DNA of 64,000 nucleotides from Halomarina rubra (lineage in GTDB: Archaea > Halobacteriota > Halobacteria > Halobacteriales > Haloarculaceae): NCBI RefSeq assembly GCF_023699475.1, contig NZ_JALXFV010000002.1, positions 248,001 to 312,000 of the forward strand. The letters run 5' to 3'. Position numbers and translations under genes: made by a program. Below are positions 1 through 64,000 of this stretch, one piece after another; the stretch's first letter is position 1; each line of letters starts with the position of its first letter. The notes below the pieces were generated by a model. The model made no database searches. It was not told the origin of the DNA and saw nothing but the letters and a program-made list of their open reading frames with translations.

Positions 1-694
1 CGCCGCCTACGGTCGGGTCGCACCGCTGTACGCCGAGGACGGTCGAGTCCGAGCGCGCCTGCCCGGTGCGGCGCTCTCCGACGCGTCGTGGCTCACCCGA
101 CGGGGGGACGTGGCGTTCGTCGTCGCGCTGCTCTGGGCGACGACCTACGACGGGTTCGTCGCCACGCCGACGTGGCGGGCTGTCGTCACGCCGCTGGTCG
201 AGGCCGGCCTCCCCGCGCCGGTGCTCTATCCGCTCGCGCTCGCGGTCGGGTTCGGCGTGTTCTACGGTGCGTACCGCCTCGCGGCGAAGTACGGGCGACG
301 GTACGCCGACTCGCTGCTCACGACCGACGAACTCGCCCGGCGGTTCGCGCCCTCGCTGCTCGCCATCGCCGCGGGCTACCACGTCGCCCACTACCTCGGG
401 TACTTCCTCTCGCTGTCGCCGTCGCTGTTCGGGGCGCTGTCGAACCCGCTGTCGCCGCCCGCCCCCGCGCTGGCGCTCGTCCTCCCGGCGTGGTTCGGCG
501 GCGTCGGGTTGGCGTTCGTCCTGCTCGGTCACGTCCTGGCAATCTGGGTCGCCCACACGACGGCATTCGACGTCTTCCCGAGTCGGTTGCAGGCCATCCG
601 GAGTCAGTACCCGCTGACGGCGGTGATGATACTGTACACGATGACGAGTCTGCTCATCGTCTCCCAGCCGGCCGTCGAGGTGCCCTACCTATGA
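1..694 (+). CDS. Integral membrane protein, 5' end outside window
   Basis: The reading frame is open from the first bases and stops with TGA at 692-694, so only the last ~230 residues are visible. They contain about five hydrophobic helices separated by short acidic or arginine-rich loops. A histidine-containing helix (motif GYHVAHYLGYF) lies mid-way, and a later helix carries GHVLAIWVAH. The ATG of the next gene overlaps the stop by four bases (ATGA), so the two are probably translated together. I do not recognise the family. A membrane transport or metal-handling role would be speculation from the paired histidines. Confidence 0.75.
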   Translation, partial: AAYGRVAPLYAEDGRVRARLPGAALSDASWLTRRGDVAFVVALLWATTYDGFVATPTWRAVVTPLVEAGLPAPVLYPLALAVGFGVFYGAYRLAAKYGRRYADSLLTTDELARRFAPSLLAIAAGYHVAHYLGYFLSLSPSLFGALSNPLSPPAPALALVLPAWFGGVGLAFVLLGHVLAIWVAHTTAFDVFPSRLQAIRSQYPLTAVMILYTMTSLLIVSQPAVEVPYL

Positions 695-975
695 GGGGCG
701 AGGAGGTTGAGACGCGCGCCGCTCCCGAGACGACCGACGACGTGTTCGCCTGTCGGTTCTGTGGCCGGCCGTTCGCCCGTGCGGAGTACCGGGCGTTGCA
801 CTACGGACTGGACCACGAGGCGTCGCTGGACGACGACCAGCGCGCGGCGTACGACGCGGCGCTCGACGAGGAGGAAGCGGAACTGCGCAAGTTCCGGCTG
901 AAGGCGGCGCTCGCGCTCGTGTTGGTCTACTTCGGATTCCTGTTGCTCTGGGCCGTCGTGAACCTGCTGTTGTGA
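691..975 (+). CDS. Small zinc-finger membrane protein, 94 aa
   Basis: The start codon overlaps the upstream stop (ATGA). The acidic N-terminal half holds a C2H2-type zinc-finger pattern: Cys21-x2-Cys24 followed by His37 and His42 (CRFCGRPF ... HYGLDH). A charged linker (residues 45-66) leads to one C-terminal transmembrane helix, residues ~68-94. It looks like a membrane-tethered zinc-finger protein facing the cytoplasm, of a type common and uncharacterised in Halobacteria. Its coupling to the preceding multi-helix protein suggests they act together. No function is assigned. Confidence 0.8.
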   Translation: MRGEEVETRAAPETTDDVFACRFCGRPFARAEYRALHYGLDHEASLDDDQRAAYDAALDEEEAELRKFRLKAALALVLVYFGFLLLWAVVNLLL

Positions 976-1010
976 CGGGTCGACGAGACCGGCGTCGAAC
1001 GCGTCGACGC

Positions 1011-1157
1011 TCAGCCCAACTGCGTGAAGAGGAGGTACGGGACGACGAACAGGACGACGGTCATCGCCGCGAGGATGAGGCCGTAGCTGAGTGCGGTCGC
1101 GACGGCGGTGAGCCACGTCGGGTGTTCGTACTCGGCGAACCGCTGCGGGAGTTCCAT
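1011..1157 (-). CDS. 48-aa single-helix membrane protein
   Basis: A short open frame on the minus strand begins MELPQRFAEYEHPTWLTAV and ends PYLLFTQLG, with ATG at 1157-1155 and TGA at 1013-1011. Residues ~14-45 form one long hydrophobic helix preceded by an amphipathic acidic stretch, a layout seen in many conserved haloarchaeal miniproteins. It is convergent with the zinc-finger protein. The codon pattern (strong C/G at third positions) supports a real gene. Its function is unknown; such proteins are often accessory subunits of membrane complexes. Confidence 0.65.
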   Translation of the reverse strand: MELPQRFAEYEHPTWLTAVATALSYGLILAAMTVVLFVVPYLLFTQLG

Positions 1158-1256
1158 ACTGCCGAGTGCGCGCCTCGGTCTAAAGGTCTATCGTTGGTCC
1201 TGTAACCCGACGGCGGCCGGTTCGTCGCCCGTGATTCCGTGGGCTCGGTTCACGAC

Positions 1257-1454
1257 TCAGTTCACGATGTCGCCGATGCGTCGCGGTTCGCCGGTCGGCG
1301 AGGGGTCCTCCTCGACGATCTTCAGCACCTCGTGGTCGGTGACGTCGGGGTACGATTTGCCGACCGCGTCCTCGACGAGCGCCTTCTCCAGTCGGAACTC
1401 GGTGCCCTTGTACACCACGTCGACGCCCGACTCGTCGAACGAGAGAACCGTCAT
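1257..1454 (-). CDS. DUF5800-type small protein, 65 aa
   Basis: This compact soluble acidic protein starts MTVLSFDESGVDVVYKGTEF and ends with a GEPRRIGDIVN tail. The pattern VVYKGTEFRLEK ... YPDVTDHEVLKIVE matches my memory of a conserved haloarchaeal family annotated as DUF5800. It has no signal peptide, membrane segment or cysteine. Size and start agree with the family. It is a single gene between convergent or divergent neighbours. The role is unknown. Confidence 0.75.
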   Translation of the reverse strand: MTVLSFDESGVDVVYKGTEFRLEKALVEDAVGKSYPDVTDHEVLKIVEEDPSPTGEPRRIGDIVN

Positions 1455-1554
1455 ACCTCACCAGAACACGGGGGTGACCAAAGTCGCATCGCTCTCGTCG
1501 GAACCTGTCACTCGCCGTACGCGCCGTCAGACGTCCGGCAGACGTTCTCCGGGG

Positions 1555-1562
1555 GTTTATTA
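1555..1562 (+). promoter_or_regulatory. TATA box of the bactofilin-like gene
   Basis: GTTTATTA lies 23-30 nt before the GTG at 1585. This is the normal haloarchaeal TATA position for a leaderless transcript and supports the GTG start. Confidence 0.55.
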
Positions 1563-1584
1563 GCAGCTACGGTAACGGGTAGCC

Positions 1585-2526
1585 GTGCCACTCCGCTCGG
1601 ACCCGCTGGACCGACTCGCCATCCCCGACGGGACGACCGTCGAGGAGCGCGACCTGGTGACCGCGGGAGACGTGGTCATCGGGGGACAGTCCACCGTCGA
1701 GTTCGGGGTCCGCGGACGAGGCGTCGTCGCCGGCGAGCGCGTCACCTTCGGCGGCGACATCGAAGCCGAGGCCGACTGCCGACTCGACATGTGGTGTGAC
1801 GTCGCCGGCAACGTCCTCGTCGGCGAGGACGCCTACATCGGCGAGCGAACCCACATCGGCGGGCAGTTGATGGTGTCGGGCGACCTCGACATCGGCGACG
1901 ACGTCGACATCGACCGCGGGTTCGAGGCCAACGGCTGGATCGTCATCCGCAACCCGATGCCCACCATCACGTTCTTCTTCGTCTACCTCTCGCACCTGCT
2001 ACGCATCGGCGAGGAGGAGGCCGCCCAGAGCGCCGCGAACGAACTGCTGGGCGACGAGGAGGAGGAGGGGACCGACGCCTCCGACGCCGATACCGACGCC
2101 TCCGACGCCGATACCGACGCCGAGGACGACGAGTCGACCGACGAGGCCGAGGGGCCGCGTCCGCTCGTCATCCCGCGCGGCGCGACCGTCTCGGACGATG
2201 CGTGGCGCGTCTCGACGCCCGCTACCGTCGGCGACGGCTGTCGCATCCACGGCAACCTCCGGGCCGCCGACCTCGACGTCGGCGAGGACAACAACGTCTT
2301 CGGCAGCCTCCGCGCCAAGGGCGACATCACCGTCGGCGAGGGCACCCGCATCCACGGCGACGTGACGACCCGCAAGGGAACCGTCCGCATCGCGCCCGGC
2401 GCGGAGGTGCTGGGCGACGTCGCCTGCGAGGACCTCTCGTTGCACGACGACGCCGCCGTCGACGGCGCGATTCGCGCTCGCGGCGAGATGTCCATCGTCC
2501 GCGAGTTCGCCCGCGAACTCGAGTGA
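1585..2526 (+). CDS. Bactofilin-like polymer-forming cytoskeletal protein
   Basis: The GTG start is supported by a TATA box at 1555-1562. The 313-aa protein has two beta-helical bactofilin-type segments built of short G-D-V/I repeats: residues ~20-125 (GDVVIGGQSTVEFG, GDLDIGDDVDIDRG) and ~210-305 (GNLRAADLDVGEDNNVFGSL, GDITVGEGTRIHGDV). They are joined by an acidic Asp/Ser/Thr/Glu-rich linker (~155-200) coded partly by a 21-bp tandem repeat. A short hydrophobic patch, TITFFFVYLSHLL, at the end of the first domain could dock to the membrane. Bactofilins polymerise without nucleotide; haloarchaeal homologues (halofilins, Haloferax volcanii) affect cell shape. It stands alone, convergent with the TMEM175 gene. 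Confidence 0.85.
   Translation: MPLRSDPLDRLAIPDGTTVEERDLVTAGDVVIGGQSTVEFGVRGRGVVAGERVTFGGDIEAEADCRLDMWCDVAGNVLVGEDAYIGERTHIGGQLMVSGDLDIGDDVDIDRGFEANGWIVIRNPMPTITFFFVYLSHLLRIGEEEAAQSAANELLGDEEEEGTDASDADTDASDADTDAEDDESTDEAEGPRPLVIPRGATVSDDAWRVSTPATVGDGCRIHGNLRAADLDVGEDNNVFGSLRAKGDITVGEGTRIHGDVTTRKGTVRIAPGAEVLGDVACEDLSLHDDAAVDGAIRARGEMSIVREFARELE
2071..2121 (+). repeat. 21-bp tandem repeat in the bactofilin linker
   Basis: Two perfect 21-bp units (2071-2091, 2092-2112) are followed by a partial third. They encode the acidic heptapeptide TDASDAD. The repeat is in frame, so copy-number change would only lengthen or shorten the linker. Confidence 0.85.
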
Positions 2527-2533
2527 GGACGGA

Positions 2534-3166
2534 CTAGTCGTCCGTGCGGCCGTACCGACTACCTTCGAGGGACACCTTCAGCGCGACGAGCGAGACGAAC
2601 AGCAGACCCCAACAGACGAACGCGAGCGCTGGGTCGACGAAGAGTGCGGCTGGTATCGACAGGCCGAACGCGAGTGGTGTGAGCAGGTACTGGAGTCCGT
2701 AGAGCCGCGCACGGTCGGGGCTGATTCCCGAGACGAGGTGCCCGTCGTGTCGAGAGACGTACCACCAGAGGACGTACAGCAGTGCCCCGGTCACGGTCAT
2801 CGACACCGCGTAGAACACGACGCTGACGACGCCGCCGTCGTCGCCCAGCAGCGCCGTCGGAAACGGGAGGAACGCGACCGACATGAGAAACACCATGTTG
2901 AGCCACGTCACGCGCTGGGTGTGGACGGTGACGTGGTCGAAGACGTGGCGGTGGTCGACCCAGAAGTTCCCGATGACGAGGAAGCTGAGGACGTAACTGA
3001 ACACGTCGCGCCACTCGCCGATGACGACCGTCTCGGTGACGGCGGTCCGGGCCGGTTCGCTCGGCAGGTCGACGTTCAACACGAGGACCGTGATGGCGAT
3101 GGCGAACACGCCGTCGCTCAGTGCGACGAGTCGAGTCGGGTCGACGGGGGGTCGGTCGGTCGCCAT
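2534..3166 (-). CDS. TMEM175-type (DUF1211) potassium channel
   Basis: This 210-aa protein has six predicted helices. Helix 1 carries the family signature PTRLVALSDGVFAIAITVLV (classical form FSDGVFAIAIT; here LSD). Prokaryotic TMEM175 proteins are single six-helix units that assemble as tetramers and conduct K+. Length and signature fit well. The conserved histidine/asparagine-rich middle (NFWVDHRHVFDHVTVHTQR, between helices 2 and 3) is also typical. The gene ends eight bases from the bactofilin gene on the opposite strand. Ion selectivity in this organism is inferred from the family only. Confidence 0.88.
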   Translation of the reverse strand: MATDRPPVDPTRLVALSDGVFAIAITVLVLNVDLPSEPARTAVTETVVIGEWRDVFSYVLSFLVIGNFWVDHRHVFDHVTVHTQRVTWLNMVFLMSVAFLPFPTALLGDDGGVVSVVFYAVSMTVTGALLYVLWWYVSRHDGHLVSGISPDRARLYGLQYLLTPLAFGLSIPAALFVDPALAFVCWGLLFVSLVALKVSLEGSRYGRTDD

Positions 3167-3201
3167 CTCGCTCCGTCCTGTACGCCGAGTGACTACTTAG
3201 C

Positions 3202-3237
3202 GGTCGTGTGGGTCGTGTGGGTCGTGTGGGTCGTGTG
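3202..3237 (+). repeat. 9-bp tandem repeat, four copies
   Basis: Four perfect copies of GGTCGTGTG run head to tail (3202-3210, 3211-3219, 3220-3228, 3229-3237). They lie in the ~180 bp between the TMEM175 start (3166) and the subtilase stop (3348), 36-71 nt upstream of the TMEM175 ATG. The array is non-coding and could be neutral slippage DNA or a spacer near the promoter. Confidence 0.9.
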
Positions 3238-3347
3238 GGTGACGACGTGTCGCCGACCGAGAGACGGACCGACGGCTCGACCCGCGATGCGTCGCTCGCC
3301 GGGTAGCGAGCGGAGGAGACAGGGACCAGCAGGACGTCCGTACCGAG

Positions 3348-4535
3348 TCAGTCGTCCGAGGAGTCGTAGCCGAGCGACGCGGCCACGTCGAGCAGGCCCG
3401 ACCCGCTCTCGTTCTCCGCGAGGCCGATGTCCTCGGCCGTGTTCTTCAGTCGCGAGCGCGCTTCGCCGGCGGTGTAGCCGTCGGCGAGCAGTTGCCCGGC
3501 CGCGCCGGCGACGTGCGGGCAGGCCATCGACGTGCCGGAGAACTCGGCGTAGCCACCGGGGACGGTGGAGTTGATGTTGCTCCCGGGCGCGGCGATTTCG
3601 ACTTCGGGACCGGTCGAGGAGAAACTCGACAGGCCGTCGCTCTCGTTGGTCGAGGAGACCGCCATCACGGTGTCGTAGGCTGCGGGGTAGCCGACGCAGT
3701 CCGAACACGGCCCCGAGTTGCCCGCCGCGGCGACCAGGAACACGCCGTTGTCGGCGGCGTACTGGCAGGCGTCCTTGACGGCCTGCGACCCGGAGGACGC
3801 GCCGAGACTCATGCTGGCGACGTCCCAGCCCTTGTTCGCGACGGCCTCGATGCCGGCGGCGATGTCGGAGAACGCTCCGGAGCCGGCGCAGTCGAGCACC
3901 TTGACGGCGTGGAGCGTCGCCTCGGTGGAGACGCCGACGACGCCCTGTGAGTTGTTCACCGCGTTGGCGATGCCCGCACAGTGGGTGCCGTGGTCGTTGT
4001 CGTCGTCCCACTCCTCGTTACAGGAGTTCGAGTTGCCCGAGAAGAAGCAGGTGAACCCGCCGTCTCCACACCCGGTGATGGCGACGCCCTCGCCGAGGTT
4101 CGCCTGCAGGTCCGGGTGGTCGGAGTCGATACCGGTGTCGACGATGGCGACGTCGATGCCGTTCCCGGTCGACCCGTTAGCGTGGGCGACCTCGGCGTCG
4201 ACGCGGTCGACGCCCCACGGCGTCGACTGGGCGATGGCGTGCATCTTCCCGTCCGGTTCGACGTACTTCACGTTGGGATTCTTCCGGAGAGCCTCCACCG
4301 CCTGCTCGGGGAAGTTACCCGCGACGGCCTCGCCCTGTGCGCCGAAGTCGAGTTCGTGTTTGACGCTGTTCGCCTTCCGCTTCGCGAGTCCCTTCGCCTT
4401 CCCGTCGGTGACACCGACGACGTAGTCACCCTTCTCGGCAGCCTGCGCGCTCGCGGTTCCGAGCAGCGTCGTCCCGGCCGCACCTGCACCGATGGTCTTC
4501 AGCACGTTGCGTCGTGTCTTGTTATTCCGGGGCAT
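3348..4535 (-). CDS. Tat-exported subtilisin-family serine protease
   Basis: The ATG at 4535 gives 395 aa and puts the twin-arginine signal (TRRNVLKTIGAGAAG, cut near residue 32) at the N-terminus; a slightly longer frame would bury it. A pro-peptide (inhibitor I9-like, ~35-105) precedes the S8 catalytic domain. The triad is visible: Asp133 (VDTGID), His182 (DHGTH) and Ser336 (GTSMACPH), with oxyanion Asn273 (AAGNSG). The enzyme resembles halolysins, secreted proteases of halophiles, but lacks a C-terminal extension. It has nine cysteines, three of them (156, 163, 172) in an enlarged Asp-His loop. A single gene with its own promoter at 4564-4571. Confidence 0.93.
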   Translation of the reverse strand: MPRNNKTRRNVLKTIGAGAAGTTLLGTASAQAAEKGDYVVGVTDGKAKGLAKRKANSVKHELDFGAQGEAVAGNFPEQAVEALRKNPNVKYVEPDGKMHAIAQSTPWGVDRVDAEVAHANGSTGNGIDVAIVDTGIDSDHPDLQANLGEGVAITGCGDGGFTCFFSGNSNSCNEEWDDDNDHGTHCAGIANAVNNSQGVVGVSTEATLHAVKVLDCAGSGAFSDIAAGIEAVANKGWDVASMSLGASSGSQAVKDACQYAADNGVFLVAAAGNSGPCSDCVGYPAAYDTVMAVSSTNESDGLSSFSSTGPEVEIAAPGSNINSTVPGGYAEFSGTSMACPHVAGAAGQLLADGYTAGEARSRLKNTAEDIGLAENESGSGLLDVAASLGYDSSDD

Positions 4536-4563
4536 GGAACAGGCAATCACAAACACCGTCCTG

Positions 4564-4571
4564 TAATAAAA
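4564..4571 (-). promoter_or_regulatory. TATA box of the subtilase gene
   Basis: Read on the minus strand this is TTTTATTA, 29-36 nt upstream of the ATG at 4535. The spacing predicts a leaderless or nearly leaderless transcript and favours the ATG at 4535. Confidence 0.6.
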
Positions 4572-4625
4572 CTAGGGTCGGCGAAGTCAGCAATTAAGTA
4601 CGTTCGGGTACCGGCGACCGAAAGG

Positions 4626-4648
4626 CACACCACCGTCGTTGTGGTGTG
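4626..4648 (+). promoter_or_regulatory. Perfect 8-bp inverted repeat upstream of ychF
   Basis: CACACCAC (4626-4633) and GTGGTGTG (4641-4648) flank a 7-nt loop. The repeat ends 6 nt before the YchF ATG. It could be an operator at the transcription start or an RNA hairpin that occludes initiation. It is seen directly; its function is inferred. Confidence 0.4.
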
Positions 4649-4654
4649 TGAGGT

Positions 4655-5836
4655 ATGCTCTCTGTCGCGCTCGCGGGCAAGCCCAACGCCGGCAAGTCCA
4701 CGTTCTACCGGGCGGCGACGCTCGCGGAGGTCGACGTCGGCAACTACCCGTTCACCACCATCGACCCGAACCGGGGGGTGAGCTACGTTCGGACCGACTG
4801 CCCCTGTCTGGACCGGGAGGAGCGCTGTGACGACGAGGACTGCCGCGACGGGAAGCGGTACGTCCCCATCGAACTGCTCGACGTCGCGGGTCTCGTCCCC
4901 GGCGCACACGAGGGGCGCGGCCTCGGCAACCAGTTCCTCGACGCGCTGTCGAACGCCGACGTCATCTGTAACGTCGTCGACGCCTCCGGCGGGACGAACG
5001 CCGAGGGCGAACCGGTCGAGGTCGGCAGCTACGACCCCGTCGAGGACGTCGACTTCGTCGAGGAGGAGATGGACCTCTGGCTGGCGGGCATCGTCTCGCG
5101 CAACTGGGAGTCCGTCGAACGCCAGTCACGCTCGCCGGACTTCTCGCTCGAAGAGGCCCTCACGGATCTCCTCACTGGAATCGGCGCGAGCGAACACGAC
5201 GTGGCCGCCACGCTCCGGAGCGTCGACTACCCCGCAGACCCCATCCAGTGGGAGGACGACGACCACGAACGCCTCGCCCGGGACCTCCGAGCGCGCTCGA
5301 AACCCATCATCGTCGTCGCCAACAAGGCCGACGTGGCCCCCCAAGAGAACCTCGAGCGCCTCCGAGAGGCCGCCGACGTGGTCGTCCCGGCCACCGCCGA
5401 AGGCGAACTCGCGCTCCGGCAGGCCGCGAAGGCGGGCGTCGTCGACTACGACCCCGGCGACGCCGACTTCACCATCACCGGCGACCTCTCCGAGAAGCAA
5501 GAACGCGGCCTCGAACAGATTCGCACCGTGATGGACGAGTGGGGCGGGACCGGCGTCCAGACCGCCCTCGACACCGCCGTCTACGACTTCCTCGACCACT
5601 TCACCGCCTACCCCGTCCAGAACGAGTCGAAGTGGGCCGACGGGCAGGGCAACGTCCTCCCCGACGCGTTCTTGCTCCCCCGTGGTTCGACGCCCAAGGA
5701 CCTCGCGTACGCCGTCCACTCCGACATCGGCGACGGGTACCTCCACGCCGTCGACGCCCGCCGGAACCTCCGTATCGCAGAGGACCACGAACTCGAAGAG
5801 GGCGACGTCGTGAAGATAGTCTCGACGGCGTCCTGA
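4655..5836 (+). CDS. ychF: YchF/OLA1-type translation-associated GTPase
   Basis: This 393-aa protein is of the archaeal Obg-related family. Its P-loop GKPNAGKST is at residues 8-16, the switch region GNYPFTTIDPN follows, the G3 motif is DVAGLVPGAHEG (~75-86) and the G4 motif is NKAD (~223). The C-terminal ~80 residues form a TGS domain (AVHSDIGDGYLHAVDARR). YchF proteins bind ribosomes, and bacterial/eukaryotic members often prefer ATP; here the canonical NKxD suggests GTP can be used. A cysteine-rich insertion after the switch (CPCLDREERCDDEDC) is typical of archaeal members and might bind zinc. The stop is ten bases from the convergent methyltransferase. Confidence 0.93.
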   Translation: MLSVALAGKPNAGKSTFYRAATLAEVDVGNYPFTTIDPNRGVSYVRTDCPCLDREERCDDEDCRDGKRYVPIELLDVAGLVPGAHEGRGLGNQFLDALSNADVICNVVDASGGTNAEGEPVEVGSYDPVEDVDFVEEEMDLWLAGIVSRNWESVERQSRSPDFSLEEALTDLLTGIGASEHDVAATLRSVDYPADPIQWEDDDHERLARDLRARSKPIIVVANKADVAPQENLERLREAADVVVPATAEGELALRQAAKAGVVDYDPGDADFTITGDLSEKQERGLEQIRTVMDEWGGTGVQTALDTAVYDFLDHFTAYPVQNESKWADGQGNVLPDAFLLPRGSTPKDLAYAVHSDIGDGYLHAVDARRNLRIAEDHELEEGDVVKIVSTAS

Positions 5837-5845
5837 GCGACTCGC

Positions 5846-6610
5846 TCACTCGCCGACGTGCGCGACGAACAGGCCAGCGTCCTTCTCGGCGTGGAACACG
5901 CCGTCCTCGAATCGCTCCTCGAACGCTTCCCGGAGCGCCGGTTCGTCAGCCGACTCGAACTCCTCGCGCGAGGCGGCGTAGGCGACCAGTGCGTCGACCT
6001 CGGAGACCACCAACGCGTCCTCGTGGCGACGACACTCGACGCGGTCGAAGACGGTTTCGAGTGGTTCACGACCGGTCCCGAGTCGGAACCCGTCCGCCCG
6101 GTCGATGGGGCCACCCCAGACGGCCGTCATCACCTCGTTGAGTTCACCGAGGTGGTCCATCCCGCTGGTCGCGGCGTACAGCGCACCGTCGGGCCGGAGG
6201 ACGCGCCGAATCTCGCGGAGTGTCCGACGAAGTTCGGGGACGTGGTACAGCATGAAGTTGGCCGTCACCGCGTCGAACGTGTCGCTGGTGAACGGGAGCG
6301 AGGCGGCGTCGGCCACGGCGACGGTGGCCGCCAGGTCCTCGCGTGCCTCCCGGACCATCCCGGGTGCGGCGTCGGTGTGGATGACCGTCCAGTCGTCGGG
6401 CACACCCACCTCGACCCAGAGGTCGCCGGGGCCGCCACCGAGGGTGAGCACCTGCGGTGTGTCGGGCAGGTCGAACTGCTCGAACAGCCACGGTTTCAGG
6501 TCGACGTCGGCCGTCGAGAACCGTTCGTGGAGGGCGATACGGGCGTCGAGGTTCGAGGCGTCGCCGTACTGCTCGGCGAGCGCCTCGCGGTCGTCACACC
6601 AGTCGGTCAT
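5846..6610 (-). CDS. Class I SAM-dependent methyltransferase
   Basis: The ATG at 6610 gives 254 aa starting MTDWCDDREALAEQYG; an in-frame GTG five codons upstream is less likely. Motif I is VLTLGGGPGDL (residues ~54-64), followed by HTDAAPGMV (motif II), VADAASLPFTSDTFDAV and FMLYHVPELRRTLREIRRVL (motif IV/post-IV). This is the Methyltransf_11/UbiE-like arrangement used for small-molecule substrates. A C-terminal ~80-residue acidic extension may form the substrate lid. It is convergent with ychF. The substrate is unknown. Confidence 0.85.
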   Translation of the reverse strand: MTDWCDDREALAEQYGDASNLDARIALHERFSTADVDLKPWLFEQFDLPDTPQVLTLGGGPGDLWVEVGVPDDWTVIHTDAAPGMVREAREDLAATVAVADAASLPFTSDTFDAVTANFMLYHVPELRRTLREIRRVLRPDGALYAATSGMDHLGELNEVMTAVWGGPIDRADGFRLGTGREPLETVFDRVECRRHEDALVVSEVDALVAYAASREEFESADEPALREAFEERFEDGVFHAEKDAGLFVAHVGE

Positions 6611-6861
6611 CGGTGGACCGACCACGGCGGGCGGGATGAAACTACCCTCTCGACCCGACTGTCAGCCCGTCGGAGCGGAATTCGGGTGAGATTCGGCGCT
6701 GAGTTTGAAACACGCTTTTGACCGGTGAGGTCCTCGGTTCAATCGTGTGCCATGGATGCACACGGGCTCGCACCCGGCGGGTCCCCTCCCCCTTCGGACG
6801 GCCACGTTCGGTCACCGCTGACGCTCTTCGGCCCTCGGTCTCCGACGACGTCTCCGCGACC

Positions 6862-7716
6862 TCACCCGAGCGGCCGGAGCCACACCGCGACGACCAGCAC
6901 GGCGAGAAACAGGTACGACCCGCGAATCAACACTGCCGTCGACGTCGCAGGGTCCATCCGTCTGGTGAGCGACGCGACGGCCGCGAACACCCCCACCGCG
7001 AGCACGCTGCTCGTCGGGAAGACGGGCGTGAGGACGGCCAGGGCGGTGACGACCAACAGCCCCGTCGCCATCAGCGCGTAGGCGGCGGTCCGGGCGCGTT
7101 CGCGACCGAGGACGACCGCGACGGTCCGTTTGGAGATGGAGCGGTCGTACTCGTAGTCCTTCGCGTCGTCGATGACCTTGATGCCCGAGAGGACGACGAC
7201 GAACACCGCGGCGAACGCGACGACCGTCGCCGAGAGCGCCTCCGCCTGGACGTAGTACCCACCGAGCAACGCGAACCCGATGCCGAGTGGATAGCCCGTC
7301 GTGGCCGTGACGGGGTTCATGTCCAGTTGGGGGGCGTGGAGGTAGCCGATGAGCCACCCCGGGAGCGTGAGCGCCGCACCGACCGGCCCCACGAGCACGT
7401 ACACGCCGGCGAGACCGACGAAGAACACCGTCGACGCGCCGGCGAGCGCGAGGCGACAGCCACGGACGGTCAGCGGGTGGTCGTCGTCCTCGCCGCGCAC
7501 GTGGAAGTCGACGTAGCCGTCCTTGACGTGGGCGACGTACAGCGCGCTGAACACGACCACCGCGTACAGCGTCGCCACCACCGGGTCGAACGACTCGGCG
7601 AGCACCGCCCCGAACGCGCTCGCGGCGACCGGCGGCAGCATGAAGACCGGATGGACCTGTGAGGCGAGCGCCCCGAGGGCGGCCCCGACTCCGCTACCGT
7701 GACGAGCGATACTCAT
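6862..7716 (-). CDS. UbiA-family prenyltransferase
   Basis: The start at 7716 is fixed by a TATA box at 7741-7746. The 284-aa product has eight or nine hydrophobic helices. The second Asp-rich signature is clear (DDAKDYEYDRSISKRT, residues 183-198, Asp183/187/191). The first is present in reduced form (KDGYVDFHVRGEDDDHPLT, Asp66/Asp70) without the usual Asn. UbiA enzymes transfer an isoprenoid diphosphate to an aromatic or glycerol-lipid acceptor in the membrane; in haloarchaea these include menaquinone and ether-lipid synthesis. Which acceptor applies here cannot be told. No partner gene is adjacent. Confidence 0.85.
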   Translation of the reverse strand: MSIARHGSGVGAALGALASQVHPVFMLPPVAASAFGAVLAESFDPVVATLYAVVVFSALYVAHVKDGYVDFHVRGEDDDHPLTVRGCRLALAGASTVFFVGLAGVYVLVGPVGAALTLPGWLIGYLHAPQLDMNPVTATTGYPLGIGFALLGGYYVQAEALSATVVAFAAVFVVVLSGIKVIDDAKDYEYDRSISKRTVAVVLGRERARTAAYALMATGLLVVTALAVLTPVFPTSSVLAVGVFAAVASLTRRMDPATSTAVLIRGSYLFLAVLVVAVWLRPLG

Positions 7717-7740
7717 ACCCACGGGTGGGCGGGCAGGTGG

Positions 7741-7746
7741 ATAAAT
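7741..7746 (-). promoter_or_regulatory. TATA box of the UbiA-family gene
   Basis: Minus-strand TTTATC-type element (GATTTATCC context) centred ~27 nt upstream of the ATG at 7716. It implies a leaderless transcript and supports the chosen start. Confidence 0.55.
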
Positions 7747-7799
7747 CGTCAGGTCGTTTGGATGTTCGGTGCTGCGCGGTCGGGGTCGGTCGCGACCGC

Positions 7800-8183
7800 T
7801 CAGTCGCGGTGCCAACTCGACGAGTCGAGGACCGTCTCGGCGACGTGGGAGGCGAGTCGCCGTGCCGTCCGCTCGGTGTCGGCGTGGAGTTCCCCGGTGT
7901 GGCGGCCGGTCTCGCCGCCGACGCGGTCGACCTGCGAGTCGCGGTCGACGCCCGGCGCCCGGTCGTGGAACGCGAGCACCTGTTCGCGAAGTCGCTGGAG
8001 GGCGGCGTCGGTCAACCGGCGGTCGACGGTGCCGAGGTCGTAGCGAACGACGTAGCCACGCTCGCCGACCCGGACGGCGACCACCGGCAGTCCGCGTTCA
8101 CCACAGCGTGTCCAGAGTCGCGCTCGCTCCTCGTCGGTCTCGTACAGCGGGACGTTCGACGGTGCGAGTGAGTCCACGGCCAC
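7800..8183 (-). CDS. Uncharacterised haloarchaeal protein, ~127 aa
   Basis: The start is probably GTG at 8183 (or GTG at 8177); upstream sequence in the same frame is arginine-rich and non-typical. The visible protein is soluble and acidic: VDSLAPSNVPLYETDEERARLWTRC..., a beta-strand segment LPVVAVRVGERGYVVRYDLG, then a helical region (DAALQRLREQVLAFHDRAPG) and a tail ending SSSWHRD. There are no recognisable catalytic motifs, signal peptide or membrane helix. It lies between the divergent UbiA promoter and the aminotransferase stop (8281). I do not recognise the family. Confidence 0.65.
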   Translation of the reverse strand: MAVDSLAPSNVPLYETDEERARLWTRCGERGLPVVAVRVGERGYVVRYDLGTVDRRLTDAALQRLREQVLAFHDRAPGVDRDSQVDRVGGETGRHTGELHADTERTARRLASHVAETVLDSSSWHRD

Positions 8184-8280
8184 GGTAGGGGGTCTGTGGG
8201 CTTGGTTTCGTCGCCTCAGTGCTCTGGGGTCGACGAACCGGTGGCTACCGCCGACCGCCGACCGACGACGGTCCGCCGCC

Positions 8281-9402
8281 TCACTGGAGACTGGCGGTCG
8301 CGCCACGCATCACGTCGAGCGCCTCCTTCAGCGTCTCGACGTTCACCGCGTAGGAGATCCGCGCGTGACCCGCACCGCCGTCGCCGAACGCGTCGCCGGG
8401 GACGACGACGACGCCGTCCTCGATGACCGCGTCACACCAGCCGTCGGGCACGCGGGGCATCGCGTAGAACGCCCCCGCCGGCGTGGGTGTCTCGAGGCCC
8501 ATGTCGTTCAACCCGTCGAGCAGGACGTTGCGGCGCTCCTCGAACGCCGCGCGCATCTCCTCGACGACGTCCTGTGGTCCCGAGAGCGCGGCCTCGGCGG
8601 CGTACTGCGCCGGCGCGGAGGTACACGCCTGGACGTACTGGTGGACGCGGAGCATCCGCTCGATGCGGTCCTCGCTGGCGGTGACCCACCCGAGTCGCCA
8701 CCCCGTCATCGAGTACGTCTTCGAGCAGGCGTTGACGACGACGACGTTGTCCGAGGAGGCGAAGCGCATCGGCGAGTGGTGTTCACCTTCGAAGACGAGT
8801 CGCTCGTACACCTCGTCGGAGATGCACAACACATTGTGGTCGTCGGCGATGCGGGCGAACTCGCGCATGTCGGTTTCGGACTGGACCGTTCCCGTGGGGT
8901 TCGACGGCGAGTTGACGACGAACGCGGCGGTGTCGTCGGTGATTGACTCCTCGACGGCCGCCGGGTCCATCGTCAGGTCCTCGCGGAGTTCGACCGGCTT
9001 GGGCGTCCCGCCGGCGATGCGCGTCAGCGCGTCGTAGGAGACGAACCCGGGGTCCGGGAAGACGACCTCCTGGCCGGGGTCGACGTGGGCCTCCAGCGCG
9101 AGGTGGAGCGCCTCACTGCCTCCTGCGGTGGCGATGACGTCCCGCGGGTGGACCGAGAAGCCGTTGTCGCGGTCGTGTTTCGCCGCGATGGCCTCCCGGA
9201 GTTCGCGGGTCCCCTTGTTGGAGGTGTAGGCGTCGGCCTTCCCCGACTCGATGGCCTCGATAGCGGCCGCTCGAGCGTGTTCGGGCGTCGGGAAGTCGGG
9301 CTGGCCCAGCCCGAGGTTGATAGCGTCCTCGCCCGCCGCCTCGAACACCTTCCGGATGCCGCTGATGGAGACCTGTTCGACCCGCTGAGAGAACGTCGTC
9401 AT
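8281..9402 (-). CDS. PLP-dependent class I/II aminotransferase
   Basis: The 373-aa protein begins MTTFSQRVEQVSISGIRKVF (ATG at 9402). It has the fold-type I aspartate-aminotransferase pattern: GQPDFPTP near residue 33, TAGGSEALHLAL (92-103), SPSNPTG (165-171, Asn168), SDEVYERL (Asp196) and the Schiff-base lysine in ACSKTYSMTGWRLGW (Lys228). Family members move the amino group of aspartate, aromatic or branched amino acids to 2-oxoglutarate. The subfamily Iγ-like sequence does not settle the substrate. The gene is monocistronic with a short leader. Confidence 0.92.
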   Translation of the reverse strand: MTTFSQRVEQVSISGIRKVFEAAGEDAINLGLGQPDFPTPEHARAAAIEAIESGKADAYTSNKGTRELREAIAAKHDRDNGFSVHPRDVIATAGGSEALHLALEAHVDPGQEVVFPDPGFVSYDALTRIAGGTPKPVELREDLTMDPAAVEESITDDTAAFVVNSPSNPTGTVQSETDMREFARIADDHNVLCISDEVYERLVFEGEHHSPMRFASSDNVVVVNACSKTYSMTGWRLGWVTASEDRIERMLRVHQYVQACTSAPAQYAAEAALSGPQDVVEEMRAAFEERRNVLLDGLNDMGLETPTPAGAFYAMPRVPDGWCDAVIEDGVVVVPGDAFGDGGAGHARISYAVNVETLKEALDVMRGATASLQ

Positions 9403-9496
9403 ACTCACTAGCGAGACGGGCCGTGACAAGAAGGTTGAGGGCCGGACGGCACCGGTGTCCGGTGGGAATCGAGTAGCGGTCGACGGTGCCTCGTGC

Positions 9497-9643
9497 TCAC
9501 TCCACCTCCTCGCGCAGTTCGCCGACGTACAGCTCCATGGCGTCCATCGCCGCGTCGGCGTCCATGTAGCCCTGTTCGTACTCGTGGAACACGCCGTCGA
9601 CCTTCCGGAGGTACTCCCGGACCGCGTCGTCCGATTCGCTCAT
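9497..9643 (-). CDS. 48-aa acidic soluble miniprotein
   Basis: A short frame with good haloarchaeal codon use, ATG at 9643, reads MSESDDAVREYLRKVDGVFH... and ends ...ELYVGELREEVE. It is almost all predicted helix, very acidic, with no cysteine and no membrane segment. A weak A/T-rich element (CTTAATCT at ~9668-9675) sits at the expected promoter distance. Similar-size acidic helical proteins are common near haloarchaeal metabolic genes; no function is known. Confidence 0.6.
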   Translation of the reverse strand: MSESDDAVREYLRKVDGVFHEYEQGYMDADAAMDAMELYVGELREEVE

Positions 9644-9911
9644 ACCCGACGGTTCGTCGGGCGAGACCTTAATCTGGTTGCCCCACTGGACCGACAGGTC
9701 CGCGGGAGTCGACCGGTTGGCGGACAGGCGACACCCGACACGCGCTCGGCGCGGCCGGTGCTCGACACGGACGGGTGTGTCGCGCGGTACGGGTCGACGC
9801 CCCGGAACCGCCCGTAGCTGCGGTCAGCTCACGGCTGGCGCTGGTCGCGTGATGCCGCAAAAAGGTCGGGAGTCGGTCGAGTGGTCGAACTGGTCGGGCG
9901 GGGCGAGTCGT

Positions 9912-11450
9912 TCAGTCCTCGGACGTCTTGATGTCCGCCGAGAGGCCCTGTGCCATCTCGATGTCCTTCGAGTTGTTGAGCGTCCACGCCGTGCGCTCGG
10001 TGACGGCCTCGATGACCTCGCGGGCGCTCGGGTAGCCGTTCCCGGACTTCTTGACGCCGCCGAACGGCAACTGGACCTCCGCGCCGATACACGGGAGGTT
10101 GCCGTACGCGAGGCCGACCTCCGCGTGGTCGCGGTAGTAGTTGATCTGGCGGTAGTTCTCGGAGATGACGGCACCGGCCAGTCCGTAGGGCGTGTCGTTG
10201 TGGATGTCGACGGCGCGCTCGATGTCGCCGCTATACTTCATGAGCGCGACGTGGGGGCCGAACACCTCCTCGCGGATGGAGCGCTGTTCGCCCTCGTCGT
10301 CGTACTCGATTTCGTAGACGAACGGGCCGACCCAGTTACCGTCCTCGTGACCGTCGGGAATCTCGCTGTCGTCGAGCTCCGTGCGGTCGACGAGCACCTC
10401 GGTCGCCTCCTCGCGGGCCAGGTCGTTGTACTTCTGAATCTTCTCGACGTGTTCGGGCTCGATGGCCGGCCCCATGAACGTCCCCTCGTCGAGCGGGTCG
10501 CCGACGGAGACCTCCTTGGCGATCTCGACGTAGCGCTCCTTGAACTCGTCGTAGACGTCCTCGTGGACGATGAGGCGCTCGGAGGAGACACAGCGCTGGC
10601 CGGTCGTCTTGAACGAGGACATCACGGCGGAGTGGACTGCGACGTCGAGGTCCGCCTCCTCGGTGACGACGATACCGTTCTTCCCGCCCATCTCGCAGGC
10701 GGCGAGCTTGCCGGGCTGCTGGGCGACCTTCTCGGCGACCTCGTGGCCGACCTCGGCGCTCCCGGTGAACAGCACGCCGTTCACGTCCTCGTGGTCGACG
10801 ATGCGTGCGCCGGCGTCACCGAAGCCCTGGACCATGTTGAACACGCCCTCGGGGATGCCGGCGTCCTCGAACATCTCGGCGATGATCTGGCCGCACATCG
10901 GCGTCTGCTCGGCGGGCTTCCAGACGACCGTGTTGCCCTCGACGAGCGCGACGGCCATGTGCCAGAACGGGATGGCGACCGGGAAGTTCCACGGCGAGAT
11001 GCAGCCCACGACGCCGCGTGGTTTGCGGCGCATGTAGGCGTCCTTCGCGGGAATCTCGCTCGGGACGACGTCGCCCTTCGGGTGGCGGGCGTCGCCGGCG
11101 GCCCACTCGACCATGTGGTACGCTTCGATGACGTCGGCGCGACCTTCCGAAATCTCCTTGCCACACTCCTTGGTGACGGCTTCGGCGAGTTCGTCGGTGC
11201 GCTCGCGCAGTTCGTGGTAGATGTCCCAGAGGTACTCCGCGCGCTGGATGTGCGAGAGCGCGCGCCACTCCTCGAAGGAGTCCTCGGCGGCCGCGACCGC
11301 ACGGTCGATGTCGCTCTCGGTGCCGCGGCGGAACGTCGCGATGGACTCGCCGGTCGCGGGGTTCCGGGAGTCGAACGTCTCGTCGCCGTCGCCGTCGTCG
11401 AAGCCACCGGCGATGTAGTGGCGGTGCGTCTCGGAGACTTGCTGGCTCAT
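9912..11450 (-). CDS. NAD(P)-dependent aldehyde dehydrogenase
   Basis: A 512-aa full-length ALDH. The catalytic cysteine is Cys287 in GQRCVSSER and the general base is Glu253 in ACEMGGKNG. The oxyanion Asn155 is in ISPWNFP and the cofactor lysine Lys178 is in VWKPAEQTP. The Rossmann GxxxxG equivalent is FTGSAEVGHEVAE. ALDHs oxidise aldehydes to acids. The sequence around the active site resembles both semialdehyde and pyrroline-5-carboxylate dehydrogenases, so the substrate is left open. It is a single gene; no pathway partner is adjacent. Confidence 0.92.
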   Translation of the reverse strand: MSQQVSETHRHYIAGGFDDGDGDETFDSRNPATGESIATFRRGTESDIDRAVAAAEDSFEEWRALSHIQRAEYLWDIYHELRERTDELAEAVTKECGKEISEGRADVIEAYHMVEWAAGDARHPKGDVVPSEIPAKDAYMRRKPRGVVGCISPWNFPVAIPFWHMAVALVEGNTVVWKPAEQTPMCGQIIAEMFEDAGIPEGVFNMVQGFGDAGARIVDHEDVNGVLFTGSAEVGHEVAEKVAQQPGKLAACEMGGKNGIVVTEEADLDVAVHSAVMSSFKTTGQRCVSSERLIVHEDVYDEFKERYVEIAKEVSVGDPLDEGTFMGPAIEPEHVEKIQKYNDLAREEATEVLVDRTELDDSEIPDGHEDGNWVGPFVYEIEYDDEGEQRSIREEVFGPHVALMKYSGDIERAVDIHNDTPYGLAGAVISENYRQINYYRDHAEVGLAYGNLPCIGAEVQLPFGGVKKSGNGYPSAREVIEAVTERTAWTLNNSKDIEMAQGLSADIKTSED

Positions 11451-11578
11451 AACGACTGGCGATTGACCGAGACGTGGTATAAAGCCCTGTCTTTCGCGGC
11501 AGCACTACTCGGTGCACGTGACTCTCCGCCCGCGCGACGGGCGTCACCGCTTTGTGGTCGCCGCGAGTGGGTGGGCGC

Positions 11579-12139
11579 ATGGACGACAGCCCGACCGACG
11601 AGAGTGACGAGTCGCCCGACGTGGGCGAGGTGCTCGGCGAGGACGTCCTGAACGACATCGGCGAGGACGACTTCGACGTCCCCGAGTCCGTCGACGAGGA
11701 CGCGCTGCGACGGATGCGGACGGTCGCGGACCTGCTCGACGAGGCGGTCACCATCCCCGGCACCGACGTGAAGGTCGGTCTGGACCCGCTCGTGAGTGCC
11801 ATCCCGGGAGTCGGGACCGCGCTGTCGGCCGGCATCTCGCTGTACATCGTGCTGGAAGCGGCGAACCTCGGCGTCCCGTTCGCGACGGTGGTCCGCATGC
11901 TCGCGAACGTCACCGTCGACGTGGCGACGGGGTCGATACCCGTCGTCGGGACCATCTTCGACACGTTCTGGAAGGCCAACGCCTGGAACGTCGACCTCGT
12001 CGAGGAGTTCCTGGCGACCGAACACCACCGTGACCGCGAACGGCGGGCGTTCGGCCCGACGCCGACCGAACCCGAGGTGGCCGAAGGGGACGCGGAGGAC
12101 GCCGACGACGGACCCATCCGTATCGACGTCACCGAGTAG
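11579..12139 (+). CDS. DUF4112 membrane-associated protein
   Basis: The start is ATG 11579 (186 aa). A strongly acidic N-terminal tail (~1-45) precedes the DUF4112 core: MRTVADLLDEAVTIPGTDVK, then VGLDPLVSAIPGVGTALSAG and IPVVGTIFDTFWKANAWNVD, two hydrophobic hairpins with the family's PG/PxxG turns. A charged C-terminal tail follows. The family is widespread in bacteria and archaea and its biochemical role is unknown. It is convergent with the kinase-like gene at 12194. Confidence 0.88.
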   Translation: MDDSPTDESDESPDVGEVLGEDVLNDIGEDDFDVPESVDEDALRRMRTVADLLDEAVTIPGTDVKVGLDPLVSAIPGVGTALSAGISLYIVLEAANLGVPFATVVRMLANVTVDVATGSIPVVGTIFDTFWKANAWNVDLVEEFLATEHHRDRERRAFGPTPTEPEVAEGDAEDADDGPIRIDVTE

Positions 12140-12193
12140 TCGGAACGAGCGGTCTGCCGCCATCCGAGCCGTCGCGTTCGACCTTCGCCGCGC

Positions 12194-13015
12194 TCAGCCC
12201 TCGGCCCCCTCCGCGGTCGCCTGTTTCTCGATCTCGCCCTTGACGCTCGCGGCGTCGAAGTCGTGGTCCGGACGCATGTTGACGAAGTCGAGGAAGTCCT
12301 CGGCCGCCAGCAGATGCTCGGTCGGGTAGTGTTCGCGCGCCGCGTCGAGGGCGGTCTTCGGCCCGACGAGCGGTTCCAGCGCGGCCAGTGCACACGCGAG
12401 GTCGTACGCGCGGGCCTGCTCGATGGCTCCCTCGCGGACGCTGGTCGCGTCGATGAGGTAGAGGCAGTCCCGTGCCACGAGGACGTTCTCCGCGCGCAGG
12501 TCGCCGTGGGCGAGGCCGGCGGCGTGGAGTCGTGCGAGCGCGTCGAACAGGTCGGGGGCGTAGCGGACGACCTCCCGGTGGTCGAGAGCACCGAGGGTCC
12601 GGAACGCGGGCAGGTACTCGACGACGAGCACGCCCAGTCCGTCGTGTTCGAACGCCTCGACGGGTTCGGGGACGTTGATGCCGAGCGAGCGCATCCGCCG
12701 GGTCGCCTCCAGTTCACGGTCGGCCATCTCGACGGGGTCGGCGACGTGTTCGAAGAACCCCTCCTGACCGCTGGAGAACGCTCCGAGGTTCCGGCCCGTC
12801 GTGAGGACGGCGTGGAGCAGCGAGTGCTGGGGCGTCATCACCTTCACGAACCAGCGGTCGTTGACCACGCAGGGCGTCGAGAGCCAGTTGTCCGCGTCGA
12901 GGAACTCCACGCGGAGGTCGGTCTGGTCGTAGCGGCGGGCCACCTCGCGCATCACGCTCTCGAGGCGGTCCCACTCGACCTGCCCTCTCAGGAACCGCCG
13001 GAAGGCCATACTCAT
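12194..13015 (-). CDS. RIO/ABC1-like atypical protein kinase
   Basis: The start is ATG 13015 (273 aa; an ATG at 13009 is also possible). The kinase features are Lys59 in WFVKVM, catalytic loop HGDLRAENVLV (170-180, Asp172 and Asn177) and metal-binding Asp189 in LIDAT, in place of DFG. An acidic hinge (VVEYLPAF) precedes it. This is the reduced bilobal fold of RIO, ABC1/UbiB and lipopolysaccharide kinases. The N-terminal ~50 residues are an extra helical domain. Its targets are unknown. It is divergent from the alginate-lyase-like gene (80 bp between starts). Confidence 0.8.
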   Translation of the reverse strand: MSMAFRRFLRGQVEWDRLESVMREVARRYDQTDLRVEFLDADNWLSTPCVVNDRWFVKVMTPQHSLLHAVLTTGRNLGAFSSGQEGFFEHVADPVEMADRELEATRRMRSLGINVPEPVEAFEHDGLGVLVVEYLPAFRTLGALDHREVVRYAPDLFDALARLHAAGLAHGDLRAENVLVARDCLYLIDATSVREGAIEQARAYDLACALAALEPLVGPKTALDAAREHYPTEHLLAAEDFLDFVNMRPDHDFDAASVKGEIEKQATAEGAEG

Positions 13016-13095
13016 CCCCACTCCGGCGGGCGCTATCAGTGTGTTGCCCCCGACCACAAGGGCCATTCGTGTCCGCGAACTCCGTCCGACACCGA

Positions 13096-14346
13096 ATGAC
13101 GGACGACCAACACGAGCGGCGAAGTAGGCGGTGGTCGCGCCGGCGACTGCTGACGACCGTCGGCGCGGCAGGCGTCGGTGCCGTCGCGGGTTGTCTCTCG
13201 CGCGAAGCGAACGGTCGGGCCGGCCCTCACCAGCGCGGAGGGGGTCGGCCGGCGATGTTCGTCGACCGCGACGAACTCGCGGCCGTCGCGGCCCGCGTCG
13301 ACGCCGGCGAGGAGCCGTGGGCCAGCGCCTACGGAGCGTTCCTCTCCGACGCCGACGAGTCGCTCGACGCCAGCCCCAAGAGCGTCACTGACGACGGTGG
13401 CGGCCACGCGTTCGAACCGAGCGACCCCGACGACGACAGTCGGACCGACTACGTCGCCGCCATCGAGATGGGCGACCGTGTGCGGGACCTCGGATTGGCC
13501 TACGAACTCACCGGGGACGACGCCTACGCCGAGCGTGCGGTCGAGTTCCTCGACCACTGGTTCCTCGCGTCGGACACCTACATGACCCCCGAACTGACCG
13601 ACAGCATCGAGCAGTTCATCACGCTCCCGAAACTGTGGTACGGGGCCGAACTCGTCGGCGACCACGCCGCGTGGGAACAGGTCGACGGGGAGTACTCCGA
13701 ACTCGTCGACTGGGTCGACACCTACCTCGGCGAACTCGGGACGGGGACGCCCGACTGGGTTCAGAACATGTTCGTATGGCGGGAGGTCGCCCACGCCGCC
13801 GGTGCGGTGTTCGTCGGCGACGACGAGCAGGTCGCTGGCTGCTTCGACCGCCTGCGCGAGACCGCGTTCGGTCAACTGCGTTCGGACGGCCTGCTCGAAG
13901 AGGAGTTGGGGCGCGCGGAGGGCCTCTCGTACTCGCTGTACGCGTTGAAGGCGTTCGTCACCGCGGCCGAACTCGGGCGGCACTACGGCGAGTCGCTCTA
14001 CGAGTACGAACGGCACGGCCAGAGCGCGCTGAAGCTGATGTTCGACGCGCACGCCGAGTTCTTCTTCGACCCCGAGTCGTTCGACGAGCAGTACGGCGAG
14101 GCCGGCGGCTTCGCGGCCCGCGAACGTGAGGAGGGAACCTCCGCGTACGAACTGGCGTACTCCTACTGGGGCGACGAACGCTATCTGGAGGTCGTCGAGT
14201 CGGGCGGAAGCGAGATTACGAACGAACCGACGTACGTCGCCCAGCATCAGGACGCCATCGACTCGTCGGGACGGCCGGTCCGCGACGAACGACTGCTCGG
14301 GTGGACGACGCTCACCCACGGCAACCGGTTCGACCTCGACACGTAG
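13096..14346 (+). CDS. Tat lipoprotein related to alginate lyases (PL5-like fold)
   Basis: The start is ATG 13096 (416 aa). The signal RRWSRRRLLTTVGAAG ends in lipobox VAGC (Cys33), predicting Tat export and lipid anchoring. The mature part is an (alpha/alpha) toroid matching the alginate_lyase family: EFLDHWFL, QNMFVWREVAHAAGAVFVGD (223-242), then EEELGRAEGLSYSLYALKAF (268-287). Arg273 and Tyr279 align with the catalytic Arg/Tyr of PL5 enzymes. The Asn-His pair that neutralises the uronate is not intact: Asn224 is present but is followed by Met-Phe. It may act on another polyuronide or be non-catalytic. Confidence 0.75.
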   Translation: MTDDQHERRSRRWSRRRLLTTVGAAGVGAVAGCLSREANGRAGPHQRGGGRPAMFVDRDELAAVAARVDAGEEPWASAYGAFLSDADESLDASPKSVTDDGGGHAFEPSDPDDDSRTDYVAAIEMGDRVRDLGLAYELTGDDAYAERAVEFLDHWFLASDTYMTPELTDSIEQFITLPKLWYGAELVGDHAAWEQVDGEYSELVDWVDTYLGELGTGTPDWVQNMFVWREVAHAAGAVFVGDDEQVAGCFDRLRETAFGQLRSDGLLEEELGRAEGLSYSLYALKAFVTAAELGRHYGESLYEYERHGQSALKLMFDAHAEFFFDPESFDEQYGEAGGFAAREREEGTSAYELAYSYWGDERYLEVVESGGSEITNEPTYVAQHQDAIDSSGRPVRDERLLGWTTLTHGNRFDLDT

Positions 14347-14453
14347 CGTCGGCCCGGTCGTCGCCTTCGGGGACGGTCCACCCCTCGCTCGCGCCCTCGT
14401 CGCGTCGCACCCTCTCTCCCTCGTGCCTTCGCGCCGTCCCGCTTGTCGGAGTG

Positions 14454-14459
14454 TTTATG
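14454..14459 (+). promoter_or_regulatory. TATA box of the acyl-CoA dehydrogenase gene
   Basis: TTTATG in the context GTGTTTATGCC, 25-30 nt before the ATG at 14484. It implies a leaderless mRNA. Confidence 0.55.
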
Positions 14460-14483
14460 CCGGTTCCCCGGTCAAATTTTGCC

Positions 14484-15626
14484 ATGGACTTCGAGCTACC
14501 CTCGGAACACCGGATGATTCGCGACACCGTCCGGGAGTTCTGTGACGAGGAAATCGAACCCATCGCATGGGACATCGAGGAGGAACACCGCTTCCCCGAG
14601 GAGGTGTTCGACGCGTTGGCCGACCTCGACATGATGGGCGTCCCCGTCTCCGAGGAGTACGGCGGGCTCGGCGGCGACCAACTGATGTACGCGCTCGTCA
14701 CCGAGGAACTCGGCCGGGTATCGGGCTCTATCGGTCTCTCGTACGCCGCCCACACCAGCCTCGCGACGAAACCCATCGAGATGTTCGGCACCGACGCCCA
14801 GAAAGAGCGGTGGCTCGAACCGCTCGCGACCGGCGAGTACCTCGGCGCGTGGGCGCTCACCGAGCCGAGTTCCGGGTCCGACGCCAGCGACATGGACACG
14901 ATGGCCGAGAAGGAGGGCGACGAGTACGTCATCGACGGCACCAAGCAGTTCATCACGAACGCCTCGGTCGCCGGTTCCATCCTCGTGAAGGCCGTCACCG
15001 ACCCCGGCGCGGGCTACGACGGCATCTCGACGTTCATCGTCGACCCCGAGGAGGACGACGGGTTCGAGGTCGTCACCGAGTGGGAGAAGATGGGTCTCAA
15101 CGCCTCGCCGACCTGCGAGATCAAGTTCACGGACTGCCGTATCCCCGAGGACCGCCTGCTCGGCGAGGAGGGCGAGGGCTGGACGCAGACGATGAAGACG
15201 CTCAACGGCGGGCGCATCTCCATCGCCGCGCTCTCCGTAGGACTCGGACAGGGCGCGTTCGAAGCCGCCAAGTCCTACGCCACCGAGCGCGAGCAGTTCG
15301 GCAAGCCCATCTCGAAGTTCGACGCCGTCCGGGACATGGTCGTCGAGATGGACCGGAAAATCGAGCGTTCGCGCCTGCTCACCCACAAGTCCGCCACGCA
15401 GTACGACGACGGTGAGGACGTCACGCACTCCTCCGCACTGGCGAAGTACGACGCCAGCGAGACCGCCCGCGAGGTCGCCGAGGACGCCGTGCAGGTGCTC
15501 GGTGGCTACGGCTACACCACCGACTTCGCCCCACAGCGGTTCTACCGCGACGCGAAGCTGATGGAGATCGGGGAGGGGACCAGCGAGATTCAGCGCCTCG
15601 TCATCGGTCGGCAACTCGGCCTGTAA
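14484..15626 (+). CDS. Acyl-CoA dehydrogenase
   Basis: The 380-aa start (MDFELPSEHRMIRDTVREFC) is set by the TATA box at 14454. The N-terminal helical, middle beta and C-terminal helical domains are complete. Flavin/substrate motifs are WALTEPSSGSDASD and FITNASVA. The C-terminal signature is DAVQVLGGYGYTTDFAPQRF, and the catalytic base is Glu364 in IGEGTSEIQR. FAD-dependent alpha,beta-desaturation of acyl-CoA is expected, with electrons passed to ETF. Chain-length preference cannot be read. A second member is at 57681; the two are clearly divergent. It is alone in its transcription unit. Confidence 0.93.
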   Translation: MDFELPSEHRMIRDTVREFCDEEIEPIAWDIEEEHRFPEEVFDALADLDMMGVPVSEEYGGLGGDQLMYALVTEELGRVSGSIGLSYAAHTSLATKPIEMFGTDAQKERWLEPLATGEYLGAWALTEPSSGSDASDMDTMAEKEGDEYVIDGTKQFITNASVAGSILVKAVTDPGAGYDGISTFIVDPEEDDGFEVVTEWEKMGLNASPTCEIKFTDCRIPEDRLLGEEGEGWTQTMKTLNGGRISIAALSVGLGQGAFEAAKSYATEREQFGKPISKFDAVRDMVVEMDRKIERSRLLTHKSATQYDDGEDVTHSSALAKYDASETAREVAEDAVQVLGGYGYTTDFAPQRFYRDAKLMEIGEGTSEIQRLVIGRQLGL

Positions 15627-15683
15627 CGCCGTCTCGTTCTCGACTCCCGACACGTTTTTGTCGTCGTCCCCTCCGTTGGACGT

Positions 15684-15941
15684 ATGGTCCCGATAGCTCT
15701 CCCGTTCGGTGGCGGCCCCCCACTCGTCTTTCGACTGTTCGGTCTGCTCTTCGTCGCCATCGGGGTGCTGAACGTCCTCCGGCCGAAGGAGATGCTCGCT
15801 TGGAGCGTGAAGAACAAGTACGGCGTGCAGGGCGACGTCGAACCGAGCGACACACGAGCGCTCGTCCAGCGAATCGTTGGCGCGTTCATCGCACTGTTCG
15901 GAGTCGCCTTCACTCTCGGCCCGAGCACCGTCCTGCTCTGA
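15684..15941 (+). CDS. 85-aa two-helix membrane protein
   Basis: Two hydrophobic helices (PLVFRLFGLLFVAIGVLNVL and ALVQRIVGAFIALFGVAFTL) flank a conserved-looking charged loop (RPKEMLAWSVKNKYGVQGDV). It has no signal peptide and no cysteine. The ATG is 57 bp after the dehydrogenase stop, in its own unit. The family is small and uncharacterised; the loop between helices probably faces the cytoplasm because of its positive charge. Confidence 0.75.
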   Translation: MVPIALPFGGGPPLVFRLFGLLFVAIGVLNVLRPKEMLAWSVKNKYGVQGDVEPSDTRALVQRIVGAFIALFGVAFTLGPSTVLL

Positions 15942-15950
15942 GGTCGTCGG

Positions 15951-16475
15951 TCAGCCGTCGAACGCCTCGGCGAGCAGACCCCAGTACAGCACGTCGACGT
16001 GCTCGCCGCGCTCGAACGCCTCTTTCCGGTGGGTGCCCTCTCGCTGGAAGCCCACGTTCTCCAGAACGCGCCCCGACGCTTCGTTGAACTCGAACGTCCG
16101 GGCGGCGACCTTGTTCAACCGCCGTTCGCGGAAGCCGTACCGACAGACGAGGTCCACGGCCTCGGTGGCGTAGCCGTTGCCCCAGTGGTCGGGGTGGAAG
16201 AAGTAGCCCGTCTCCGCGAGGCCCCAGTCCGGGTGGAACCGGTGGAGACCGACCGTCCCCACGCGTTCGTCGTCGGCCCAGACGAGGAACTGCGCGTCCT
16301 CGTCGGTGCTCGTCGACTCGAACCACTCGCGTTCTGCGTGACCGTTCGTCGGTCTCGAACTACCGAGGTTCTGCCGAACGTCGGGGCGATTGGTGCACTC
16401 TTGGAGGAAGTCGAGGTCGTCCTCCTCGACGGTTCGCAGTTCGACACGGTCGCCAGCGAGGAACAACGGTCCCAT
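15951..16475 (-). CDS. GNAT N-acetyltransferase, RimJ/RimL type
   Basis: ATG at 16475 gives 174 aa. The protein opens LFLAGDRVELRTVEEDDLDF, typical of the RimJ/RimL branch. The acetyl-CoA pyrophosphate loop is HPDHWGNGYATEAVDLVCRY (Q/RxxGxG/A equivalent), followed by FNEASGRVLENVGFQREGTH. Branch members acetylate protein N-termini or small amines. The only neighbour context is the divergent endonuclease III gene. The substrate is unknown. Confidence 0.9.
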   Translation of the reverse strand: MGPLFLAGDRVELRTVEEDDLDFLQECTNRPDVRQNLGSSRPTNGHAEREWFESTSTDEDAQFLVWADDERVGTVGLHRFHPDWGLAETGYFFHPDHWGNGYATEAVDLVCRYGFRERRLNKVAARTFEFNEASGRVLENVGFQREGTHRKEAFERGEHVDVLYWGLLAEAFDG

Positions 16476-16610
16476 GGGCGACACGATGGCTGACGTCGGT
16501 TTCAGTCGGTCTATCCGACAGGTCCGACTGTCGGGTCGGTCGCTTCACTCCCGAGGCTCGTCACAGTTCGGAACGACAACACCGAAGTCGCGGCCGTCCT
16601 CGGTTGCCAC

Positions 16611-17294
16611 ATGGGCGTCCCTCTCGATTCGCGCGAAGCACAGGCCGAAGAAGTCGTCGAGCGACTTCAGGAGGAGTACCCGGACTCGACCATCTCGCTG
16701 CGCTACTCGACCCGACTGGAACTGCTCGTCGCGGTCGTGCTCTCCGCACAGTGCACCGACGAGCGGGTCAACCAGGTCACCGCCGACCTGTTCGAGACCT
16801 ACCGGACGCCGGCGGACTACGCGAACGCGACCGAGGAGGAACTCGCCGACGCCATCTACGGCATCACGTTCCACAACAACAAGGGCGGCTACCTCCAGGG
16901 CATCGGCGAGAAGATCGTCGAGGAGCACGACGGCGAGGTGCCCGACACGATGAGCGCGCTCACCGACCTCCCCGGCGTCGGTCGGAAGACCGCCAACGTC
17001 GTCCTCCAGCACGGCCACGACGTCGTCGAGGGTATCGTCGTCGACACGCACGTCCAGCGCCTCTCGCGGCGACTCGGGCTGACCGAGGAGGAACGCCCCG
17101 AGGCCATCGAGCGGGACCTGCTCCCGCTGGTTCCGGAGGCCCACTGGCAGGAGTTCACCCACCTGCTCATCGACCACGGACGGGCGGTGTGTGACGCTCG
17201 CAACCCCGACTGCTCGGCGTGTGTCCTCGAGGACGTCTGTCCCTCCTCGAAACTGGACTCGGACGTCGACCTCGCCAGCGGCGAGGCGTGGTGA
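16611..17294 (+). CDS. nth: Endonuclease III (DNA glycosylase/AP lyase)
   Basis: A 227-aa HhH-GPD enzyme that removes oxidised pyrimidines and cleaves the abasic site in base-excision repair. The helix-hairpin-helix is LPGVGRKTANVV, with the Schiff-base Lys126 in it. The catalytic Asp145 is in VVDTHVQRLSRR. The C-terminal 4Fe-4S cluster is intact: Cys194-x6-Cys201-x2-Cys204-x5-Cys210. Length matches the family. It is divergent from the acetyltransferase and convergent with the membrane protein at 17339. Confidence 0.96.
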   Translation: MGVPLDSREAQAEEVVERLQEEYPDSTISLRYSTRLELLVAVVLSAQCTDERVNQVTADLFETYRTPADYANATEEELADAIYGITFHNNKGGYLQGIGEKIVEEHDGEVPDTMSALTDLPGVGRKTANVVLQHGHDVVEGIVVDTHVQRLSRRLGLTEEERPEAIERDLLPLVPEAHWQEFTHLLIDHGRAVCDARNPDCSACVLEDVCPSSKLDSDVDLASGEAW

Positions 17295-17338
17295 GCGGCC
17301 GGGCGTCACCGACGTCGCGACGGCGGGGGACGACCCGG

Positions 17339-17836
17339 TCAGCCGACGATGTTGTACCGGACGAAGTAGCGAGCGATGCCGACGACGTACGCGAGTATCC
17401 AGAAGACGAGGTAGCCGAACACGCCGATACGGAGGCGGCGTCGCCAGAAGCGCATGTTCTCGTCACCGATCTCGTCGAGCAGGACGTCCTCGTCGTAGTC
17501 GTGGTACAGGTCGTGTTCCCACTTCGCGCGGAAGATGCGGACGATGCCTGTCGCGCCGAACGCGAGCATCGCGTACGCCTGCAACCCGAGGAACGCGTGG
17601 ACCATCGCGAGGCCGTCACCGAACTGCTCGAACAGTCGCGGGAGCATCCAGACGACCAGCGGGACCGTCGTCAGCGCCAGCGCCGGGAAGATGAACGAGA
17701 GGTGGTGGGTGAGCACCCCCCACGTCACGGCCTCGGCGTCGATCATGATCCACGCGCCGTAACACAGGAGGGGGAAGCTGAGCGAGACGGAGACGGCGAC
17801 CAGCGTCGCGATCTGGGTCTCGCTGAAACCGAACAT
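17339..17836 (-). CDS. Four-helix membrane protein next to the cytochrome b cluster
   Basis: The start is ATG 17836, MFGFSETQIATLVAVSVSL (165 aa). About four membrane helices are seen. The first loop carries a His-His pair (GVLTHHLSFIFPA), helix 3 carries HAFLGLQAYAML, and an acidic loop (WEHDLYHDYDEDVLLDEIGDE) precedes the last helix. It is divergently transcribed from the bc-type cluster, 151 bp from 17988. This is a common companion of that cluster in haloarchaea (DUF73xx-type families, from memory). Its histidines could bind heme or quinone, but no motif proves it. Confidence 0.75.
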   Translation of the reverse strand: MFGFSETQIATLVAVSVSLSFPLLCYGAWIMIDAEAVTWGVLTHHLSFIFPALALTTVPLVVWMLPRLFEQFGDGLAMVHAFLGLQAYAMLAFGATGIVRIFRAKWEHDLYHDYDEDVLLDEIGDENMRFWRRRLRIGVFGYLVFWILAYVVGIARYFVRYNIVG

Positions 17837-17958
17837 ACTCGATATTCGACCGGCGGTCGCATCAGCGTGCCGGATTCGGCGCCCGCCGGTCGCCCCGCCG
17901 TCCCCCACTGTCGGTCTTCTCCGGCCCCAGAAACCGACAGCGGGCGTCGTCGCAACGT

Positions 17959-17965
17959 CTTTAGG
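17959..17965 (+). promoter_or_regulatory. TATA box upstream of 17988
   Basis: CTTTAGG 23-29 nt before the ATG at 17988, the standard spacing for a leaderless haloarchaeal transcript. Confidence 0.45.
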
Positions 17966-17987
17966 CCGCCCGACCCTACCCGCGGGT

Positions 17988-18848
17988 ATGGCTGAAGGGC
18001 CGTCCACCGCCCGCTCCGACGACGCCGAGAGCGCCGCGGGCGGCGGGGACGAGACTGCCGACGGGCGCGAGGGCGCTCCCGTGGACACGCCCGACTCCAC
18101 CGACGACCGCTCGCTCGAAGAGCTTCGAGCCCAGGTCGAGGAGAAGTACGACTTCGACAACTTCGGCCCCAGCGACATGGCGGAGATGACCGCCGAGGAG
18201 TGGGACGCCGTCTTCGACCCCGACTCCTGGATCACGGGGCCGGAACTGCTCGACCGCCTCGAAGCCGACCTGAAACGTCGGGTCGTCGACCGCGACGTGT
18301 TCGCCCGCATCGAGCGGTTCGAGGAGCCGGGTCGACTGGTCGCGTACGACGACGAAGGGTACGCCGTCGTCTACGAGGACGGGTCGGTCGAAGGGACGGG
18401 CCGCGTGCTCCGGGACGTCGAACCGTCGGTGGCGCTCGCGTCGATGGAGGAGTACGAGGTGCCCGAGATGCCCGACGGCGAGACTCTCCCGCGACCGATG
18501 GACGTGCCCGACGGCGGCGGCGACCTCGGCCACCAGGTGTTGCAGGTGGTCGCGGGCATCCAACTGCTGATGGGCGTCGGTCTCGTCCTCTCGCCGCTGG
18601 TCGTCGACCTCGGCCAGTCGTGGATCGTCTCGGTCGTCGCGGGTCTCGGGTTCGTCGTCATCGGCCTCCTGCTGTTCGTGGTCGTCGCCAACGCCCGACT
18701 CTCCGATAGGTTCCGGGCCGAGGAGTACCGCAACCGCCTGCGGGCGGTGGGACTCGACTCCGACGAGCGGCCGGCGTTCCTCGACGAGTTGGAGGGCGAC
18801 GGTCGGCTTCCGAGCGGCGAAGACGAAACCTCCGAGGACGCCGCCTGA
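17988..18848 (+). CDS. Two-helix acidic membrane protein of the bc-type cluster
   Basis: 286 aa. A disordered acidic Ser/Gly-rich N-terminus (~1-40) leads into a soluble domain with SLEELRAQVEEKYDFDNFGP and PDSWITGPELLDRLEADLK. Two adjacent membrane helices follow (~185-235: GIQLLMGVGLVLSPL, VVAGLGFVVIGLLLFVV), then a charged C-terminus. It contains no metal-binding motif. Its place just upstream of halocyanin, Rieske and cytochrome b suggests an assembly or docking subunit. It is separated from halocyanin by a 67-bp promoter region, so it is transcribed separately or with read-through. Confidence 0.78.
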   Translation: MAEGPSTARSDDAESAAGGGDETADGREGAPVDTPDSTDDRSLEELRAQVEEKYDFDNFGPSDMAEMTAEEWDAVFDPDSWITGPELLDRLEADLKRRVVDRDVFARIERFEEPGRLVAYDDEGYAVVYEDGSVEGTGRVLRDVEPSVALASMEEYEVPEMPDGETLPRPMDVPDGGGDLGHQVLQVVAGIQLLMGVGLVLSPLVVDLGQSWIVSVVAGLGFVVIGLLLFVVVANARLSDRFRAEEYRNRLRAVGLDSDERPAFLDELEGDGRLPSGEDETSEDAA

Positions 18849-18869
18849 GGCCGGTAGCGACCCTGTAAA

Positions 18870-18896
18870 CGTGTTCGGTGGGTTTATACGAACACG
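18870..18896 (+). promoter_or_regulatory. Palindrome bracketing the TATA box of the halocyanin/bc operon
   Basis: CGTGTTCG (18870-18877) and its exact reverse complement CGAACACG (18889-18896) flank 11 nt that contain the TATA element TTTATA (18883-18888). The TATA box is 28-33 nt before the ATG at 18916. A dimeric regulator bound here would cover the TATA box, so repression is the simplest guess. The sequence is seen directly; the regulator is inferred. Confidence 0.6.
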
Positions 18897-18915
18897 GTCC
18901 CGAGTTTGCGTGTGC

Positions 18916-19626
18916 ATGAATAGACGGGAATTTCTCCTGGCGGCCGGCGGTGTGACCGGCTTCGCCGCCGCCACCGGAACCACCCTCGCACAAGAGGGTA
19001 ACCAGAGCGGGAACGCCAGTGGGAACACCAGTGGCGGGAACGCGAGTTCCGGAAGCGGTAACGAGTCCGGTGGCGGCGGCGGTGGCGGGGGTGGCCCCGT
19101 CGACTACGGCATCTCCGGTGCCAACGGCTACGACGGTCCCGAGAGCGGGACGGACGCGACCGGGGAGTCGGAGGTCGCCATCCAGGTGGGTGTGGGGCCG
19201 AACGAGTACTCGTTCGACCCGGTAGCGGTCCACGTCGACCCCGGCACGACCATCGTCTGGGAGTGGCAGTCGTCGGGCCACAACGTCCACGCGACCAGTG
19301 GTGCGGAGTTCGAGAGTCCGCTGCAGGGCAGCGGCACCTTCGAGTGGACGGTGCCCGACGACGTCTCGGGCATCGTCGAGTACCAGTGTGACCCCCACGC
19401 CGGTAGCGGGATGCTCGGCGCGCTCGCCGTCGGTTCCGACGTGCCGCGCGCACCGGTCGGCGGTGCGGCCGCCGCCGAGGCGGACCCGAACCCCGAGCAC
19501 ATGGGCGTGCCCATCCAGGCGCACTGGGTCGGCATCGCGACGGTGCTCATGATCGTCTCGTCGCTCATCTTCACCTTCTTCCTCCTGAAGTACGGCGAGA
19601 GCGCCAACACCAAGGGTGGTACCTAA
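18916..19626 (+). CDS. Halocyanin-type blue copper protein, membrane-anchored (copy 1)
   Basis: The ATG at 18916 fits the TATA box; 236 aa. A twin-arginine signal (NRREFLLAAGG) is followed by a Gly/Ser/Asn-rich linker, then a plastocyanin fold. Copper ligands are His122 (SSGHNVHATSG), Cys158, His161 and Met166 in YQCDPHAGSGM, the Cys-x2-His-x4-Met spacing of type-1 copper. A C-terminal helix (~208-230) anchors it, with the copper domain outside. Leading the Rieske/cytochrome b operon, it is the likely electron acceptor in place of a c-type cytochrome. Its stop overlaps the next ATG by one base. A 307-bp core is nearly identical to 52427-52733. Confidence 0.92.
   Translation: MNRREFLLAAGGVTGFAAATGTTLAQEGNQSGNASGNTSGGNASSGSGNESGGGGGGGGGPVDYGISGANGYDGPESGTDATGESEVAIQVGVGPNEYSFDPVAVHVDPGTTIVWEWQSSGHNVHATSGAEFESPLQGSGTFEWTVPDDVSGIVEYQCDPHAGSGMLGALAVGSDVPRAPVGGAAAAEADPNPEHMGVPIQAHWVGIATVLMIVSSLIFTFFLLKYGESANTKGGT
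19142..19448 (+). repeat. 307-bp tract shared with the second halocyanin gene
   Basis: Aligned by eye with the reverse complement of 52427-52733, this tract has seven mismatches, six of them synonymous. Sequence on both sides diverges sharply. It covers the copper-binding core from the SGTDATGES segment to SDVPR. Confidence 0.85.
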
Positions 19627-20012
19627 TGAGTTCAGGCAACAACAGCTACGGTGACATCCACCGCTACGAACCGCCACGAGAGTCGACCGCCGCAGCCATC
19701 GCCATCGTCCTGCTGACGCTCATCGAAGTCGCCTTCGTCGGGATGTTCAGCTACGGGCTGGCGACCGGGTGGGGCTTCGACGAGTTCGGGAACATGTTCC
19801 TCGGCGCGCTGCTCGCGGTCATCTTCGTCGACCTCGCGTTCATCCTCCTGCTCTACCGCAAGGAGTTCCTCCCGGACGTGATGATCGTCAAGAAGCGTCG
19901 ACGCAAGTGGGAGGACCTCTACATCAAGGAGTCCGACATGGAGGGCACCCAGTTCGGCGGTAACGCGTGGGAGAACGTGAAGCGCGCAGTCTACCCCTAC
20001 TACAAGAAATAA
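19626..20012 (+). CDS. Two-helix subunit of the bc-type cluster, 128 aa
   Basis: The ATG shares its first base with the halocyanin stop (TAATG). Two helices (AAAIAIVLLTLIEVAFVGMF and MFLGALLAVIFVDLAFILLL) are followed by a basic then mixed tail (RKEFLPDVMIVKKRRRKWED ... AVYPYYKK). The position between halocyanin and Rieske is the one occupied by a small conserved haloarchaeal family (DUF7318-like, from memory). It is likely a structural subunit of the complex; the basic tail faces the cytoplasm. It has no cofactor motif. Confidence 0.8.
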   Translation: MSSGNNSYGDIHRYEPPRESTAAAIAIVLLTLIEVAFVGMFSYGLATGWGFDEFGNMFLGALLAVIFVDLAFILLLYRKEFLPDVMIVKKRRRKWEDLYIKESDMEGTQFGGNAWENVKRAVYPYYKK

Positions 20013-20014
20013 CG

Positions 20015-20857
20015 ATGACAGACGACGACAAGTATCCGAGTCAGACCGGACGCCGACGCTTCGTCAAGGGCGTCGTCGGGGCGGGTGCACTCGCCGGTGT
20101 CGCGACGGGGGCGGCGGCCGCCGTCGGCACGGCGACGAACCGCTCCGGGTCCGGTGGTGGTATCACGACGTTCAAAGGCATCGAGAACACCGACGGCCCC
20201 GCCCCGCGCGGGATGCCCATCGTCCCGATCGAGATCGCCAGCGACGGCACCATCTCGGGCGTCTGGCCCGAGGTCCAGGAGGTCGACCAGGGTGGCCAGA
20301 CCATCCAGGTCGCTCGACAGGACATCGGCGGCGTCACCTACAGCACCGAGTGGTTCCAGTACTGTGGCGTCCAGACGTACGAGGGCATCAAGCCCGACGC
20401 CGACCAGGAGAACGTCCTGAAGTCGGCACCCTCACCCCCGCCGGCCTACGAGTGGCAGACCGAGGTGTACTCCGAGGGCGACGCGCTCAACGTCAACGAC
20501 TTCGAGGACTACGAGACCTACGGCAACGGTATCGGTCGGAGCGGTCTCGGCAAGCCAGCGATGGCGACGTGGCGCTCCGACGGGGCGGAGAACACCATCC
20601 CCGTCCAGGTCCTCCGCTCGCCGCGCGTCGAGGAACTGGCGGCCAACGACCCGTTCATGGAGGCGGCGACCTCCCAGGGTGTGATGGCGTGGCTCGACAA
20701 GTGTACCCACTTCTGCTGTGTGCCGGCGTTCAAGGGCTACGAGGGCTCGCAGACGTTCGGTGCCGGCGACGCGGTGTACTGCCAGTGTCACCAGTCCATC
20801 TACGACCCGTTCAGTATCGTCGAGAAGCAGTTCGTGGCGCTGCCACGTCCGGAATAA
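20015..20857 (+). CDS. petA: Rieske 2Fe-2S subunit, Tat-exported
   Basis: ATG 20015 is two bases after the previous stop; 280 aa. The Tat motif GRRRFVKGVVGAGALAG forms an uncleaved anchor or signal. The cluster ligands are Cys230/His232 (CTHFCC) and Cys256/His259 (CQCHQS). Cys235 and Cys258 would form the usual disulfide. The Gly normally before the second Cys is Cys234, an extra cysteine. Between the anchor and the first ligand is an unusually long ~180-residue region, and only ~20 residues separate the two ligand boxes. It transfers electrons from quinol to the copper protein. Confidence 0.93.
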   Translation: MTDDDKYPSQTGRRRFVKGVVGAGALAGVATGAAAAVGTATNRSGSGGGITTFKGIENTDGPAPRGMPIVPIEIASDGTISGVWPEVQEVDQGGQTIQVARQDIGGVTYSTEWFQYCGVQTYEGIKPDADQENVLKSAPSPPPAYEWQTEVYSEGDALNVNDFEDYETYGNGIGRSGLGKPAMATWRSDGAENTIPVQVLRSPRVEELAANDPFMEAATSQGVMAWLDKCTHFCCVPAFKGYEGSQTFGAGDAVYCQCHQSIYDPFSIVEKQFVALPRPE

Positions 20858-20886
20858 CCAAACCACACCCACCCTAGTACTACACA

Positions 20887-21696
20887 ATGAGTCTGGAACG
20901 CAAAGACGACCACGACCACGGCGGCTGGATGAAGAGCCGCGAGCTCTCGCCGGTCGAGCGGGGGTACCTGACGGTGCTCATCTGGCTCGACAAGCGCCTC
21001 CGCCTCGTCGACTACCTGGAGATTCTGGAGGACCTCTACTACAAGGCGAACCTCCAGATGCCCAAGAGTCACACCGAACAGTACAACCTCGACAACAAGT
21101 TCTGGTACTGGTACCCCCTGTACGCACTCGGGTCGTTCAGTACCATCGCGTACGTCGTCGCGGCGATATCGGGGGCCTTACTGGGCTTCTACTACTCGCC
21201 GTCGACGGCCGCCGCCGGCGCGGAGGGCAGCGCCACCGTCGCGTACGCCTCCATCGACTTCATCATGACGGAGCTGAACTTCGGGTTCCTGCTCCGGAGT
21301 CTCCACCGGTGGTCCGCACAGGTGATGGTCGCGGCGGTGTTCCTGCACATGCTGCGGGTGTACTTCACCGGCGCGTACAAGGAGCCGCGTGAGCTGAACT
21401 GGATCCTCGGCATCGTCCTCATCAGCCTGACGATGGTGTTCGGGTACTCCGGCTACATCCTGACGTGGGACCAGCTGGCGTTCTGGGCCGGCCAGATCGG
21501 CGTCGAGATGAGCCTCTCCATCCCGCTGGCCGGCGAGTGGGTCGCCCAGCTGCTGTTCGGCGGGTTCTCGCTCAGCCAGTCCACGCTGCAGCGGTTCTAC
21601 ATCCTGCACGTGTTCTTCCTGCCGTTCATCACGACGACGCTCATCGCCATCCACATCGGCATCGTCTGGATGCAGGGCATCGCCGAACCCCACTGA
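20887..21696 (+). CDS. petB: Cytochrome b, N-terminal (heme-binding) subunit
   Basis: 269 aa corresponding to cytochrome b6 of split-type complexes. Two bis-histidine heme sites are visible: His140/His154 in SLHRWSAQVMVAAVFLHMLR and His241/His256 in FYILHVFFLPF ... LIAIHIG. The Qo-region segment GYSGYILTWDQLAFW (~186-200) is conserved. About 70 soluble residues precede helix 1, a haloarchaeal extension. It lies in the operon after the Rieske gene; the C-terminal half is a separate gene at 21895 after a 198-bp gap. It oxidises menaquinol and pumps protons as part of the bc-type complex. Confidence 0.95.
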   Translation: MSLERKDDHDHGGWMKSRELSPVERGYLTVLIWLDKRLRLVDYLEILEDLYYKANLQMPKSHTEQYNLDNKFWYWYPLYALGSFSTIAYVVAAISGALLGFYYSPSTAAAGAEGSATVAYASIDFIMTELNFGFLLRSLHRWSAQVMVAAVFLHMLRVYFTGAYKEPRELNWILGIVLISLTMVFGYSGYILTWDQLAFWAGQIGVEMSLSIPLAGEWVAQLLFGGFSLSQSTLQRFYILHVFFLPFITTTLIAIHIGIVWMQGIAEPH

Positions 21697-21894
21697 TTCG
21701 GTCGCCCGGTCGTCCGATTTCGGACTCACCTTCTCGCGACGTCTCTCCGCCCCACCCGAACATCGACGGTGTTCTTCACCTCTTTCGACCTCGACAGACC
21801 CACGAAAACCGCCCGTGGCCGGGCGTTTCGTCGGGAACCGGCGAGCCGCCTAACACAACCTTGATACTCGGCCGGTCGCTAGCATAGCGTAGTA

Positions 21895-22659
21895 ATGGCG
21901 CCGAGTGACGAGACGGACGAGGAAGTCCGGGCGGACGGGACCGGTATCGTCCCCCCGGACGACGAGACCCCGACGTGGGGCGAGCGGAAGGCTCGCTCAC
22001 AGGGGTTGTCTCGTCTGACCTACGAGTACTTCGAACGCTCCCGTCGAGAGGACCAGGACCTCCGGATGGAGTCGAGCTACGTCGAGCGTGACGTGCTCGG
22101 CTTCCCGACGTGGCCCCACGAGATGATCCGGAATCTCGCCATCACCTCGTTCTTCGTCGGGATGATGATCTTCCTCGCGGCGACGCTACCACCGCACATC
22201 GGTGCCCCCGCGAACCCGAGTCAGACCCCCGCGGTCATCCTGCCCGACTGGTATCTCTACTGGTCGTTCGGGCTGCTCAAGCTCGGCCCGCTCAACCCCG
22301 ACCTCGCCATCCTCGGCGGGCAGAAGCTGATGGCCGACCGGACGTACGGCGTGCTGGCGAACCTCGTCGTCGTCGGCTTCATCGCCATCGTGCCGTTCCT
22401 CAACAAGGGAAGCGCCCGTCGACCCGTCGAGCAGCCGTTCTGGGCGGCCGTCGGTGTGTTCGGGGTCGTCTTCTCCATCACCATCGCGGCGCTGTCGGTG
22501 AAGAACCTCGTCCCGATGGACCCTCACCTGCTGTTCGACCTGACGTTCCTGCTCCCGCCGGTCGCGGGCTTCATCGCCTACGCCGTCCTGCGGACGATGC
22601 GCGAGGGGTACATGTTCGAACTCAACCGGCGGTACTACCGGCTCCGTCCGCCGAAGTGA
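21895..22659 (+). CDS. petD: Cytochrome b, C-terminal (subunit IV-like) subunit
   Basis: 254 aa. A soluble acidic N-terminus (~1-75) precedes three or more helices. The Qo motif is PDWY at residues 117-120 (ILPDWYLYWSFGLLKLGP), a variant of the PEWY of bc1/b6f complexes. LPPHIGAPANPSQTP just before it is the typical lead-in. The PDWY variant is known from organisms with low-potential quinones, which fits menaquinone in haloarchaea. The 198-bp gap after petB is longer than other spacings in the block and may hold a promoter or processing site. Confidence 0.93.
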   Translation: MAPSDETDEEVRADGTGIVPPDDETPTWGERKARSQGLSRLTYEYFERSRREDQDLRMESSYVERDVLGFPTWPHEMIRNLAITSFFVGMMIFLAATLPPHIGAPANPSQTPAVILPDWYLYWSFGLLKLGPLNPDLAILGGQKLMADRTYGVLANLVVVGFIAIVPFLNKGSARRPVEQPFWAAVGVFGVVFSITIAALSVKNLVPMDPHLLFDLTFLLPPVAGFIAYAVLRTMREGYMFELNRRYYRLRPPK

Positions 22660-22685
22660 AGTAACCGCGACCCCTCGATTCTTCT

Positions 22686-23177
22686 ATGGCCTCCGACACC
22701 GACCAGCCACGCCGCGACACGGATGGGGACGTCGTCGTCCCCGTCTCCCTCTACAAGGTCGTCACGGTGTTCTCGACGCTCATCGCCGTGGCGCTCGTCG
22801 TCCTCGGCTTCCTGTTCCTCGACGCGGCGACCGGGTCGGTGCGACAGGTCGCCCTCCTAGGTTGGTTCGTCGGTCTCGCGCTCATCGTCGGTGGCTACCT
22901 CGGCTACCTGACGCTGCGCTCGAACGCCCGGACGCTCGAACGACTGCTCGTCGGCGCGGTGCTGGTCGTCGTCGTCGGTATCGGTGTCCCGGGCGTGCCG
23001 GGCGTCCCGGAACTCGTCCGTGGGGCGCTGGACGCGGCGGCGCTCAGCGAGAGCCAGTATCAGGTGCTGTTCGGCGTCAGCGGCCTGGCGCTCATCGCCG
23101 GCGGCGCGGGCGTCTACATCCTCGGCACGCGCTTTCGCACCGAGGGAATGGGAAACCCTAAAGACGACGCTGACTAA
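22686..23177 (+). CDS. Four-helix membrane protein of the bc-type cluster
   Basis: 163 aa. Helices are VVTVFSTLIAVALVVLGFLF, LGWFVGLALIVGGYLGYLTL, LLVGAVLVVVVGIGVPGVPG and LFGVSGLALIAGGAGVYILG. The acidic N-terminal ~18 residues are cytoplasmic. It contains no histidine or cysteine motif, so a cofactor role is unlikely. It starts 26 bp after petD, in the same direction, and ten bases before the next small gene. An assembly or stabilising role in the complex is inferred from position. Confidence 0.75.
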   Translation: MASDTDQPRRDTDGDVVVPVSLYKVVTVFSTLIAVALVVLGFLFLDAATGSVRQVALLGWFVGLALIVGGYLGYLTLRSNARTLERLLVGAVLVVVVGIGVPGVPGVPELVRGALDAAALSESQYQVLFGVSGLALIAGGAGVYILGTRFRTEGMGNPKDDAD

Positions 23178-23186
23178 GTTCCGACA

Positions 23187-23432
23187 ATGGCTGACGAGTT
23201 CATGAAGGGGTTCGCGTTGCTCATGGTCTGCGGACTCCTCTGGATGGTGCTGGCCGGGTGGTACAACACGGCCGGCTTCGAGGAGGCACAGCTGTTCGCC
23301 GAAACGTCGGGTGCCGGGACCGTCTACGACCAGATCGGCTACGCGCTCCGCGAGGGGTTCTTCTACGCGGCCATCCTCGGCCCGCTCACGTTCTGGGTTC
23401 TCATCCCCATCAGTCGCCGGATGCGCGCCTGA
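23187..23432 (+). CDS. 81-aa two-helix membrane protein, last gene of the bc-type block
   Basis: MADEFMKGFALLMVCGLLWM forms helix 1; an extracytoplasmic loop GWYNTAGFEEAQLFAETSGA follows; helix 2 is FFYAAILGPLTFWVLIPISR. The size and two-helix hairpin with an aromatic loop fit conserved small haloarchaeal proteins linked to this cluster (DUF7314-like, from memory). It ends the co-directional run begun at 18916. Function is unknown beyond association. Confidence 0.75.
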   Translation: MADEFMKGFALLMVCGLLWMVLAGWYNTAGFEEAQLFAETSGAGTVYDQIGYALREGFFYAAILGPLTFWVLIPISRRMRA

Positions 23433-23501
23433 ACCGGCCCGCAGCTCTCTCTCTGTCGCCTCGTCTCCGAACACGGTCTCGTTTCGACCGCGATTCGTCG
23501 C

Positions 23502-24161
23502 TCAGGTCGCTCCGTCCTCGTCGAGTGCGAACGACCCGTAGGGAATCTCGCCCGCACGTTCGAACGTGAGCAGTTGGACTCCCGTGCTCGACGTCTCGGC
23601 GCTCGTCAGGTCGAACGCGGCGGGGACGGTGCCCGCTCCGAACAGTCGCTTTCCCTCGCCGAGTACGAGTGGGAACACCCAGAGCCACAACTCGTCGACT
23701 AGGTCGTGTGCGAGCAGCGTCTGCAACAGGTCGTGACTCCCCTGGACGAGGATGGTGTCGCCCCGCTCCGTCTTGAGGTCGGTGACGGCCGTCGCGACGT
23801 CGCCCGACAGGAGTCGGCTGTTGTCCCAGGAGACGGTGTCGAGCGTCCGCGAGGCGACGTACTTGGGCATCCGGTTCAGTTTCGCCGCGACGGGGTCGTC
23901 CCGGCTGTCGACGCTCGGCCAGTGGCCGGCGAAGATGTCGTAGGTTCGTCGCCCGAGGAGGAGGGCGTTGGCCGTGGCGAACTGCTCGTCCATACGCTCG
24001 CCCATCGTCTCGTCCCAGTAGTCGACCGACCACCCGCCGTGTTCGAACCCGCCCGCGCGGTCCTCGTCGGGACCACCCGGAGCCTGCATCACGCCGTCGA
24101 GCGTGAGGAAGGCACCGACGACGAGTCTGCCGGACGTGTCGGTCGTCTGTGCGTCGTCCAT
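23502..24161 (-). CDS. Dihydrofolate-reductase-like (RibD C-terminal) protein
   Basis: 219 aa, ATG at 24161. The RibD_C fold signatures are LVVGAFLTLDGVMQAPGGPD at the N-terminus, ANALLLGRRTYDIFAGHWP (NADPH-binding loop), KYVASRTLDTVSWDNSRLL and ILVQGSHDLLQTLLAHDLVD, with LWVFPLVLGEGKRLF near the end. Family members are stand-alone NADPH-dependent reductases; the Gly-Ser of the QGS loop matches. It is not the folate DHFR itself. It is a single gene, convergent with the bc-type block. The substrate is unknown. Confidence 0.87.
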   Translation of the reverse strand: MDDAQTTDTSGRLVVGAFLTLDGVMQAPGGPDEDRAGGFEHGGWSVDYWDETMGERMDEQFATANALLLGRRTYDIFAGHWPSVDSRDDPVAAKLNRMPKYVASRTLDTVSWDNSRLLSGDVATAVTDLKTERGDTILVQGSHDLLQTLLAHDLVDELWLWVFPLVLGEGKRLFGAGTVPAAFDLTSAETSSTGVQLLTFERAGEIPYGSFALDEDGAT

Positions 24162-24279
24162 GGCTCATCCTGTCCGCCCCGAGAGATAGCTGTATCCGTC
24201 GTGTCAGTTCTGGACCACACTGGGCCTCCGTTCGGGCGATGCGTCGGGACACGGCGCACGAGGACGCACGGGACTGCGA

Positions 24280-24416
24280 GAAGTGGGGCGGCGGGCAGTG
24301 GTGGAGAACGGAGACAACGGAGGAGCGAGGAGAGCGAGAGTGGGTGGAGAGCGCGAGGGCAGCAGCGGTGGGTGGAGAGAGTGGAGGGGCGCGGAGGACG
24401 AGCAGAGGAGGGGACC
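24280..24416 (+). other. Purine-rich tract between genes
   Basis: For about 137 bp the plus strand is dominated by G and A in GGAG/GAGAG/GTGG units, quite unlike the GC-balanced sequence around it. It lies between the minus-strand genes at 23502-24161 (its upstream side) and 24439-24879 (its downstream side). On the transcribed minus strand it reads pyrimidine-rich, which could act as an archaeal terminator or form an unusual DNA structure. The rest of the gap shows nothing else. Confidence 0.7.
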
Positions 24417-24438
24417 GCTGCGGACCGCGGGGCCGCGT

Positions 24439-24879
24439 TCAGACGACCTGCGTCCAGAGCGGCTTGACGAAGTCGAACAGCGTCAGGTAGCTGATGTACA
24501 TCAACACGAGCACCGACGCGGCGATGGAGGCCTTCGGCCGGTCGATGGTGAACTCCTGGCGAATCTCGACGAGTCGGGACTCGAACTCGAACAGGTCGGT
24601 GATGACCATGCCGACGACGAGCACCGACAGCACGGTGCCGGCGTGGGACTGGACGCTGGCGAAGTAGAACGAAGCGACGACCAGCAGGAAGTTCGTCGCG
24701 ACGCGAATCGCGTTCCGCGAGACGGCCTCGACACCCCCGTCACGTGCTTGGCTGACGATAGAGCGGTACTCGAACGCTCTGGCACCCATGTTGACGAGCA
24801 CCAGCGCGAGTACGACGAATCCGATGTACGGTCGAAGCACCGTGTCGACCACACCGAACAGTGAGGCGAACGCGTCCAT
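24439..24879 (-). CDS. Four-helix membrane protein, 146 aa
   Basis: Helices: VLRPYIGFVVLALVLVNMGA, IRVATNFLLVVASFYFASVQ, GTVLSVLVVGMVITDLFEFE and SIAASVLVLMYISYLTLFDF. Short polar loops contain EYRSIVSQARDGG and RLVEIRQEFTIDRPKA. There is no cofactor motif. It is near but on the opposite strand from the bc-type block, and conserved proteins of this type are often seen there. The upstream region has a TCTAATGG element at promoter distance. The family is uncharacterised. Confidence 0.75.
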   Translation of the reverse strand: MDAFASLFGVVDTVLRPYIGFVVLALVLVNMGARAFEYRSIVSQARDGGVEAVSRNAIRVATNFLLVVASFYFASVQSHAGTVLSVLVVGMVITDLFEFESRLVEIRQEFTIDRPKASIAASVLVLMYISYLTLFDFVKPLWTQVV

Positions 24880-24920
24880 ACTCTACACCCGGAGACACAC
24901 CCATTAGAGCCTTTCCAAAA

Positions 24921-25640
24921 TCACTGCCCCGGCGGGCGCACGAACGGGACGACGCCGGCCGGGCGAACGCGAACCGGCTGGTCGGGCGTCACCGTCCCCA
25001 CCCGCGTCGCGTCGGCGTACCACTCGACGGGTGCGTCCTCCCGTTCGACCCGAACCGTCGTCTGTGCAGTCGGGAGCACCCACCGGTCGGCCCCGATGGC
25101 GAACGGCGAGATGGGGACCGCGACCAGCGAGTCGGCGTCGGGCGCGAGCACCGGTCCGCCCGCGTCGTGGGCGTAGCCGTGACTCCCCAGCGGCGTCGCG
25201 AGGACGGCCCCGTCGGCACGGAACCGGTCGACCTGTCGACCGTCGCTCCGGACCGAGAACTCCGAGATACGGGCGGGTTCGGCGGTGACGAGGGTCACGT
25301 CGGCTAGCGCCGTCGCCCGTTCGTCTCCACACTCGACGGCGAGCAACGGTTGTGGCGTCGTCTCGACGGCTCCCGACGCCACTGCGGGGAGCAGGTCGGC
25401 GGCCCGCTCGCGAGAAACCGAGAGCGGACCGTCGACGTCGACTGCGAGGACGGGGGTGTCGGTGGGGGTCGCGGCGGCCACCGCGTCGAGTCCCGTCTCG
25501 CCGACGGCGACGAGGACGTCGGCGTCCGCTGGGTCGGGGACGTGCTCGGCGTCGGCGGTGGCGAGCGCCCCCGCCTCGGCACCGACCACGGCGAAGCGGA
25601 CGTCGCCCGTCGGGCGGACCTCCGCGCCCTCGTCGTTCAT
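24921..25640 (-). CDS. NAD-kinase-like protein lacking the GGDG motif
   Basis: ATG 25640 gives 239 aa. The C-terminal half matches the NAD kinase beta-sandwich: ISEFSVRSDGRQVDRFRADG, then VLATPLGSHGYAHDAGGPVL (146-165), then LVAVPISPFAIG. In true NAD kinases an N-terminal Rossmann part carries GGDGT, whose Asp is essential. Here the aligned segment is VAVGETGLDAVAAA (~44-57), without GGD. It is therefore either a catalytically dead paralogue or a changed specificity. It lies 33 bp upstream of the M28 peptidase stop, same strand, and may be co-transcribed with it. Confidence 0.8.
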   Translation of the reverse strand: MNDEGAEVRPTGDVRFAVVGAEAGALATADAEHVPDPADADVLVAVGETGLDAVAAATPTDTPVLAVDVDGPLSVSRERAADLLPAVASGAVETTPQPLLAVECGDERATALADVTLVTAEPARISEFSVRSDGRQVDRFRADGAVLATPLGSHGYAHDAGGPVLAPDADSLVAVPISPFAIGADRWVLPTAQTTVRVEREDAPVEWYADATRVGTVTPDQPVRVRPAGVVPFVRPPGQ

Positions 25641-25671
25641 GCCCGACTCGTCGGGTGGGGTCGGCAAAAGC

Positions 25672-26997
25672 CTACGGTAAGTCGCCCGTGATACGCAGGC
25701 CGGCCGCCTGATCCTCCCGCTCCAGCGCGTCGATGATCTCGTCGCGCGACTGCCGTGCGAGCGTCGTCTCCCCGTCGGCGAGGCGGACGGTGAGGTCGGT
25801 CAGCAAGACGGCTTGTTCGCGGAGGTCCCGGACGTCGAGTTTGTCGAGTGTGTCCGCTCGGGTGTGACCCCAGCCACGCCCCCGGTCCTCGCTCTCGCTC
25901 ATGAAGTGGACCGACGGGACGCCGCCTTCGAGGACGAACGGCCAGTGGTCGCTGTGGGGGCCCTGTTGGGGGTTGGTCTTGACGGGGTGGTCGAAGCGTT
26001 CGGCCGTCTCCCGGATGACGGCGTCGAGGTCGTCGAACCCGTGGGTGAACCCGCTGAGCGTCCGGCCACCGACGACGCCGTCGCAGTTGAGGATGGCCTT
26101 CACGTCGTCGAGGGCCATCCGGTCGGCGGCGTACTCCGAGCCGACGAGACCGACCTCCTCGGCCCCGAACGCGACGAACCGCACTGCGGTGTCGAGTTCC
26201 TCTTCGCGCATCGCCAGCGCGCTGGCGAGTTCGACGACCATCGCCGTCCCCGCGCCGTTGTCCATCGCCCCCTCGGCGATGTCGTGGGCGTCGACGTGGC
26301 TCGTCACCAGCACCTCCTCGTCGGTGTCGGGACCGAGCACCGCGTGGACGTTCTGACTGGTCGCGGTCTCGTAGGTGCAGTCGACACTCACCGTCACCTG
26401 CTCGCCCTCGAACCGCCGCAGGAGGCGCGACCCCAACTCGCTGGAGACGCCGACGGCGGGCACGTCGCCGATGGGCGAGTCGGCGGTTCCGACGCTCCCG
26501 GTCGGGGCCAGACAGCCCTCGACGTGGTTCTCGAACACGAACGCGCTCGCGCCGGCCTGGACCGCCCGGTAGTACTTCTCGCGGCGGTGGATGAACCGCT
26601 CGTAGTAGTCCGGCACGGTCGAGGAGCAGACGACGACCTTTCCCGAGAGGTCGGCCTCGAAGTCCTCGGGGAGGCCGTAGCCGAGGTCGACCAGTTCGCC
26701 GCTCGCCTCGCCTGCCGGCGAGCGCGGGAGGGCGAGGCAGTCCCAGCTCCGCTCGGTGGCGACGGTCTCCTCGCCGGCCGCGATTCCGCTCGTCCCGCGC
26801 TCCCAGCCCTGAATCTCGAACTCCTCGAGGTGGGCGTCGCGTGCGCCCGTGTCCGAGAGCGCGTCGCGGGTAGCTTCCGCGGCCCGTCGCTCGCCCTCGC
26901 TGCCGGCCATCCGGTCGCCGACGTCGACGAGCGTCTCCAGGTGGTCCCAGCCGCGTCGGCTGGTGAACGTCACGCCGATCCAGCTATCTCTGCTCAT
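25672..26997 (-). CDS. M28-family zinc peptidase with PA domain
   Basis: ATG 26997 gives 441 aa. The di-zinc site is clear: His234 and Asp246 in TSHVDAHDIAEGAMDNGAG, the catalytic pair Glu280/Glu281 in GAEEVGLVGS, a downstream Asp in ILNCDGVVGG and a C-terminal His in GHTRADTLDKLD. A protease-associated (PA) domain occupies ~90-190 (LSGKVVVCSSTVPDYYERF). There is no signal peptide, so it acts in the cytoplasm, probably as an aminopeptidase. The NAD-kinase-like gene follows 31 bp downstream on the same strand. Confidence 0.9.
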   Translation of the reverse strand: MSRDSWIGVTFTSRRGWDHLETLVDVGDRMAGSEGERRAAEATRDALSDTGARDAHLEEFEIQGWERGTSGIAAGEETVATERSWDCLALPRSPAGEASGELVDLGYGLPEDFEADLSGKVVVCSSTVPDYYERFIHRREKYYRAVQAGASAFVFENHVEGCLAPTGSVGTADSPIGDVPAVGVSSELGSRLLRRFEGEQVTVSVDCTYETATSQNVHAVLGPDTDEEVLVTSHVDAHDIAEGAMDNGAGTAMVVELASALAMREEELDTAVRFVAFGAEEVGLVGSEYAADRMALDDVKAILNCDGVVGGRTLSGFTHGFDDLDAVIRETAERFDHPVKTNPQQGPHSDHWPFVLEGGVPSVHFMSESEDRGRGWGHTRADTLDKLDVRDLREQAVLLTDLTVRLADGETTLARQSRDEIIDALEREDQAAGLRITGDLP

Positions 26998-27180
26998 ACG
27001 CGCGGTCCGTGACGCCCTCACCTAACGGTTGTGACCCGTGTTCGCGGCGAGCACGGGGAGGTGCGTGCAGGGGGCGGCAGTCGACCGCGGTCGCGTCGAG
27101 CACGGTGGGCTGCCAACACTGGCGGTCGGCTCCGAGCAGGTCCGAGCCCTTCCGGACACGTGAATCCTCGAATGGCGAGA

Positions 27181-27187
27181 CTTTTAG
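27181..27187 (+). promoter_or_regulatory. TATA box of the polyprenyl synthase gene
   Basis: CTTTTAG 27-33 nt before the ATG at 27214. It supports this start over in-frame upstream codons, which lie in arginine-rich, non-coding-like sequence. Confidence 0.55.
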
Positions 27188-27213
27188 CCACGGGCCCGCC
27201 ACGTCCGGGTATC

Positions 27214-28278
27214 ATGCGGGACGTACTCGACGAGTGGCGGCCGGTCGTCGACGAGGAGATCGCGCGGCTCCTCCCACCGGAGGTCGACGAGGCGTACCTC
27301 ACCGACTTCTTCGGTGAGCCGACCTACGAGTACGACCCCACGGCGATTCAGGAGGCGCTCGCCGACCCCATCTGGGACCTCCTCGAACGCGGCGGCAAGC
27401 GCTGGCGGGCCGTCCTCTTCCTGTTGTTCGTCGACGCGTTCGGCGAGGACCCCGAAGCGTACCTCCCCTACGCCTGCATCCCCGAGATACTCCACAACGG
27501 CACCATCATCGTCGACGACGTCGAGGACGGTGCGGAGATGCGCCGCGGGGGACGGGCGCTCCACCACGACCACGGCACCGACGTCGCGCTCAACGCCGGG
27601 AACGCGATGTACTTCCTGCCGCTGAAGATCATCACGCGCAACCCCGGGAACCTCGCCCCCGACACGCGACTGGCGGCCTACGAGATGCTGATGGACGAGC
27701 TCAACCGGACGCACCTCGGGCAGGGGATGGACATCTGCTGGCACAACCACGAACGCATCGAGGTCTCCGAGACGGCGTATCTGGAGATGTGTGCCTGCAA
27801 GACCGGCTGTCTCGGGCGCATCGTCGCCCGACTCGCGGCCATCGTCACGGGCCAGGACAGCGCGACCGAACACGCCGTCGCGGACTACGCCGAGCGCATG
27901 AGCGTCGCGTTCCAGATCGCCGACGACGTTCTCGACATCGAGACGGCGATGGAGGCCGGCGGCGAGTTCGGGAAGGGCGCGGGCAACGACATCCGCGAGG
28001 GCAAGAAGACGCTCATGACCATCCACGCCGCCGAGCACGCTCCCGCCGAGGACGTCGCGCGGATGGAACAGCTGCTGTGGGCCGAGGAGAACACCGACGC
28101 GGAGGTCCGGGCGGTCGTCGACATCCTCACCGAGACCGGCAGCGTCGAGTACGCTCGCAGTCAGGCGCACTCGCTGTCAGACAGCGCGCTCGACCACCTC
28201 GCGTCGGTCGACCTCGAACCCGAACCCGCCGAGCAGTTGGCGGCGTTCGCCCGGTTCGTCGTCGAGCGCGAGGTCTGA
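27214..28278 (+). CDS. Polyprenyl diphosphate synthase
   Basis: 354 aa, longer than bacterial enzymes (~300) but usual for one haloarchaeal branch. The first Asp-rich motif is IIVDDVEDGAEMRRG (DDVED 101-105) and the second is FQIADDVLDIE (DDVLD 237-241). The GKRWRA lysine/arginine pair lies at 61-66 and GKKTLMTI after the second motif. It condenses isopentenyl diphosphate with allylic diphosphates. In haloarchaea products include geranylgeranyl diphosphate for archaeol and longer chains for menaquinone or dolichol; which one is unclear. It is not linked to the UbiA gene at 6862. Confidence 0.92.
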   Translation: MRDVLDEWRPVVDEEIARLLPPEVDEAYLTDFFGEPTYEYDPTAIQEALADPIWDLLERGGKRWRAVLFLLFVDAFGEDPEAYLPYACIPEILHNGTIIVDDVEDGAEMRRGGRALHHDHGTDVALNAGNAMYFLPLKIITRNPGNLAPDTRLAAYEMLMDELNRTHLGQGMDICWHNHERIEVSETAYLEMCACKTGCLGRIVARLAAIVTGQDSATEHAVADYAERMSVAFQIADDVLDIETAMEAGGEFGKGAGNDIREGKKTLMTIHAAEHAPAEDVARMEQLLWAEENTDAEVRAVVDILTETGSVEYARSQAHSLSDSALDHLASVDLEPEPAEQLAAFARFVVEREV

Positions 28279-28391
28279 CCCGACTGCCGGCACCCGACCG
28301 GACCTCTCTCCTGCTCCTCCCTCAGGCTCGCTGACAGCCCGCCGCGGGTCGAATTCCCATGACTCATGTAGACAACCACCGACGTCCGGGT

Positions 28392-29438
28392 ATGAGCGAG
28401 ACCACGTTCGACTTCGACCTGCTCCGAGAACTCACCGAGGAACGGGGCGTCCCCGGCTACGAGGATCGCGTTCGCGACGTCGTCCGTCGCGAACTCGAGG
28501 AGACGACCGACAGCGTCACCACCGACGCGATGGGCAACGTCGTCGGGACGCTGGAGGGCGAGAGCGACTACTCGGTCGCCGTCGCGGCCCACATGGACGA
28601 GATCGGGTTCATGGTCCGCAACGTCACGAAAGAGGGCTTCCTCCAGCTCGACGCCCTCGGCGGCTGGGACCCCCGCGTGCTGCGCGCCCAGCGCGTCACC
28701 GTCCACACCGAGGGTGGCGACCTGACGGGCATCATCGGCTCGCCAGCGCCCCACGGCGGGTCCGACGACGACGAACCGGACGTCCACGACGTCCACGTCG
28801 ATATGGGGTTGGCCGTCGACGCGGTCGAGGAGCGCGTCAGCGTCGGCGACCTCGTCACGATGGACCAGACGACCGTCCGCGTCGGCGACCTCGTCACCGG
28901 GAAGTCCCTCGACGACCGGGTGTGCGTCTTCCAGATGCTCGAAGCCGCCCGGCGCATCGAGACCCCGCCCGTGACCATCCACTTCTGTGCCACAGTCCAA
29001 GAGGAGATCGGCCTGCGCGGGGCACAGGCGCTCGGCGTCGACGTCGACCCGGACCTCGCCGTCGCGCTCGACGTCACCGTCGCCAACGACGTGCCCGACG
29101 CCGAGGACGGCGAGGAGGTCACCGAACTCGGCGACGGCGCTGCCATCAAGCTCAAGGACTCCTCCGTGGTGACGAACCCGAAGGTCAACCGTCGGATGCG
29201 CTCGGTCGCCGACGACGAGGAGATTCCGTACCAACTGGAGGTGCTGCCGTCCGGCGGCACCGACACCGCGGGCTTCCAGAACACGTTCGGCGCGAAACCC
29301 GTCGGTGCCATCTCGATTCCGACGCGCTACCTCCACACCGTCACCGAGAGCGCCCACGTCGACGACGTCGCCGCCGCCATCGACCTCCTCGTCGCCGTCC
29401 TCGAGACGGAGACGGGCGAGGAGGACTACACGCTATAA
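28392..29438 (+). CDS. M42-family aminopeptidase (TET type)
   Basis: ATG 28392 gives 348 aa. Metal ligands and catalytic residues are visible: His67 (AAHMDEIG), Asp174 (KSLDDRV), the Glu204/Glu205 pair (VQEEIGLRGAQ), Asp227 (VALDVT) and a C-terminal His in TRYLHTVTE. M42 enzymes form dodecameric tetrahedral particles that trim peptides released by the proteasome. The PDZ-like insertion (~75-165) is shortened but present. It ends at a hairpin (29456-29474) shared with the convergent gene. Confidence 0.93.
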   Translation: MSETTFDFDLLRELTEERGVPGYEDRVRDVVRRELEETTDSVTTDAMGNVVGTLEGESDYSVAVAAHMDEIGFMVRNVTKEGFLQLDALGGWDPRVLRAQRVTVHTEGGDLTGIIGSPAPHGGSDDDEPDVHDVHVDMGLAVDAVEERVSVGDLVTMDQTTVRVGDLVTGKSLDDRVCVFQMLEAARRIETPPVTIHFCATVQEEIGLRGAQALGVDVDPDLAVALDVTVANDVPDAEDGEEVTELGDGAAIKLKDSSVVTNPKVNRRMRSVADDEEIPYQLEVLPSGGTDTAGFQNTFGAKPVGAISIPTRYLHTVTESAHVDDVAAAIDLLVAVLETETGEEDYTL

Positions 29439-29455
29439 GACCGTTTTACGCCTCG

Positions 29456-29474
29456 GGTGTGCCGGAGGCACACC
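29456..29474 (+). terminator. Hairpin between convergent genes
   Basis: GGTGTGCC (29456-29463) pairs perfectly with GGCACACC (29467-29474) around a 3-nt loop, 18 bp after the M42 peptidase stop and before the convergent gene at 29598. There is no clear T-run after it, so a terminator role is plausible but not certain. The remaining ~120 bp of the gap hold no gene. Confidence 0.4.
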
Positions 29475-29597
29475 GCTCGGCGCAAAACCCTCTACGAAAA
29501 AGGCCGTTCGACGCGCGAGGCGCGTCTCACGGTGGACCGCGCTCGCTCGCGATGCTCGTTCGCGCGGACGTTCTGGTCGTGTCTCCTCGGCTCGCGT

Positions 29598-31982
29598 TCA
29601 GCTATCGCTCGCGTTCTCGCCCGTCGCGGGCAACTGCGACTGGTCCACCGCGTAGAGGGTGACACCCTGGAACTGCTCCTCGACGCGCACACCGGGGACG
29701 TCCTCGAAGGAGACGTCGGCTCCGAACTCGTCGCGCTCTCTCGGCCCGACGTAGACGTAGTCCACGTCGTACTCCGCGAGGAGGCGAGCGCGTTCGTCGG
29801 GACTCCCCACGAACATCCGGGCGGCGTCGCTCGCGCGCTCCCGGTAGGTCTCCTCGCCGCGGTAGCCGATTTCGTGTGCCCAGCCGGCGACCGACATGTG
29901 GCCGGTGAGACTCGACTCGGGGTTGGTCCACTGGTAGGTCTTCCAGCCCGGGGCGGCGGCGATGGTGACCTGACCCGGTCGCTCGTCGAGCCACACGATG
30001 GCTGCGGCCTCGTCGCCGTGGTAGTTCTCGACGAACTGTGTCCCGTCGAGCGTCGGCTCCTCGGGGACGTACAGCTCCTGGGCGTCCGGGTCGTAGTACC
30101 CCGGTTCCGCGGTGAAGTGGTCGGCCATCGCCAACCCGCCGTAGATGGACGTGCTGACGACCAGCAGGACGGCGAGCACCGTCGCGGGTCGCACCCGGTC
30201 GAGCATGGCGCGGTCCGCGCTGGCGAACGAGGCGAGCGACGGGGCAGGCGTCGCCCGGGCGACGAGCCCCGCCAGCGCCGCCCCTGCGGCGGGTGCCCAG
30301 AGTACCCACACCTGCGCGTACGTCTTGAACACCGTGTTCATCCGACCGGGACCGGCCTCCTCCTTGAGGTACACGAGGTCGACGAGCAGGACCACGCCCG
30401 CAGCGGCGAGGACGAGCACCGTCACGAAGCTGGTGTCGAGGTCGGCGGCGCGACGCGCCCGGAGCAGGAGCCACGCCCCCGCGCCCAGCGGGACGAGCAG
30501 GCCGAGCACGGCGACCCCGGCCCCCCACGTCAGAAGCGCGAGCGCGAGCCAGCCGAGGAGCACGGCGGCGAGGCGTGAGGCGTCGAGGTCGACGACGTCG
30601 CGTGCACGACCGACGAGGAACGGGACGAACACGAGGAGGAAGCCGCCGTGGACGACGAACAGCCCCCACAGCGAGCTCCGGTTCTCGACGAGTTCGACCG
30701 ACCGACCGCTGGCGGTGCCCGACCAGAACATCGCGGACCCTGCCACCGCGAGCACGGCCAGAACGCCGGTGACGAGGAGCGCGCCGCCGGTCCAGCGCAG
30801 TTCGGTGCGGGCCCACGACGGGAGCGACCGTCGCAGCCGTTGACATGTCCCCCGAGAGAGCGGGGAGGCCTCGCGACCCCCGAACCGGCTCGACAGGAGC
30901 GTCAGCGGGTCGCTCGGCGCGAAGGTGACCGCCAGCCACGCGACGCCGAGGACGGTCGGGAACGACCACGTGTTGACAACGGCGACGAGCGCGGCGTCGA
31001 CGGCGACGAGCGAGAGCAGGCCCCGGCGTCGCCACAGCGTCGCCTCGGGCGTTCGGTAGTACGAGAGCGAGAGCGTCACCGCCAGCAGCATGAACGGCGT
31101 GCTCATCATGTGCGCGTGGAGGTCGCCGTTGAGGAACGCGAACAGCGGGAACTCGTTGATGGTCCCCGGGATGACCCGACTCGCCCCCCAGTAGGTGAAC
31201 TTCGAGAGGGGGGCGGTCATCGACCCGCCCCACGCGTCGGGGGTCGTTCCGAGGAGGGCGGCGAGCGCACCGACGACGGCGTCGGGCAGTGCGTTGTACA
31301 GGACGCGAATCGGCGTCGCGAGGTTGCTGGCGACGCCGACGAACAGCGCGCCGAACGTCGCGGCCGTGGTCCGCGAGGCCGGGAGGCGGTCGGCCAGCGA
31401 CCCCGCGAGGCCGTAACCCGCGGTGACGAGCATCGCGTAGAACCCCGCGAGCGCGAGGTTGTACGCGTAGCGCGGGGCGGTGAACGTCGCCTTCGTCAGC
31501 ATCGCGGCGAGCATGTGCCCGCCGTAGTAGTACTGGACGCGCTCGCCGGCGAACCACGGGTCGAGCGGCGGGAGGCGGTCGGCACGCAACAGCGCCTTCA
31601 CCAGCGAGTAGTCGAGGAACTTCTCGCCCGCGGTGGCGTGGATGGCCGGATCGACCGCCCGAACCGCGACCAGAAACAGGAACGCGAGGACGAACACGAG
31701 TGCCGTCTCGACGGCGACGCGGGGGTCCGGGCGCGCCCCGGAGTGGACCGCGAGTGCGGAGGCGGCGAGCAGGACGACGACGCCGACGGCGATGGCAGGC
31801 CACCCGAACGCGACGTGGCCGACGACCCACGCGACGAACCCCGAGACGAGCAGCGTCGCGGGGATGGCGACGCCGGCACCGCGGTCGGACAGCGACGGGG
31901 TCAACGCGGCGACGATGGGGAGGCCGACGGCGTAGAGGGCGAGAAACGCCACCAGCCACCGGAGAACGAGACCGACTTCCAT
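29598..31982 (-). CDS. DUF2298 (archaeal YYY-type) multi-spanning membrane protein
   Basis: 794 aa with about twenty hydrophobic helices. It has features of the DUF2298 / archaeal YYY family: an extracytoplasmic loop FLDYSLVKALLRADRLPPLD then DPWFAGERVQYYYGGHMLAA, and INEFPLFAFLNGDLHAHMMS. The latter resembles the acidic/His loops of GT-C glycosyltransferases. The C-terminal ~200 residues form a soluble outer domain (AMADHFTAEPGYYDPDAQEL...). Family members are thought to transfer sugars from lipid carriers outside the membrane; this is inference from fold and context. It is divergent from the GT2 gene at 32091 and opens the glycan locus. Confidence 0.87.
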   Translation of the reverse strand: MEVGLVLRWLVAFLALYAVGLPIVAALTPSLSDRGAGVAIPATLLVSGFVAWVVGHVAFGWPAIAVGVVVLLAASALAVHSGARPDPRVAVETALVFVLAFLFLVAVRAVDPAIHATAGEKFLDYSLVKALLRADRLPPLDPWFAGERVQYYYGGHMLAAMLTKATFTAPRYAYNLALAGFYAMLVTAGYGLAGSLADRLPASRTTAATFGALFVGVASNLATPIRVLYNALPDAVVGALAALLGTTPDAWGGSMTAPLSKFTYWGASRVIPGTINEFPLFAFLNGDLHAHMMSTPFMLLAVTLSLSYYRTPEATLWRRRGLLSLVAVDAALVAVVNTWSFPTVLGVAWLAVTFAPSDPLTLLSSRFGGREASPLSRGTCQRLRRSLPSWARTELRWTGGALLVTGVLAVLAVAGSAMFWSGTASGRSVELVENRSSLWGLFVVHGGFLLVFVPFLVGRARDVVDLDASRLAAVLLGWLALALLTWGAGVAVLGLLVPLGAGAWLLLRARRAADLDTSFVTVLVLAAAGVVLLVDLVYLKEEAGPGRMNTVFKTYAQVWVLWAPAAGAALAGLVARATPAPSLASFASADRAMLDRVRPATVLAVLLVVSTSIYGGLAMADHFTAEPGYYDPDAQELYVPEEPTLDGTQFVENYHGDEAAAIVWLDERPGQVTIAAAPGWKTYQWTNPESSLTGHMSVAGWAHEIGYRGEETYRERASDAARMFVGSPDERARLLAEYDVDYVYVGPRERDEFGADVSFEDVPGVRVEEQFQGVTLYAVDQSQLPATGENASDS

Positions 31983-32060
31983 ACCGGTGGGCGGGCAGGA
32001 GCGTGTAAACCTCTTTTGTCACCGACCGAGCGACCTGTCGGAATTCGAATATCCGAACCC

Positions 32061-32066
32061 TTTTAC
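32061..32066 (+). promoter_or_regulatory. TATA box of the GT2/GtrA pair
   Basis: TTTTAC in the context CCCTTTTACGAG, 25-30 nt before the ATG at 32091, within the 108-bp divergent promoter region shared with the DUF2298 gene. Confidence 0.5.
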
Positions 32067-32090
32067 GAGTCCCGCTGAAGTAGTCTTCGT

Positions 32091-32849
32091 ATGCCGTCCG
32101 TCGGTGTCGTCGTCCCTGCCTACCGGCCGAACGTCGAGCAGCTCTCGGCGTACGTCCACGCGCTCGACGAGCGCTTGGCCCCGACGGAGATCCGTATCGA
32201 ACTGGACGCCGCCGACCCCGAGACCAGGCGGGCGCTCGGCGACCTCCCGGTGAGCGTCGGCGCGGTGTCCCACCGCCGGGGGAAGGGTGCGGCCATCACG
32301 GCGGGGTTCGAACACCTCGAGACCGATATCCTCGCGTTCGTCGACGCAGACGGCGCGACCCCCGTCGAGAGCGTCGCGGACGTGCTCGCACCACTCGTCG
32401 AGGGGACCTCGACCGTCGCCATCGGCTCTCGCCGTCACCCCGACGCGACGGTGTTGAGCCACCAGACCCGCGCCCGTCGTCGGATGGGCGACGCGTTCGC
32501 GTGGGTCGCCGGGCGACTGCTCGACGTCGACATCTACGACTTCCAGTGTGGCGCGAAGGCCATCACGGCCGAGGCGTGGGCCGCCGTCCGCACTCACATC
32601 TACGAACCCGGGTTCGCCTGGGACGTCGAGTTCGTCGCCGTGAGCGAGGCGCTGGGGTACGACCTCGTCGAGGTACCGGTGACGTGGTGTGACCAACCCA
32701 ACTCGACGGTCGACCCAATCGACGCGGCCGTCGAGATGGGCCGGGCGTTGGTGGTGGCTCGCCACCGCGCGCTCCGCCTCCAGGACCACCGGTTCCACGG
32801 CGCGTTCCCGGCGACGACGCCGGCGCTCGTCGACAGGGAGCCACGATGA
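32091..32849 (+). CDS. GT2 glycosyltransferase, polyprenyl-phosphate sugar synthase type
   Basis: 252 aa with the GT-A fold: VGVVVPAYRPNVEQL at the start, SHRRGKGAAITAGFEH, and the metal-binding DxD in ILAFVDADGATP (Asp85, Asp87). MGDAFAWVAGRLLDVDIYDF and QCGAKAITAEAW match dolichyl-phosphate mannose/glucose synthases. It has no membrane domain of its own. The next gene (GtrA) overlaps by four bases (ATGA) and supplies one, as in archaeal DPMS enzymes with C-terminal GtrA helices. Expected reaction: NDP-sugar plus dolichyl phosphate to Dol-P-sugar on the cytoplasmic face. Confidence 0.9.
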   Translation: MPSVGVVVPAYRPNVEQLSAYVHALDERLAPTEIRIELDAADPETRRALGDLPVSVGAVSHRRGKGAAITAGFEHLETDILAFVDADGATPVESVADVLAPLVEGTSTVAIGSRRHPDATVLSHQTRARRRMGDAFAWVAGRLLDVDIYDFQCGAKAITAEAWAAVRTHIYEPGFAWDVEFVAVSEALGYDLVEVPVTWCDQPNSTVDPIDAAVEMGRALVVARHRALRLQDHRFHGAFPATTPALVDREPR

Positions 32850-33304
32850 GCACGGGCCGCGTCGACGCGCTGCTCTCGGGGGTCCGCTTCAGCAAGTTCG
32901 TCTCCGTCGGAGCGGTCGGTGCGGTGTTCGACCTGACGGTGTCGACGCTCCTCATCCTCCAGTTCGGCGTCGCCGGCGAGGTGGCGAAGGTCGCCGGCGC
33001 GGAGGTCGCCATCGTCATCATGTTCTTCATCAACGAACACTGGACGTTCGCCGACGAGGGCGACGCCGGCGTCCTGCCGACGCTTGGCAGACTGCTGAAG
33101 TCGAACCTCGTCCGCAGCGGCGGCGTCGCCGTCCAGTTCCTCGTGGTCCGGACGCTGGGGACCGTCGCCATCACGCTCCCGCTGTTCGGCGTGAACCTCT
33201 GGGACCTCATCCCCCTGCCCATCGCCATCGGCGTGTCGATGCTCATCAACTACGTGCTGGAGAGCCTCGTGACGTGGCAGGTCGCCTCGGAAGCGGACAG
33301 CTGA
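32846..33304 (+). CDS. GtrA-family membrane protein
   Basis: 152 aa, four helices. The GtrA pattern is FSKFVSVGAVGAVFDLTVST in helix 1, then FFINEHWTFADE (the conserved N-x-x-WTF), VAVQFLVVRTLGTVAITLPL and IAIGVSMLINYVLESLVTW. GtrA proteins anchor or flip polyprenyl-phosphate sugars. Translational overlap with the GT2 gene implies a stoichiometric pair. It ends 86 bp before the initiator tRNA gene. Confidence 0.9.
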   Translation: MSTGRVDALLSGVRFSKFVSVGAVGAVFDLTVSTLLILQFGVAGEVAKVAGAEVAIVIMFFINEHWTFADEGDAGVLPTLGRLLKSNLVRSGGVAVQFLVVRTLGTVAITLPLFGVNLWDLIPLPIAIGVSMLINYVLESLVTWQVASEADS

Positions 33305-33390
33305 GAACCACGTCACCGCACCGCGGTATCGCGTGACGCGGCGGCGGTGGAATCACAACCCTTACCTAGCAGGCTCGGGTACGAGGTAGT

Positions 33391-33465
33391 AGCGGGATGG
33401 GATAGCCAGGAGATTCCGCCGGGCTCATAACCCGGAGATCGGTAGTTCAAATCTACCTCCCGCTA
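33391..33465 (+). tRNA. Initiator tRNA-Met (anticodon CAU)
   Basis: The acceptor stem is AGCGGGA / TCCCGCT, D-arm GGAT...TTCC, anticodon arm CCGGG-CTCATAA-CCCGG, T-arm GGTAG-TTCAAAT-CTACC and discriminator A. CCA is not encoded and there is no intron. The A1-U72 pair and three consecutive G-C pairs at the bottom of the anticodon stem (GGG/CCC) mark it as the initiator, not elongator, tRNA. A CCCTTAC element at ~33358-33364 is at promoter distance, and a short T-run (TTTT) follows the gene. Its 3' end is repeated twice downstream. Confidence 0.95.
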
Positions 33466-33508
33466 TTTTACTGCGAACAACGGCGAGGAGCGAGGCGACG
33501 AGTCCGGT
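33442..33508 (+). repeat. tRNA 3'-end direct repeat, copy A (in the tRNA)
   Basis: This covers the T-arm and acceptor 3' strand plus ~43 bp downstream. It matches 33703-33769 imperfectly but along its whole length, including the shared ACTGCGAACA block at 33471-33480. The first 23 bp differ at three positions. Confidence 0.75.
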
Positions 33509-33566
33509 GAGGAGTGAAATAGTCCGAGTAGTTCGAACGAGACTGTGAGCGAAGCGAACAGGCGTC

Positions 33567-33587
33567 GTTCAAATCTACCTCCCGCTA
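33567..33587 (+). repeat. tRNA 3'-end direct repeat, copy B
   Basis: An exact 21-bp copy of 33445-33465 (T-loop to discriminator base of the initiator tRNA). There is no matching 5' half, so it is not a tRNA gene. Confidence 0.9.
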
Positions 33588-33702
33588 CTTCTCTCAGACT
33601 CACACCCCGAACGGTGCGTTTCATCGCGCCGTGAGGACGTCGTGAGTCCGGAGCGGCAGTCCGAGTAGAGCAGAAACAGGGGGCGAACGCCAGTGAGCGA
33701 CT

Positions 33703-33769
33703 GTAGTTCGAATCCCCCTCCCGCTGTCGTACTGCGAACATCGGTGCGGAGCGCCGCGTCGAGTCCGGG
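33703..33769 (+). repeat. tRNA 3'-end direct repeat, copy C
   Basis: It starts GTAGTTCGAAT and ends the tRNA-like part with CTCCCGCT at 33725. It continues with sequence similar to that following the real tRNA (ACTGCGAACA at 33730-33739). The distance between copies A and C is 261 bp. Confidence 0.75.
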
Positions 33770-33864
33770 CGTCGCGCAGTGTGGACGGTCACGCGAACGT
33801 GATAGTTTTCGAACTGGTAGTGTGCAGCCACAACGTATTCCTTCCGTGGTGAAGTCGAACCTCC

Positions 33865-34593
33865 ATGGTCGACAGCGAGATCCTCGACGGTGCCATCGCC
33901 GAGCGGCCACGGGAGGTGAGCGAGCATCCGTTGCTCGCTGCCGTCTACGACCGCCACGACGCGCTCATCCGCCGGTACACACGTCGCGATGGCCGCACGC
34001 TGGAACTCGCGTTCGGACGCCACGCCCACCCCGACGCCGACGTGGGCGTCGAGGCGTTCCACGAGAACTGCGTCGACGTGGTCGGCATCGACGCGACGAC
34101 CGCCGACGCCCGACGGTTGCCGTTCGCGGACGACTCGTTCGACACCGTCGTCGGACGGCGCTTCCTCCACCACGTCCCCGAGGCCGACCGCGCGGCCATC
34201 GTCGCCGAGGCGCGACGCGTCCTCGCACCCGACGGTCGGTTCGTCGTACTGGAGGGGACACCGGGGCTGTACCGGCGACTGACGAAGGCCGTCGCGTTCC
34301 GACTGGGGGCGCTGGGTGAGGACACCGACGAGTACGGCCACCTGTCGGTGGACGAACTCCGCGACCTGCTCGACGAGGGTGGGTTCGAGACGGTGGCGTT
34401 CGAGCGCCTCGGCTCGCCGCTGATGCCGCTGAGCATCTCGACCGCGCCGTGGAGCGCGCGGGTCGCACCGCTGTACGAGTGCACCCAGTTCGTCCGGTGG
34501 TGGACGCTGGCGGTGGCGACGCCGACGGCCGACCCTGTGGCGGTCTCGCGGGTCGAGCGGCCCGAATCGTCGTCGAAACAACGACACGTCTAA
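33865..34593 (+). CDS. Methyltransferase-fold protein of the glycan locus
   Basis: 242 aa. The later SAM-methyltransferase motifs are clear: VVGIDATTADARRLPFADDS (~72-91), FDTVVGRRFLHHVPEADRAA and EARRVLAPDGRFVVLEGTPG. Motif I, normally a glycine-rich GxGxG after an acidic residue, is replaced by LELAFGRHAHPDADVG (~46-61), so SAM binding may be altered. The C-terminal ~90 residues are typical of Methyltransf_11 proteins that act on sugars or lipids. The stop is 27 bp from the GT2 start. A role in methylating a glycan or a lipid carrier is inferred from position. Confidence 0.78.
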   Translation: MVDSEILDGAIAERPREVSEHPLLAAVYDRHDALIRRYTRRDGRTLELAFGRHAHPDADVGVEAFHENCVDVVGIDATTADARRLPFADDSFDTVVGRRFLHHVPEADRAAIVAEARRVLAPDGRFVVLEGTPGLYRRLTKAVAFRLGALGEDTDEYGHLSVDELRDLLDEGGFETVAFERLGSPLMPLSISTAPWSARVAPLYECTQFVRWWTLAVATPTADPVAVSRVERPESSSKQRHV

Positions 34594-34619
34594 GTGAGGC
34601 GGCCGCCGTTCGACAACTC

Positions 34620-35294
34620 GTGCGTACCGTCGCCGTCATCCCCGCGTACAACGAAGCCACGACCATCGGGACCGTCGTCGATGGCGCGCTGGCCCACGTC
34701 GACCACGTGGTCGTCGTCGACGACGGGTCAAGCGACGACACCGCGAGCGTCGCCCGCCGTCACGGCGCGAGCGTCGTCGAACACGTCATCAACACGGGTG
34801 TCGGCGGCGCGGTCCGGACGGGCTATCGCTACGCCATCCGAAACGACTACGACTTCGTCGTCCAGATCGACGCCGACGGCCAACACGACCCGGAGTACAT
34901 CCCGAAACTGCTCGCCGAAGCCGAGGACCACGACATGGTCATCGGCAGTCGCTACCTCAACGACAGCCACGAGGAGTACTCGCAGGTCCGCAACGTCGGC
35001 ATCCGCTTTTTCACGCGCGTCGTGAACAGTCTCGGCGGCATCGACATCACCGACGTGACGAGCGGCTTTCGCGTGTATCGGACCTCCAAGCTAGAGACCA
35101 TCCTCCACCACTCCGACAAGCACTGGGCGGTCGAACAGACGCTCGACGCGGCGCGGTCGAACCACCGAATCACGGAGGTGTCCGTCGAGATGCCCGTGCG
35201 CGACGAGGGGGCCTCGCAGTTCACGCTCGACACGTTCGTGCTCTACCCCGCGCGCATGGCCGACGTCATCCTCCGCGTCCTCATCTTCCGCTAA
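34620..35294 (+). CDS. GT2 glycosyltransferase, Dol-P-glucose/mannose synthase-like
   Basis: The GTG at 34620 begins VRTVAVIPAYNEATTIGTVV exactly at the first strand of the GT-A fold; no earlier in-frame start is credible. 224 aa. Motifs: VVVDDGSSDDTASVA (31-45), NTGVGGAVRTGYRYA and the DxD in FVVQIDADGQHDPEYIP (Asp84, Asp86). GIDITDVTSGFRVYR and a late MPVRDEGASQFTL complete the family. Related archaeal enzymes (AglJ-like) charge dolichyl phosphate with the first sugar. The stop overlaps the start of the DUF2304 gene by one base, indicating a paired membrane partner. Confidence 0.9.
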   Translation: MRTVAVIPAYNEATTIGTVVDGALAHVDHVVVVDDGSSDDTASVARRHGASVVEHVINTGVGGAVRTGYRYAIRNDYDFVVQIDADGQHDPEYIPKLLAEAEDHDMVIGSRYLNDSHEEYSQVRNVGIRFFTRVVNSLGGIDITDVTSGFRVYRTSKLETILHHSDKHWAVEQTLDAARSNHRITEVSVEMPVRDEGASQFTLDTFVLYPARMADVILRVLIFR

Positions 35295-35653
35295 TGGCAG
35301 AGTACACCGTCGTCAACCTCGTCACGCTCGTCATCGGGCTGGGACTGCTGTTCAACGGCTACTACATCGTCCGTCGCGGGCGCGAGGACATCGCGCTGTT
35401 CGTCCTCTCGGCCATCGTCGGTCTCGGTCTGGTGTTCGTCGCCCTGCTCCCGAACGCCTTCCAGAGCGTCGCGACCGTCCTCGGTCTGGAACTCCAGGCG
35501 CGGGCCATCCTCGTCGTCTCGAACCTCGTGTTGTTCGTCGTCGTCACCTACCTGTTCAACCGCATCGGGAAGCTGTACGACCAGCAGTCCCGGCTCAACG
35601 AGGAGGTCAGCCTGCTGAAGAACGACCTCGAAGAACACCGCGATGACCGGTAG
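35294..35653 (+). CDS. DUF2304 membrane partner of the GT2 enzyme
   Basis: 119 aa. Three helices (VVNLVTLVIGLGLLFNGYYI, ALFVLSAIVGLGLVFVALLP, AILVVSNLVLFVVVTYLFNR) are followed by a predicted coiled coil (LYDQQSRLNEEVSLLKNDLE, ~93-112). DUF2304 genes very often sit directly after GT2 genes, and the proteins are thought to help membrane docking or transfer of lipid-linked sugars. The TAATG junction with the GT2 gene and an 11-bp overlap with the deacetylase mark one operon. Confidence 0.87.
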   Translation: MAEYTVVNLVTLVIGLGLLFNGYYIVRRGREDIALFVLSAIVGLGLVFVALLPNAFQSVATVLGLELQARAILVVSNLVLFVVVTYLFNRIGKLYDQQSRLNEEVSLLKNDLEEHRDDR

Positions 35654-36557
35654 CGACCCCGGCGGGCGGCCCGAGGACACTCCCCGAGCAGTCCTCTCTA
35701 TCGACTTCGAACTGTTCGCACAGACGCCCGCCTACCGGGGCGCGTCCGGAACGGCACCCGACGAGACCGTCGGTCTCGAACAGGGGCAGTTCCTCCGCGA
35801 GACGCTCGCCGCCCACGACGCGGACGCGACGTTCTTCACCGTCTCCTCGGTGGCCGACGAGCACCCCGAGGCGGTTCGGGCCATCGCCGACGCGGGCCAC
35901 GAAGTCGCCTCCCACACCCACAGCCACCGTCTGCTGTCGGACCTCTCCCCCGACGAGCGCCGCGGAGAACTCGTGCGCTCACGCGAGACCCTCGAATCGG
36001 TCACGGGCACGTCCGTCGACGGCTTCCGCGCCCCGGCGTTCGACGTGCCCGACGGGACGTTCGCCGACCTCGCGGCGGCGGGCTACGCCTACGATTCGAG
36101 CGTCGCCGCCTGCCGGAAGATTCCGGGCTGGTACGGCGGGGAGGACGACGCGGTCCGCCCGTGTTCGGCGGCCGACGTGCGTGCGGACGCTCCCGCGCAC
36201 CTCGCGGAACTCCCCGTCGCGGTCATGCCGGGCCTGCGACTGCCCCTGACCGGGACGTGGCTCCGCTTCTTCGGCGTTCGCTACACCGTCGCCGGGATGC
36301 ACCTGCTCGCGCGCCGGGGTATCACGCCCGTCCTCTACGTCCACCCGTGGGAACTGGCGGACCTCCCCGACGTGGACGGGGTTCCGAAGCGCGTGTACGT
36401 CCGGACCGGGACGTGGATGCGTCGGGCCGTCGAGCGCATCCTCGCAGAACCGTTCGAGTTCGTCACCGCCCGAGAGGTCGTCGCCGACGCGGTGGGGACA
36501 CCGCCGTACGGGACGGGACCGACCGTCGACACCGGCCCCGACGGCGAGGCCGAGTAG
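35643..36557 (+). CDS. Polysaccharide deacetylase (NodB-fold)
   Basis: 304 aa. Motif 1 is LSIDFELFAQT (Asp21), motif 2 is SHTHSHRLL (His91, His95), motif 3 is GFRAPAFDVPDG, and a late motif TPVLYVHPWELAD carries the last His. The family removes N- or O-acetyl groups from sugars with a single metal ion. There is no signal peptide, so it would act in the cytoplasm on a lipid-linked or nucleotide sugar. It overlaps the DUF2304 gene by 11 bp and is followed one base later by the next GTG. Confidence 0.9.
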   Translation: MTGSDPGGRPEDTPRAVLSIDFELFAQTPAYRGASGTAPDETVGLEQGQFLRETLAAHDADATFFTVSSVADEHPEAVRAIADAGHEVASHTHSHRLLSDLSPDERRGELVRSRETLESVTGTSVDGFRAPAFDVPDGTFADLAAAGYAYDSSVAACRKIPGWYGGEDDAVRPCSAADVRADAPAHLAELPVAVMPGLRLPLTGTWLRFFGVRYTVAGMHLLARRGITPVLYVHPWELADLPDVDGVPKRVYVRTGTWMRRAVERILAEPFEFVTAREVVADAVGTPPYGTGPTVDTGPDGEAE

Positions 36558-36558
36558 C

Positions 36559-37584
36559 GTGGTCGACGACCGACTGAAGCGTGTCCTCGGGTTCGTCCTC
36601 CGGTACGGCATCGGCCTCCTCGCCGTCGCGTGGCTCCTCCAGCAACTCGACTCCGACCGACTCGTGGGGGTCCTGACCGACGTCCCGCCCGTGACGCTCG
36701 CGGCGTTGCTCGCCGTCACGGTCGTCGGCCTCGCAGGACGGTTCTTCACGTGGCACGTGTTGATGAACCGCCTCGACTCGGCCAGTTTCCGGGCCGCGGC
36801 GAGCACCGACCTCGTCGTCAACTTCATCAACCAGGTGCTCCCCTCGCGGCTGTCGGGGCGGGCGGCGGCCCCCGTCGTCGTCCGCACAGAGGCGGGTCTG
36901 AGCGGCGGGGACAGCGTCGCCGTCGCGGGGGTCCACACGGGGCTGTACGCCGTGCTGTACGGCGTCGTCTCGGCGGTCGGCGTCGTCGCCGGTCTCGGCG
37001 AGTTCCCGACCGGCGTCCTCCTCTTGCTCGCGCTCTCGACGGTGCTGTACTTCGCGGCCGGCGCGTTCGTGCTGATGGTCGGGTCGAACCTCACCGCGCT
37101 CGACCGGTTCCTGGCGGGCGTCGCGGGTCTGTTCGACCGACTCCCGCGTGTCGGGACGCGCCTCGCCGGGATGGTCCGGTCGCTCCCCGACTTCACCGAC
37201 GCCTCCGCGGACGCGTTCCGGACGCTCTCGACGGCCCCACGGACCGTCTCGCTGTACGCGCTGGGCTGGCTGGTGGCGATGGTGCTGACGCCGGGGCTTC
37301 GCGTCTGGCTGTTGTTCGACGCGCTCGGGACCGGGTTCGAACCGGCGCTCCTCCTGCCGCTGTACCTGCTCGCGGCGTACAGCGTGACGCTGCTCCCGCT
37401 GACGCCCGGCGGCATCGGCGTGACGGAGGCGACGGCGACGGCGGTGTTCGTCGCGCTGGGGGTGCCCGCCGAGGTCGTCGTCCCGGTCGTGTTCATCGAC
37501 CGGTTCCTGAGCGTCTACCTGCCGGCGCTGGCGGGCTGGTACCCCTCGCTCAGGCTGGACCTCTCGGCGCTCGCGCCCGAGTAG
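36559..37584 (+). CDS. Flippase-like membrane protein (LPG-synthase TM / UPF0104 family)
   Basis: The GTG start is one base after the deacetylase stop; 341 aa with about eight helices. The family signature is FINQVLPSRLSGRAAAPVVV (~94-113), with LPLTPGGIGVTEATATAVFV near the C-terminus. It is the same domain as the C-terminal half of AglD, where it follows a GT2 domain; here it is a separate gene. The expected role is moving or presenting a polyprenyl-phosphate sugar, inferred from AglD-like relatives. Confidence 0.87.
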   Translation: MVDDRLKRVLGFVLRYGIGLLAVAWLLQQLDSDRLVGVLTDVPPVTLAALLAVTVVGLAGRFFTWHVLMNRLDSASFRAAASTDLVVNFINQVLPSRLSGRAAAPVVVRTEAGLSGGDSVAVAGVHTGLYAVLYGVVSAVGVVAGLGEFPTGVLLLLALSTVLYFAAGAFVLMVGSNLTALDRFLAGVAGLFDRLPRVGTRLAGMVRSLPDFTDASADAFRTLSTAPRTVSLYALGWLVAMVLTPGLRVWLLFDALGTGFEPALLLPLYLLAAYSVTLLPLTPGGIGVTEATATAVFVALGVPAEVVVPVVFIDRFLSVYLPALAGWYPSLRLDLSALAPE

Positions 37585-37590
37585 AGGAGA

Positions 37591-37599
37591 AAGTATTTC
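37591..37599 (+). promoter_or_regulatory. TATA box of the phosphatase-fold gene
   Basis: AAGTATTTC, 24-32 nt before the ATG at 37623. It indicates an internal promoter of the glycan locus. Confidence 0.45.
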
Positions 37600-37622
37600 C
37601 GCCGCCCTCGGCTCGCATCGGT

Positions 37623-39167
37623 ATGACTCGGACGTTCGTCGTCGGTCTCGACGGCGCGAGCTGGCGACTGCTCGACCCGTGGCTCGACGCCGGCGACCTG
37701 CCGAACCTCGCCGCCCTCCGCGAGTCCGGCGCGTGGGCCGCCCACCGGAGCTGTCTCCCGCCCGTGACGTTCCCCAACTGGAAGTGCTACTCCTCGGGGA
37801 AGGACCCCGGCGGCTTCGGCGTGTTCTGGTTCGAACACGTCGACCTGGAGAACGAGGAGATAACGGTCGCCAACGGCGGCGACTTCCGGACCGTCGAACT
37901 GTGGGACTACCTCAACGACGACGGGATGACGACGGGCGTCGTCAACATGCCGACGATGTACCCGCCCCGCGACCTGGACGGCCCCGTGGTCTGTGGCGGC
38001 CCCGACGCCGTCTCCGGTGAGTACCGCTCCATCGACTCGGGGTACACCTCGCCCGCGGACCTCGCCGACTACCTCGAACGCGAGTTCGACTACGAGGTCC
38101 ACCCGAACCCGCTGCTCTCCTCGAACGAGGAGCGCGGCGCGGAGGTCGACGCCATCCTCGACGTGATGGACTCGCGGTTCGACGTCGCCCTCGACCTGTT
38201 CGAGCGCGACGAACTCGACTTCATGCACGTGACGCTGTTCTACCTCAACGTCCTGCATCACTTCTTCTGGGACGACGAACCGGTGTACCGGGCGTGGCAA
38301 CTCGTCGACGAGCGCCTCGGCGAACTGCGCGAACTGGAGGACACGACGCTCGTGCTCATGTCCGACCACGGCGCGGCCCCCACCACGACGGAGTTCTACG
38401 TCAACGAGTGGCTCGCCGAGAACGGCTATCAGGCCCGCGAGCGCACCGTCGAGGACTACCTCAAGCCGCTGGGGCTGACCCGCGAGAACGCGCTGAAGCT
38501 CGCCAAGCGCGCCGGCATCGTCGACACGCTCGCGGCGGTCGTCCCCCAGCGTCTCCAGCAACTCGTCCCCCAGAGCGCGGGGCTCAAACGCGGGCGGAAG
38601 CTGGAGGCCATCGACCTGCCGAACACGAAGGCCGTCGCCAGCGGCCAGGGACCCATCTACATCAACCCGCGATACGACGTCGAGGCGGTCCGCGAGGAAC
38701 TCGTCGCCGACCTCGAAGCGGTCTCGGACGCCGACGGACCGCTGTTCACCGCCGTCCACCGCGGAGAGGACGTCTACCACGGCCCGTTCGTCGACGAGGG
38801 CCCGGAGGTCGTCGTCGACATGCGCCCCGGCGTCCACGTCAACGACGGCGTCGGCGGCGGCGAGGTGACGACCGCCCCCGACCGCTGGGCCGCCGAGAAC
38901 ACGCCCCACGGCATCTTCGTCGCCGCGGGACCGAACGTCGCTGCGACCGGTGAACTCGACGACATCTCCATCCTCGACATCGCGCCGACGGTGCTGGCGG
39001 GGATGGGGAGCGACGTGCCGACCGACATGCGCGGGGAGGTCCTCGACGTCTTCGCGGACGCCCCCGAGTGGAGCGAGCGCGACCCGCTGTCGTTCCGCCA
39101 GCGAGAGGGCGTCGGCGACGGCGACGAGGTGGCAGACCGCCTGAAACAACTGGGGTACATGGAGTGA
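37623..39167 (+). CDS. Alkaline-phosphatase-superfamily phosphodiesterase/phosphatase
   Basis: 514 aa. Metal ligand Asp10 is in VVGLDGASWRLLDPW. The Thr49 nucleophile is in PPVTFPNWKCYSSG. LVLMSDHGAAPTTTEF provides Asp-His ligands and ENTPHGIFVAAGP the last His, followed by ISILDIAPTVLAGMGSDVP. This is the type I phosphodiesterase/nucleotide pyrophosphatase subgroup, which can also act as sulfatase or phosphoglycerol transferase. Its placement in a glycan locus makes a sugar-phosphate or lipid-phosphate substrate likely (inference). It has no signal peptide and its own promoter. Confidence 0.88.
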   Translation: MTRTFVVGLDGASWRLLDPWLDAGDLPNLAALRESGAWAAHRSCLPPVTFPNWKCYSSGKDPGGFGVFWFEHVDLENEEITVANGGDFRTVELWDYLNDDGMTTGVVNMPTMYPPRDLDGPVVCGGPDAVSGEYRSIDSGYTSPADLADYLEREFDYEVHPNPLLSSNEERGAEVDAILDVMDSRFDVALDLFERDELDFMHVTLFYLNVLHHFFWDDEPVYRAWQLVDERLGELRELEDTTLVLMSDHGAAPTTTEFYVNEWLAENGYQARERTVEDYLKPLGLTRENALKLAKRAGIVDTLAAVVPQRLQQLVPQSAGLKRGRKLEAIDLPNTKAVASGQGPIYINPRYDVEAVREELVADLEAVSDADGPLFTAVHRGEDVYHGPFVDEGPEVVVDMRPGVHVNDGVGGGEVTTAPDRWAAENTPHGIFVAAGPNVAATGELDDISILDIAPTVLAGMGSDVPTDMRGEVLDVFADAPEWSERDPLSFRQREGVGDGDEVADRLKQLGYME

Positions 39168-39216
39168 CCCGGCGAGCGGAGCCCCCTCGTGCGACCACCG
39201 TCACCGAATCACGAGA

Positions 39217-39222
39217 CTTTTG
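39217..39222 (+). promoter_or_regulatory. TATA box of the GT39-like gene
   Basis: CTTTTG in the context GAGACTTTTGCC, 25-30 nt before the ATG at 39247. Confidence 0.45.
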
Positions 39223-39246
39223 CCACACTCGGCTGAGCGGGTGAGT

Positions 39247-41043
39247 ATGCGGCGACTGCTCTCCCCGCTCGGTCGGGTTCGCGACCGGGTCCGTTCGGAC
39301 GTCGACGCCGACCCGTACCTCGGGTACATCCTCGTGCTGGCGTTCGTCCTCGGTGCGTTCTGGTTCTGGCACCTCGCGCCGAACTTCGCGACGCGCGACG
39401 AGATGGACCGCATCCTCGACCCGATGGTCGCGTTCGGCGTCTTCCAGTCCGACCCGTCTATCGCCTCGTTGCAGGCGGGAATCGAGTGGGGCCGGGTCCC
39501 GTTCGGCGCGACGTTCTACCTGTACGCGCTGGCGCTGGTGCCGGTCGTCGTCGTCGCCGCACTCACGGGCCAGATGGACATCTTCGACACCTTCGCCGAC
39601 CCGCGGTGGCCGTTCAGCGCGTTCGGCACCTACGAGGCGTGGCACGCCACGCCCGAGTGGGTCTGGCTGACCGTCGTCTCCATCGCCCGCCTGTTCACCG
39701 TCCTGTTCGCCGTCGGGTCGGTCTACCTCACCTACCGCATCGGGACGGAGATCCGCGACCGAGCGACGGGCCGACTCGCGGCCGTCCTGCTGACGGTGAC
39801 GTGGGGCTTTCTCACCATCAGTCACGAGGGCGGCGAGGACATGCCCGCGATGTTCTTCGTCCTGCTCGCGCTGTACCTGCTGCTCGGATACGTCCGGACC
39901 GGGTCGGACCGGCGGTTCTACGCCGCCAGCGCGGCGGGCGGGGCGGCCATCGCGTTCAAACTGACGGCGTTCCCCGTCATCGTCGCCGTGGGGGCGGCGT
40001 GGCTGCTCCGGGCGCGCGAGGCCGACGACTGGCGGGACGCGCTGGTCCAGCCGACGCTGCTCGTCGCGGGCGCGCTGTTCGGTCTCGCGGTCATCCTGCT
40101 GGGCTTCCCGACGTTCCTCGTCGGCGGCACCGACCAGATTCTCACGCGGTTCTTCGAGGGGTCGGGAGAGCGGGCGGACTGGGCGACCGGCCCCGACGCC
40201 CCCATCTGGTGGTGGTTCCTGCGGGGGTACTTCTCCGGCATGAGCCTCCCGCTGTTCCTCGCGTCCTGTGCGGGCGTCGTCGGTGGCGTCTACCAGCTCG
40301 CGACGAACCGCGAGGAGTCGAGTTACATCGCGCTCGTGCTCGTCGCGCTCGGGACGTACGTCCTGCTGTTCTCCCAGTGGCACGACTTCCGCGTCCACCA
40401 CCTGCTACCGACGTTCCCGCTGCTGGCGGTGCTGGTCGCGCTGGGGCTGAACCGACTCCTGCGCGACGCGCCCCGCGCCGGCGTCGCACTCACCGTCCTG
40501 TTGCTGCTGTCGACGAGCGTCTACGCCGCCGTCGGGGTCGTCGGCTACGCGACCATGCCCCGCGACGAGGCCGTGGACTGGCTCGACGAGAACGCCGAGG
40601 ACGGTGACACCCTCGAACTGTACCGCGTCCACATGCAGGACACGGCGGTGCCCCACTCGATAGACGTCAACCACCGCTACGAGAACAGGGAGAGCCACGT
40701 CGCCTGTCCCGAGTACGTCGAGATAACGTACCGCGACCTGCTGTACCTGAAAGACGGGACGTACTACCGCAACGGCGCGCCACAGAAGACGTACGTCAGG
40801 AACATGCTGAACGGCGAGTACGGCTACGAGATCGTCGCCGAGTTCGGCCCCCGGCCCCCGAACTTCGTCCCCGAGCGGGCGTCGCCGGGGTCGCTCGTCG
40901 ACCTGCTCCCCTACGGCGTGATTCCCCACACCGACCAGTACGCCGACGAGCAGGAGTTGGAGCCGAACCAGTACACGGCGATTCTGGCTCCGACCGGGCC
41001 GAACTCCTGTGACGCCGACCGCGGCATCCCGTTCTACAACTGA
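39247..41043 (+). CDS. GT-C glycosyltransferase (family 39 / ArnT-like)
   Basis: 598 aa, about eleven helices and a C-terminal outer domain (~440-598). The first outer loop holds the GT-C acidic motif FATRDEMDRILDPM (~47-60). ISHEGGEDMPAMFFVLLALY is also typical of PMT/ArnT proteins. These enzymes take a sugar from a polyprenyl-phosphate donor on the outer face and pass it to a protein or lipid. Such donors could come from the two GT2 pairs at 32091 and 34620. It has its own promoter and ends the locus; the next gene is convergent. Confidence 0.87.
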   Translation: MRRLLSPLGRVRDRVRSDVDADPYLGYILVLAFVLGAFWFWHLAPNFATRDEMDRILDPMVAFGVFQSDPSIASLQAGIEWGRVPFGATFYLYALALVPVVVVAALTGQMDIFDTFADPRWPFSAFGTYEAWHATPEWVWLTVVSIARLFTVLFAVGSVYLTYRIGTEIRDRATGRLAAVLLTVTWGFLTISHEGGEDMPAMFFVLLALYLLLGYVRTGSDRRFYAASAAGGAAIAFKLTAFPVIVAVGAAWLLRAREADDWRDALVQPTLLVAGALFGLAVILLGFPTFLVGGTDQILTRFFEGSGERADWATGPDAPIWWWFLRGYFSGMSLPLFLASCAGVVGGVYQLATNREESSYIALVLVALGTYVLLFSQWHDFRVHHLLPTFPLLAVLVALGLNRLLRDAPRAGVALTVLLLLSTSVYAAVGVVGYATMPRDEAVDWLDENAEDGDTLELYRVHMQDTAVPHSIDVNHRYENRESHVACPEYVEITYRDLLYLKDGTYYRNGAPQKTYVRNMLNGEYGYEIVAEFGPRPPNFVPERASPGSLVDLLPYGVIPHTDQYADEQELEPNQYTAILAPTGPNSCDADRGIPFYN

Positions 41044-41077
41044 GTCGCCGGGCGCTCCGTTCTCTCGCGGGGCTGTC

Positions 41078-41779
41078 TCAGGTGCGCGCCGGTACTTCGA
41101 TTCCCAGTTCCTCCAGCAGCGTCTCGGCCGCGGCGGTCGAGGACCCCGGCCCACGGGCCGTCACGAGGTCGCCGTCGACAGTGACGCTCTCGTCGCGGTC
41201 GAGTTCGGCGTCCCAGTTCCCGCCGGCCGCCTTCACCTCGTCCTCGACCCAGTAGGGTAGTTTCCGGCCGTCGGGCATCACGTCGTTTTCGTCGACGATG
41301 TCCGCCTCCCACTCGTTGGGGAAGCCGGTGACGTCCCGGCCCTCGACGAGTCGGTCCCCGTCCTCGCTCCACGTGAACGCGAGGATGCCGACGGCGTGAC
41401 AGACGACGAGCGCCTTCCCCTCGTCGCCCGCGACGGCGTCGGCGAGCAGTTGCCGGGCGTGGACGTCCTGGTTGACGTCCCACTCGGTGCCGTGCCCCCC
41501 CGGGAAGAGGACGGCGTCGTAGTCGTCGGCGCTCACGGTCGCGAGCGGGTCGGGGTCGTTCAGTCGCTCGTCGTTCTCGTGGACCTCGCGGAGTCGCTCG
41601 GACTCCTCCTCGCTCCCCGTGCTGTCGGGGTCCAGCGACCGCTCGTCGACGACCGGTGGACTCCCCGAGGGCGTCGCCACCGTCACCTCGACGCCCGCGT
41701 CGGTGAGCGTCGTAAGCGGTTCGATACACTCCTCGGCCCAGTACCCCTCTTCGCTGACTACGAACAGCGCGTTCGTCAT
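41078..41779 (-). CDS. DJ-1/PfpI-family protein (Hsp31-like)
   Basis: 233 aa. The nucleophile elbow is ALVVCHAVGILAF with Cys127-His128; acidic partners are Glu10/Glu16 in VVSEEGYWAEECIEPL. VLFPGGHGTEWDV (90-102) forms the second active-site loop. The larger size and PYWVEDEVKAAGGNW segment fit the Hsp31/class I glutamine amidotransferase-like branch. Members act as glyoxalase/deglycase-type stress proteins or proteases. It is a single gene facing the GT39-like gene tail to tail. Confidence 0.88.
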   Translation of the reverse strand: MTNALFVVSEEGYWAEECIEPLTTLTDAGVEVTVATPSGSPPVVDERSLDPDSTGSEEESERLREVHENDERLNDPDPLATVSADDYDAVLFPGGHGTEWDVNQDVHARQLLADAVAGDEGKALVVCHAVGILAFTWSEDGDRLVEGRDVTGFPNEWEADIVDENDVMPDGRKLPYWVEDEVKAAGGNWDAELDRDESVTVDGDLVTARGPGSSTAAAETLLEELGIEVPART

Positions 41780-41867
41780 GACGCTCGACGGTAGGGCCGC
41801 CGCGCAGAAAAACCCGCATTAACCCCTCAGCGTTGCTCCCTCTCGGATTCCGGAGTGGTCGGTTCGC

Positions 41868-42431
41868 CTACCCGTCGCCCTGCTCGTCGGTGATGACGAC
41901 CTCGCCGTCGACGACGTCGACGTTGATGAGCGTCTTCACGTCGTAGTCTTCCATCTCGTTGTCGCCGCCGGTCTTCTTGATGACGGCGACGATGTCGGCG
42001 ACGTCGGCACCGGTCTCTTCGAGCGCCTCGCGGATGGCACGCAGGGTACCGCCCGTCGAGAGCACGTCGTCGAGCAGGAGGACGCGGTCGCCCTCGTAGA
42101 CGTCGTTCATGTACATCTCGTTCTCGGAGTAGCCGGTGACCTGCGCGAGGCTGACCTCGCCGTCGAGGCCGTACTGGCGCTTGCGGATGACGACCAGCGG
42201 GATGTCGGTCATCAGCGAGACCGCGGTGGAGATGTGGATGCCCATCGCCGCGGGGGTGACGATCTTGTCGACACCCTCCAGTTCGGCCTTCCGGATGATG
42301 CCGATGGTGATCTCTCGGAGGAGCTTCGGGTCGAGCATCGGGACGCCGTCGCTGATGGGGTGAACGAAGTACTCGTAGTCTCCCTTCTCGATGATGGGAG
42401 CCTCACGGAGTGACTGCGCGAGCAAGTCCAT
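41868..42431 (-). CDS. hpt: Purine (hypoxanthine/guanine) phosphoribosyltransferase
   Basis: 187 aa of the archaeal PRTase family. The PRPP-binding signature is [13 protein letters not shown] (117-129), and [15 protein letters not shown] (59-73) and [12 protein letters not shown] form the substrate loops. It salvages purine bases by joining them to PRPP. The archaeal subgroup includes hypoxanthine/guanine- and adenine-specific members, so the exact base is not certain. It is a single gene with its promoter between 42432 and ~42470. Confidence 0.9.
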
Positions 42432-42565
42432 GTCGCCCGTTTACAGCGCGGTGGTATAACAGCGGTGGTCCGTCGCGACCGTGGGGGCACCTCACACTAC
42501 TCGTCGGGCACCTCCCTGGTCCGTCACGTCTCGGTGTGTCACACCACCGCTCGTCGGCCGTGCGT

Positions 42566-42673
42566 TCAGGCGAGACTCATCGCGACGGTCCCCACGAGGA
42601 GCAAGACGACCGCCAGCCCGAGGAGCAGCAACTGAGCGAGTACCGCGACGTCACCGGGTCTGTCGATAGCCAT
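42566..42673 (-). CDS. 35-aa single-helix membrane miniprotein
   Basis: The ATG at 42673 begins MAIDRPGDVAVLAQ, followed by one helix of ~20 residues (LLLLGLAVVLLLVGTVAMSL), and the stop is at 42566-42568. Codon use is consistent with the genome. A perfect 12-bp palindrome lies 9-20 nt upstream. The function is unknown, and being so short the call stays tentative. Confidence 0.5.
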   Translation of the reverse strand: MAIDRPGDVAVLAQLLLLGLAVVLLLVGTVAMSLA

Positions 42674-42681
42674 GGAGAGCG

Positions 42682-42693
42682 CTCCACGTGGAG
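42682..42693 (-). promoter_or_regulatory. Perfect 12-bp palindrome upstream of the 35-aa protein
   Basis: CTCCACGTGGAG reads the same on both strands. It lies between the expected TATA position and the ATG at 42673, where a bound protein would block transcription start. No second copy was noticed in the window. Confidence 0.4.
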
Positions 42694-43028
42694 TGGCTTG
42701 GTTAGCCGGCGCGTTGCCCCGTCGCCGAACGGGTCCACAGCACTCAATCGGAGCTTAGCCCGGAGCAACGACACGTTCGACACCGGTAATCGGCCGTTAG
42801 CCCGACCGAGAGTCGACGTCGGCCCGTGTCCGCAGCGGCAGTCGACGACCGGTGTGGCCTGGACGGCCTCGTTCGGCCGAGTCCCGTTCTGTTACCACCC
42901 CCTCCGGACCACCATTATTTCGGACGACCTCCAGCGACTCTCCGATTTTACTGTATGAACGTCCAGTTACGGTGCGAGCCACGGTAAGTGCTTGGATGAA
43001 CGGGGAGCAATGCGCGGAGACTTGAAAA

Positions 43029-43036
43029 CTATTAAG
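43029..43036 (+). promoter_or_regulatory. TATA box of the mnh operon
   Basis: CTATTAAG, 25-32 nt before the GTG at 43061. Its position argues for that GTG and against the ATG at 43010, which lies upstream of the box. Confidence 0.6.
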
Positions 43037-43060
43037 CGCGCGTCGCTCCGCTCTCACGGT

Positions 43061-45484
43061 GTGCAACCCGAACCGGCGGTTCTCTTCGCCGTGCTGGCGC
43101 TCCCGTTCGTCGGCGCGGCGCTGACACCACTCGTCTACCGGGTGCTCGGCGAGCGCACGGCCTACTTCGCGGCCGCTGTCGCGACGGCCTGCCTCGCCCT
43201 CGTACTCACGCAGTACGGCACCCACGGCACGGTGAGCGTCGAGTGGATTCCGCAACTCGGCGTCAACCTCGTGCTGTACATGGACGGTCTGGCCTTCCTC
43301 GTCGCCCTGCTCGCCTCGGGGGTGGGTGTCCTCGTGTTCACCTACTCCGGGGGGTACATGCACGGCGAACCGGGACAGGACAAGTACTACACCACGCTGT
43401 TGGTGTTCATGGGCGCGATGCTCGGGGTCGCGCTCGCGGCGGACCTCGTCGCGCTGTTCGTCTTCTGGGAACTGACGAGCGTCTCGTCGTTCCTGCTCAT
43501 CGGCCACTACCAGCGGGAGGCGTCGTCCATCTACGCCTCGCGCAAGTCGATGCTCATCACCGTCGCCGGCGGCCTGTTCATGCTCGTGGGCTTCCTGTTC
43601 CTCCACGACGTCACCGGGTCGTTCGCGCTGTTCGACAGCGGGGCCTCGCAGGGAATCATCACGAACGCCGAGATGGTCCGCGAGGAGCTCTCCGCGCAGG
43701 GTCTCCTCCTGCCCGTCGTCGCGCTCGTCGCCCTCGGTGCGGCCACGAAGTCCGCGCAGGTGCCGTTCCACATCTGGCTGCCGAACGCGATGGAAGCACC
43801 GACGCCCGTCAGCGCGTTCCTCCACAGCGCGACGATGGTGAAAGCCGGCGTCTATCTCGTCGGTCGGTTCCGACCGCTGTTCGTCCCCGAGGAGGTGTAC
43901 ATCGCGGAGGTGTGGACGCCGCTGCTGGTCGGCCTCGGCCTGCTGACGATGACCGTCGCCGCGATGCTCGCGGTGAGCGCGACGGACATCAAGGAGCTAC
44001 TGGCGTACTCGACGGCGTCTCACCTCGGTCTCATCGTCGCCGGCTTCGGCTTCGCCGTCAGCTACGGCGGGGAGGCCGGCGCGTTCCACATCCTCAACCA
44101 CGCGTCGTTCAAGGCGGCGCTGTTCCTCGTCGCCGGCATCGTCGCGCACGAAGCCGGCACCCGCGACATCGGGTCGCTGTCGGGACTGCGAGACGACCTG
44201 CCCATCACCGCCGCTATCGCCACCGTCGCGTGTCTCTCGATGGCCGGCATCCCGCCGTTCAACGGGTTCTTCTCGAAGGAGTTGCTGTTCGAAGCGGCCT
44301 GGGAGACCGGCGCGCACTTCGGCGGTCTGTGGTACCTCGTCCCCGCCGTCGCCGTCTTCGGGAGCGTGTTCACGTTCCTCTACTCCATCAAGTTCCTCTC
44401 GCTGTTCTACGGCGACCGCCCGGACGGACTGGGTGAGGTCCACTCGCCGCCGCTGGCGATGGTCGCCCCCGCCGCCGTGTTGGGGCTCGCCGTCGTCGTC
44501 ATCAGCCTCGTCCCGAACCTCGCCATCGAGTACGTCGCGGGGTTGGCCTACGAGGGCGTCGCGCCGGGCGACGCCCACTCGTTCACCGTCCCGTGGCCCA
44601 TCCCGACGGAGGTGACGCCGTACGCGCTGATGTCGCTGGTCACCATCGTCCTCGGGGCGGCGCTGTTCCCGTTCTACGACCGCCTCCACGGAGCCATCGG
44701 CCGGGCGCGGCGGTTCCCCTACACCAGTCCGAACGCCTACTACGACGGCGGACTGGCCGCACTCGAACGGGCGAGCGGGTTCGTCCCCGCCTACGTCCAG
44801 ACGCGTATGTTCCGGACGTACGCGGCCTCGACGCTGCTGGCGGTCTGTGCGCTCGCACTCGGTGGCTACCTGGTCGCGGGCACTCCGATTCCACCGTTCG
44901 GTGGTCTGGACAGCCTGACACTGCTCGGCGTCGTCGGCGGGATTCCGCTGCTCGTCATCCTGCTCGTCGCACTGTTCGGCGCGGCAGCCGTCGGCATCGC
45001 CGACTCCCACGTCGCGGGCGTGCTCACGCTGTCGATTCTGGGGTTCATGGTCGCCATCTTCTACGTGCTGGCGTCCGCCCCCGACCTCGCGCTCACGCAG
45101 TTGGTCATCGAGACGCTCGTCCTGCTCATCTTCCTGCTCGTGTTGGACAAACTGCCGACCTGGTACGGCGACCTCGAGGTTCGGGAGGCGATTCCGGACG
45201 CCATCGTCGCGGGCGTCGTCGGCGTCACGGTGACGCTGACGGTGCTGGTGACGACGAGCGCCCAACCCTCCCAGAACATCGCGTCGTTCTTCGTCGAGAA
45301 CGCGCCGATTCCGGGCGAACACGACCCGGTCCTCATCGACGCGGGTGGCGGTGGCAACATCGTCAACGTCATCCTCGTCGACTTCCGGGCGTTCGACACG
45401 CTGGGTGAGATCACGGTCGTCGCGATGGCGGCCCTCGCCGTGTTGACGCTCGTCGGCATGCGCAACCGAGGTGAGGACGTGTGA
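43061..45484 (+). CDS. mnhA: Na+/H+ antiporter subunit A (MnhA/MrpA)
   Basis: The GTG at 43061 follows the TATA box; 807 aa, ~20 helices. It is related to the NuoL proton-pumping subunit of complex I: key Glu in LVALFVFWELTSVSSFLLIG, Lys and His in GAATKSAQVPFHIWLPNAME, and APTPVSAFLHSATMVKAGVY. The C-terminal part is the MrpA-specific DUF4040/MnhB-like extension (VLASAPDLALTQLVIETLVL). With the six following genes it forms the hetero-oligomeric Mrp complex, which exports Na+ for H+. It overlaps mnhB by four bases. Confidence 0.95.
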   Translation: MQPEPAVLFAVLALPFVGAALTPLVYRVLGERTAYFAAAVATACLALVLTQYGTHGTVSVEWIPQLGVNLVLYMDGLAFLVALLASGVGVLVFTYSGGYMHGEPGQDKYYTTLLVFMGAMLGVALAADLVALFVFWELTSVSSFLLIGHYQREASSIYASRKSMLITVAGGLFMLVGFLFLHDVTGSFALFDSGASQGIITNAEMVREELSAQGLLLPVVALVALGAATKSAQVPFHIWLPNAMEAPTPVSAFLHSATMVKAGVYLVGRFRPLFVPEEVYIAEVWTPLLVGLGLLTMTVAAMLAVSATDIKELLAYSTASHLGLIVAGFGFAVSYGGEAGAFHILNHASFKAALFLVAGIVAHEAGTRDIGSLSGLRDDLPITAAIATVACLSMAGIPPFNGFFSKELLFEAAWETGAHFGGLWYLVPAVAVFGSVFTFLYSIKFLSLFYGDRPDGLGEVHSPPLAMVAPAAVLGLAVVVISLVPNLAIEYVAGLAYEGVAPGDAHSFTVPWPIPTEVTPYALMSLVTIVLGAALFPFYDRLHGAIGRARRFPYTSPNAYYDGGLAALERASGFVPAYVQTRMFRTYAASTLLAVCALALGGYLVAGTPIPPFGGLDSLTLLGVVGGIPLLVILLVALFGAAAVGIADSHVAGVLTLSILGFMVAIFYVLASAPDLALTQLVIETLVLLIFLLVLDKLPTWYGDLEVREAIPDAIVAGVVGVTVTLTVLVTTSAQPSQNIASFFVENAPIPGEHDPVLIDAGGGGNIVNVILVDFRAFDTLGEITVVAMAALAVLTLVGMRNRGEDV

Positions 45485-45969
45485 GTTCCGAGACCGACAC
45501 CACGGTCATCGCCCGGACCGTCGTCCGCGTCGTCGTCCCCATCATCCTGCTGACGGCCGTCGCGTTGCTGTTGCAGGGTCACAACCTCCCCGGCGGCGGC
45601 TTCATCGCCGGCGTGCTGACGGTGACGGCGTTCGCGCTCGTCTACATCGTCTTCGGCCGGGAGTTCCTCCAGCGGAGCCTGTTGCACGTCGAGGAGGACG
45701 GCTTCCTCGGCGGCGCCATCGGCGAGTACGGCCGCACGTTCACGTTCGGGCTGGCGCTCGCCGCCTCGGCGGGGGTCGGCTCCATCGTCCTCGGCGAACT
45801 GCTCGACGACGGGCAGTTCGAGTTCCTCACGCAAGGCGTCGTCTTCGTCTACCACGTACCCGTGTACCACGAAATCGAGATTCCGACCGCACTGTTCTTC
45901 GACCTCGGTGTCTACTTCGTCGTGGTCGGTGCACTACTGACCATCCTCGCGGTGGTGGGGCGCGAATGA
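45481..45969 (+). CDS. mnhB: Na+/H+ antiporter subunit B (MnhB)
   Basis: The GTG start overlaps the mnhA stop (GTGA). 162 aa, four helices. The family motif LLLQGHNLPGGGFIAGVLTV (~29-48) is intact, with FGLALAASAGVGSIVLGELL and IPTALFFDLGVYFVVVGALL downstream. MnhB is a core membrane subunit of the Mrp complex with no catalytic group of its own. It overlaps mnhC by four bases. Confidence 0.95.
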   Translation: MSSETDTTVIARTVVRVVVPIILLTAVALLLQGHNLPGGGFIAGVLTVTAFALVYIVFGREFLQRSLLHVEEDGFLGGAIGEYGRTFTFGLALAASAGVGSIVLGELLDDGQFEFLTQGVVFVYHVPVYHEIEIPTALFFDLGVYFVVVGALLTILAVVGRE

Positions 45970-46493
45970 GCGCACTCGCCGCTGCGCTCGCGCTCCAGCA
46001 GTCCGAACCGAACACGCAGTTCGTCCTCGCCGTCGTCCTCGGCTTGCTGTTCGCCATCGGGACGTTCCTCGTCCTCCGGCGCGACGTCGTCCGGGTCGTC
46101 TGGGGTATCACCATCATCTCCCAGGCGACGAACATGTACCTCGTGACGATGGGTGGACTCGCCGGGAGCGTCCCCATCCTGGGTCACGGGGAGGCAGCCG
46201 ACCCCGCGACCGTCGCGAACCCGCTCGTTCAGGCGCTCGTCCTGACGGCCATCGTCATCGGCTTCGGGACGACGGCGTTCGCGCTCGTGCTCACCTACCG
46301 GGTGTACGAGGAGCACGGCACCATCGACCTCGCCGAACTCGGCGAGAACCCACCCGAGACGGGCGTCTCGGCGAACACCGGCTCGACGATGGACGGCCCG
46401 GAGGCCGACCCGGAAGCGGTGACGACCGCCGACGGCGGCAGTCAATCCGGAACTGACTCGTCGGCCGGGACTGCGGGGGTGGGCGATGACTGA
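45966..46493 (+). CDS. mnhC: Na+/H+ antiporter subunit C (MnhC)
   Basis: ATGA overlap with mnhB. 175 aa. The first ~120 residues are the three-helix NuoK-like subunit (VVLGLLFAIGTFLVLRRDVV, ITIISQATNMYLVTMG, ALVLTAIVIGFGTTAFALVL). An extra acidic, Ser/Gly-rich tail (~130-175) is not found in bacterial MnhC (~113 aa) and probably faces the salty cytoplasm. It overlaps mnhD by eight bases. Confidence 0.94.
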   Translation: MSALAAALALQQSEPNTQFVLAVVLGLLFAIGTFLVLRRDVVRVVWGITIISQATNMYLVTMGGLAGSVPILGHGEAADPATVANPLVQALVLTAIVIGFGTTAFALVLTYRVYEEHGTIDLAELGENPPETGVSANTGSTMDGPEADPEAVTTADGGSQSGTDSSAGTAGVGDD

Positions 46494-48069
46494 CCTCGTC
46501 GTCGCGCCGCTGTTGGTGGCGCTGTTCACCGCCGTCGCGACGCTGCCGTTGCGTTCGGCCCGTCGCGTCCAGCAGGCGGTGAGCGTCGCCGGCGGCGTCG
46601 TCTACCTCGTCGCAGTCGCGGCGCTCGTCCGTGCGGTCAAGGCCGACGGCGACGGCTATCTGGTGTACGAACTGTCGAACTGGGACGCCCCCTTCGGTAT
46701 CACGCTGGTCGCCGACGACCTCTCCGTGTTGATGCTCGGTCTGACGGCCGTCGTCTCGCTGGCGGCGCTCGTCTTCTCGGTACGGGGTATCCCTGCGGTC
46801 GGCCAGCGGCTCTCCTACCACCCGCTGTACCACCTGATGGTCGTGGGTGTCACGGGGTCGTTCCTCACCGGCGACATCTTCAACCTGTTCGTCTGGTTCG
46901 AGGTGATGTTGATGTCGAGCTACGTGCTCGTCGTCTTCTACAGCGGCCCCGACGAGACGCGGGCGGCGCTCCACTACGCGTTCCTCAACCTGCTTGGCAG
47001 TGCGGTGATGTTGCTCTCCATCGGCGGCCTCTACGCGACGACCGGCACGCTCAACATGGCCGACATGGCAGAGTACCTCGCCGCAGCGCCCGCCTCGCAG
47101 ACGACGCCCGTCCTCGGTCTCTCGGCGATGCTTTTCGCCGTCTTCGCGCTGAAAGCGGGTATCGTCCCGTTCCAGTTCTGGGTGCCCGACGCCTACCGTG
47201 CGGCTCCGGCCCCGGTCGCCGCGATGCTCGCGGGCGTCGTCAAGAAGGTCGGTATCTACGCCATCGTCCGCCTGTACTTCACCGTCTTCGCGGTGGCGAC
47301 GCTCCCACCGGGACCGTTCGGCGACAACGCGACGTTCCTCGCGTTCTTCGGGCCGGTGTTCCTGCTGATGGCCATCGGCTCCATCGTCGTCGGCGGTCTC
47401 GGTGCCGTCGGCCGCGAGGACCTCGACGGGTTGCTCGCGTACTCCAGTATCGGGCAGGTCGGGTTCATCGTCCTCCCGCTGGCGGTGGCCGCCTCCGCGG
47501 TGCCCGCTGCGGGGACGGCGATTCCCGGCGACGGCATCGTCACGCTCGGTATCACCGCCGCACTGGTGTACTCGGTCAACCACGGCCTGGCGAAGAGTCT
47601 CCTCTTTTTCGTCAGCGGGGCGCTCTCCCGGACGCTCGGGACGGTGCGCTTCGACGCGCTCGGCGGCGTCTCCGAACGCAACCCCGCACTCGCGGGGTCG
47701 TTCTTCATCGGTGCGCTCGCGCTCATCGGCATCCCGCCGCTGTCGGGCTTCTTCGGGAAGTTCCTCGTCTTCGACGTGGGCGCACGGGCGGGCTCTTGGG
47801 TGGTGCTCGGCGTCGCGCTCCTCGGTGCCATCCTCACCATCGCGTACTTCACGCTGGCGTGGGCACGCGGGTTCTGGGGGCCACCCAGTGACGCCGTCGC
47901 CGGCGCGCACGTCGACCGCTCGTTCGTGCTCGTCGCCGCGGTGCTCGCCGTCGCCATCGTCGTGCTGGGCGTCGGCTTCGGCCCGCTGTACGACCTCTCG
48001 TACGAGGCGGCGCGGAGCGCGACCGAAACACAGGGGTACGTCGACGCCGTGCTCGGAGGTAGCCAATGA
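46486..48069 (+). CDS. mnhD: Na+/H+ antiporter subunit D (MnhD)
   Basis: 527 aa, ~14 helices, homologous to NuoM/N. The key Glu is in IFNLFVWFEVMLMSSYVLVV and the key Lys in LFAVFALKAGIVPFQFWVPD. AAPAPVAAMLAGVVKKVGIY carries the second lysine pair. It probably provides one of the two proton or sodium paths of the complex along with MnhA. It overlaps mnhC and mnhE (ATGA). Confidence 0.95.
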   Translation: MTDLVVAPLLVALFTAVATLPLRSARRVQQAVSVAGGVVYLVAVAALVRAVKADGDGYLVYELSNWDAPFGITLVADDLSVLMLGLTAVVSLAALVFSVRGIPAVGQRLSYHPLYHLMVVGVTGSFLTGDIFNLFVWFEVMLMSSYVLVVFYSGPDETRAALHYAFLNLLGSAVMLLSIGGLYATTGTLNMADMAEYLAAAPASQTTPVLGLSAMLFAVFALKAGIVPFQFWVPDAYRAAPAPVAAMLAGVVKKVGIYAIVRLYFTVFAVATLPPGPFGDNATFLAFFGPVFLLMAIGSIVVGGLGAVGREDLDGLLAYSSIGQVGFIVLPLAVAASAVPAAGTAIPGDGIVTLGITAALVYSVNHGLAKSLLFFVSGALSRTLGTVRFDALGGVSERNPALAGSFFIGALALIGIPPLSGFFGKFLVFDVGARAGSWVVLGVALLGAILTIAYFTLAWARGFWGPPSDAVAGAHVDRSFVLVAAVLAVAIVVLGVGFGPLYDLSYEAARSATETQGYVDAVLGGSQ

Positions 48070-48644
48070 AGAAGTGGCCCGTCGTCGGCGCGCTGCTCGC
48101 GGTGCTGTGGCTGTTCGTCAACGGCTTCAGCGCCGCGGACACGCCGCTCCACACGCTCGAAGCGCTCGTCGGCGCGCTGCTCGTCGGCGTCGCCGTCGGC
48201 TTCCCCATCGCGTGGGCGACCCGCGGCATCTACACCGAGGACACGAACGTCGCCCGGACGCTCAGCATCGTCCCGTCGGCGCTGCTCTACGTCCTGTTGT
48301 TCCTGCGGGAACTGTTGACCGCGAACCTCGACGTGGCCTACCGCGTCCTCTCGCCGTCGATGCCCATCGACCCGGACGTGGTCGCGGTGCCACTGCGCGT
48401 CGAGAGCGACATCGCCATCACGACCATCGCGAACTCCATCACCCTCACACCGGGGACCCTCACCATGGACTACGACGAAACGACGAACACGCTGTACGTA
48501 CACGCCATCACCGGCAAGAGCGACTACGAGTCGGTCATCGACCCGATTCGCGCGTGGGAGGACCTCGCGCTCGTCATCTTCGACGAGCAGCGGTCGCCCG
48601 ACGACGCGCCACCCGCTGAGGGAGGTGAGACCAGTGGTCAGTGA
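48066..48644 (+). CDS. mnhE: Na+/H+ antiporter subunit E (MnhE)
   Basis: 192 aa. Two N-terminal helices (WPVVGALLAVLWLFVNGFSA and LEALVGALLVGVAVGFPIAW) are followed by the cytoplasmic domain with the MnhE signature NSITLTPGTLTMDYDETTNT and LYVHAITGKSDYESVIDPIR. The family length is ~160-170; the extra residues are an acidic tail. It overlaps mnhF by 11 bases. Confidence 0.94.
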   Translation: MKKWPVVGALLAVLWLFVNGFSAADTPLHTLEALVGALLVGVAVGFPIAWATRGIYTEDTNVARTLSIVPSALLYVLLFLRELLTANLDVAYRVLSPSMPIDPDVVAVPLRVESDIAITTIANSITLTPGTLTMDYDETTNTLYVHAITGKSDYESVIDPIRAWEDLALVIFDEQRSPDDAPPAEGGETSGQ

Positions 48645-48927
48645 ACCCGTCTCGGGGACGCTCGGTCTGCTCGTCGTCGGCGGACTGGTCGTCGCCAGTC
48701 TCGTGACGCTCGCCGCCGGCTACCGGGTCGTCCGCGGACCGACGACGCCCGACCGCGTCGTCGCCCTCGACGTCATCGGGACGAACGTCGTCGCTATCGC
48801 GTTGCTGTTCGCGCTCGTCACCGGTCAAGGTCTGTTCGTCGACGTGAGCCTCGTGCTCGCCATCATCGGGTTCATCAGCACCGTCGCCGTCGCACGCTAC
48901 GTCACCGAGGGGGACATCATCGAATGA
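48634..48927 (+). CDS. mnhF: Na+/H+ antiporter subunit F (MnhF)
   Basis: The GTG at 48634 is preferred because a strong Shine-Dalgarno-like GGAGGTGA (48621-48628) lies six bases before it; GTG 48625 would be inside that site. 97 aa, three helices. The core motif is GYRVVRGPTTPDRVVALDVI (~28-47), typical of MnhF (R-G-P-t-x-x-D-R). It overlaps mnhG by four bases. Confidence 0.92.
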   Translation: MVSEPVSGTLGLLVVGGLVVASLVTLAAGYRVVRGPTTPDRVVALDVIGTNVVAIALLFALVTGQGLFVDVSLVLAIIGFISTVAVARYVTEGDIIE

Positions 48928-49361
48928 CGCTCGCACTCACCACCGCGCTCGGTGCTGCCCTCGCGGGCCAGTCGCTCGCACCGCTGGCCGCCGGGCCGAT
49001 TCGGTCCGCGTTCGTCGCCGTGTTCGTCCTCGTCGGGACGTTCTTCCTGCTGATTGGCACCGTCGGTCTGCTCCGACTGCCCGACGTCTACAACCGGATG
49101 CACGCCACCTCGAAGGCGACGACGCTCGGGGCGGCGAGCATGTTCCTCGCGAACGTCGCGTACTTCGGCGTGCTCGGAGAGGGGCTGACGGCGCTCGTCG
49201 GTATCGTCTTCCTGTTCCTGACGGCCCCGACGGGCGCACACATGATCTCGCGGTCCGCCCAGAAGATGGGCGTCGAGTTCGCCGACGGCGCGACGTGGCC
49301 AGGCGGTCAGTCGCGCCCGGACGAACCCGCCGACGCCGACCCCGAACCGAGCGACGACTGA
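48924..49361 (+). CDS. mnhG: Na+/H+ antiporter subunit G (MnhG)
   Basis: 145 aa. Three helices with the family pattern GTFFLLIGTVGLLRLPDVYN then RMHATSKATTLGAASMFLAN and FLFLTAPTGAHMISRSAQKM. A ~30-residue acidic tail ends the protein. It is the last gene of mnhABCDEFG; all seven canonical subunits are present, so the complex should be functional. It is convergent with coaBC (36 bp between stops). Confidence 0.94.
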   Translation: MTLALTTALGAALAGQSLAPLAAGPIRSAFVAVFVLVGTFFLLIGTVGLLRLPDVYNRMHATSKATTLGAASMFLANVAYFGVLGEGLTALVGIVFLFLTAPTGAHMISRSAQKMGVEFADGATWPGGQSRPDEPADADPEPSDD

Positions 49362-49396
49362 GGTCGCCGGCCCTTCTCACCAGCCTAGCTCTCGCC

Positions 49397-50563
49397 TCAC
49401 TCCTCCAGTTCGGTCACGAGTTCGTCGGCGACGCGCAGTCCCAGCCCCGTCTTGTCGCCACGGAACTCGGTGGCCGAGTCCTCCCGGACGAACAGCGTCC
49501 GCGTCTCGTCGCTGCCGAGGACGCCGGCGTCGTTGGCGACGACGAACGCGAGGTCGACCCGCTCCAGGGTCTTCCGGGCGACGCGGGCCAGGTCCTCGTC
49601 GTCCCCGCCCGTCTCGAGTTTGAACCCGACGATGGGGAGGTCGGGGTGTGCCTCTCGGACCGTGTCGATGAGCTTCGGGGTCGCCGCCAGGTCGAGCGTC
49701 AGGTCCCGCCCCGAGCGGAGCTTCGACTCGCTGGCGTCGACGGTGTAGTCGGAGATGGCCGCCGCGGAGACGAGCGCGTCAGCGCCCGACTCGACGGCGT
49801 CGAGGACCGAGGCGGTCATGTCGGCGGCGCTCTCGACGCCAGCGACGGTGGCGTACGGGACGTCGGGGCCGTCGTGGACGAGCGTCACGTCCGCGCCGCG
49901 GACGTAACACGCCTTGGCGACGGCTCGACCGGTCCGACCCGACGCGCGGTTGGTCAGCGTCCGGACCGGGTCGATGCGCTCGCTCGTCGCGCCGCTCGTG
50001 ACGACGACGTGTCGGCCGGCCAGCGGTCGCTCACCGACCGCACGGGCGGTGGCGAGGACGATGGCCTCCTCGGTGGCGATCTTCGCCTTCCCCTCCTCGA
50101 TGCGCGGGTCGACGAACTCGACGTCCCACGATTTGACGCGCTCGATGGCGTCGAGCACCCCGGGGTGGTCGTACATCGGTTCGTGCATCGCGGGCGCGAC
50201 GACGACCGGTACACCTGCCCCGAGCGCCGTCGTCGCGCAGGTCGTCACGGGCGTGTCGTCGACGGCCGCGGCCATCTTCCCAACGGTGTTGGCGGTCGCC
50301 GGGGCGACGAGCAACACGTCGGCCCAGCCGTCGCGACCGCAGAACTCGACGTGCTCGACACGGCCCGTGATCTCGGTCACGACGTCGTTGTCGGTCGCGT
50401 ACTGGAGCGACCACGGGTGGATGATGCCGGTCGCACTTCCCGACATCACGGCTTTCACCGACGCGCCCTGCCGTCGCAACTCGTGGGCCAGTTCGACGGT
50501 CTTCACCGCCGCGATGGAACCGGAGACCCCGAGAGCGACGTTCACTCCGTCCAGCGTACTCAT
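49397..50563 (-). CDS. coaBC: Bifunctional phosphopantothenoylcysteine decarboxylase/synthetase
   Basis: ATG 50563 gives 388 aa. The N-terminal CoaC flavodoxin-like domain (~1-175) has GVSGSIAAVKT, the catalytic His71 in RVEHVEF, APATANTVGKMAAAVDDT and APAMHEPMY (archaeal version of PAMNxxMW). The CoaB domain (~180-388) has VVVTSGATSERIDPVRTLTN, ASGRTGRAVAKACYVRGADV and VSAAAISDYTVDASESKLRS. Together they make 4'-phosphopantetheine for coenzyme A. It is a single gene, start-proximal to a ~230-bp gap before the flavoprotein stop. Confidence 0.95.
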   Translation of the reverse strand: MSTLDGVNVALGVSGSIAAVKTVELAHELRRQGASVKAVMSGSATGIIHPWSLQYATDNDVVTEITGRVEHVEFCGRDGWADVLLVAPATANTVGKMAAAVDDTPVTTCATTALGAGVPVVVAPAMHEPMYDHPGVLDAIERVKSWDVEFVDPRIEEGKAKIATEEAIVLATARAVGERPLAGRHVVVTSGATSERIDPVRTLTNRASGRTGRAVAKACYVRGADVTLVHDGPDVPYATVAGVESAADMTASVLDAVESGADALVSAAAISDYTVDASESKLRSGRDLTLDLAATPKLIDTVREAHPDLPIVGFKLETGGDDEDLARVARKTLERVDLAFVVANDAGVLGSDETRTLFVREDSATEFRGDKTGLGLRVADELVTELEE

Positions 50564-50793
50564 ACCCGTGGTTCGCGGCCGAGGGGTAAAAACGAGGGGC
50601 GATACGACTCGGCGAGGACGCGAGCGGACGTCACCGGTCGTCGCGTGCGACGGACGGCGGTGACGTACTCCCTTCCGGGGCCGGGGTCGTCGTGCCCCGC
50701 GAGACCGTCCGCCGGGACGGGTCAGTTCACGGGCGACCCTGGTCACGCACTCTGCCTTGAACCTGCGGACCGGGTTCTTCGGGGAAAGACGCG

Positions 50794-51588
50794 TTACTCG
50801 TCGTCGACGAGGCTCGGGTGGGGCGTCGGCGCGTCGGCGTGGGGTTCGGCGAACCACTCGGTCATCGTCGCCATCGAGTCGCGTTCGCGGCGCTCGCGTT
50901 CTTCGTCGTCGATCTCCTCACAGCCCGGAGGTATCTCCCGGTCACGGCCCGAGAAGTAGCCCTCTGGGGCGACCCAGTCGTGGTAGAACGGCACGTCGGA
51001 GTCGTCGACGAGACGCAGGGCGGTCTCCGCGCCGTGGCCGGCGGCGACGACGGCCTGGTGGGGCCGTTCGGCGACCCGACCTGCTGCGTACAGGCCGTCG
51101 ACGTCGGTTCGACCGTCGGCCTCGCAGTCGAGGTACGTCTTCGAGCCGCGTTTCACGACGCCGACGTCGATCGAGTCGAGGAACCCCACGTCGTTCTTCG
51201 TCGCGACGACGACGAAGGCGGCGAGCAGTCGGTCGCCGTCGACGGCCACCTCGAACCGAGGGTCGTGGGCCGCTGCAGTGTCGGCCTCGGCCTCGGCGGC
51301 GCTCCCGGCGATGTCGGGAGCCGCTCGAACGTCGGTGACGGTCCCCTCGCGGACCGAACAGCCGGCGTCGCGAGCCTGTCGCTCGGTCATGTCGAGCAGG
51401 GTGCGGGGGTTGACACCGGCCGGGAACCCGGGGAAGTTCTCGACGTGAGCGTTGCGACGGAGGATGGACTCGTCCGCTCGGACGAGCAGGGTGTCGAGTC
51501 CGGCGCGGGCGGTGAACAGTCCCGCGGTGAGGCCGGCGAGACCGCCACCGACGACGAGGACGTCGGTGTGGTCGGTCGTCTCGTGCAT
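50794..51588 (-). CDS. FAD-dependent oxidoreductase, single-domain thioredoxin-reductase-like
   Basis: 264 aa. The FAD Rossmann motif is VLVVGGGLAGLTAGLFTARA (10-29) and the C-terminal FAD motif is DVDGLYAAGRVAERPHQAVV. Between them there is no NADPH-binding domain and no CxxC, unlike thioredoxin reductase (~310-330 aa). The only cysteines are isolated. It may accept electrons from another protein or bind a lipid or quinone. The charged C-terminal ~60 residues (REIPPGCEEIDDEERERRER...) are an extra tail. It is divergent from the SRPBCC gene. Confidence 0.83.
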   Translation of the reverse strand: MHETTDHTDVLVVGGGLAGLTAGLFTARAGLDTLLVRADESILRRNAHVENFPGFPAGVNPRTLLDMTERQARDAGCSVREGTVTDVRAAPDIAGSAAEAEADTAAAHDPRFEVAVDGDRLLAAFVVVATKNDVGFLDSIDVGVVKRGSKTYLDCEADGRTDVDGLYAAGRVAERPHQAVVAAGHGAETALRLVDDSDVPFYHDWVAPEGYFSGRDREIPPGCEEIDDEERERRERDSMATMTEWFAEPHADAPTPHPSLVDDE

Positions 51589-51698
51589 GGTGTGACTCGG
51601 CGAGGCCGCGGTACAAGCGGTTCGGTTTCCCGCTCGCGGCCGGTCTCGCCCCCGTCGGGCGGGCGAACACTTACACCCACCCCCGAAGTAGCGCTGGT

Positions 51699-52229
51699 GT
51701 GGACACCGTCAAGGTCAGCACGCTGGTGTATCTGCCGCCCGAGGAGGTGTACGACTTTCTCATGGACTTCCCGGGGTACGCCGACTACTCGAAGCATCTG
51801 ACGGGCGTGCAACGCCACGGCGACGGGACGCCGGGGACCGAGTACGACATCACGTTCTCCTGGTGGAAGCTGAACTACACCACCCGCTCGCGGGTGACCG
51901 ACGTCACCCCACCCGAGCGCATCGACTGGGCCATCGTCAAGGACATCGACGCCCGCGGCGCGTGGATCGTCGACCACGTCCCCGAGAAAGCGCCCGCGGG
52001 GAGAGACGACGCCTGTCGGGTGAGCATCTACGTCGAGTTCAACCCGGACTCCGCGGACAAGAGCGCCATCAACCTCCCCGCGTTCGTCTCCTTCGGCTGG
52101 GTCGTCGAGAAGGTCAAGCCGAAGATCAAGGAGGAGGCCGAGCGCATCGTCCGGCGCATCGTCGCCGACCTCGAAGGCGAAGACCGCCCCGTCGAACTCG
52201 TCGTCCACGACTCGCCGGACTCGGTGTGA
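51699..52229 (+). CDS. SRPBCC-fold (polyketide cyclase/START-like) protein
   Basis: The GTG at 51699 is preceded by a CTTACAC element at promoter distance. 176 aa. It begins VDTVKVSTLVYLPPEEVYDF (read as Met) and continues MDFPGYADYSKHLTGVQRHG, the usual start of this helix-grip fold, then DITFSWWKLNYTTRSRVTDV and PPERIDWAIVKDID. Such proteins bind hydrophobic ligands in a deep pocket, such as quinones (COQ10-like) or lipids. It contains no catalytic motif. It is divergent from the flavoprotein gene (110 bp between starts), and both could handle the same ligand (speculative). Confidence 0.82.
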   Translation: MDTVKVSTLVYLPPEEVYDFLMDFPGYADYSKHLTGVQRHGDGTPGTEYDITFSWWKLNYTTRSRVTDVTPPERIDWAIVKDIDARGAWIVDHVPEKAPAGRDDACRVSIYVEFNPDSADKSAINLPAFVSFGWVVEKVKPKIKEEAERIVRRIVADLEGEDRPVELVVHDSPDSV

Positions 52230-52287
52230 CCACCGGGCGGACGCGTCGCTCACCGTCGATAGTGGCAGAGACGAAGGAGTGTCCGAC

Positions 52288-52920
52288 TCAGTCCTCGTAG
52301 TCGCCGCCGTACTTCAGGAAGAAGAAGGCCAGACCGAGCGTCGAGACCATCGCGATGAGCGTCGCGATACCGAGGGTCTTCGGCGCGTCTCCGACGACCG
52401 GTTCGGCTGCCGCAACCGGAGCGGCCCGCGGCACGTCGGAGCCGACGGCGAGCGCGCCGAGCATCCCGCTGCCGGCGTGGGGGTCACACTGGTACTCGAC
52501 GATGCCCGAGACGTCGTCGGGTACCGTCCACTCGAAGGTGCCACTGCCCTGCAGCGGACTCTCGAACTCCGCGCCACTGGTCGCGTGGACGTTGTGGCCC
52601 GACGACTGCCACTCCCAGACGATGGTCGTGCCGGGGTCGACGTGGACCGCCACCGGGTCGAACGAGTACTCGTTCGGCCCCACACCCACCTGGATGGTGA
52701 CCTCCGACTCCCCGGTCGCGTCCGTCCCGCTCTGGGGGCCCTCGTAACCGTTCGCACCCGAAATCCCGTAGTCGACGGGCTGGCCACTGCCGCCACCGCC
52801 GCCACCGCTCTCGTTGCCTTCCTGTGCGCTCGCCGTCCCCGCGGTTCCCGCGGCGACGACTCCGCCAACGGTCGCGGCGCGGAGGAAGTCGCGACGCTTC
52901 AGTCCCGTCTCGTCGGTCAT
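52288..52920 (-). CDS. Halocyanin-type blue copper protein, membrane-anchored (copy 2)
   Basis: 210 aa. Tat signal KRRDFLRAATVGG, Gly/Ser linker, plastocyanin fold with His109 (SGHNVHATSG), Cys145, His148 and Met153 (YQCDPHAGSGM), then a C-terminal helix (LGIATLIAMVSTLGLAFFFL). Organisation is the same as the copy at 18916, but signal, linker and anchor differ. The central 307 bp are nearly identical at DNA level. It stands alone, away from respiratory genes, and may be a second, differently regulated acceptor for the cytochrome b complex or a donor to a terminal oxidase. Confidence 0.92.
   Translation of the reverse strand: MTDETGLKRRDFLRAATVGGVVAAGTAGTASAQEGNESGGGGGGSGQPVDYGISGANGYEGPQSGTDATGESEVTIQVGVGPNEYSFDPVAVHVDPGTTIVWEWQSSGHNVHATSGAEFESPLQGSGTFEWTVPDDVSGIVEYQCDPHAGSGMLGALAVGSDVPRAAPVAAAEPVVGDAPKTLGIATLIAMVSTLGLAFFFLKYGGDYED
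52427..52733 (-). repeat. 307-bp tract shared with the first halocyanin gene
   Basis: Reverse-complement match to 19142-19448 with seven mismatches by eye (about 98% identity); only one changes an amino acid (Ala to Thr). The borders are abrupt on both sides. Confidence 0.85.
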
Positions 52921-53102
52921 ACCGGTGTTTGGCTACCGGGCTAACTCAATCCTTCGACTTTTTTCTTCGTCGGGTGCGCTCGCTTTGCTCGCCCACCACT
53001 CCTCGAAAAACGTCGATTAAAAAGGCCGCTCGCTCTCTCGCGGTACGACAGCGCTGGCGTCTACCGCATCCGCACCGCGTCCGTACCGCGTCCGCTCTGT
53101 GA

Positions 53103-53369
53103 CTATATCGCGAGGTCGCCCTTGGCCTTCTTCACGGTGATGGCATCGGCGTCGACGGCCTCGGTGTCGAGGTGCATCGGGATGTACTCCCGGCGTTCGA
53201 ACGTCTCCTTCTCCTCGGGCTGACCCACCGTACACCACAACTGGGGTTCGTCGGGGCCGTGCCAGTCGCCCTGGCGGTTGATGGCGAAGCAGACGACCTC
53301 CTCGTCACCGTACTCGATGACGGCGTCCTTCCGGATGCCGGGGTCGCCGTGGATGATGAGGTTCTTCAT
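53103..53369 (-). CDS. Conserved haloarchaeal small protein, 88 aa
   Basis: It starts MKNLIIHGDPGIRKDAVIEY and continues VVCFAINRQGDWHGPDEPQL and WCTVGQPEEKETFERREYIP. It is a compact beta-rich soluble protein with two cysteines. It resembles the family named after HAH_0734 in Haloarcula (from memory). There is no signal or membrane segment. It lies between the divergent promoter of the halocyanin copy 2 side and the secreted hydrolase stop (53466). Function unknown. Confidence 0.78.
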   Translation of the reverse strand: MKNLIIHGDPGIRKDAVIEYGDEEVVCFAINRQGDWHGPDEPQLWCTVGQPEEKETFERREYIPMHLDTEAVDADAITVKKAKGDLAI

Positions 53370-53465
53370 GTGTCGTCCTCTGCCCGATGGGCGGTTAAGC
53401 GCTTCGAGTTCTCGGACCCGACGACGAGGCGGTGCGGGTCCCCGAGAGCACGAGCGGCTACGCGC

Positions 53466-54380
53466 TCAGTCGAAGTACGAGACGTTGTCCATGTGGTACA
53501 CCATCTCGTCGGTGCAGTTGTCGAGGTAGCCCGAGTGATCGCTGCCGACCTGCGCGGTGGCGTCGTAGTCGGTGTAGTTCCTGGGGGCGGTGTTGCCCGA
53601 CTCCTTGCCGGTCTCACCGAGCGCCTGGTCGAACTCGATGGTGTTGTACGCCGTCGAGAGGACGTTGTCGTCCTCGGAGTAGTAGTTGAACGTCGCGCGG
53701 GTCTCGTTGGCGACGGCGTAGTACCCGTCGCCGTGTTCGAGCGTGGGCCGTTCGTTGTCCACCGCACCGCCGAGGACGTGGACGGACTCGACGCGCCAAC
53801 CCTGGTCGTCCCAGTACGACGAGGCGTCGAGGGCTTCGAGGGCGCTGAACGTCACCTCCGCGCCCAGCGAGTGACAGGCGACCCGGACGGTTCCGCCACA
53901 GTAGTACTTGTAGTCGAGCAGGAACTGCGCCAGTTTCGACCCGTTCTGGACGGCGATGTCCTGGGCGGTGCCCCACCCCGAGTCCCACCCGCTCCCCTCG
54001 TTGTTGTCCCAGGAGTAGCCGATGGTCGTCCCCCAGTACCCGTCGGCTTCGAGGGTCGACTTCGCGTGGGCGAACTTCTCGCGGGCGGCCTGCTCGGCGT
54101 CCGCGTCGTCGCCTTTCTTCTTCCACCCGTGGACGAACACGAGCAGGTCACTCGCACACGCGCCGTCGATACCCGGGACGGTGCCGACGGTGTCGTAGTC
54201 GAACGTGCCGTGGCCCGCCGTCAGGTTCGCGTCGCCGTCGAAGTGCCCGCGCGTGCTGACGTAGGGCGGGACCGTCGCGGCGCTCGCAGTCCCCCCGACC
54301 GACCCGAGGAGCGTCGCGCCGGCGGCGACGGTGGCGGTTCGGCGGACGAAACGTCGTCGTGAGATGGATGACTCTCGCAT
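53466..54380 (-). CDS. Tat-exported alpha/beta hydrolase (lipase/esterase-like)
   Basis: 304 aa. Tat signal SRRRFVRRTATVAAGATLLG with cleavage near residue 34. The hydrolase core shows the oxyanion segment LLVFVHGWKKKGDDAD, the nucleophile elbow VACHSLGAEVTFSALEAL (Gly of GxSxG replaced by Cys), an acid in NYYSEDDNVLSTAY and a His in VGSDHSGYLDNC. Several cysteines may form disulfides outside the cell. The substrate is unknown. It has its own promoter region; an A/T-rich element AATTAATTTTATG (minus strand, ~54450-54462) lies ~70 nt upstream, so this mRNA probably has a leader. Confidence 0.85.
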   Translation of the reverse strand: MRESSISRRRFVRRTATVAAGATLLGSVGGTASAATVPPYVSTRGHFDGDANLTAGHGTFDYDTVGTVPGIDGACASDLLVFVHGWKKKGDDADAEQAAREKFAHAKSTLEADGYWGTTIGYSWDNNEGSGWDSGWGTAQDIAVQNGSKLAQFLLDYKYYCGGTVRVACHSLGAEVTFSALEALDASSYWDDQGWRVESVHVLGGAVDNERPTLEHGDGYYAVANETRATFNYYSEDDNVLSTAYNTIEFDQALGETGKESGNTAPRNYTDYDATAQVGSDHSGYLDNCTDEMVYHMDNVSYFD

Positions 54381-54555
54381 GGATGTCTCTGTGAACGGAC
54401 CGCCGACCGACCGACGACCACGCTCGACTACATCTCTGGACAGAAGAACATAAAATTAATTGCGTGTGCTACTACTCCGATACGGAGTCGACGGTCCCGA
54501 ACCCATGAGAATCGGTCACGTGGCGGCGCTGTGGGGCGGGCACAGACCAAACGGG

Positions 54556-54562
54556 TTTTAAG
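54556..54562 (+). promoter_or_regulatory. TATA box of the L44e-S27e operon
   Basis: TTTTAAG, 31-37 nt before the ATG at 54593, implying a very short leader. Confidence 0.5.
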
Positions 54563-54592
54563 CCACGGGGAAGAACCGTTCTCCAACCAACC

Positions 54593-54877
54593 ATGCAGAT
54601 GCCACGCCGGTTCAACACGTACTGCCCGTACTGTGAGACCCACAACGAGCACGAGGTGGAGAAGGTCCGCAGTGGCCGCTCCTCCGGGATGAAGAAGGTC
54701 AACGACCGTCAGCGCCGACGCCGCGGCACCGGTATCGGTAACAGCGGTAAGTTCTCGAAGGTCCCCGGTGGCGACAAGCCCACCAAGAAGACGGACCTCG
54801 TCTACCGCTGCAGCGACTGTGGCAAGGCCCACCTCCGCGAGGGATGGCGCGCAGGCCGTCTGGAGTTCCAGGAGTAA
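54593..54877 (+). CDS. rpl44e: Ribosomal protein L44e (eL42)
   Basis: 94 aa. The [20 protein letters not shown] start matches the known haloarchaeal protein, so the first ATG is used. Zinc ligands Cys11-x2-Cys14 and a later Cys-x2-Cys ([10 protein letters not shown]) form the zinc-binding site of the archaeal/eukaryal large-subunit protein near the E site. The near-invariant [11 protein letters not shown] and [11 protein letters not shown] segments are present. It is followed five bases later by S27e in the same operon. Confidence 0.97.
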
Positions 54878-54881
54878 GACG

Positions 54882-55058
54882 ATGGCAGGAAACTTCCACT
54901 CCGTCAAGTGCCCGGACTGCGAGAACGAACAGGTCGTCTTCGGGAAGGCGTCGACCGAGGTCGCGTGTGCCGTCTGTGGCCACGTCCTCGTCCGCCCGAC
55001 CGGCGGTGCCGCCGAGATCGAGGGCGAAGTCCTCGACACCGTCGAGCGCCGCGCGTAA
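54882..55058 (+). CDS. rps27e: Ribosomal protein S27e
   Basis: 58 aa. The zinc ribbon is Cys10-x2-Cys13 (VKCPDCENEQ) and Cys29-x2-Cys32 (VACAVCGHVL), followed by LVRPTGGAAEIEGE, the family end. It belongs to the small subunit of archaea and eukaryotes. Typical haloarchaeal order continues with initiation factor aIF2-alpha, but here the next gene is an unrelated acidic protein. A T-rich stretch (TTCTCTTCCGTTTT, 55067-55080) soon after the stop looks like a terminator. Confidence 0.96.
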   Translation: MAGNFHSVKCPDCENEQVVFGKASTEVACAVCGHVLVRPTGGAAEIEGEVLDTVERRA

Positions 55059-55066
55059 TCGACCGG

Positions 55067-55080
55067 TTCTCTTCCGTTTT
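55067..55080 (+). terminator. Pyrimidine/T-rich terminator after rps27e
   Basis: TTCTCTTCCGTTTT directly downstream of the S27e stop. Archaeal transcription ends in T-rich tracts, so this probably closes the ribosomal operon. Confidence 0.45.
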
Positions 55081-55150
55081 CACCCTGACCGAGTGACGAC
55101 ACCGGCTGGCAGCGACCACGCCTAAGTCACCGCCGGGAGTAGCCCCCGCC

Positions 55151-55513
55151 ATGAGTGACACCGACGGTCGGATGCAACCCGAACCAGCCGACGACTGGCC
55201 CGAGGGCCCGCTCTCGGAGGCCGACGCCCGCGACCTGCTGTTCGACCGCGAGGCCGCCGTCGCGGTGTGGGTGCTGGACCACGACGACGCGACCCGGACC
55301 GCCCTCCTCGGTCCGAACCCGCCCGAGGACGCCGTCCTCGACGTCGTCGTCGAGACCGCCGACGGGTTCGAGATGTACAGCTACACCCACCACGACACCG
55401 CGACGCAGTGGGTCACCTACGGCACCGAGGAGAAGGGGACCGACGAGGGGGCGACGATGCGCGACACGCTCGCCAGCTATCGCCTCCTGACGGGCGACAG
55501 CGACCTCGAGTAG
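55151..55513 (+). CDS. Uncharacterised acidic protein, 120 aa
   Basis: It begins MSDTDGRMQPEPADDWPEGP. Conserved-looking segments are LFDREAAVAVWVLDHDDATR, VETADGFEMYSYTHHDTATQ and WVTYGTEEKGTDEGATMRDT. It is soluble, without cysteine or known motifs. It follows the ribosomal operon by 92 bp with a likely independent promoter. I do not recognise the family. Confidence 0.68.
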   Translation: MSDTDGRMQPEPADDWPEGPLSEADARDLLFDREAAVAVWVLDHDDATRTALLGPNPPEDAVLDVVVETADGFEMYSYTHHDTATQWVTYGTEEKGTDEGATMRDTLASYRLLTGDSDLE

Positions 55514-55608
55514 CCCGCTCGCGCCACGCCGAGCGCGCAGTTGATGCTCCGCGCGTGCCTATCTCTCACAACCGCTGGCGAGCGTCCACCCTCGTCGGCG
55601 GCCCAACA

Positions 55609-56031
55609 ATGAGCGACATCGTCTCGACAGTCAGCCACTGGCCCGGCGTCCGCGTCGAACCCCACCGGTTCGGCGGCCGGGAGTTCGCCGTCGGCGGCCG
55701 GGAGTTCGGCCACGTCCACGGCACCCGCCACGTCGACGTCCCACTCACCCGACCGGTCCGGGACGTCCTGGTCGCCGAGAGGGTGACCGATGTCCACCAC
55801 CTCTACCCCGAGTCGGGGTGGGTGAGCTACTACCTCGACGTCGGCAGCGAGTCCGGCGCACTGCGACTGCTGCGCCTCTCGTACCTCCACCACGTCGCGA
55901 GTCTGAAACGTCGTGCGACCAAGCGCGGCGAGTCACTCGGAGTGCTCGACGGCGTCGACGTCGCCGCGGAACTCGACGCTCTCGACCCGAGCGACGACCT
56001 CCGAACCGCGTTCGGTCCGGTTCCCGCCTGA
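55609..56031 (+). CDS. DUF5519 (luciferase-domain) protein
   Basis: ATG 55609 gives 140 aa starting MSDIVSTVSHWPGVRVEPHR. It matches the small DUF5519 domain: FGGREFAVGGREFGHVHGTR, HVDVPLTRPVRDVLVAERVT, then HHLYPESGWVSYYLDVGSES and LRLLRLSYLHH. The domain was named for similarity to a luciferase subunit but has no shown light-emitting role; the conserved His cluster suggests metal or ligand binding. It is a single gene, same strand as its neighbours. Confidence 0.8.
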   Translation: MSDIVSTVSHWPGVRVEPHRFGGREFAVGGREFGHVHGTRHVDVPLTRPVRDVLVAERVTDVHHLYPESGWVSYYLDVGSESGALRLLRLSYLHHVASLKRRATKRGESLGVLDGVDVAAELDALDPSDDLRTAFGPVPA

Positions 56032-56122
56032 GCGGTCGGAGGTGAGACCGTCTCGGCCGTCGGACCGCTCCCGGAACGCCCTCACGACGGCGGGTGGCAC
56101 CGGCTCACACCGCTGGGGTGCG

Positions 56123-56128
56123 TTTATC
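56123..56128 (+). promoter_or_regulatory. TATA box of the Eis-like gene
   Basis: TTTATC in the context GTGCGTTTATCTC, 24-29 nt before the ATG at 56152; a leaderless transcript is expected. Confidence 0.5.
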
Positions 56129-56151
56129 TCCCCTCCCCGTCCATCGCCGCT

Positions 56152-57408
56152 ATGACCCTTCAGTACCGCGCGGTCCCCGACGAGGACCGCGACGAGTTCC
56201 GTCGCCTGCTGACCTACGCGTTCCGGCCGACGGAGACACACGAGACCGTCGAGGACGAGGAGGACGTGCCCGCCCCCGCACAACCAGGGGCACGACGCGG
56301 CATCTACGACGGCGACGAGTTGCTCTGTACCGGTCGTCACTACTGGTTCACGCTCGACGTCCGTGGCACGCCCCTGGAGGTGCCGGGGCTCTCGGCGGTG
56401 TCGACGCCGCCGTGGAACCGCCGACGAGGGCTCGTCCGCCGCCTGCTCTCGGAGTCCCTCGAAGAGTATCGCGAGCGCGAAGCGTGGTTCTCCCTGCTCT
56501 GGCCGTTCGAACACCCCTTCTATGCGAAGTTCGGGTGGGCGACGGTCACCGAGTACGCCGAGGTGAGCGTCGCGCCGGACGACCTCGACTTCGTCGACCG
56601 GGTCGACCCCGACGGCCGGTTCGTCGAACTCGACGCCGACCGATGGGCGGACTGCGAGCGCGTCTACCGCGCCGCCAACGACCAGACGCTCGCGTGCTAC
56701 CGGACCGAGGAGTGGTGGCGAAAACGCGTGTTCAAGGGCTGGCGGAAGGACCCGTACGTCGCCGGTGTCGAACGCGAGTCGGCCGACGGCGAGTCCGAAC
56801 TCGTCGGCTACGTCGTCTACACCGTCGACGACGGCGACGACGGCCGGACCCTGAAGGTCCACGAGCGCGGCGCGGTCGACCACGCCGCCCGCGTCGAACT
56901 GTTCCGGTTCTGCCGGTACCACGACTCGCAGGTCTCGACCGTCGAACTGTACGACCGCCCGGACACCCGGCTGTTCGACCTCGTCACCGACCCGCGGGAC
57001 GTCTCCATCGAACTGCACCCCGGTCCGATGGGCCGACTGGTCGACGTGAGGCGCGCGCTCGAAGCGCTCGACTACCCGGACGAGGTCGACGGGCGGGTCG
57101 GCCTCGCCGTCACCGACGAGCTGGCGACGTGGAACGACGCGAGCTACGAACTGACCGTCGAGGACGGGACGGCGACCTGCGAGCGACTGGACTCGGGGGT
57201 CGCAACCGGTGCCGACGACGGCGACGACACGGAAGGGAACGACGCGGACGTGGCCGTCGACGTCGGGCCGCTGTCGCAACTCGCGTTCGGCTACCGGACG
57301 GCGAGCGACCTCCGGACGGTCGGTCGGCTGTCGGCCGACGACGACGCCGTCGCGACGCTCGACGCGCTGTTCCCCGAGACGACGACCCTGCCTCCGGAGG
57401 GGTTCTGA
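56152..57408 (+). CDS. Eis-like N-acetyltransferase with SCP2-type C-terminus
   Basis: 418 aa, three domains as in Eis: two GNAT folds and a C-terminal sterol-carrier-like domain. The first GNAT has VPGLSAVSTPPWNRRRGLVR with the acetyl-CoA loop RRRGLVRRLL, then FSLLWPFEHPFYAKFGWATV. The second GNAT spans ~160-285. The SCP2-like part starts near PDTRLFDLVTDPRDVSIELH and ends in LSQLAFGYRTASDLRTVGRL. Eis enzymes acetylate amines such as aminoglycosides or lysines. An acidic linker (ATGADDGDDTEGNDADVAVD) is a halophilic insertion. Confidence 0.88.
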   Translation: MTLQYRAVPDEDRDEFRRLLTYAFRPTETHETVEDEEDVPAPAQPGARRGIYDGDELLCTGRHYWFTLDVRGTPLEVPGLSAVSTPPWNRRRGLVRRLLSESLEEYREREAWFSLLWPFEHPFYAKFGWATVTEYAEVSVAPDDLDFVDRVDPDGRFVELDADRWADCERVYRAANDQTLACYRTEEWWRKRVFKGWRKDPYVAGVERESADGESELVGYVVYTVDDGDDGRTLKVHERGAVDHAARVELFRFCRYHDSQVSTVELYDRPDTRLFDLVTDPRDVSIELHPGPMGRLVDVRRALEALDYPDEVDGRVGLAVTDELATWNDASYELTVEDGTATCERLDSGVATGADDGDDTEGNDADVAVDVGPLSQLAFGYRTASDLRTVGRLSADDDAVATLDALFPETTTLPPEGF

Positions 57409-57432
57409 GGCGACGGCGGCCACGGCGTCGCC
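57409..57432 (+). terminator. Hairpin after the Eis-like gene
   Basis: GGCGACG (57409-57415) pairs with CGTCGCC (57426-57432) around a 10-nt loop, directly at the stop of the Eis-like gene and ahead of the convergent miniprotein. There is no T-run, so the terminator call is tentative. Confidence 0.3.
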
Positions 57433-57481
57433 ACTCACCGACGTGACCGGTGAGCAGGAGTGTGGCCGCGAACGTCGCCGC

Positions 57482-57601
57482 TCAGAGCAGGCGCATCGCG
57501 ACGCCGACGAGCAACACGACGAGGCCGACGAGCGTCGTCGCGGGTTCCGGGAACACGAGCAGGCCGAGGCCGACGAGCATGACGAGTGTGGACGTCTGCA
57601 T
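57482..57601 (-). CDS. 39-aa membrane miniprotein with two short helices
   Basis: ATG 57601, MQTSTLVMLVGLGLLVFPEP then ATTLVGLVVLLVGVAMRLL. The FPEP turn between the two hydrophobic segments suggests a hairpin or one kinked helix. Codon use is consistent with a real gene. Miniproteins of this layout are common in haloarchaea and of unknown role. Confidence 0.55.
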   Translation of the reverse strand: MQTSTLVMLVGLGLLVFPEPATTLVGLVVLLVGVAMRLL

Positions 57602-57680
57602 ACGGGCCGGAACTCACGCCGGCCGAGAAAACCTTGTGCCTGCGGAAACGGTCGCCGAGCGGTCGTCGTGTGACGCCCGC

Positions 57681-58838
57681 TCAATACTTCGACTGGCGGT
57701 AGATGAGGTTGCGTTGGATCTCGTTGGCACCCTCGTAGATGACGGGAATGCGGACGTCGCGGTACACCCGCGAGACGCGCCGTTCCTGGAGGATAGAGCG
57801 CCCGCCGTGGAGCTGCATCGCGCGCTCGGCACAGAAGTTCGCCACCTCGGTGGACTTCGTCTTCGCGCTCGCGGCCCAGAAGCCGGCGTTCTCGCCCTCG
57901 GCGACCTTCTTCGCGGCCCGCCAGTTGAGCGAGCGAGCGGCCTCGAACTCCATGCGCATGTCCGCGAGGATGTGCTGGACGGCCTGGAACTCCGAGACGT
58001 CGCGGCTGAACGCCTCGCGGTCGTGGACGAACTCCCACGCCTCCTCGATGGCGGCGGCGGCGAGACCGAGGCCGTGACCGCCCACGACGATGCGGCCGTG
58101 GTTGAAGAACTCCGCGAGCATGTAGAACCCCGCACCCTCGACGCCGACGAGGTTCTCCTCGGGGATGCGACAGTCGTCGAGGACGATGTGGCCCTGTTTC
58201 GAGGCGCGCATCCCGATCTTCTCGGGGATGTGTTCGGCCTCGTAGCCCGGCGCGTCCGTCGGGACGATGAACATCGAGTAGTTGCCGTAGCGGTCCTCGC
58301 CGTCGCTGGTCTTCGCGTAGAGGGTGAGCCAGTCGGCCTCGACGGCGTTACCGATCCAGTACTTCTCGCCGTTGAGCACCCACTCGCCGGCCTCCTCGTC
58401 TTTCTCGGCGCTCGTCGTCATCCCGGCGAGGTCGCTCCCCGTGTCGGGTTCGGAGACGGCGAGTCCCGTTATCTGGTCGTTCTCGGCGACCGGGCGGAGG
58501 AACTCCGCTTTCTGCTCCTCGGAGCCGTACTCCTCGACGATCTCCGCGCCGAACGACGCGAGCATCATCGTCAGGCCGATGCCGGCGTCGGCGCGGTAGA
58601 ACTCCTCGGCGATGGCGAATATCTCGTAGAGGTCGAGTCCTCGGCCACCGTACTCCTCGGAGATGTCTTGGGCGACGAGTCCGGCGTCCATCCCGGCCTC
58701 CAGAATCTCCCACGGGTACTCACCGGAGTCGTGGTACTCCTGGGCGGCGGGGGCGATGTGTTCCTCGGCGAACGCGCGGGCTTCCGCCTTCACGTCGCGA
58801 GCGTGTTCCGGGACCACGGACTCTTCGAGCAGGTCCAT
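57681..58838 (-). CDS. Acyl-CoA dehydrogenase (second copy)
   Basis: 385 aa. Flavin motifs GLAVSEPDTGSDLAGMTTSA and YWIGNAVEADWLTLYAKTSD; GGHGLGLAAAAIEEAWEFVH and RAMQLHGGRSILQERRVSRV in the C-domain; catalytic Glu369 in IPVIYEGANEIQRNLIYRQ. The EGANEIQR form, with Ala-Asn, differs from EGTSEIQR of the member at 14484 and suggests another chain-length or branched substrate. It is near (but not joined to) the acyl-CoA synthetase at 60425, both on the minus strand; together they could start fatty-acid oxidation. Confidence 0.92.
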   Translation of the reverse strand: MDLLEESVVPEHARDVKAEARAFAEEHIAPAAQEYHDSGEYPWEILEAGMDAGLVAQDISEEYGGRGLDLYEIFAIAEEFYRADAGIGLTMMLASFGAEIVEEYGSEEQKAEFLRPVAENDQITGLAVSEPDTGSDLAGMTTSAEKDEEAGEWVLNGEKYWIGNAVEADWLTLYAKTSDGEDRYGNYSMFIVPTDAPGYEAEHIPEKIGMRASKQGHIVLDDCRIPEENLVGVEGAGFYMLAEFFNHGRIVVGGHGLGLAAAAIEEAWEFVHDREAFSRDVSEFQAVQHILADMRMEFEAARSLNWRAAKKVAEGENAGFWAASAKTKSTEVANFCAERAMQLHGGRSILQERRVSRVYRDVRIPVIYEGANEIQRNLIYRQSKY

Positions 58839-58976
58839 GGCTGATGTAGGGTCGGGGTCGCCAAGTACGTCCCGGAACTGGAAACGTATTCAAACGAGTT
58901 GTCGCTCGTGTCGGGGAAGCGATCGCGAAAAACGAGGGGTACGTCGGACTGTCGTGCGGGGGTCGTCGACGCCGAC

Positions 58977-60140
58977 TCAGGCTTCGACGACGATTTCGAG
59001 CGTCACCGTCTCGCCGGGCGAGAGCGTCACCGTCTGGGCGTCCTTGAACATCTGCTCGCCGGCCAGCGACCGGTCGTACGTCTCCGTGTCGTCGGGGAGC
59101 TGGTAGCCGGCCAGCGAGACGGTAGTGTTGGTGCTCGCGTTCTCGTCGAGCGAGACCGTCACCGTCGCCGTGTCGTTCCGGACGTCGTACTCGATGGCGT
59201 CGTACGTGACCGTCGAGTTGTCGACCGTCGCGGTCGCGTTGCCCGAGACCGGCGTCTGGTACGTCGCCGTGACGTCACCGTCGTCGGTGACGGACGTGGC
59301 CTGGACGAGACGGTTCTGGTCGCTGTAGAACGCGGTCTCGTTGTCGCCGATGTTCTCGATTGGTTCGCCACCCACGAGGTCGAACTGGTAGGCGTTCAGG
59401 ATGTTGAACCGCTCGTCGAGGTCACAGGTCTCGGTCGTCTCCGAGGCGTCGACGGTCTCGACGACCATCCCGTCGGCGTACAGTTCGAGCGTCGCGTCGC
59501 CGCGCGCGGTCGTCTTGAACTCCAGCGTCTCCGAACCATTCGCGCTGAGGTTCAGCGTGCCGTCCGCGCCGGTCTCCTCGACGAAGTAGTCGACGGAGGC
59601 GGCCTCGGCGTTGTCGTTCGAGACGTTGAAGCGGACGATGTCGTCGGCGGTGTCCGCACAGACGGCGCTCGCGTCGAGGCCGGGTGCGACCTGCGTGCTG
59701 TCGACGGCGAGTGTGACGACCTCCTGTGCGGCGGAGGCGTTCGTGACAGTGACCGTGCCGTCTGCGTACTGCACGTCGACGACGTCGGTGTCGGCCTCGG
59801 GGCCGAGCGCGGGCGTTTCGGCGGCCGTCACGTTCGCTGCGCGGAGGAGACTCACCGGTGCGTTCGTCGTCTCGTAGACGCGCTCGTCGACCTTCACCGA
59901 GACTCGGTAGACGACGTCGTCACCGCTCGCGTTCAGCGTCGCCGTGTCGGTCGCGTTGTCGTACGTGTACTCGACGGCGTCACCGGAGGCGTTCGCCGTG
60001 GTGTTCTCGACGGCGAACTCCGTCAGGTATCGGTCGTCGACCTCGGCGGCCGCGACACCGGCACCGAGACCGGCCGCGACCACGCTCGTGACGAGGACGA
60101 GCGCGAACGTGAGTCGGAGCGACGTTCTCCGAAGGCTCAT
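58977..60140 (-). CDS. Secreted, sequon-rich beta-strand surface protein
   Basis: 387 aa. A Sec signal (RLTFALVLVTSVVAAGLGAG) ends at about residue 31 (AAA-E). The mature part is Thr/Val/Asp-rich, beta-strand in character, with 15 N-x-S/T sequons (for example NTT, NAS, NAT, NVS). Two cysteines (VCADTADD and ETCDLDE) could pair. There is no C-terminal anchor, so it is either released or bound to other surface proteins. A 25-codon frame just upstream overlaps its ATG (see 60137-60214). No family recognised. Confidence 0.78.
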   Translation of the reverse strand: MSLRRTSLRLTFALVLVTSVVAAGLGAGVAAAEVDDRYLTEFAVENTTANASGDAVEYTYDNATDTATLNASGDDVVYRVSVKVDERVYETTNAPVSLLRAANVTAAETPALGPEADTDVVDVQYADGTVTVTNASAAQEVVTLAVDSTQVAPGLDASAVCADTADDIVRFNVSNDNAEAASVDYFVEETGADGTLNLSANGSETLEFKTTARGDATLELYADGMVVETVDASETTETCDLDERFNILNAYQFDLVGGEPIENIGDNETAFYSDQNRLVQATSVTDDGDVTATYQTPVSGNATATVDNSTVTYDAIEYDVRNDTATVTVSLDENASTNTTVSLAGYQLPDDTETYDRSLAGEQMFKDAQTVTLSPGETVTLEIVVEA

Positions 60141-60214
60141 CGCTCCGACCTCCGTGAACTGGTCGCGTTGCGATTCGTGCGTCGACTGGGGGCCTGCTCT
60201 GGGTTGGAACCCAT
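60137..60214 (-). CDS. Possible 25-aa leader peptide coupled to the surface protein
   Basis: ATG at 60214 starts MGSNPEQAPSRRTNRNATSS and the frame stops at TGA overlapping the ATG of 60140 (ATGA). A Shine-Dalgarno-like GGAGG for the main gene lies near its end. The small frame is basic, unlike normal haloarchaeal proteins, so it may be a regulatory or coupling ORF rather than a functional peptide, or chance. Confidence 0.3.
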   Translation of the reverse strand: MGSNPEQAPSRRTNRNATSSRRSER

Positions 60215-60237
60215 GTTCTCTACTCTGTGACTTTCCG

Positions 60238-60300
60238 CATTAGTTCAATAGTGGATAACTACTTTTTTTAGAGATATTCTACAATGCGTTAATTTGGTTC
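60238..60300 (-). promoter_or_regulatory. A/T-rich promoter region of the surface-protein gene
   Basis: About 63 bp with many A/T runs (ACTTTTTTTAG, ATTCTACAATG, GTTAATTTGG) stand out from the GC-rich background. They lie 98-160 nt upstream of the ATG at 60140 and 24 nt upstream of the small frame. Several TATA-like boxes are possible; the exact one cannot be chosen. The rest of the gap to 60424 holds no gene. Confidence 0.5.
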
Positions 60301-60424
60301 AACACGCACGAAAAACGCCGTTAGCCACTCCCTACCACGCTTCGGTCGGTTCCGAGCGGTCGGTGTCCCTCGCGGTGGCTGGTCGTCGGTGACGGCGAAG
60401 AAAAGCGACGGGTCGGACGGGGCC

Positions 60425-62080
<1,656 letters not shown>

Positions 62081-62124
62081 ACGACGACAATGCGCGCGCC
62101 GTCACCTAACTGTTAGCACCGTTT

Positions 62125-62787
62125 CTAACGACGGTAACTAACTGCAATGCCCTCGCCGACTGGAATCAAGGCCGTCTCGAACTCGTCGTCCTCCCGGACT
62201 GCCTCGAGGTACTCGGCGATACCCCGAGTCGCCTCGGTCGTCTCGACGTCCTCACCCGCGACGAGTTCGACCAGCGCGTCGAACTCGATGGGGCCGGCGG
62301 TCATCGCGTTGTCCGCGACCACGACGCCACCGGGGGCGACCTGCTCGCGGACGGCCTCGAACGCCTCCGCGTAGCGCTCCTTCTCGTTGTCCACGAGGAC
62401 GACGTCGAACGTGCCGTCGTAGCGCTCCAGCGTGTCGAAGGCGTCGCCCTGCTCGACGACGGTCCGGTCGTCGTAACCGCCGCGAGCCAGATACTCGCGG
62501 GCGCGTTCGCAGTTCTCGGCGTCGAACTCACAGCAGACGATTTCGCCGTCTTCGGGGATCGCTCCGGCGAACCAGTACGCCGAGTAGCCGAAGCCCGACC
62601 CGAACTCGAAGACGCGCTCGGCGTCGACCATCCGAGCGAGCACCTGCAACCAGCCGCCGACTGCGGGGCCGACGGTCGGGAACCCCGTCTTCTCGGCGTA
62701 GGCGTCCATCTCGGCGACGACCGCGTCGCCACGCGGGCCGACCAGTCTGGCGAACCGTTCGACGCGTTCGGGTACGACGTCGTTCAT
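62125..62787 (-). CDS. SAM-dependent O-methyltransferase (COMT-like)
   Basis: 220 aa of the Methyltransf_3 family. Motif I is RVFEFGSGFGYSAYWFAGAI (58-77); EIVCCEFDAENCERAREYLA binds the ribose; FDVVLVDNEKERYAEAFEAV and GGVVVADNAMTAG carry the Asp/Asn metal ligands. Family members methylate catechols or similar phenols, using Mg2+. Length is standard. It is divergent from the permease gene. Confidence 0.88.
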   Translation of the reverse strand: MNDVVPERVERFARLVGPRGDAVVAEMDAYAEKTGFPTVGPAVGGWLQVLARMVDAERVFEFGSGFGYSAYWFAGAIPEDGEIVCCEFDAENCERAREYLARGGYDDRTVVEQGDAFDTLERYDGTFDVVLVDNEKERYAEAFEAVREQVAPGGVVVADNAMTAGPIEFDALVELVAGEDVETTEATRGIAEYLEAVREDDEFETALIPVGEGIAVSYRR

Positions 62788-62849
62788 GCACGGCGCGTTC
62801 GACGGCGACGGCCAAAGTCGTATGCCCGCGAGCAGCCCGGCGAGTGGAA

Positions 62850-62897
62850 TACACGAACGTGTACAGGTGCGTCGTCGAACGACCTAGTCGGTACACG
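62850..62897 (+). promoter_or_regulatory. Possible regulator sites upstream of the NCS2 permease
   Basis: TACACG-AA-CGTGTA (62850-62863) is a perfect inverted repeat; a third TACACG half-site is at 62892-62897. Between them GTCGT-CGA-ACGAC (62871-62883) is another small inverted repeat. All lie upstream of the TATA-like GGTTTAAC (62904-62911) and the ATG at 62941. A purine-responsive regulator is one guess. Confidence 0.4.
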
Positions 62898-62940
62898 TCG
62901 ATGGGTTTAACTCGTCGCTCCGTTTGGCTCCGATAGCTCA

Positions 62941-64000
62941 TGTCAGGGGTCGACGACACCGCAGGCGACGGTGAGGAGGGGACCGCGGACGACTCGCTCG
63001 TCACGTACGGTATCGAGGACAGACCACCGCTCCCGACCGCGCTGTTGCTCGGCGGCCAACACTACCTCACGATGGTCGGGGCGAACATCGCCGTCCCGCT
63101 CATCCTCGCGGGGGCGCTCGGCTTCGCCGACCAACCGGCCGTCCTCGGGAAGTTCGTCGGGACGTTCTTCGTCGCCTCGGGCATCGCGACGCTCGCCCAG
63201 ACGACGTTCGGGAACCGCTACCCCATCGTCCAGGGCGCGCCGTTCTCGTTGCTCGCCCCGGCACTCGCCGTGGTGGCGGCCGCGCCTGCTCTCGGCGGGA
63301 TGCCCGGGTGGCAGTCCAAGCTGTTGTTCTTGCAGGGGGCCATCGTCGCCGCCGCGCTCGCGGAGGTCGCCATCGGCTACTTCGGTATCGTCGGTCGCCT
63401 CCGGAAGTACCTCTCGCCGCTGGTGGTCGCGCCCGTCATCGCGCTCATCGGTCTCTCGCTGGTCGGTGCTCCTCAGATCGTCGACGTGCTTCCGAGCGTC
63501 GAGGGCGCACAGCAGAACTGGTGGCTCCTCCTGCTGACGCTCGGCCTCATCGTCCTGTTCTCGCAGTACCTCGGCGACCGGCGCAAGGTGTTCGACCTGT
63601 TCCCCGTCCTGCTCGGCGTCGTCATCGCGTGGCTCGTCGCCGCGACGCTCTCGGTGGTCGGGTTCTACCCGTCGAGCTCCTACAGCTACGTCGACCTGGG
63701 CGCGGTCACGGAGGGGCAACTGTTCTACGCCATCCACCCGCTCCAGTACGGGATGCCGCGCTTCGAGACGTCGTTCGTCGTCGGGATGTTCGCGGGCGTG
63801 CTCGCCTCCATCGTCGAGAGCTTCGCGGACTACCACGCCGTCGCTCGACTCTCCGGGGTCGGCGCGCCGAACGAACGGCGCATCAACAACGGCATCGGGA
63901 TGGAGGGGCTGATGACCGCCTTCGCGGGCCTGATGGGCGCGTGTGGCTGTACCTCCTACTCCGAGAACGTCGGGGCCATCGGCATCACGGGCGTCGCCTC
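62941..64000 (+). CDS. NCS2-family nucleobase permease, 3' end outside window
   Basis: 353 codons are visible without a stop. After an acidic N-terminus (MSGVDDTAGDGEEG...), helix 1 has LLLGGQHYLTMVGANIAVPL with the conserved QH. Further motifs are TLAQTTFGNRYPIVQGAPFS, SQYLGDRRKVFDLFPVLLGV and, near the window end, GMFAGVLASIVESFADYHAV then GIGMEGLMTAFAGLMGACGC, TSYSENVGAIGITGVA. These are the uracil/xanthine permease signatures. It probably imports uracil or a purine base with a cation; the exact substrate needs the rest of the protein. Confidence 0.92.

Follow-up and report, generated by a model that had tools for sequence, protein, structure and literature searches.

The 11.5-kb region at positions 29598..41043 of the window, i.e. 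of the whole 64,000-nucleotide stretch of Halomarina rubra DNA analysed here, consists of two independent conserved units, designated modules A and B, which are neighbours in Halomarina alone among the 146 genomes of the family Haloarculaceae used as the comparison set. They are probably two separate three-component systems lying side by side, the former of the Gtr type and the latter a co-inherited cassette for a lipid-linked amino sugar. Pfam and NCBIfam profile searches of the window proteins recovered all ten genes named in the initial annotation together with their domains, including the two GT2 enzymes, each with its own small membrane partner, and the free-standing flippase domain. Three starts were corrected by orthologue alignment, to 34620 (not 34449) for the second GT2, 37623 for the phosphodiesterase and 39247 for the GT-C transferase.

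Module B comprises six genes, all on the forward strand. The first one, GT2b (34620..35294), encodes a putative Dol-P-HexNAc synthase, as judged from NCBIfam matches, its motif and its structural relatives: it belongs to PF00535, its closest named models are PpgS, AglJ and ArnC, the DADGQHDP motif is conserved, and the solved relatives are the Pyrococcus DPMS and ArnC. Its best NCBIfam match is PpgS (NF058614), yet the score of 103 bits lies far below the equivalog cut-off of 370, and it is also matched by the AglJ and Dol-P-hexose transferase models, which counts against the amino-sugar reading. Immediately after it, as in GacI/GacJ-type pairs, follows the gene of its presumed partner, a DUF2304 protein with three TM helices of the GacJ/Rv3632 type (35294..35653; Pfam). 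A close DUF2304 protein is present in 41 genomes and missing in 27 of the 68 with module B, many of the 27 having a more distant GT2 nearby, so that the donor sugar may vary among lineages. Next come a NodB-type deacetylase with a DUF3473 domain (35643..36557; Pfam, NCBIfam and catalytic residues), a PF03706/TIGR00374 flippase-like protein (36559..37584; Pfam and NCBIfam), a PF01663 phosphodiesterase of the alkaline-phosphatase superfamily (37623..39167; Pfam) and a PMT-like GT-C transferase with an invariant D-E motif (39247..41043; Pfam and structure model). The deacetylase has neither a signal peptide nor a TM helix, and its catalytic D..E and SHT..H residues are kept in 66 orthologues; it should thus act prior to flipping, in agreement with the earlier suggestion that a Dol-P-sugar, its putative substrate, is modified by deacetylation. 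The phosphodiesterase, with its catalytic residues intact and no TM helix or export signal, is apparently cytoplasmic. The model of the GT-C transferase (pLDDT 86.5) matches ALG12 (TM 0.63), ALG9 (0.59), Pmt4 and ArnT, which points to a GT-C fold like that of Dol-P-sugar enzymes and to a putative user of a lipid-P-sugar.

Module B is inherited as one unit in many haloarchaea. The deacetylase and the flippase occur together in 68 of the 146 genomes and are both absent from the other 78, neither being ever found alone; the GT-C transferase is present in the same 68 genomes and one more. The phosphodiesterase accompanies them in 65 of the 68, the Haloarcula clade included, where it lies ~110 kb from module B, while a close orthologue is lacking in two genomes with otherwise clear modules (G069 and G070). 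The set has been gained or lost together within several genera, Halomarina itself having four genomes with it and four without, and H. oriensis being one of the species that carry it. When 20-kb neighbourhoods from 66 genomes of 11 genera were clustered in an unbiased manner, the only families recurring across genera were those of module B, a sulfatase and one minor protein; the six-gene module is therefore no chance cluster. Joint phylogenetic profiling in the 146 genomes, by which all genes of the region might have been expected to travel together, bore this out for module B as a co-inherited set and failed for module A and the methyltransferase.

Concerning the pathway, GT2b, anchored by the DUF2304 protein, would move an N-acetylhexosamine-type sugar from its nucleotide onto dolichyl phosphate, and the cytoplasmic deacetylase would strip the acetyl group from the lipid-linked sugar, freeing the amine in an ArnD-like manner. 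The PF03706 protein, the putative dedicated flippase of module B, would then turn the Dol-P-amino sugar outwards, and the GT-C transferase would add the amino sugar to an extracellular glycan or a lipid-linked oligosaccharide. The phosphodiesterase would be a committed partner that, at a guess, proofreads the lipid- or nucleotide-linked donor or recycles it. Decoration of the cell surface with an amino sugar is the likely outcome. Of all this, the data show the genes with their motifs and folds, the co-inheritance and the insertion site, while substrates, sequence of steps and acceptor are inferred.

The deacetylase is also the starting point of a different interpretation, according to which module B serves exopolysaccharide or capsule synthesis, a GT2-primed repeat being deacetylated, flipped and polymerised as with the bacterial XrtA-linked EPS deacetylases. 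The best match of the deacetylase with DUF3473 is indeed TIGR03006, the XrtA-system polysaccharide deacetylase, this closeness to the XrtA/EPS type counting against the amino-sugar reading, and Haloarcula makes abundant acidic EPS (PMC5467301). The match, however, reaches 122 bits where the cut-off is 276, and across the 66 neighbourhoods module B has no conserved gene for a Wzy polymerase, Wzx, chain-length control or a sortase. The known EPS genes of Haloarcula hispanica sit elsewhere (HAH_1661-1667 and HAH_1206; PMC9943897), and amino sugars are not among the EPS sugars reported for that species, namely GlcA, Man, Gal and Glc; an EPS function is thus unlikely. As for the bacterial relatives of the deacetylase, none of 21 non-haloarchaeal loci containing it carries the module.

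In H. hispanica, the GT2, DUF2304, deacetylase, PF03706 and GT-C genes of module B were placed at HAH_1567-1571, the GT2b orthologue being HAH_1567 and that of the deacetylase HAH_1569, by ORF count with gene calling trained on local H. hispanica sequence. The EPS genes HAH_1662/1667 had also been considered as module B and were ruled out by primer mapping, which set them ~100 kb apart. Dol-P-QuiNS is present in this species (PMC9943897), and Dol-P-sulfoquinovosamine could be the module B product in Haloarcula. On the other hand, HAH_1567-HAH_1573 have been listed as one of four putative glycosyltransferase clusters with citation of the Agl22/Agl23 paper (PMC9943897), and HhAgl23 is a putative Glc/Gal-P-Dol flippase, the purified protein flipping M5GN2-PP-Dol (PMC11182771). 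Module B might accordingly be taken for the Agl22/Agl23 Dol-P-glucose/galactose branch, with Agl23 as its flippase and an unrelated substrate for the deacetylase; HAH_1570 could encode Agl23, a hexose-P-Dol flippase, and this would favour neutral hexoses. This assignment is decidedly unlikely, given that PF03706 proteins number four in H. hispanica, one being an AglD-like fusion with a GT2, and that the exact co-inheritance of the deacetylase would be left without reason.

Module A begins with a DUF2298/TIGR03662 membrane protein encoded on the reverse strand (29598..31982; profile match with E 7e-173), which has ~12 TM helices and is a putative Dol-P-sugar-dependent transferase. It is followed, on the forward strand, by GT2a (32091..32849), a DPMS/AglJ-like putative Dol-P-sugar synthase assigned by Pfam, NCBIfam and the adjacency to DUF2298, and by its GtrA/DPMS-TM partner (32846..33304), assigned by Pfam and by its position after GT2a. 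The module is near-universal in the family: GT2a adjoins DUF2298 in 99 of 110 genomes, with a median gap of 119 bp, and GtrA lies directly after GT2a in all 18 loci examined. In an AlphaFold/Foldseek search, DUF2298 matched solely STT3, AglB, PglB and ArnT at E<1e-3, with low TM-scores of 0.3-0.46; its GT-C-like character is thus supported by structure comparison and not by sequence. The earlier count of two GT-C-type proteins holds on this basis for DUF2298 and by fold for the transferase of module B. Module A accordingly links a GT2, a GtrA and a GT-C, the last by structure, as in three-component glycosylation systems. It probably represents an ancestral haloarchaeal Gtr-type system, in which GT2a and GtrA would synthesise and present a Dol-P-sugar and DUF2298 would act as the GT-C transferase.

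Between the two modules there is a tRNA-Met gene (33390..33466, forward strand), absent from the initial annotation, that marks the end of module A and the left border of an inserted block. The methyltransferase and module B occupy the spacer between this tRNA-Met and the DJ-1/phosphoribosyltransferase genes, the same spacer being empty in relatives; two genomes (G051 and G065) read GtrA–tRNA-Met–DJ-1–Hpt without the block, and the best explanation of why A and B adjoin is therefore that module B was inserted next to tRNA-Met. Two forward-strand copies of the tRNA-Met 3' end, one of 27 nt (33564..33590; 93%) and a second, degenerate one of 66 nt including the flank (33703..33768; 82%), were considered as att scars of module B and dropped as main evidence, since a copy 96-112 nt downstream is found also in genomes without module B and the right border has no tRNA-Met 3'-end copy at all. 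The class-I SAM methyltransferase (33865..34593, forward strand; Pfam) is an accessory gene: it occurs in 19 of the 146 genomes, belongs to the inserted block in Halomarina only and is elsewhere unlinked to the region, so that its proposed membership in the pathway is not supported.

These data bear on the one-locus model of the initial annotation, i.e. a single 11.5-kb pathway making two Dol-P-sugars, deacetylated and methylated, for one acceptor. All the genes are indeed adjacent in four Halomarina-group genomes, but 52 genomes keep the conserved DUF2298 and GT2-GtrA unit without module B, the two modules lie ~800 kb apart in H. hispanica, with DUF2298 and its GT2 at chr I ~692-695.5 kb, few genomes have the methyltransferase, and insertion accounts best for the adjacency. 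The left half of the region is thus conserved independently and without linkage; a single pathway, contradicted as an ancestral unit, is very improbable, functional coupling within Halomarina alone being possible. No AglB is present in the window, as noted earlier; it is encoded elsewhere in the genome (G000:C15:885248) and, the module being on C9, is not linked to it. Finally, a GPI-like or glycolipid-head-group pathway (de-N-acetylation, flipping, Dol-P-sugar addition and phospho-transfer by an alkaline-phosphatase-superfamily enzyme) is hardly credible. Its order of activities does parallel GPI synthesis, and the PF01663 relatives include the GPI ethanolamine-phosphate transferases, but the GPI phosphotransferases are membrane enzymes while the module B phosphodiesterase lacks both a TM helix and an export signal, and the deacetylase is of the CE4/NodB, not the PIG-L, type.

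Returning to the amino-sugar cassette, co-inheritance by itself suffices to name every gene of a probable lipid-linked amino-sugar pathway in archaea. Most of these genes lie together in the genetically tractable H. hispanica, where Dol-P-sugars and S-layer glycans are already measurable. If the reading is true, the reported intermediate Dol-P-QuiNS would be tied to genes, DUF2298 and a PF01663 subfamily would gain a function, and there would be a hint as to which kinds of protein might serve as deacetylase and flippase for polyprenyl-P-GalNAc in mycobacteria and corynebacteria. Tentatively, all this may be joined into one picture. With module B, archaea would have their first pathway for a free amino sugar linked to dolichyl phosphate, which in Haloarcula would be sulfoquinovosamine. 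The module would be, after Arn and PpgS, the third evolutionary assembly of the charge-deacylate-flip-transfer logic and would include a committed phosphodiesterase not recognised before; the families of its deacetylase and flippase would suggest candidates for the missing mycobacterial steps, and DUF2298 would serve as transferase in another haloarchaeal three-component system, a near-universal one.

By analogy, the best reading of module B is that of a three-component system akin to ArnC/ArnD/ArnT and to GacI-GacJ or PpgS-Rv3632. Both modules encode together, like the GtrA-GtrB-Gtr* systems, a GT2 synthase, a membrane partner or flippase and a GT-C; module B differs in being archaeal, in its PF03706 flippase and dolichyl phosphate carrier, and in the added deacetylase and phosphodiesterase. 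With the Arn system (ArnC-ArnD-ArnEF-ArnT, transferring Ara4N to lipid A) it shares the GT2 and, presumably, flipping and GT-C transfer, and a cytoplasmic NodB-family deacylation is predicted for it; ArnD removes the formyl group from Und-P-Ara4FN, and the module B deacetylase, of NodB fold, would likewise act on a lipid-P-sugar. Module B, however, possesses DUF2304 in addition, no SMR gene of the ArnE/ArnF type (EamA/SMR) is conserved in the 66 neighbourhoods, PF03706 being there instead, and its GT-C model is nearer to ALG12/ALG9 than to ArnT. AglD of Haloferax volcanii likewise brings a GT2 and a PF03706-type flippase into one pathway, but fused. That these parts are separate genes here, as the initial annotation stated, is true and yet not special: a 615-aa AglD-like GT2-PF03706 fusion is encoded elsewhere in the genome of the window (G000:C11), the split genes thus being no replacement for AglD, and both this genome and H. 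hispanica hold such a fusion and further PF03706 proteins. The HAH_1567-HAH_1573 cluster contains the module B orthologues, with the phosphodiesterase ~110 kb off, at chr I 1386560-1388104. The pairs GacI/GacJ, EpaI/EpaJ and WpsA/WpsB, in which a GT2 and a DUF2304 partner make Und-P-GlcNAc (PMC8327497), have the same order of GT2 and DUF2304 genes as module B, a point in favour of a HexNAc product for GT2b, but no linked NodB deacetylase has been described for them and their acceptor is a bacterial wall polysaccharide. In the PpgS (Rv3631)-Rv3632-Rv3779 system, adding GalN to arabinogalactan, a GT2 and a partner of 114 aa with three TM helices (Rv3632; PMC6487176) make polyprenyl-P-GalNAc (PMC9671496), which is deacetylated, flipped and transferred by a GT-C; GT2b is no PpgS equivalog by score, but for the deacetylase and flippase, reported there "as yet unidentified" (PMC9671496), module B holds candidates.

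The locus, situated in a haloarchaeal genome of 4.07 Mb, begins with module A, i.e. the DUF2298 gene (29598-31982, minus strand), GT2a (32091-32849) and GtrA (32846-33304), followed by a tRNA-Met gene (33390-33466) overlooked by the initial annotation. Behind a methyltransferase gene (33865-34593), module B covers GT2b (start corrected to 34620), DUF2304 (35294-35653), a NodB-type deacetylase with DUF3473 (35643-36557), a PF03706/TIGR00374 flippase-like protein (36559-37584), a PF01663 phosphodiesterase (start 37623) and a PMT-like GT-C (start 39247). Domain and profile searches confirmed every gene named initially; the proposal of one 11.5-kb lipid-linked-sugar locus (29598-41043) gives way, on the evidence of profiles and gene maps, to two modules, A being kept without B in 52 genomes.

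The profiles of eight window proteins were obtained by searching 146 genomes of the family. The deacetylase and the flippase co-occur perfectly (both in 68 genomes, neither in 78, each alone in 0), the GT-C is found in the same 68 genomes plus a further, incomplete one, the phosphodiesterase in 65 of the 68, co-inherited even where it lies 110 kb from module B, and a close DUF2304 in 41 genomes, all deacetylase-positive. The corresponding Fisher values are tiny, the test and the counts ignoring relatedness among genomes; stronger evidence is the joint switching of the set within genera, with four positive and four negative genomes in the window's own genus and comparable splits within the genera g3, g10, g13 and g20. 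Nineteen genomes, every one module B-positive, carry the methyltransferase, which outside the window's genus is not linked to module B. DUF2298 (125/146) and GT2a (122/146) are near-universal, independent of the distribution of module B; the best hits of the two lie side by side in 99 of the 110 genomes compared (median gap 119 bp), including those 52 lacking module B. In Haloarcula hispanica, module A is located at 692-695.5 kb of chromosome I and module B at 1495-1500 kb; of the gene maps drawn, only those of the four Halomarina-group genomes show both modules next to each other.

The simplest account of this adjacency is an insertion beside tRNA-Met. Genomes without module B show the order DUF2298, GT2a-GtrA and tRNA-Met, then DJ-1 and/or phosphoribosyltransferase, with 257 bp (G051, of the window's genus) or 198 bp (G065, of another genus) between tRNA-Met and DJ-1, the gap that the methyltransferase and module B (7.2 kb) occupy exactly in the window. 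The DJ-1/PfpI and phosphoribosyltransferase genes, here at 41078-42431, are in many genera ancestral neighbours of module A and its tRNA-Met. Copies of the tRNA-Met 3'-end follow the tRNA at 33564 and 33703 (region 33442-33768; 0 and 3 mismatches over 20 nt); since a similar copy lies 96-112 nt downstream in empty-site genomes, it is probably older than the insertion. It recurs at about this distance across other genera, where in most cases it is identical in sequence to the tRNA of the same locus, as though the two changed together. In G052, which belongs to the window's genus and lacks module B, the corresponding position behind tRNA-Met (358-3003 nt downstream) holds a second DUF2298 paralogue, which suggests repeated insertion at this site.

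Clustering of all predicted proteins in 20-kb windows (66 genomes, 11 genera) recovered the flippase, deacetylase, GT2b, GT-C and phosphodiesterase families in all 11 genera, DUF2304 in seven, and a sulfatase in five, the lineages concerned carrying a distant GT2 and, for the most part, lacking a close DUF2304; one unrelated family was found in three genera (five genomes), the remaining ones being lineage-specific. The deacetylase and flippase genes are close and on the same strand in nearly every map, with intervening genes in a few lineages, while the flanking phosphodiesterase and GT-C vary in side and orientation. The sulfatase, lying beside module B at 13297-14046 of locus L111 and in 16 other genomes, could indicate that the sugar there is a different or a sulfated one, and where DUF2304 is missing the sugar may be another. 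Outside the locus, the window's genome encodes a second GT-C paralogue (G000:C12:486737-488470) sharing 53% identity with that of module B; other genomes have such paralogues too, some in tandem. It also encodes, besides true AglB, a second, divergent STT3/AglB-like protein (G000:C12:375351-377336; loci L002 and L003), a 795-aa frame that scores under the family cut-off. Beyond the family, the set was found in Haloparvum, Halopenitus, Halobacterium, Haladaptatus, Halococcus, Salinarchaeum and Halodesulfurarchaeum, with a patchy distribution (flippase in 72 of 392 genomes of the order-wide sample, 19 of them from other families). In Haladaptatus pallidirubidus it resides on plasmid unnamed6, a possible route for such spread. 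The bacterial relatives of the deacetylase examined shared just that gene, the rest of module B not being found; in a Chloroflexi MAG (L166), a related deacetylase gene sits together with three GT2 genes and a weak match to DUF2304, a possible bacterial counterpart.

Concerning function, DUF2304 genes directly follow GT2s making lipid-P-GlcNAc (GacI/GacJ, EpaI/EpaJ, WpsA/WpsB; PMC8327497), and the Pfam DUF2304 model gives matches, at genome level, in two controls, Corynebacterium glutamicum and Lactococcus lactis. Among NCBIfam models PpgS fits GT2b best, scoring under the cut-off, and the relatives of GT2b with solved structures are Pyrococcus DPMS and ArnC. In the deacetylase the catalytic residues are conserved and neither a TM segment nor an export signal was detected, so that it is expected to work on the cytoplasmic side, ahead of the flipping step, in the way ArnD does. 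An invariant D-E pair is present in the GT-C, its predicted model (pLDDT 86.5) being closest to ALG12 and ALG9, then Pmt4 and ArnT. The DUF2304/GT2 pairing, the deacetylase features and the GT-C model suggest a pathway in which Dol-P-HexNAc would be synthesized, deacetylated, flipped and its amino sugar transferred outside the cell. The phosphodiesterase is seemingly cytoplasmic, with catalytic residues intact.

Published primers for HAH_1662, HAH_1667 and HAH_1206 (PMC5467301, PMC9943897) match genome G013, which is therefore H. hispanica ATCC 33960. With ORFs counted back from HAH_1662 (tags by count, not annotation), GT2b, DUF2304, deacetylase, flippase and GT-C correspond to HAH_1567-1571, followed by another GT2 and an MFS protein (HAH_1572-1573). 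Dol-P-linked sulfoquinovosamine (QuiNS) is a plausible product of module B there. Dol-P-QuiNS is present in this species and used in S-layer glycosylation, and HAH_1567-HAH_1573 is one of four putative glycosyltransferase clusters (PMC9943897), a boundary agreeing with the start of our count. Alternatively, Agl22/Agl23 could include HAH_1570; HhAgl23 has been described as a putative Glc/Gal-P-Dol flippase (PMC11182771), and the species encodes four proteins of the PF03706 family.

As for module A, the structure predicted for DUF2298 from 17 sequences (pLDDT 82.6) had no matches at E<1e-3 other than GT-C enzymes, namely STT3, AglB, PglB and ArnT, and the TM-scores were low (0.3-0.46). Combined with the divergent GT2-GtrA partner, DUF2298 looks like a Gtr-type three-component system.
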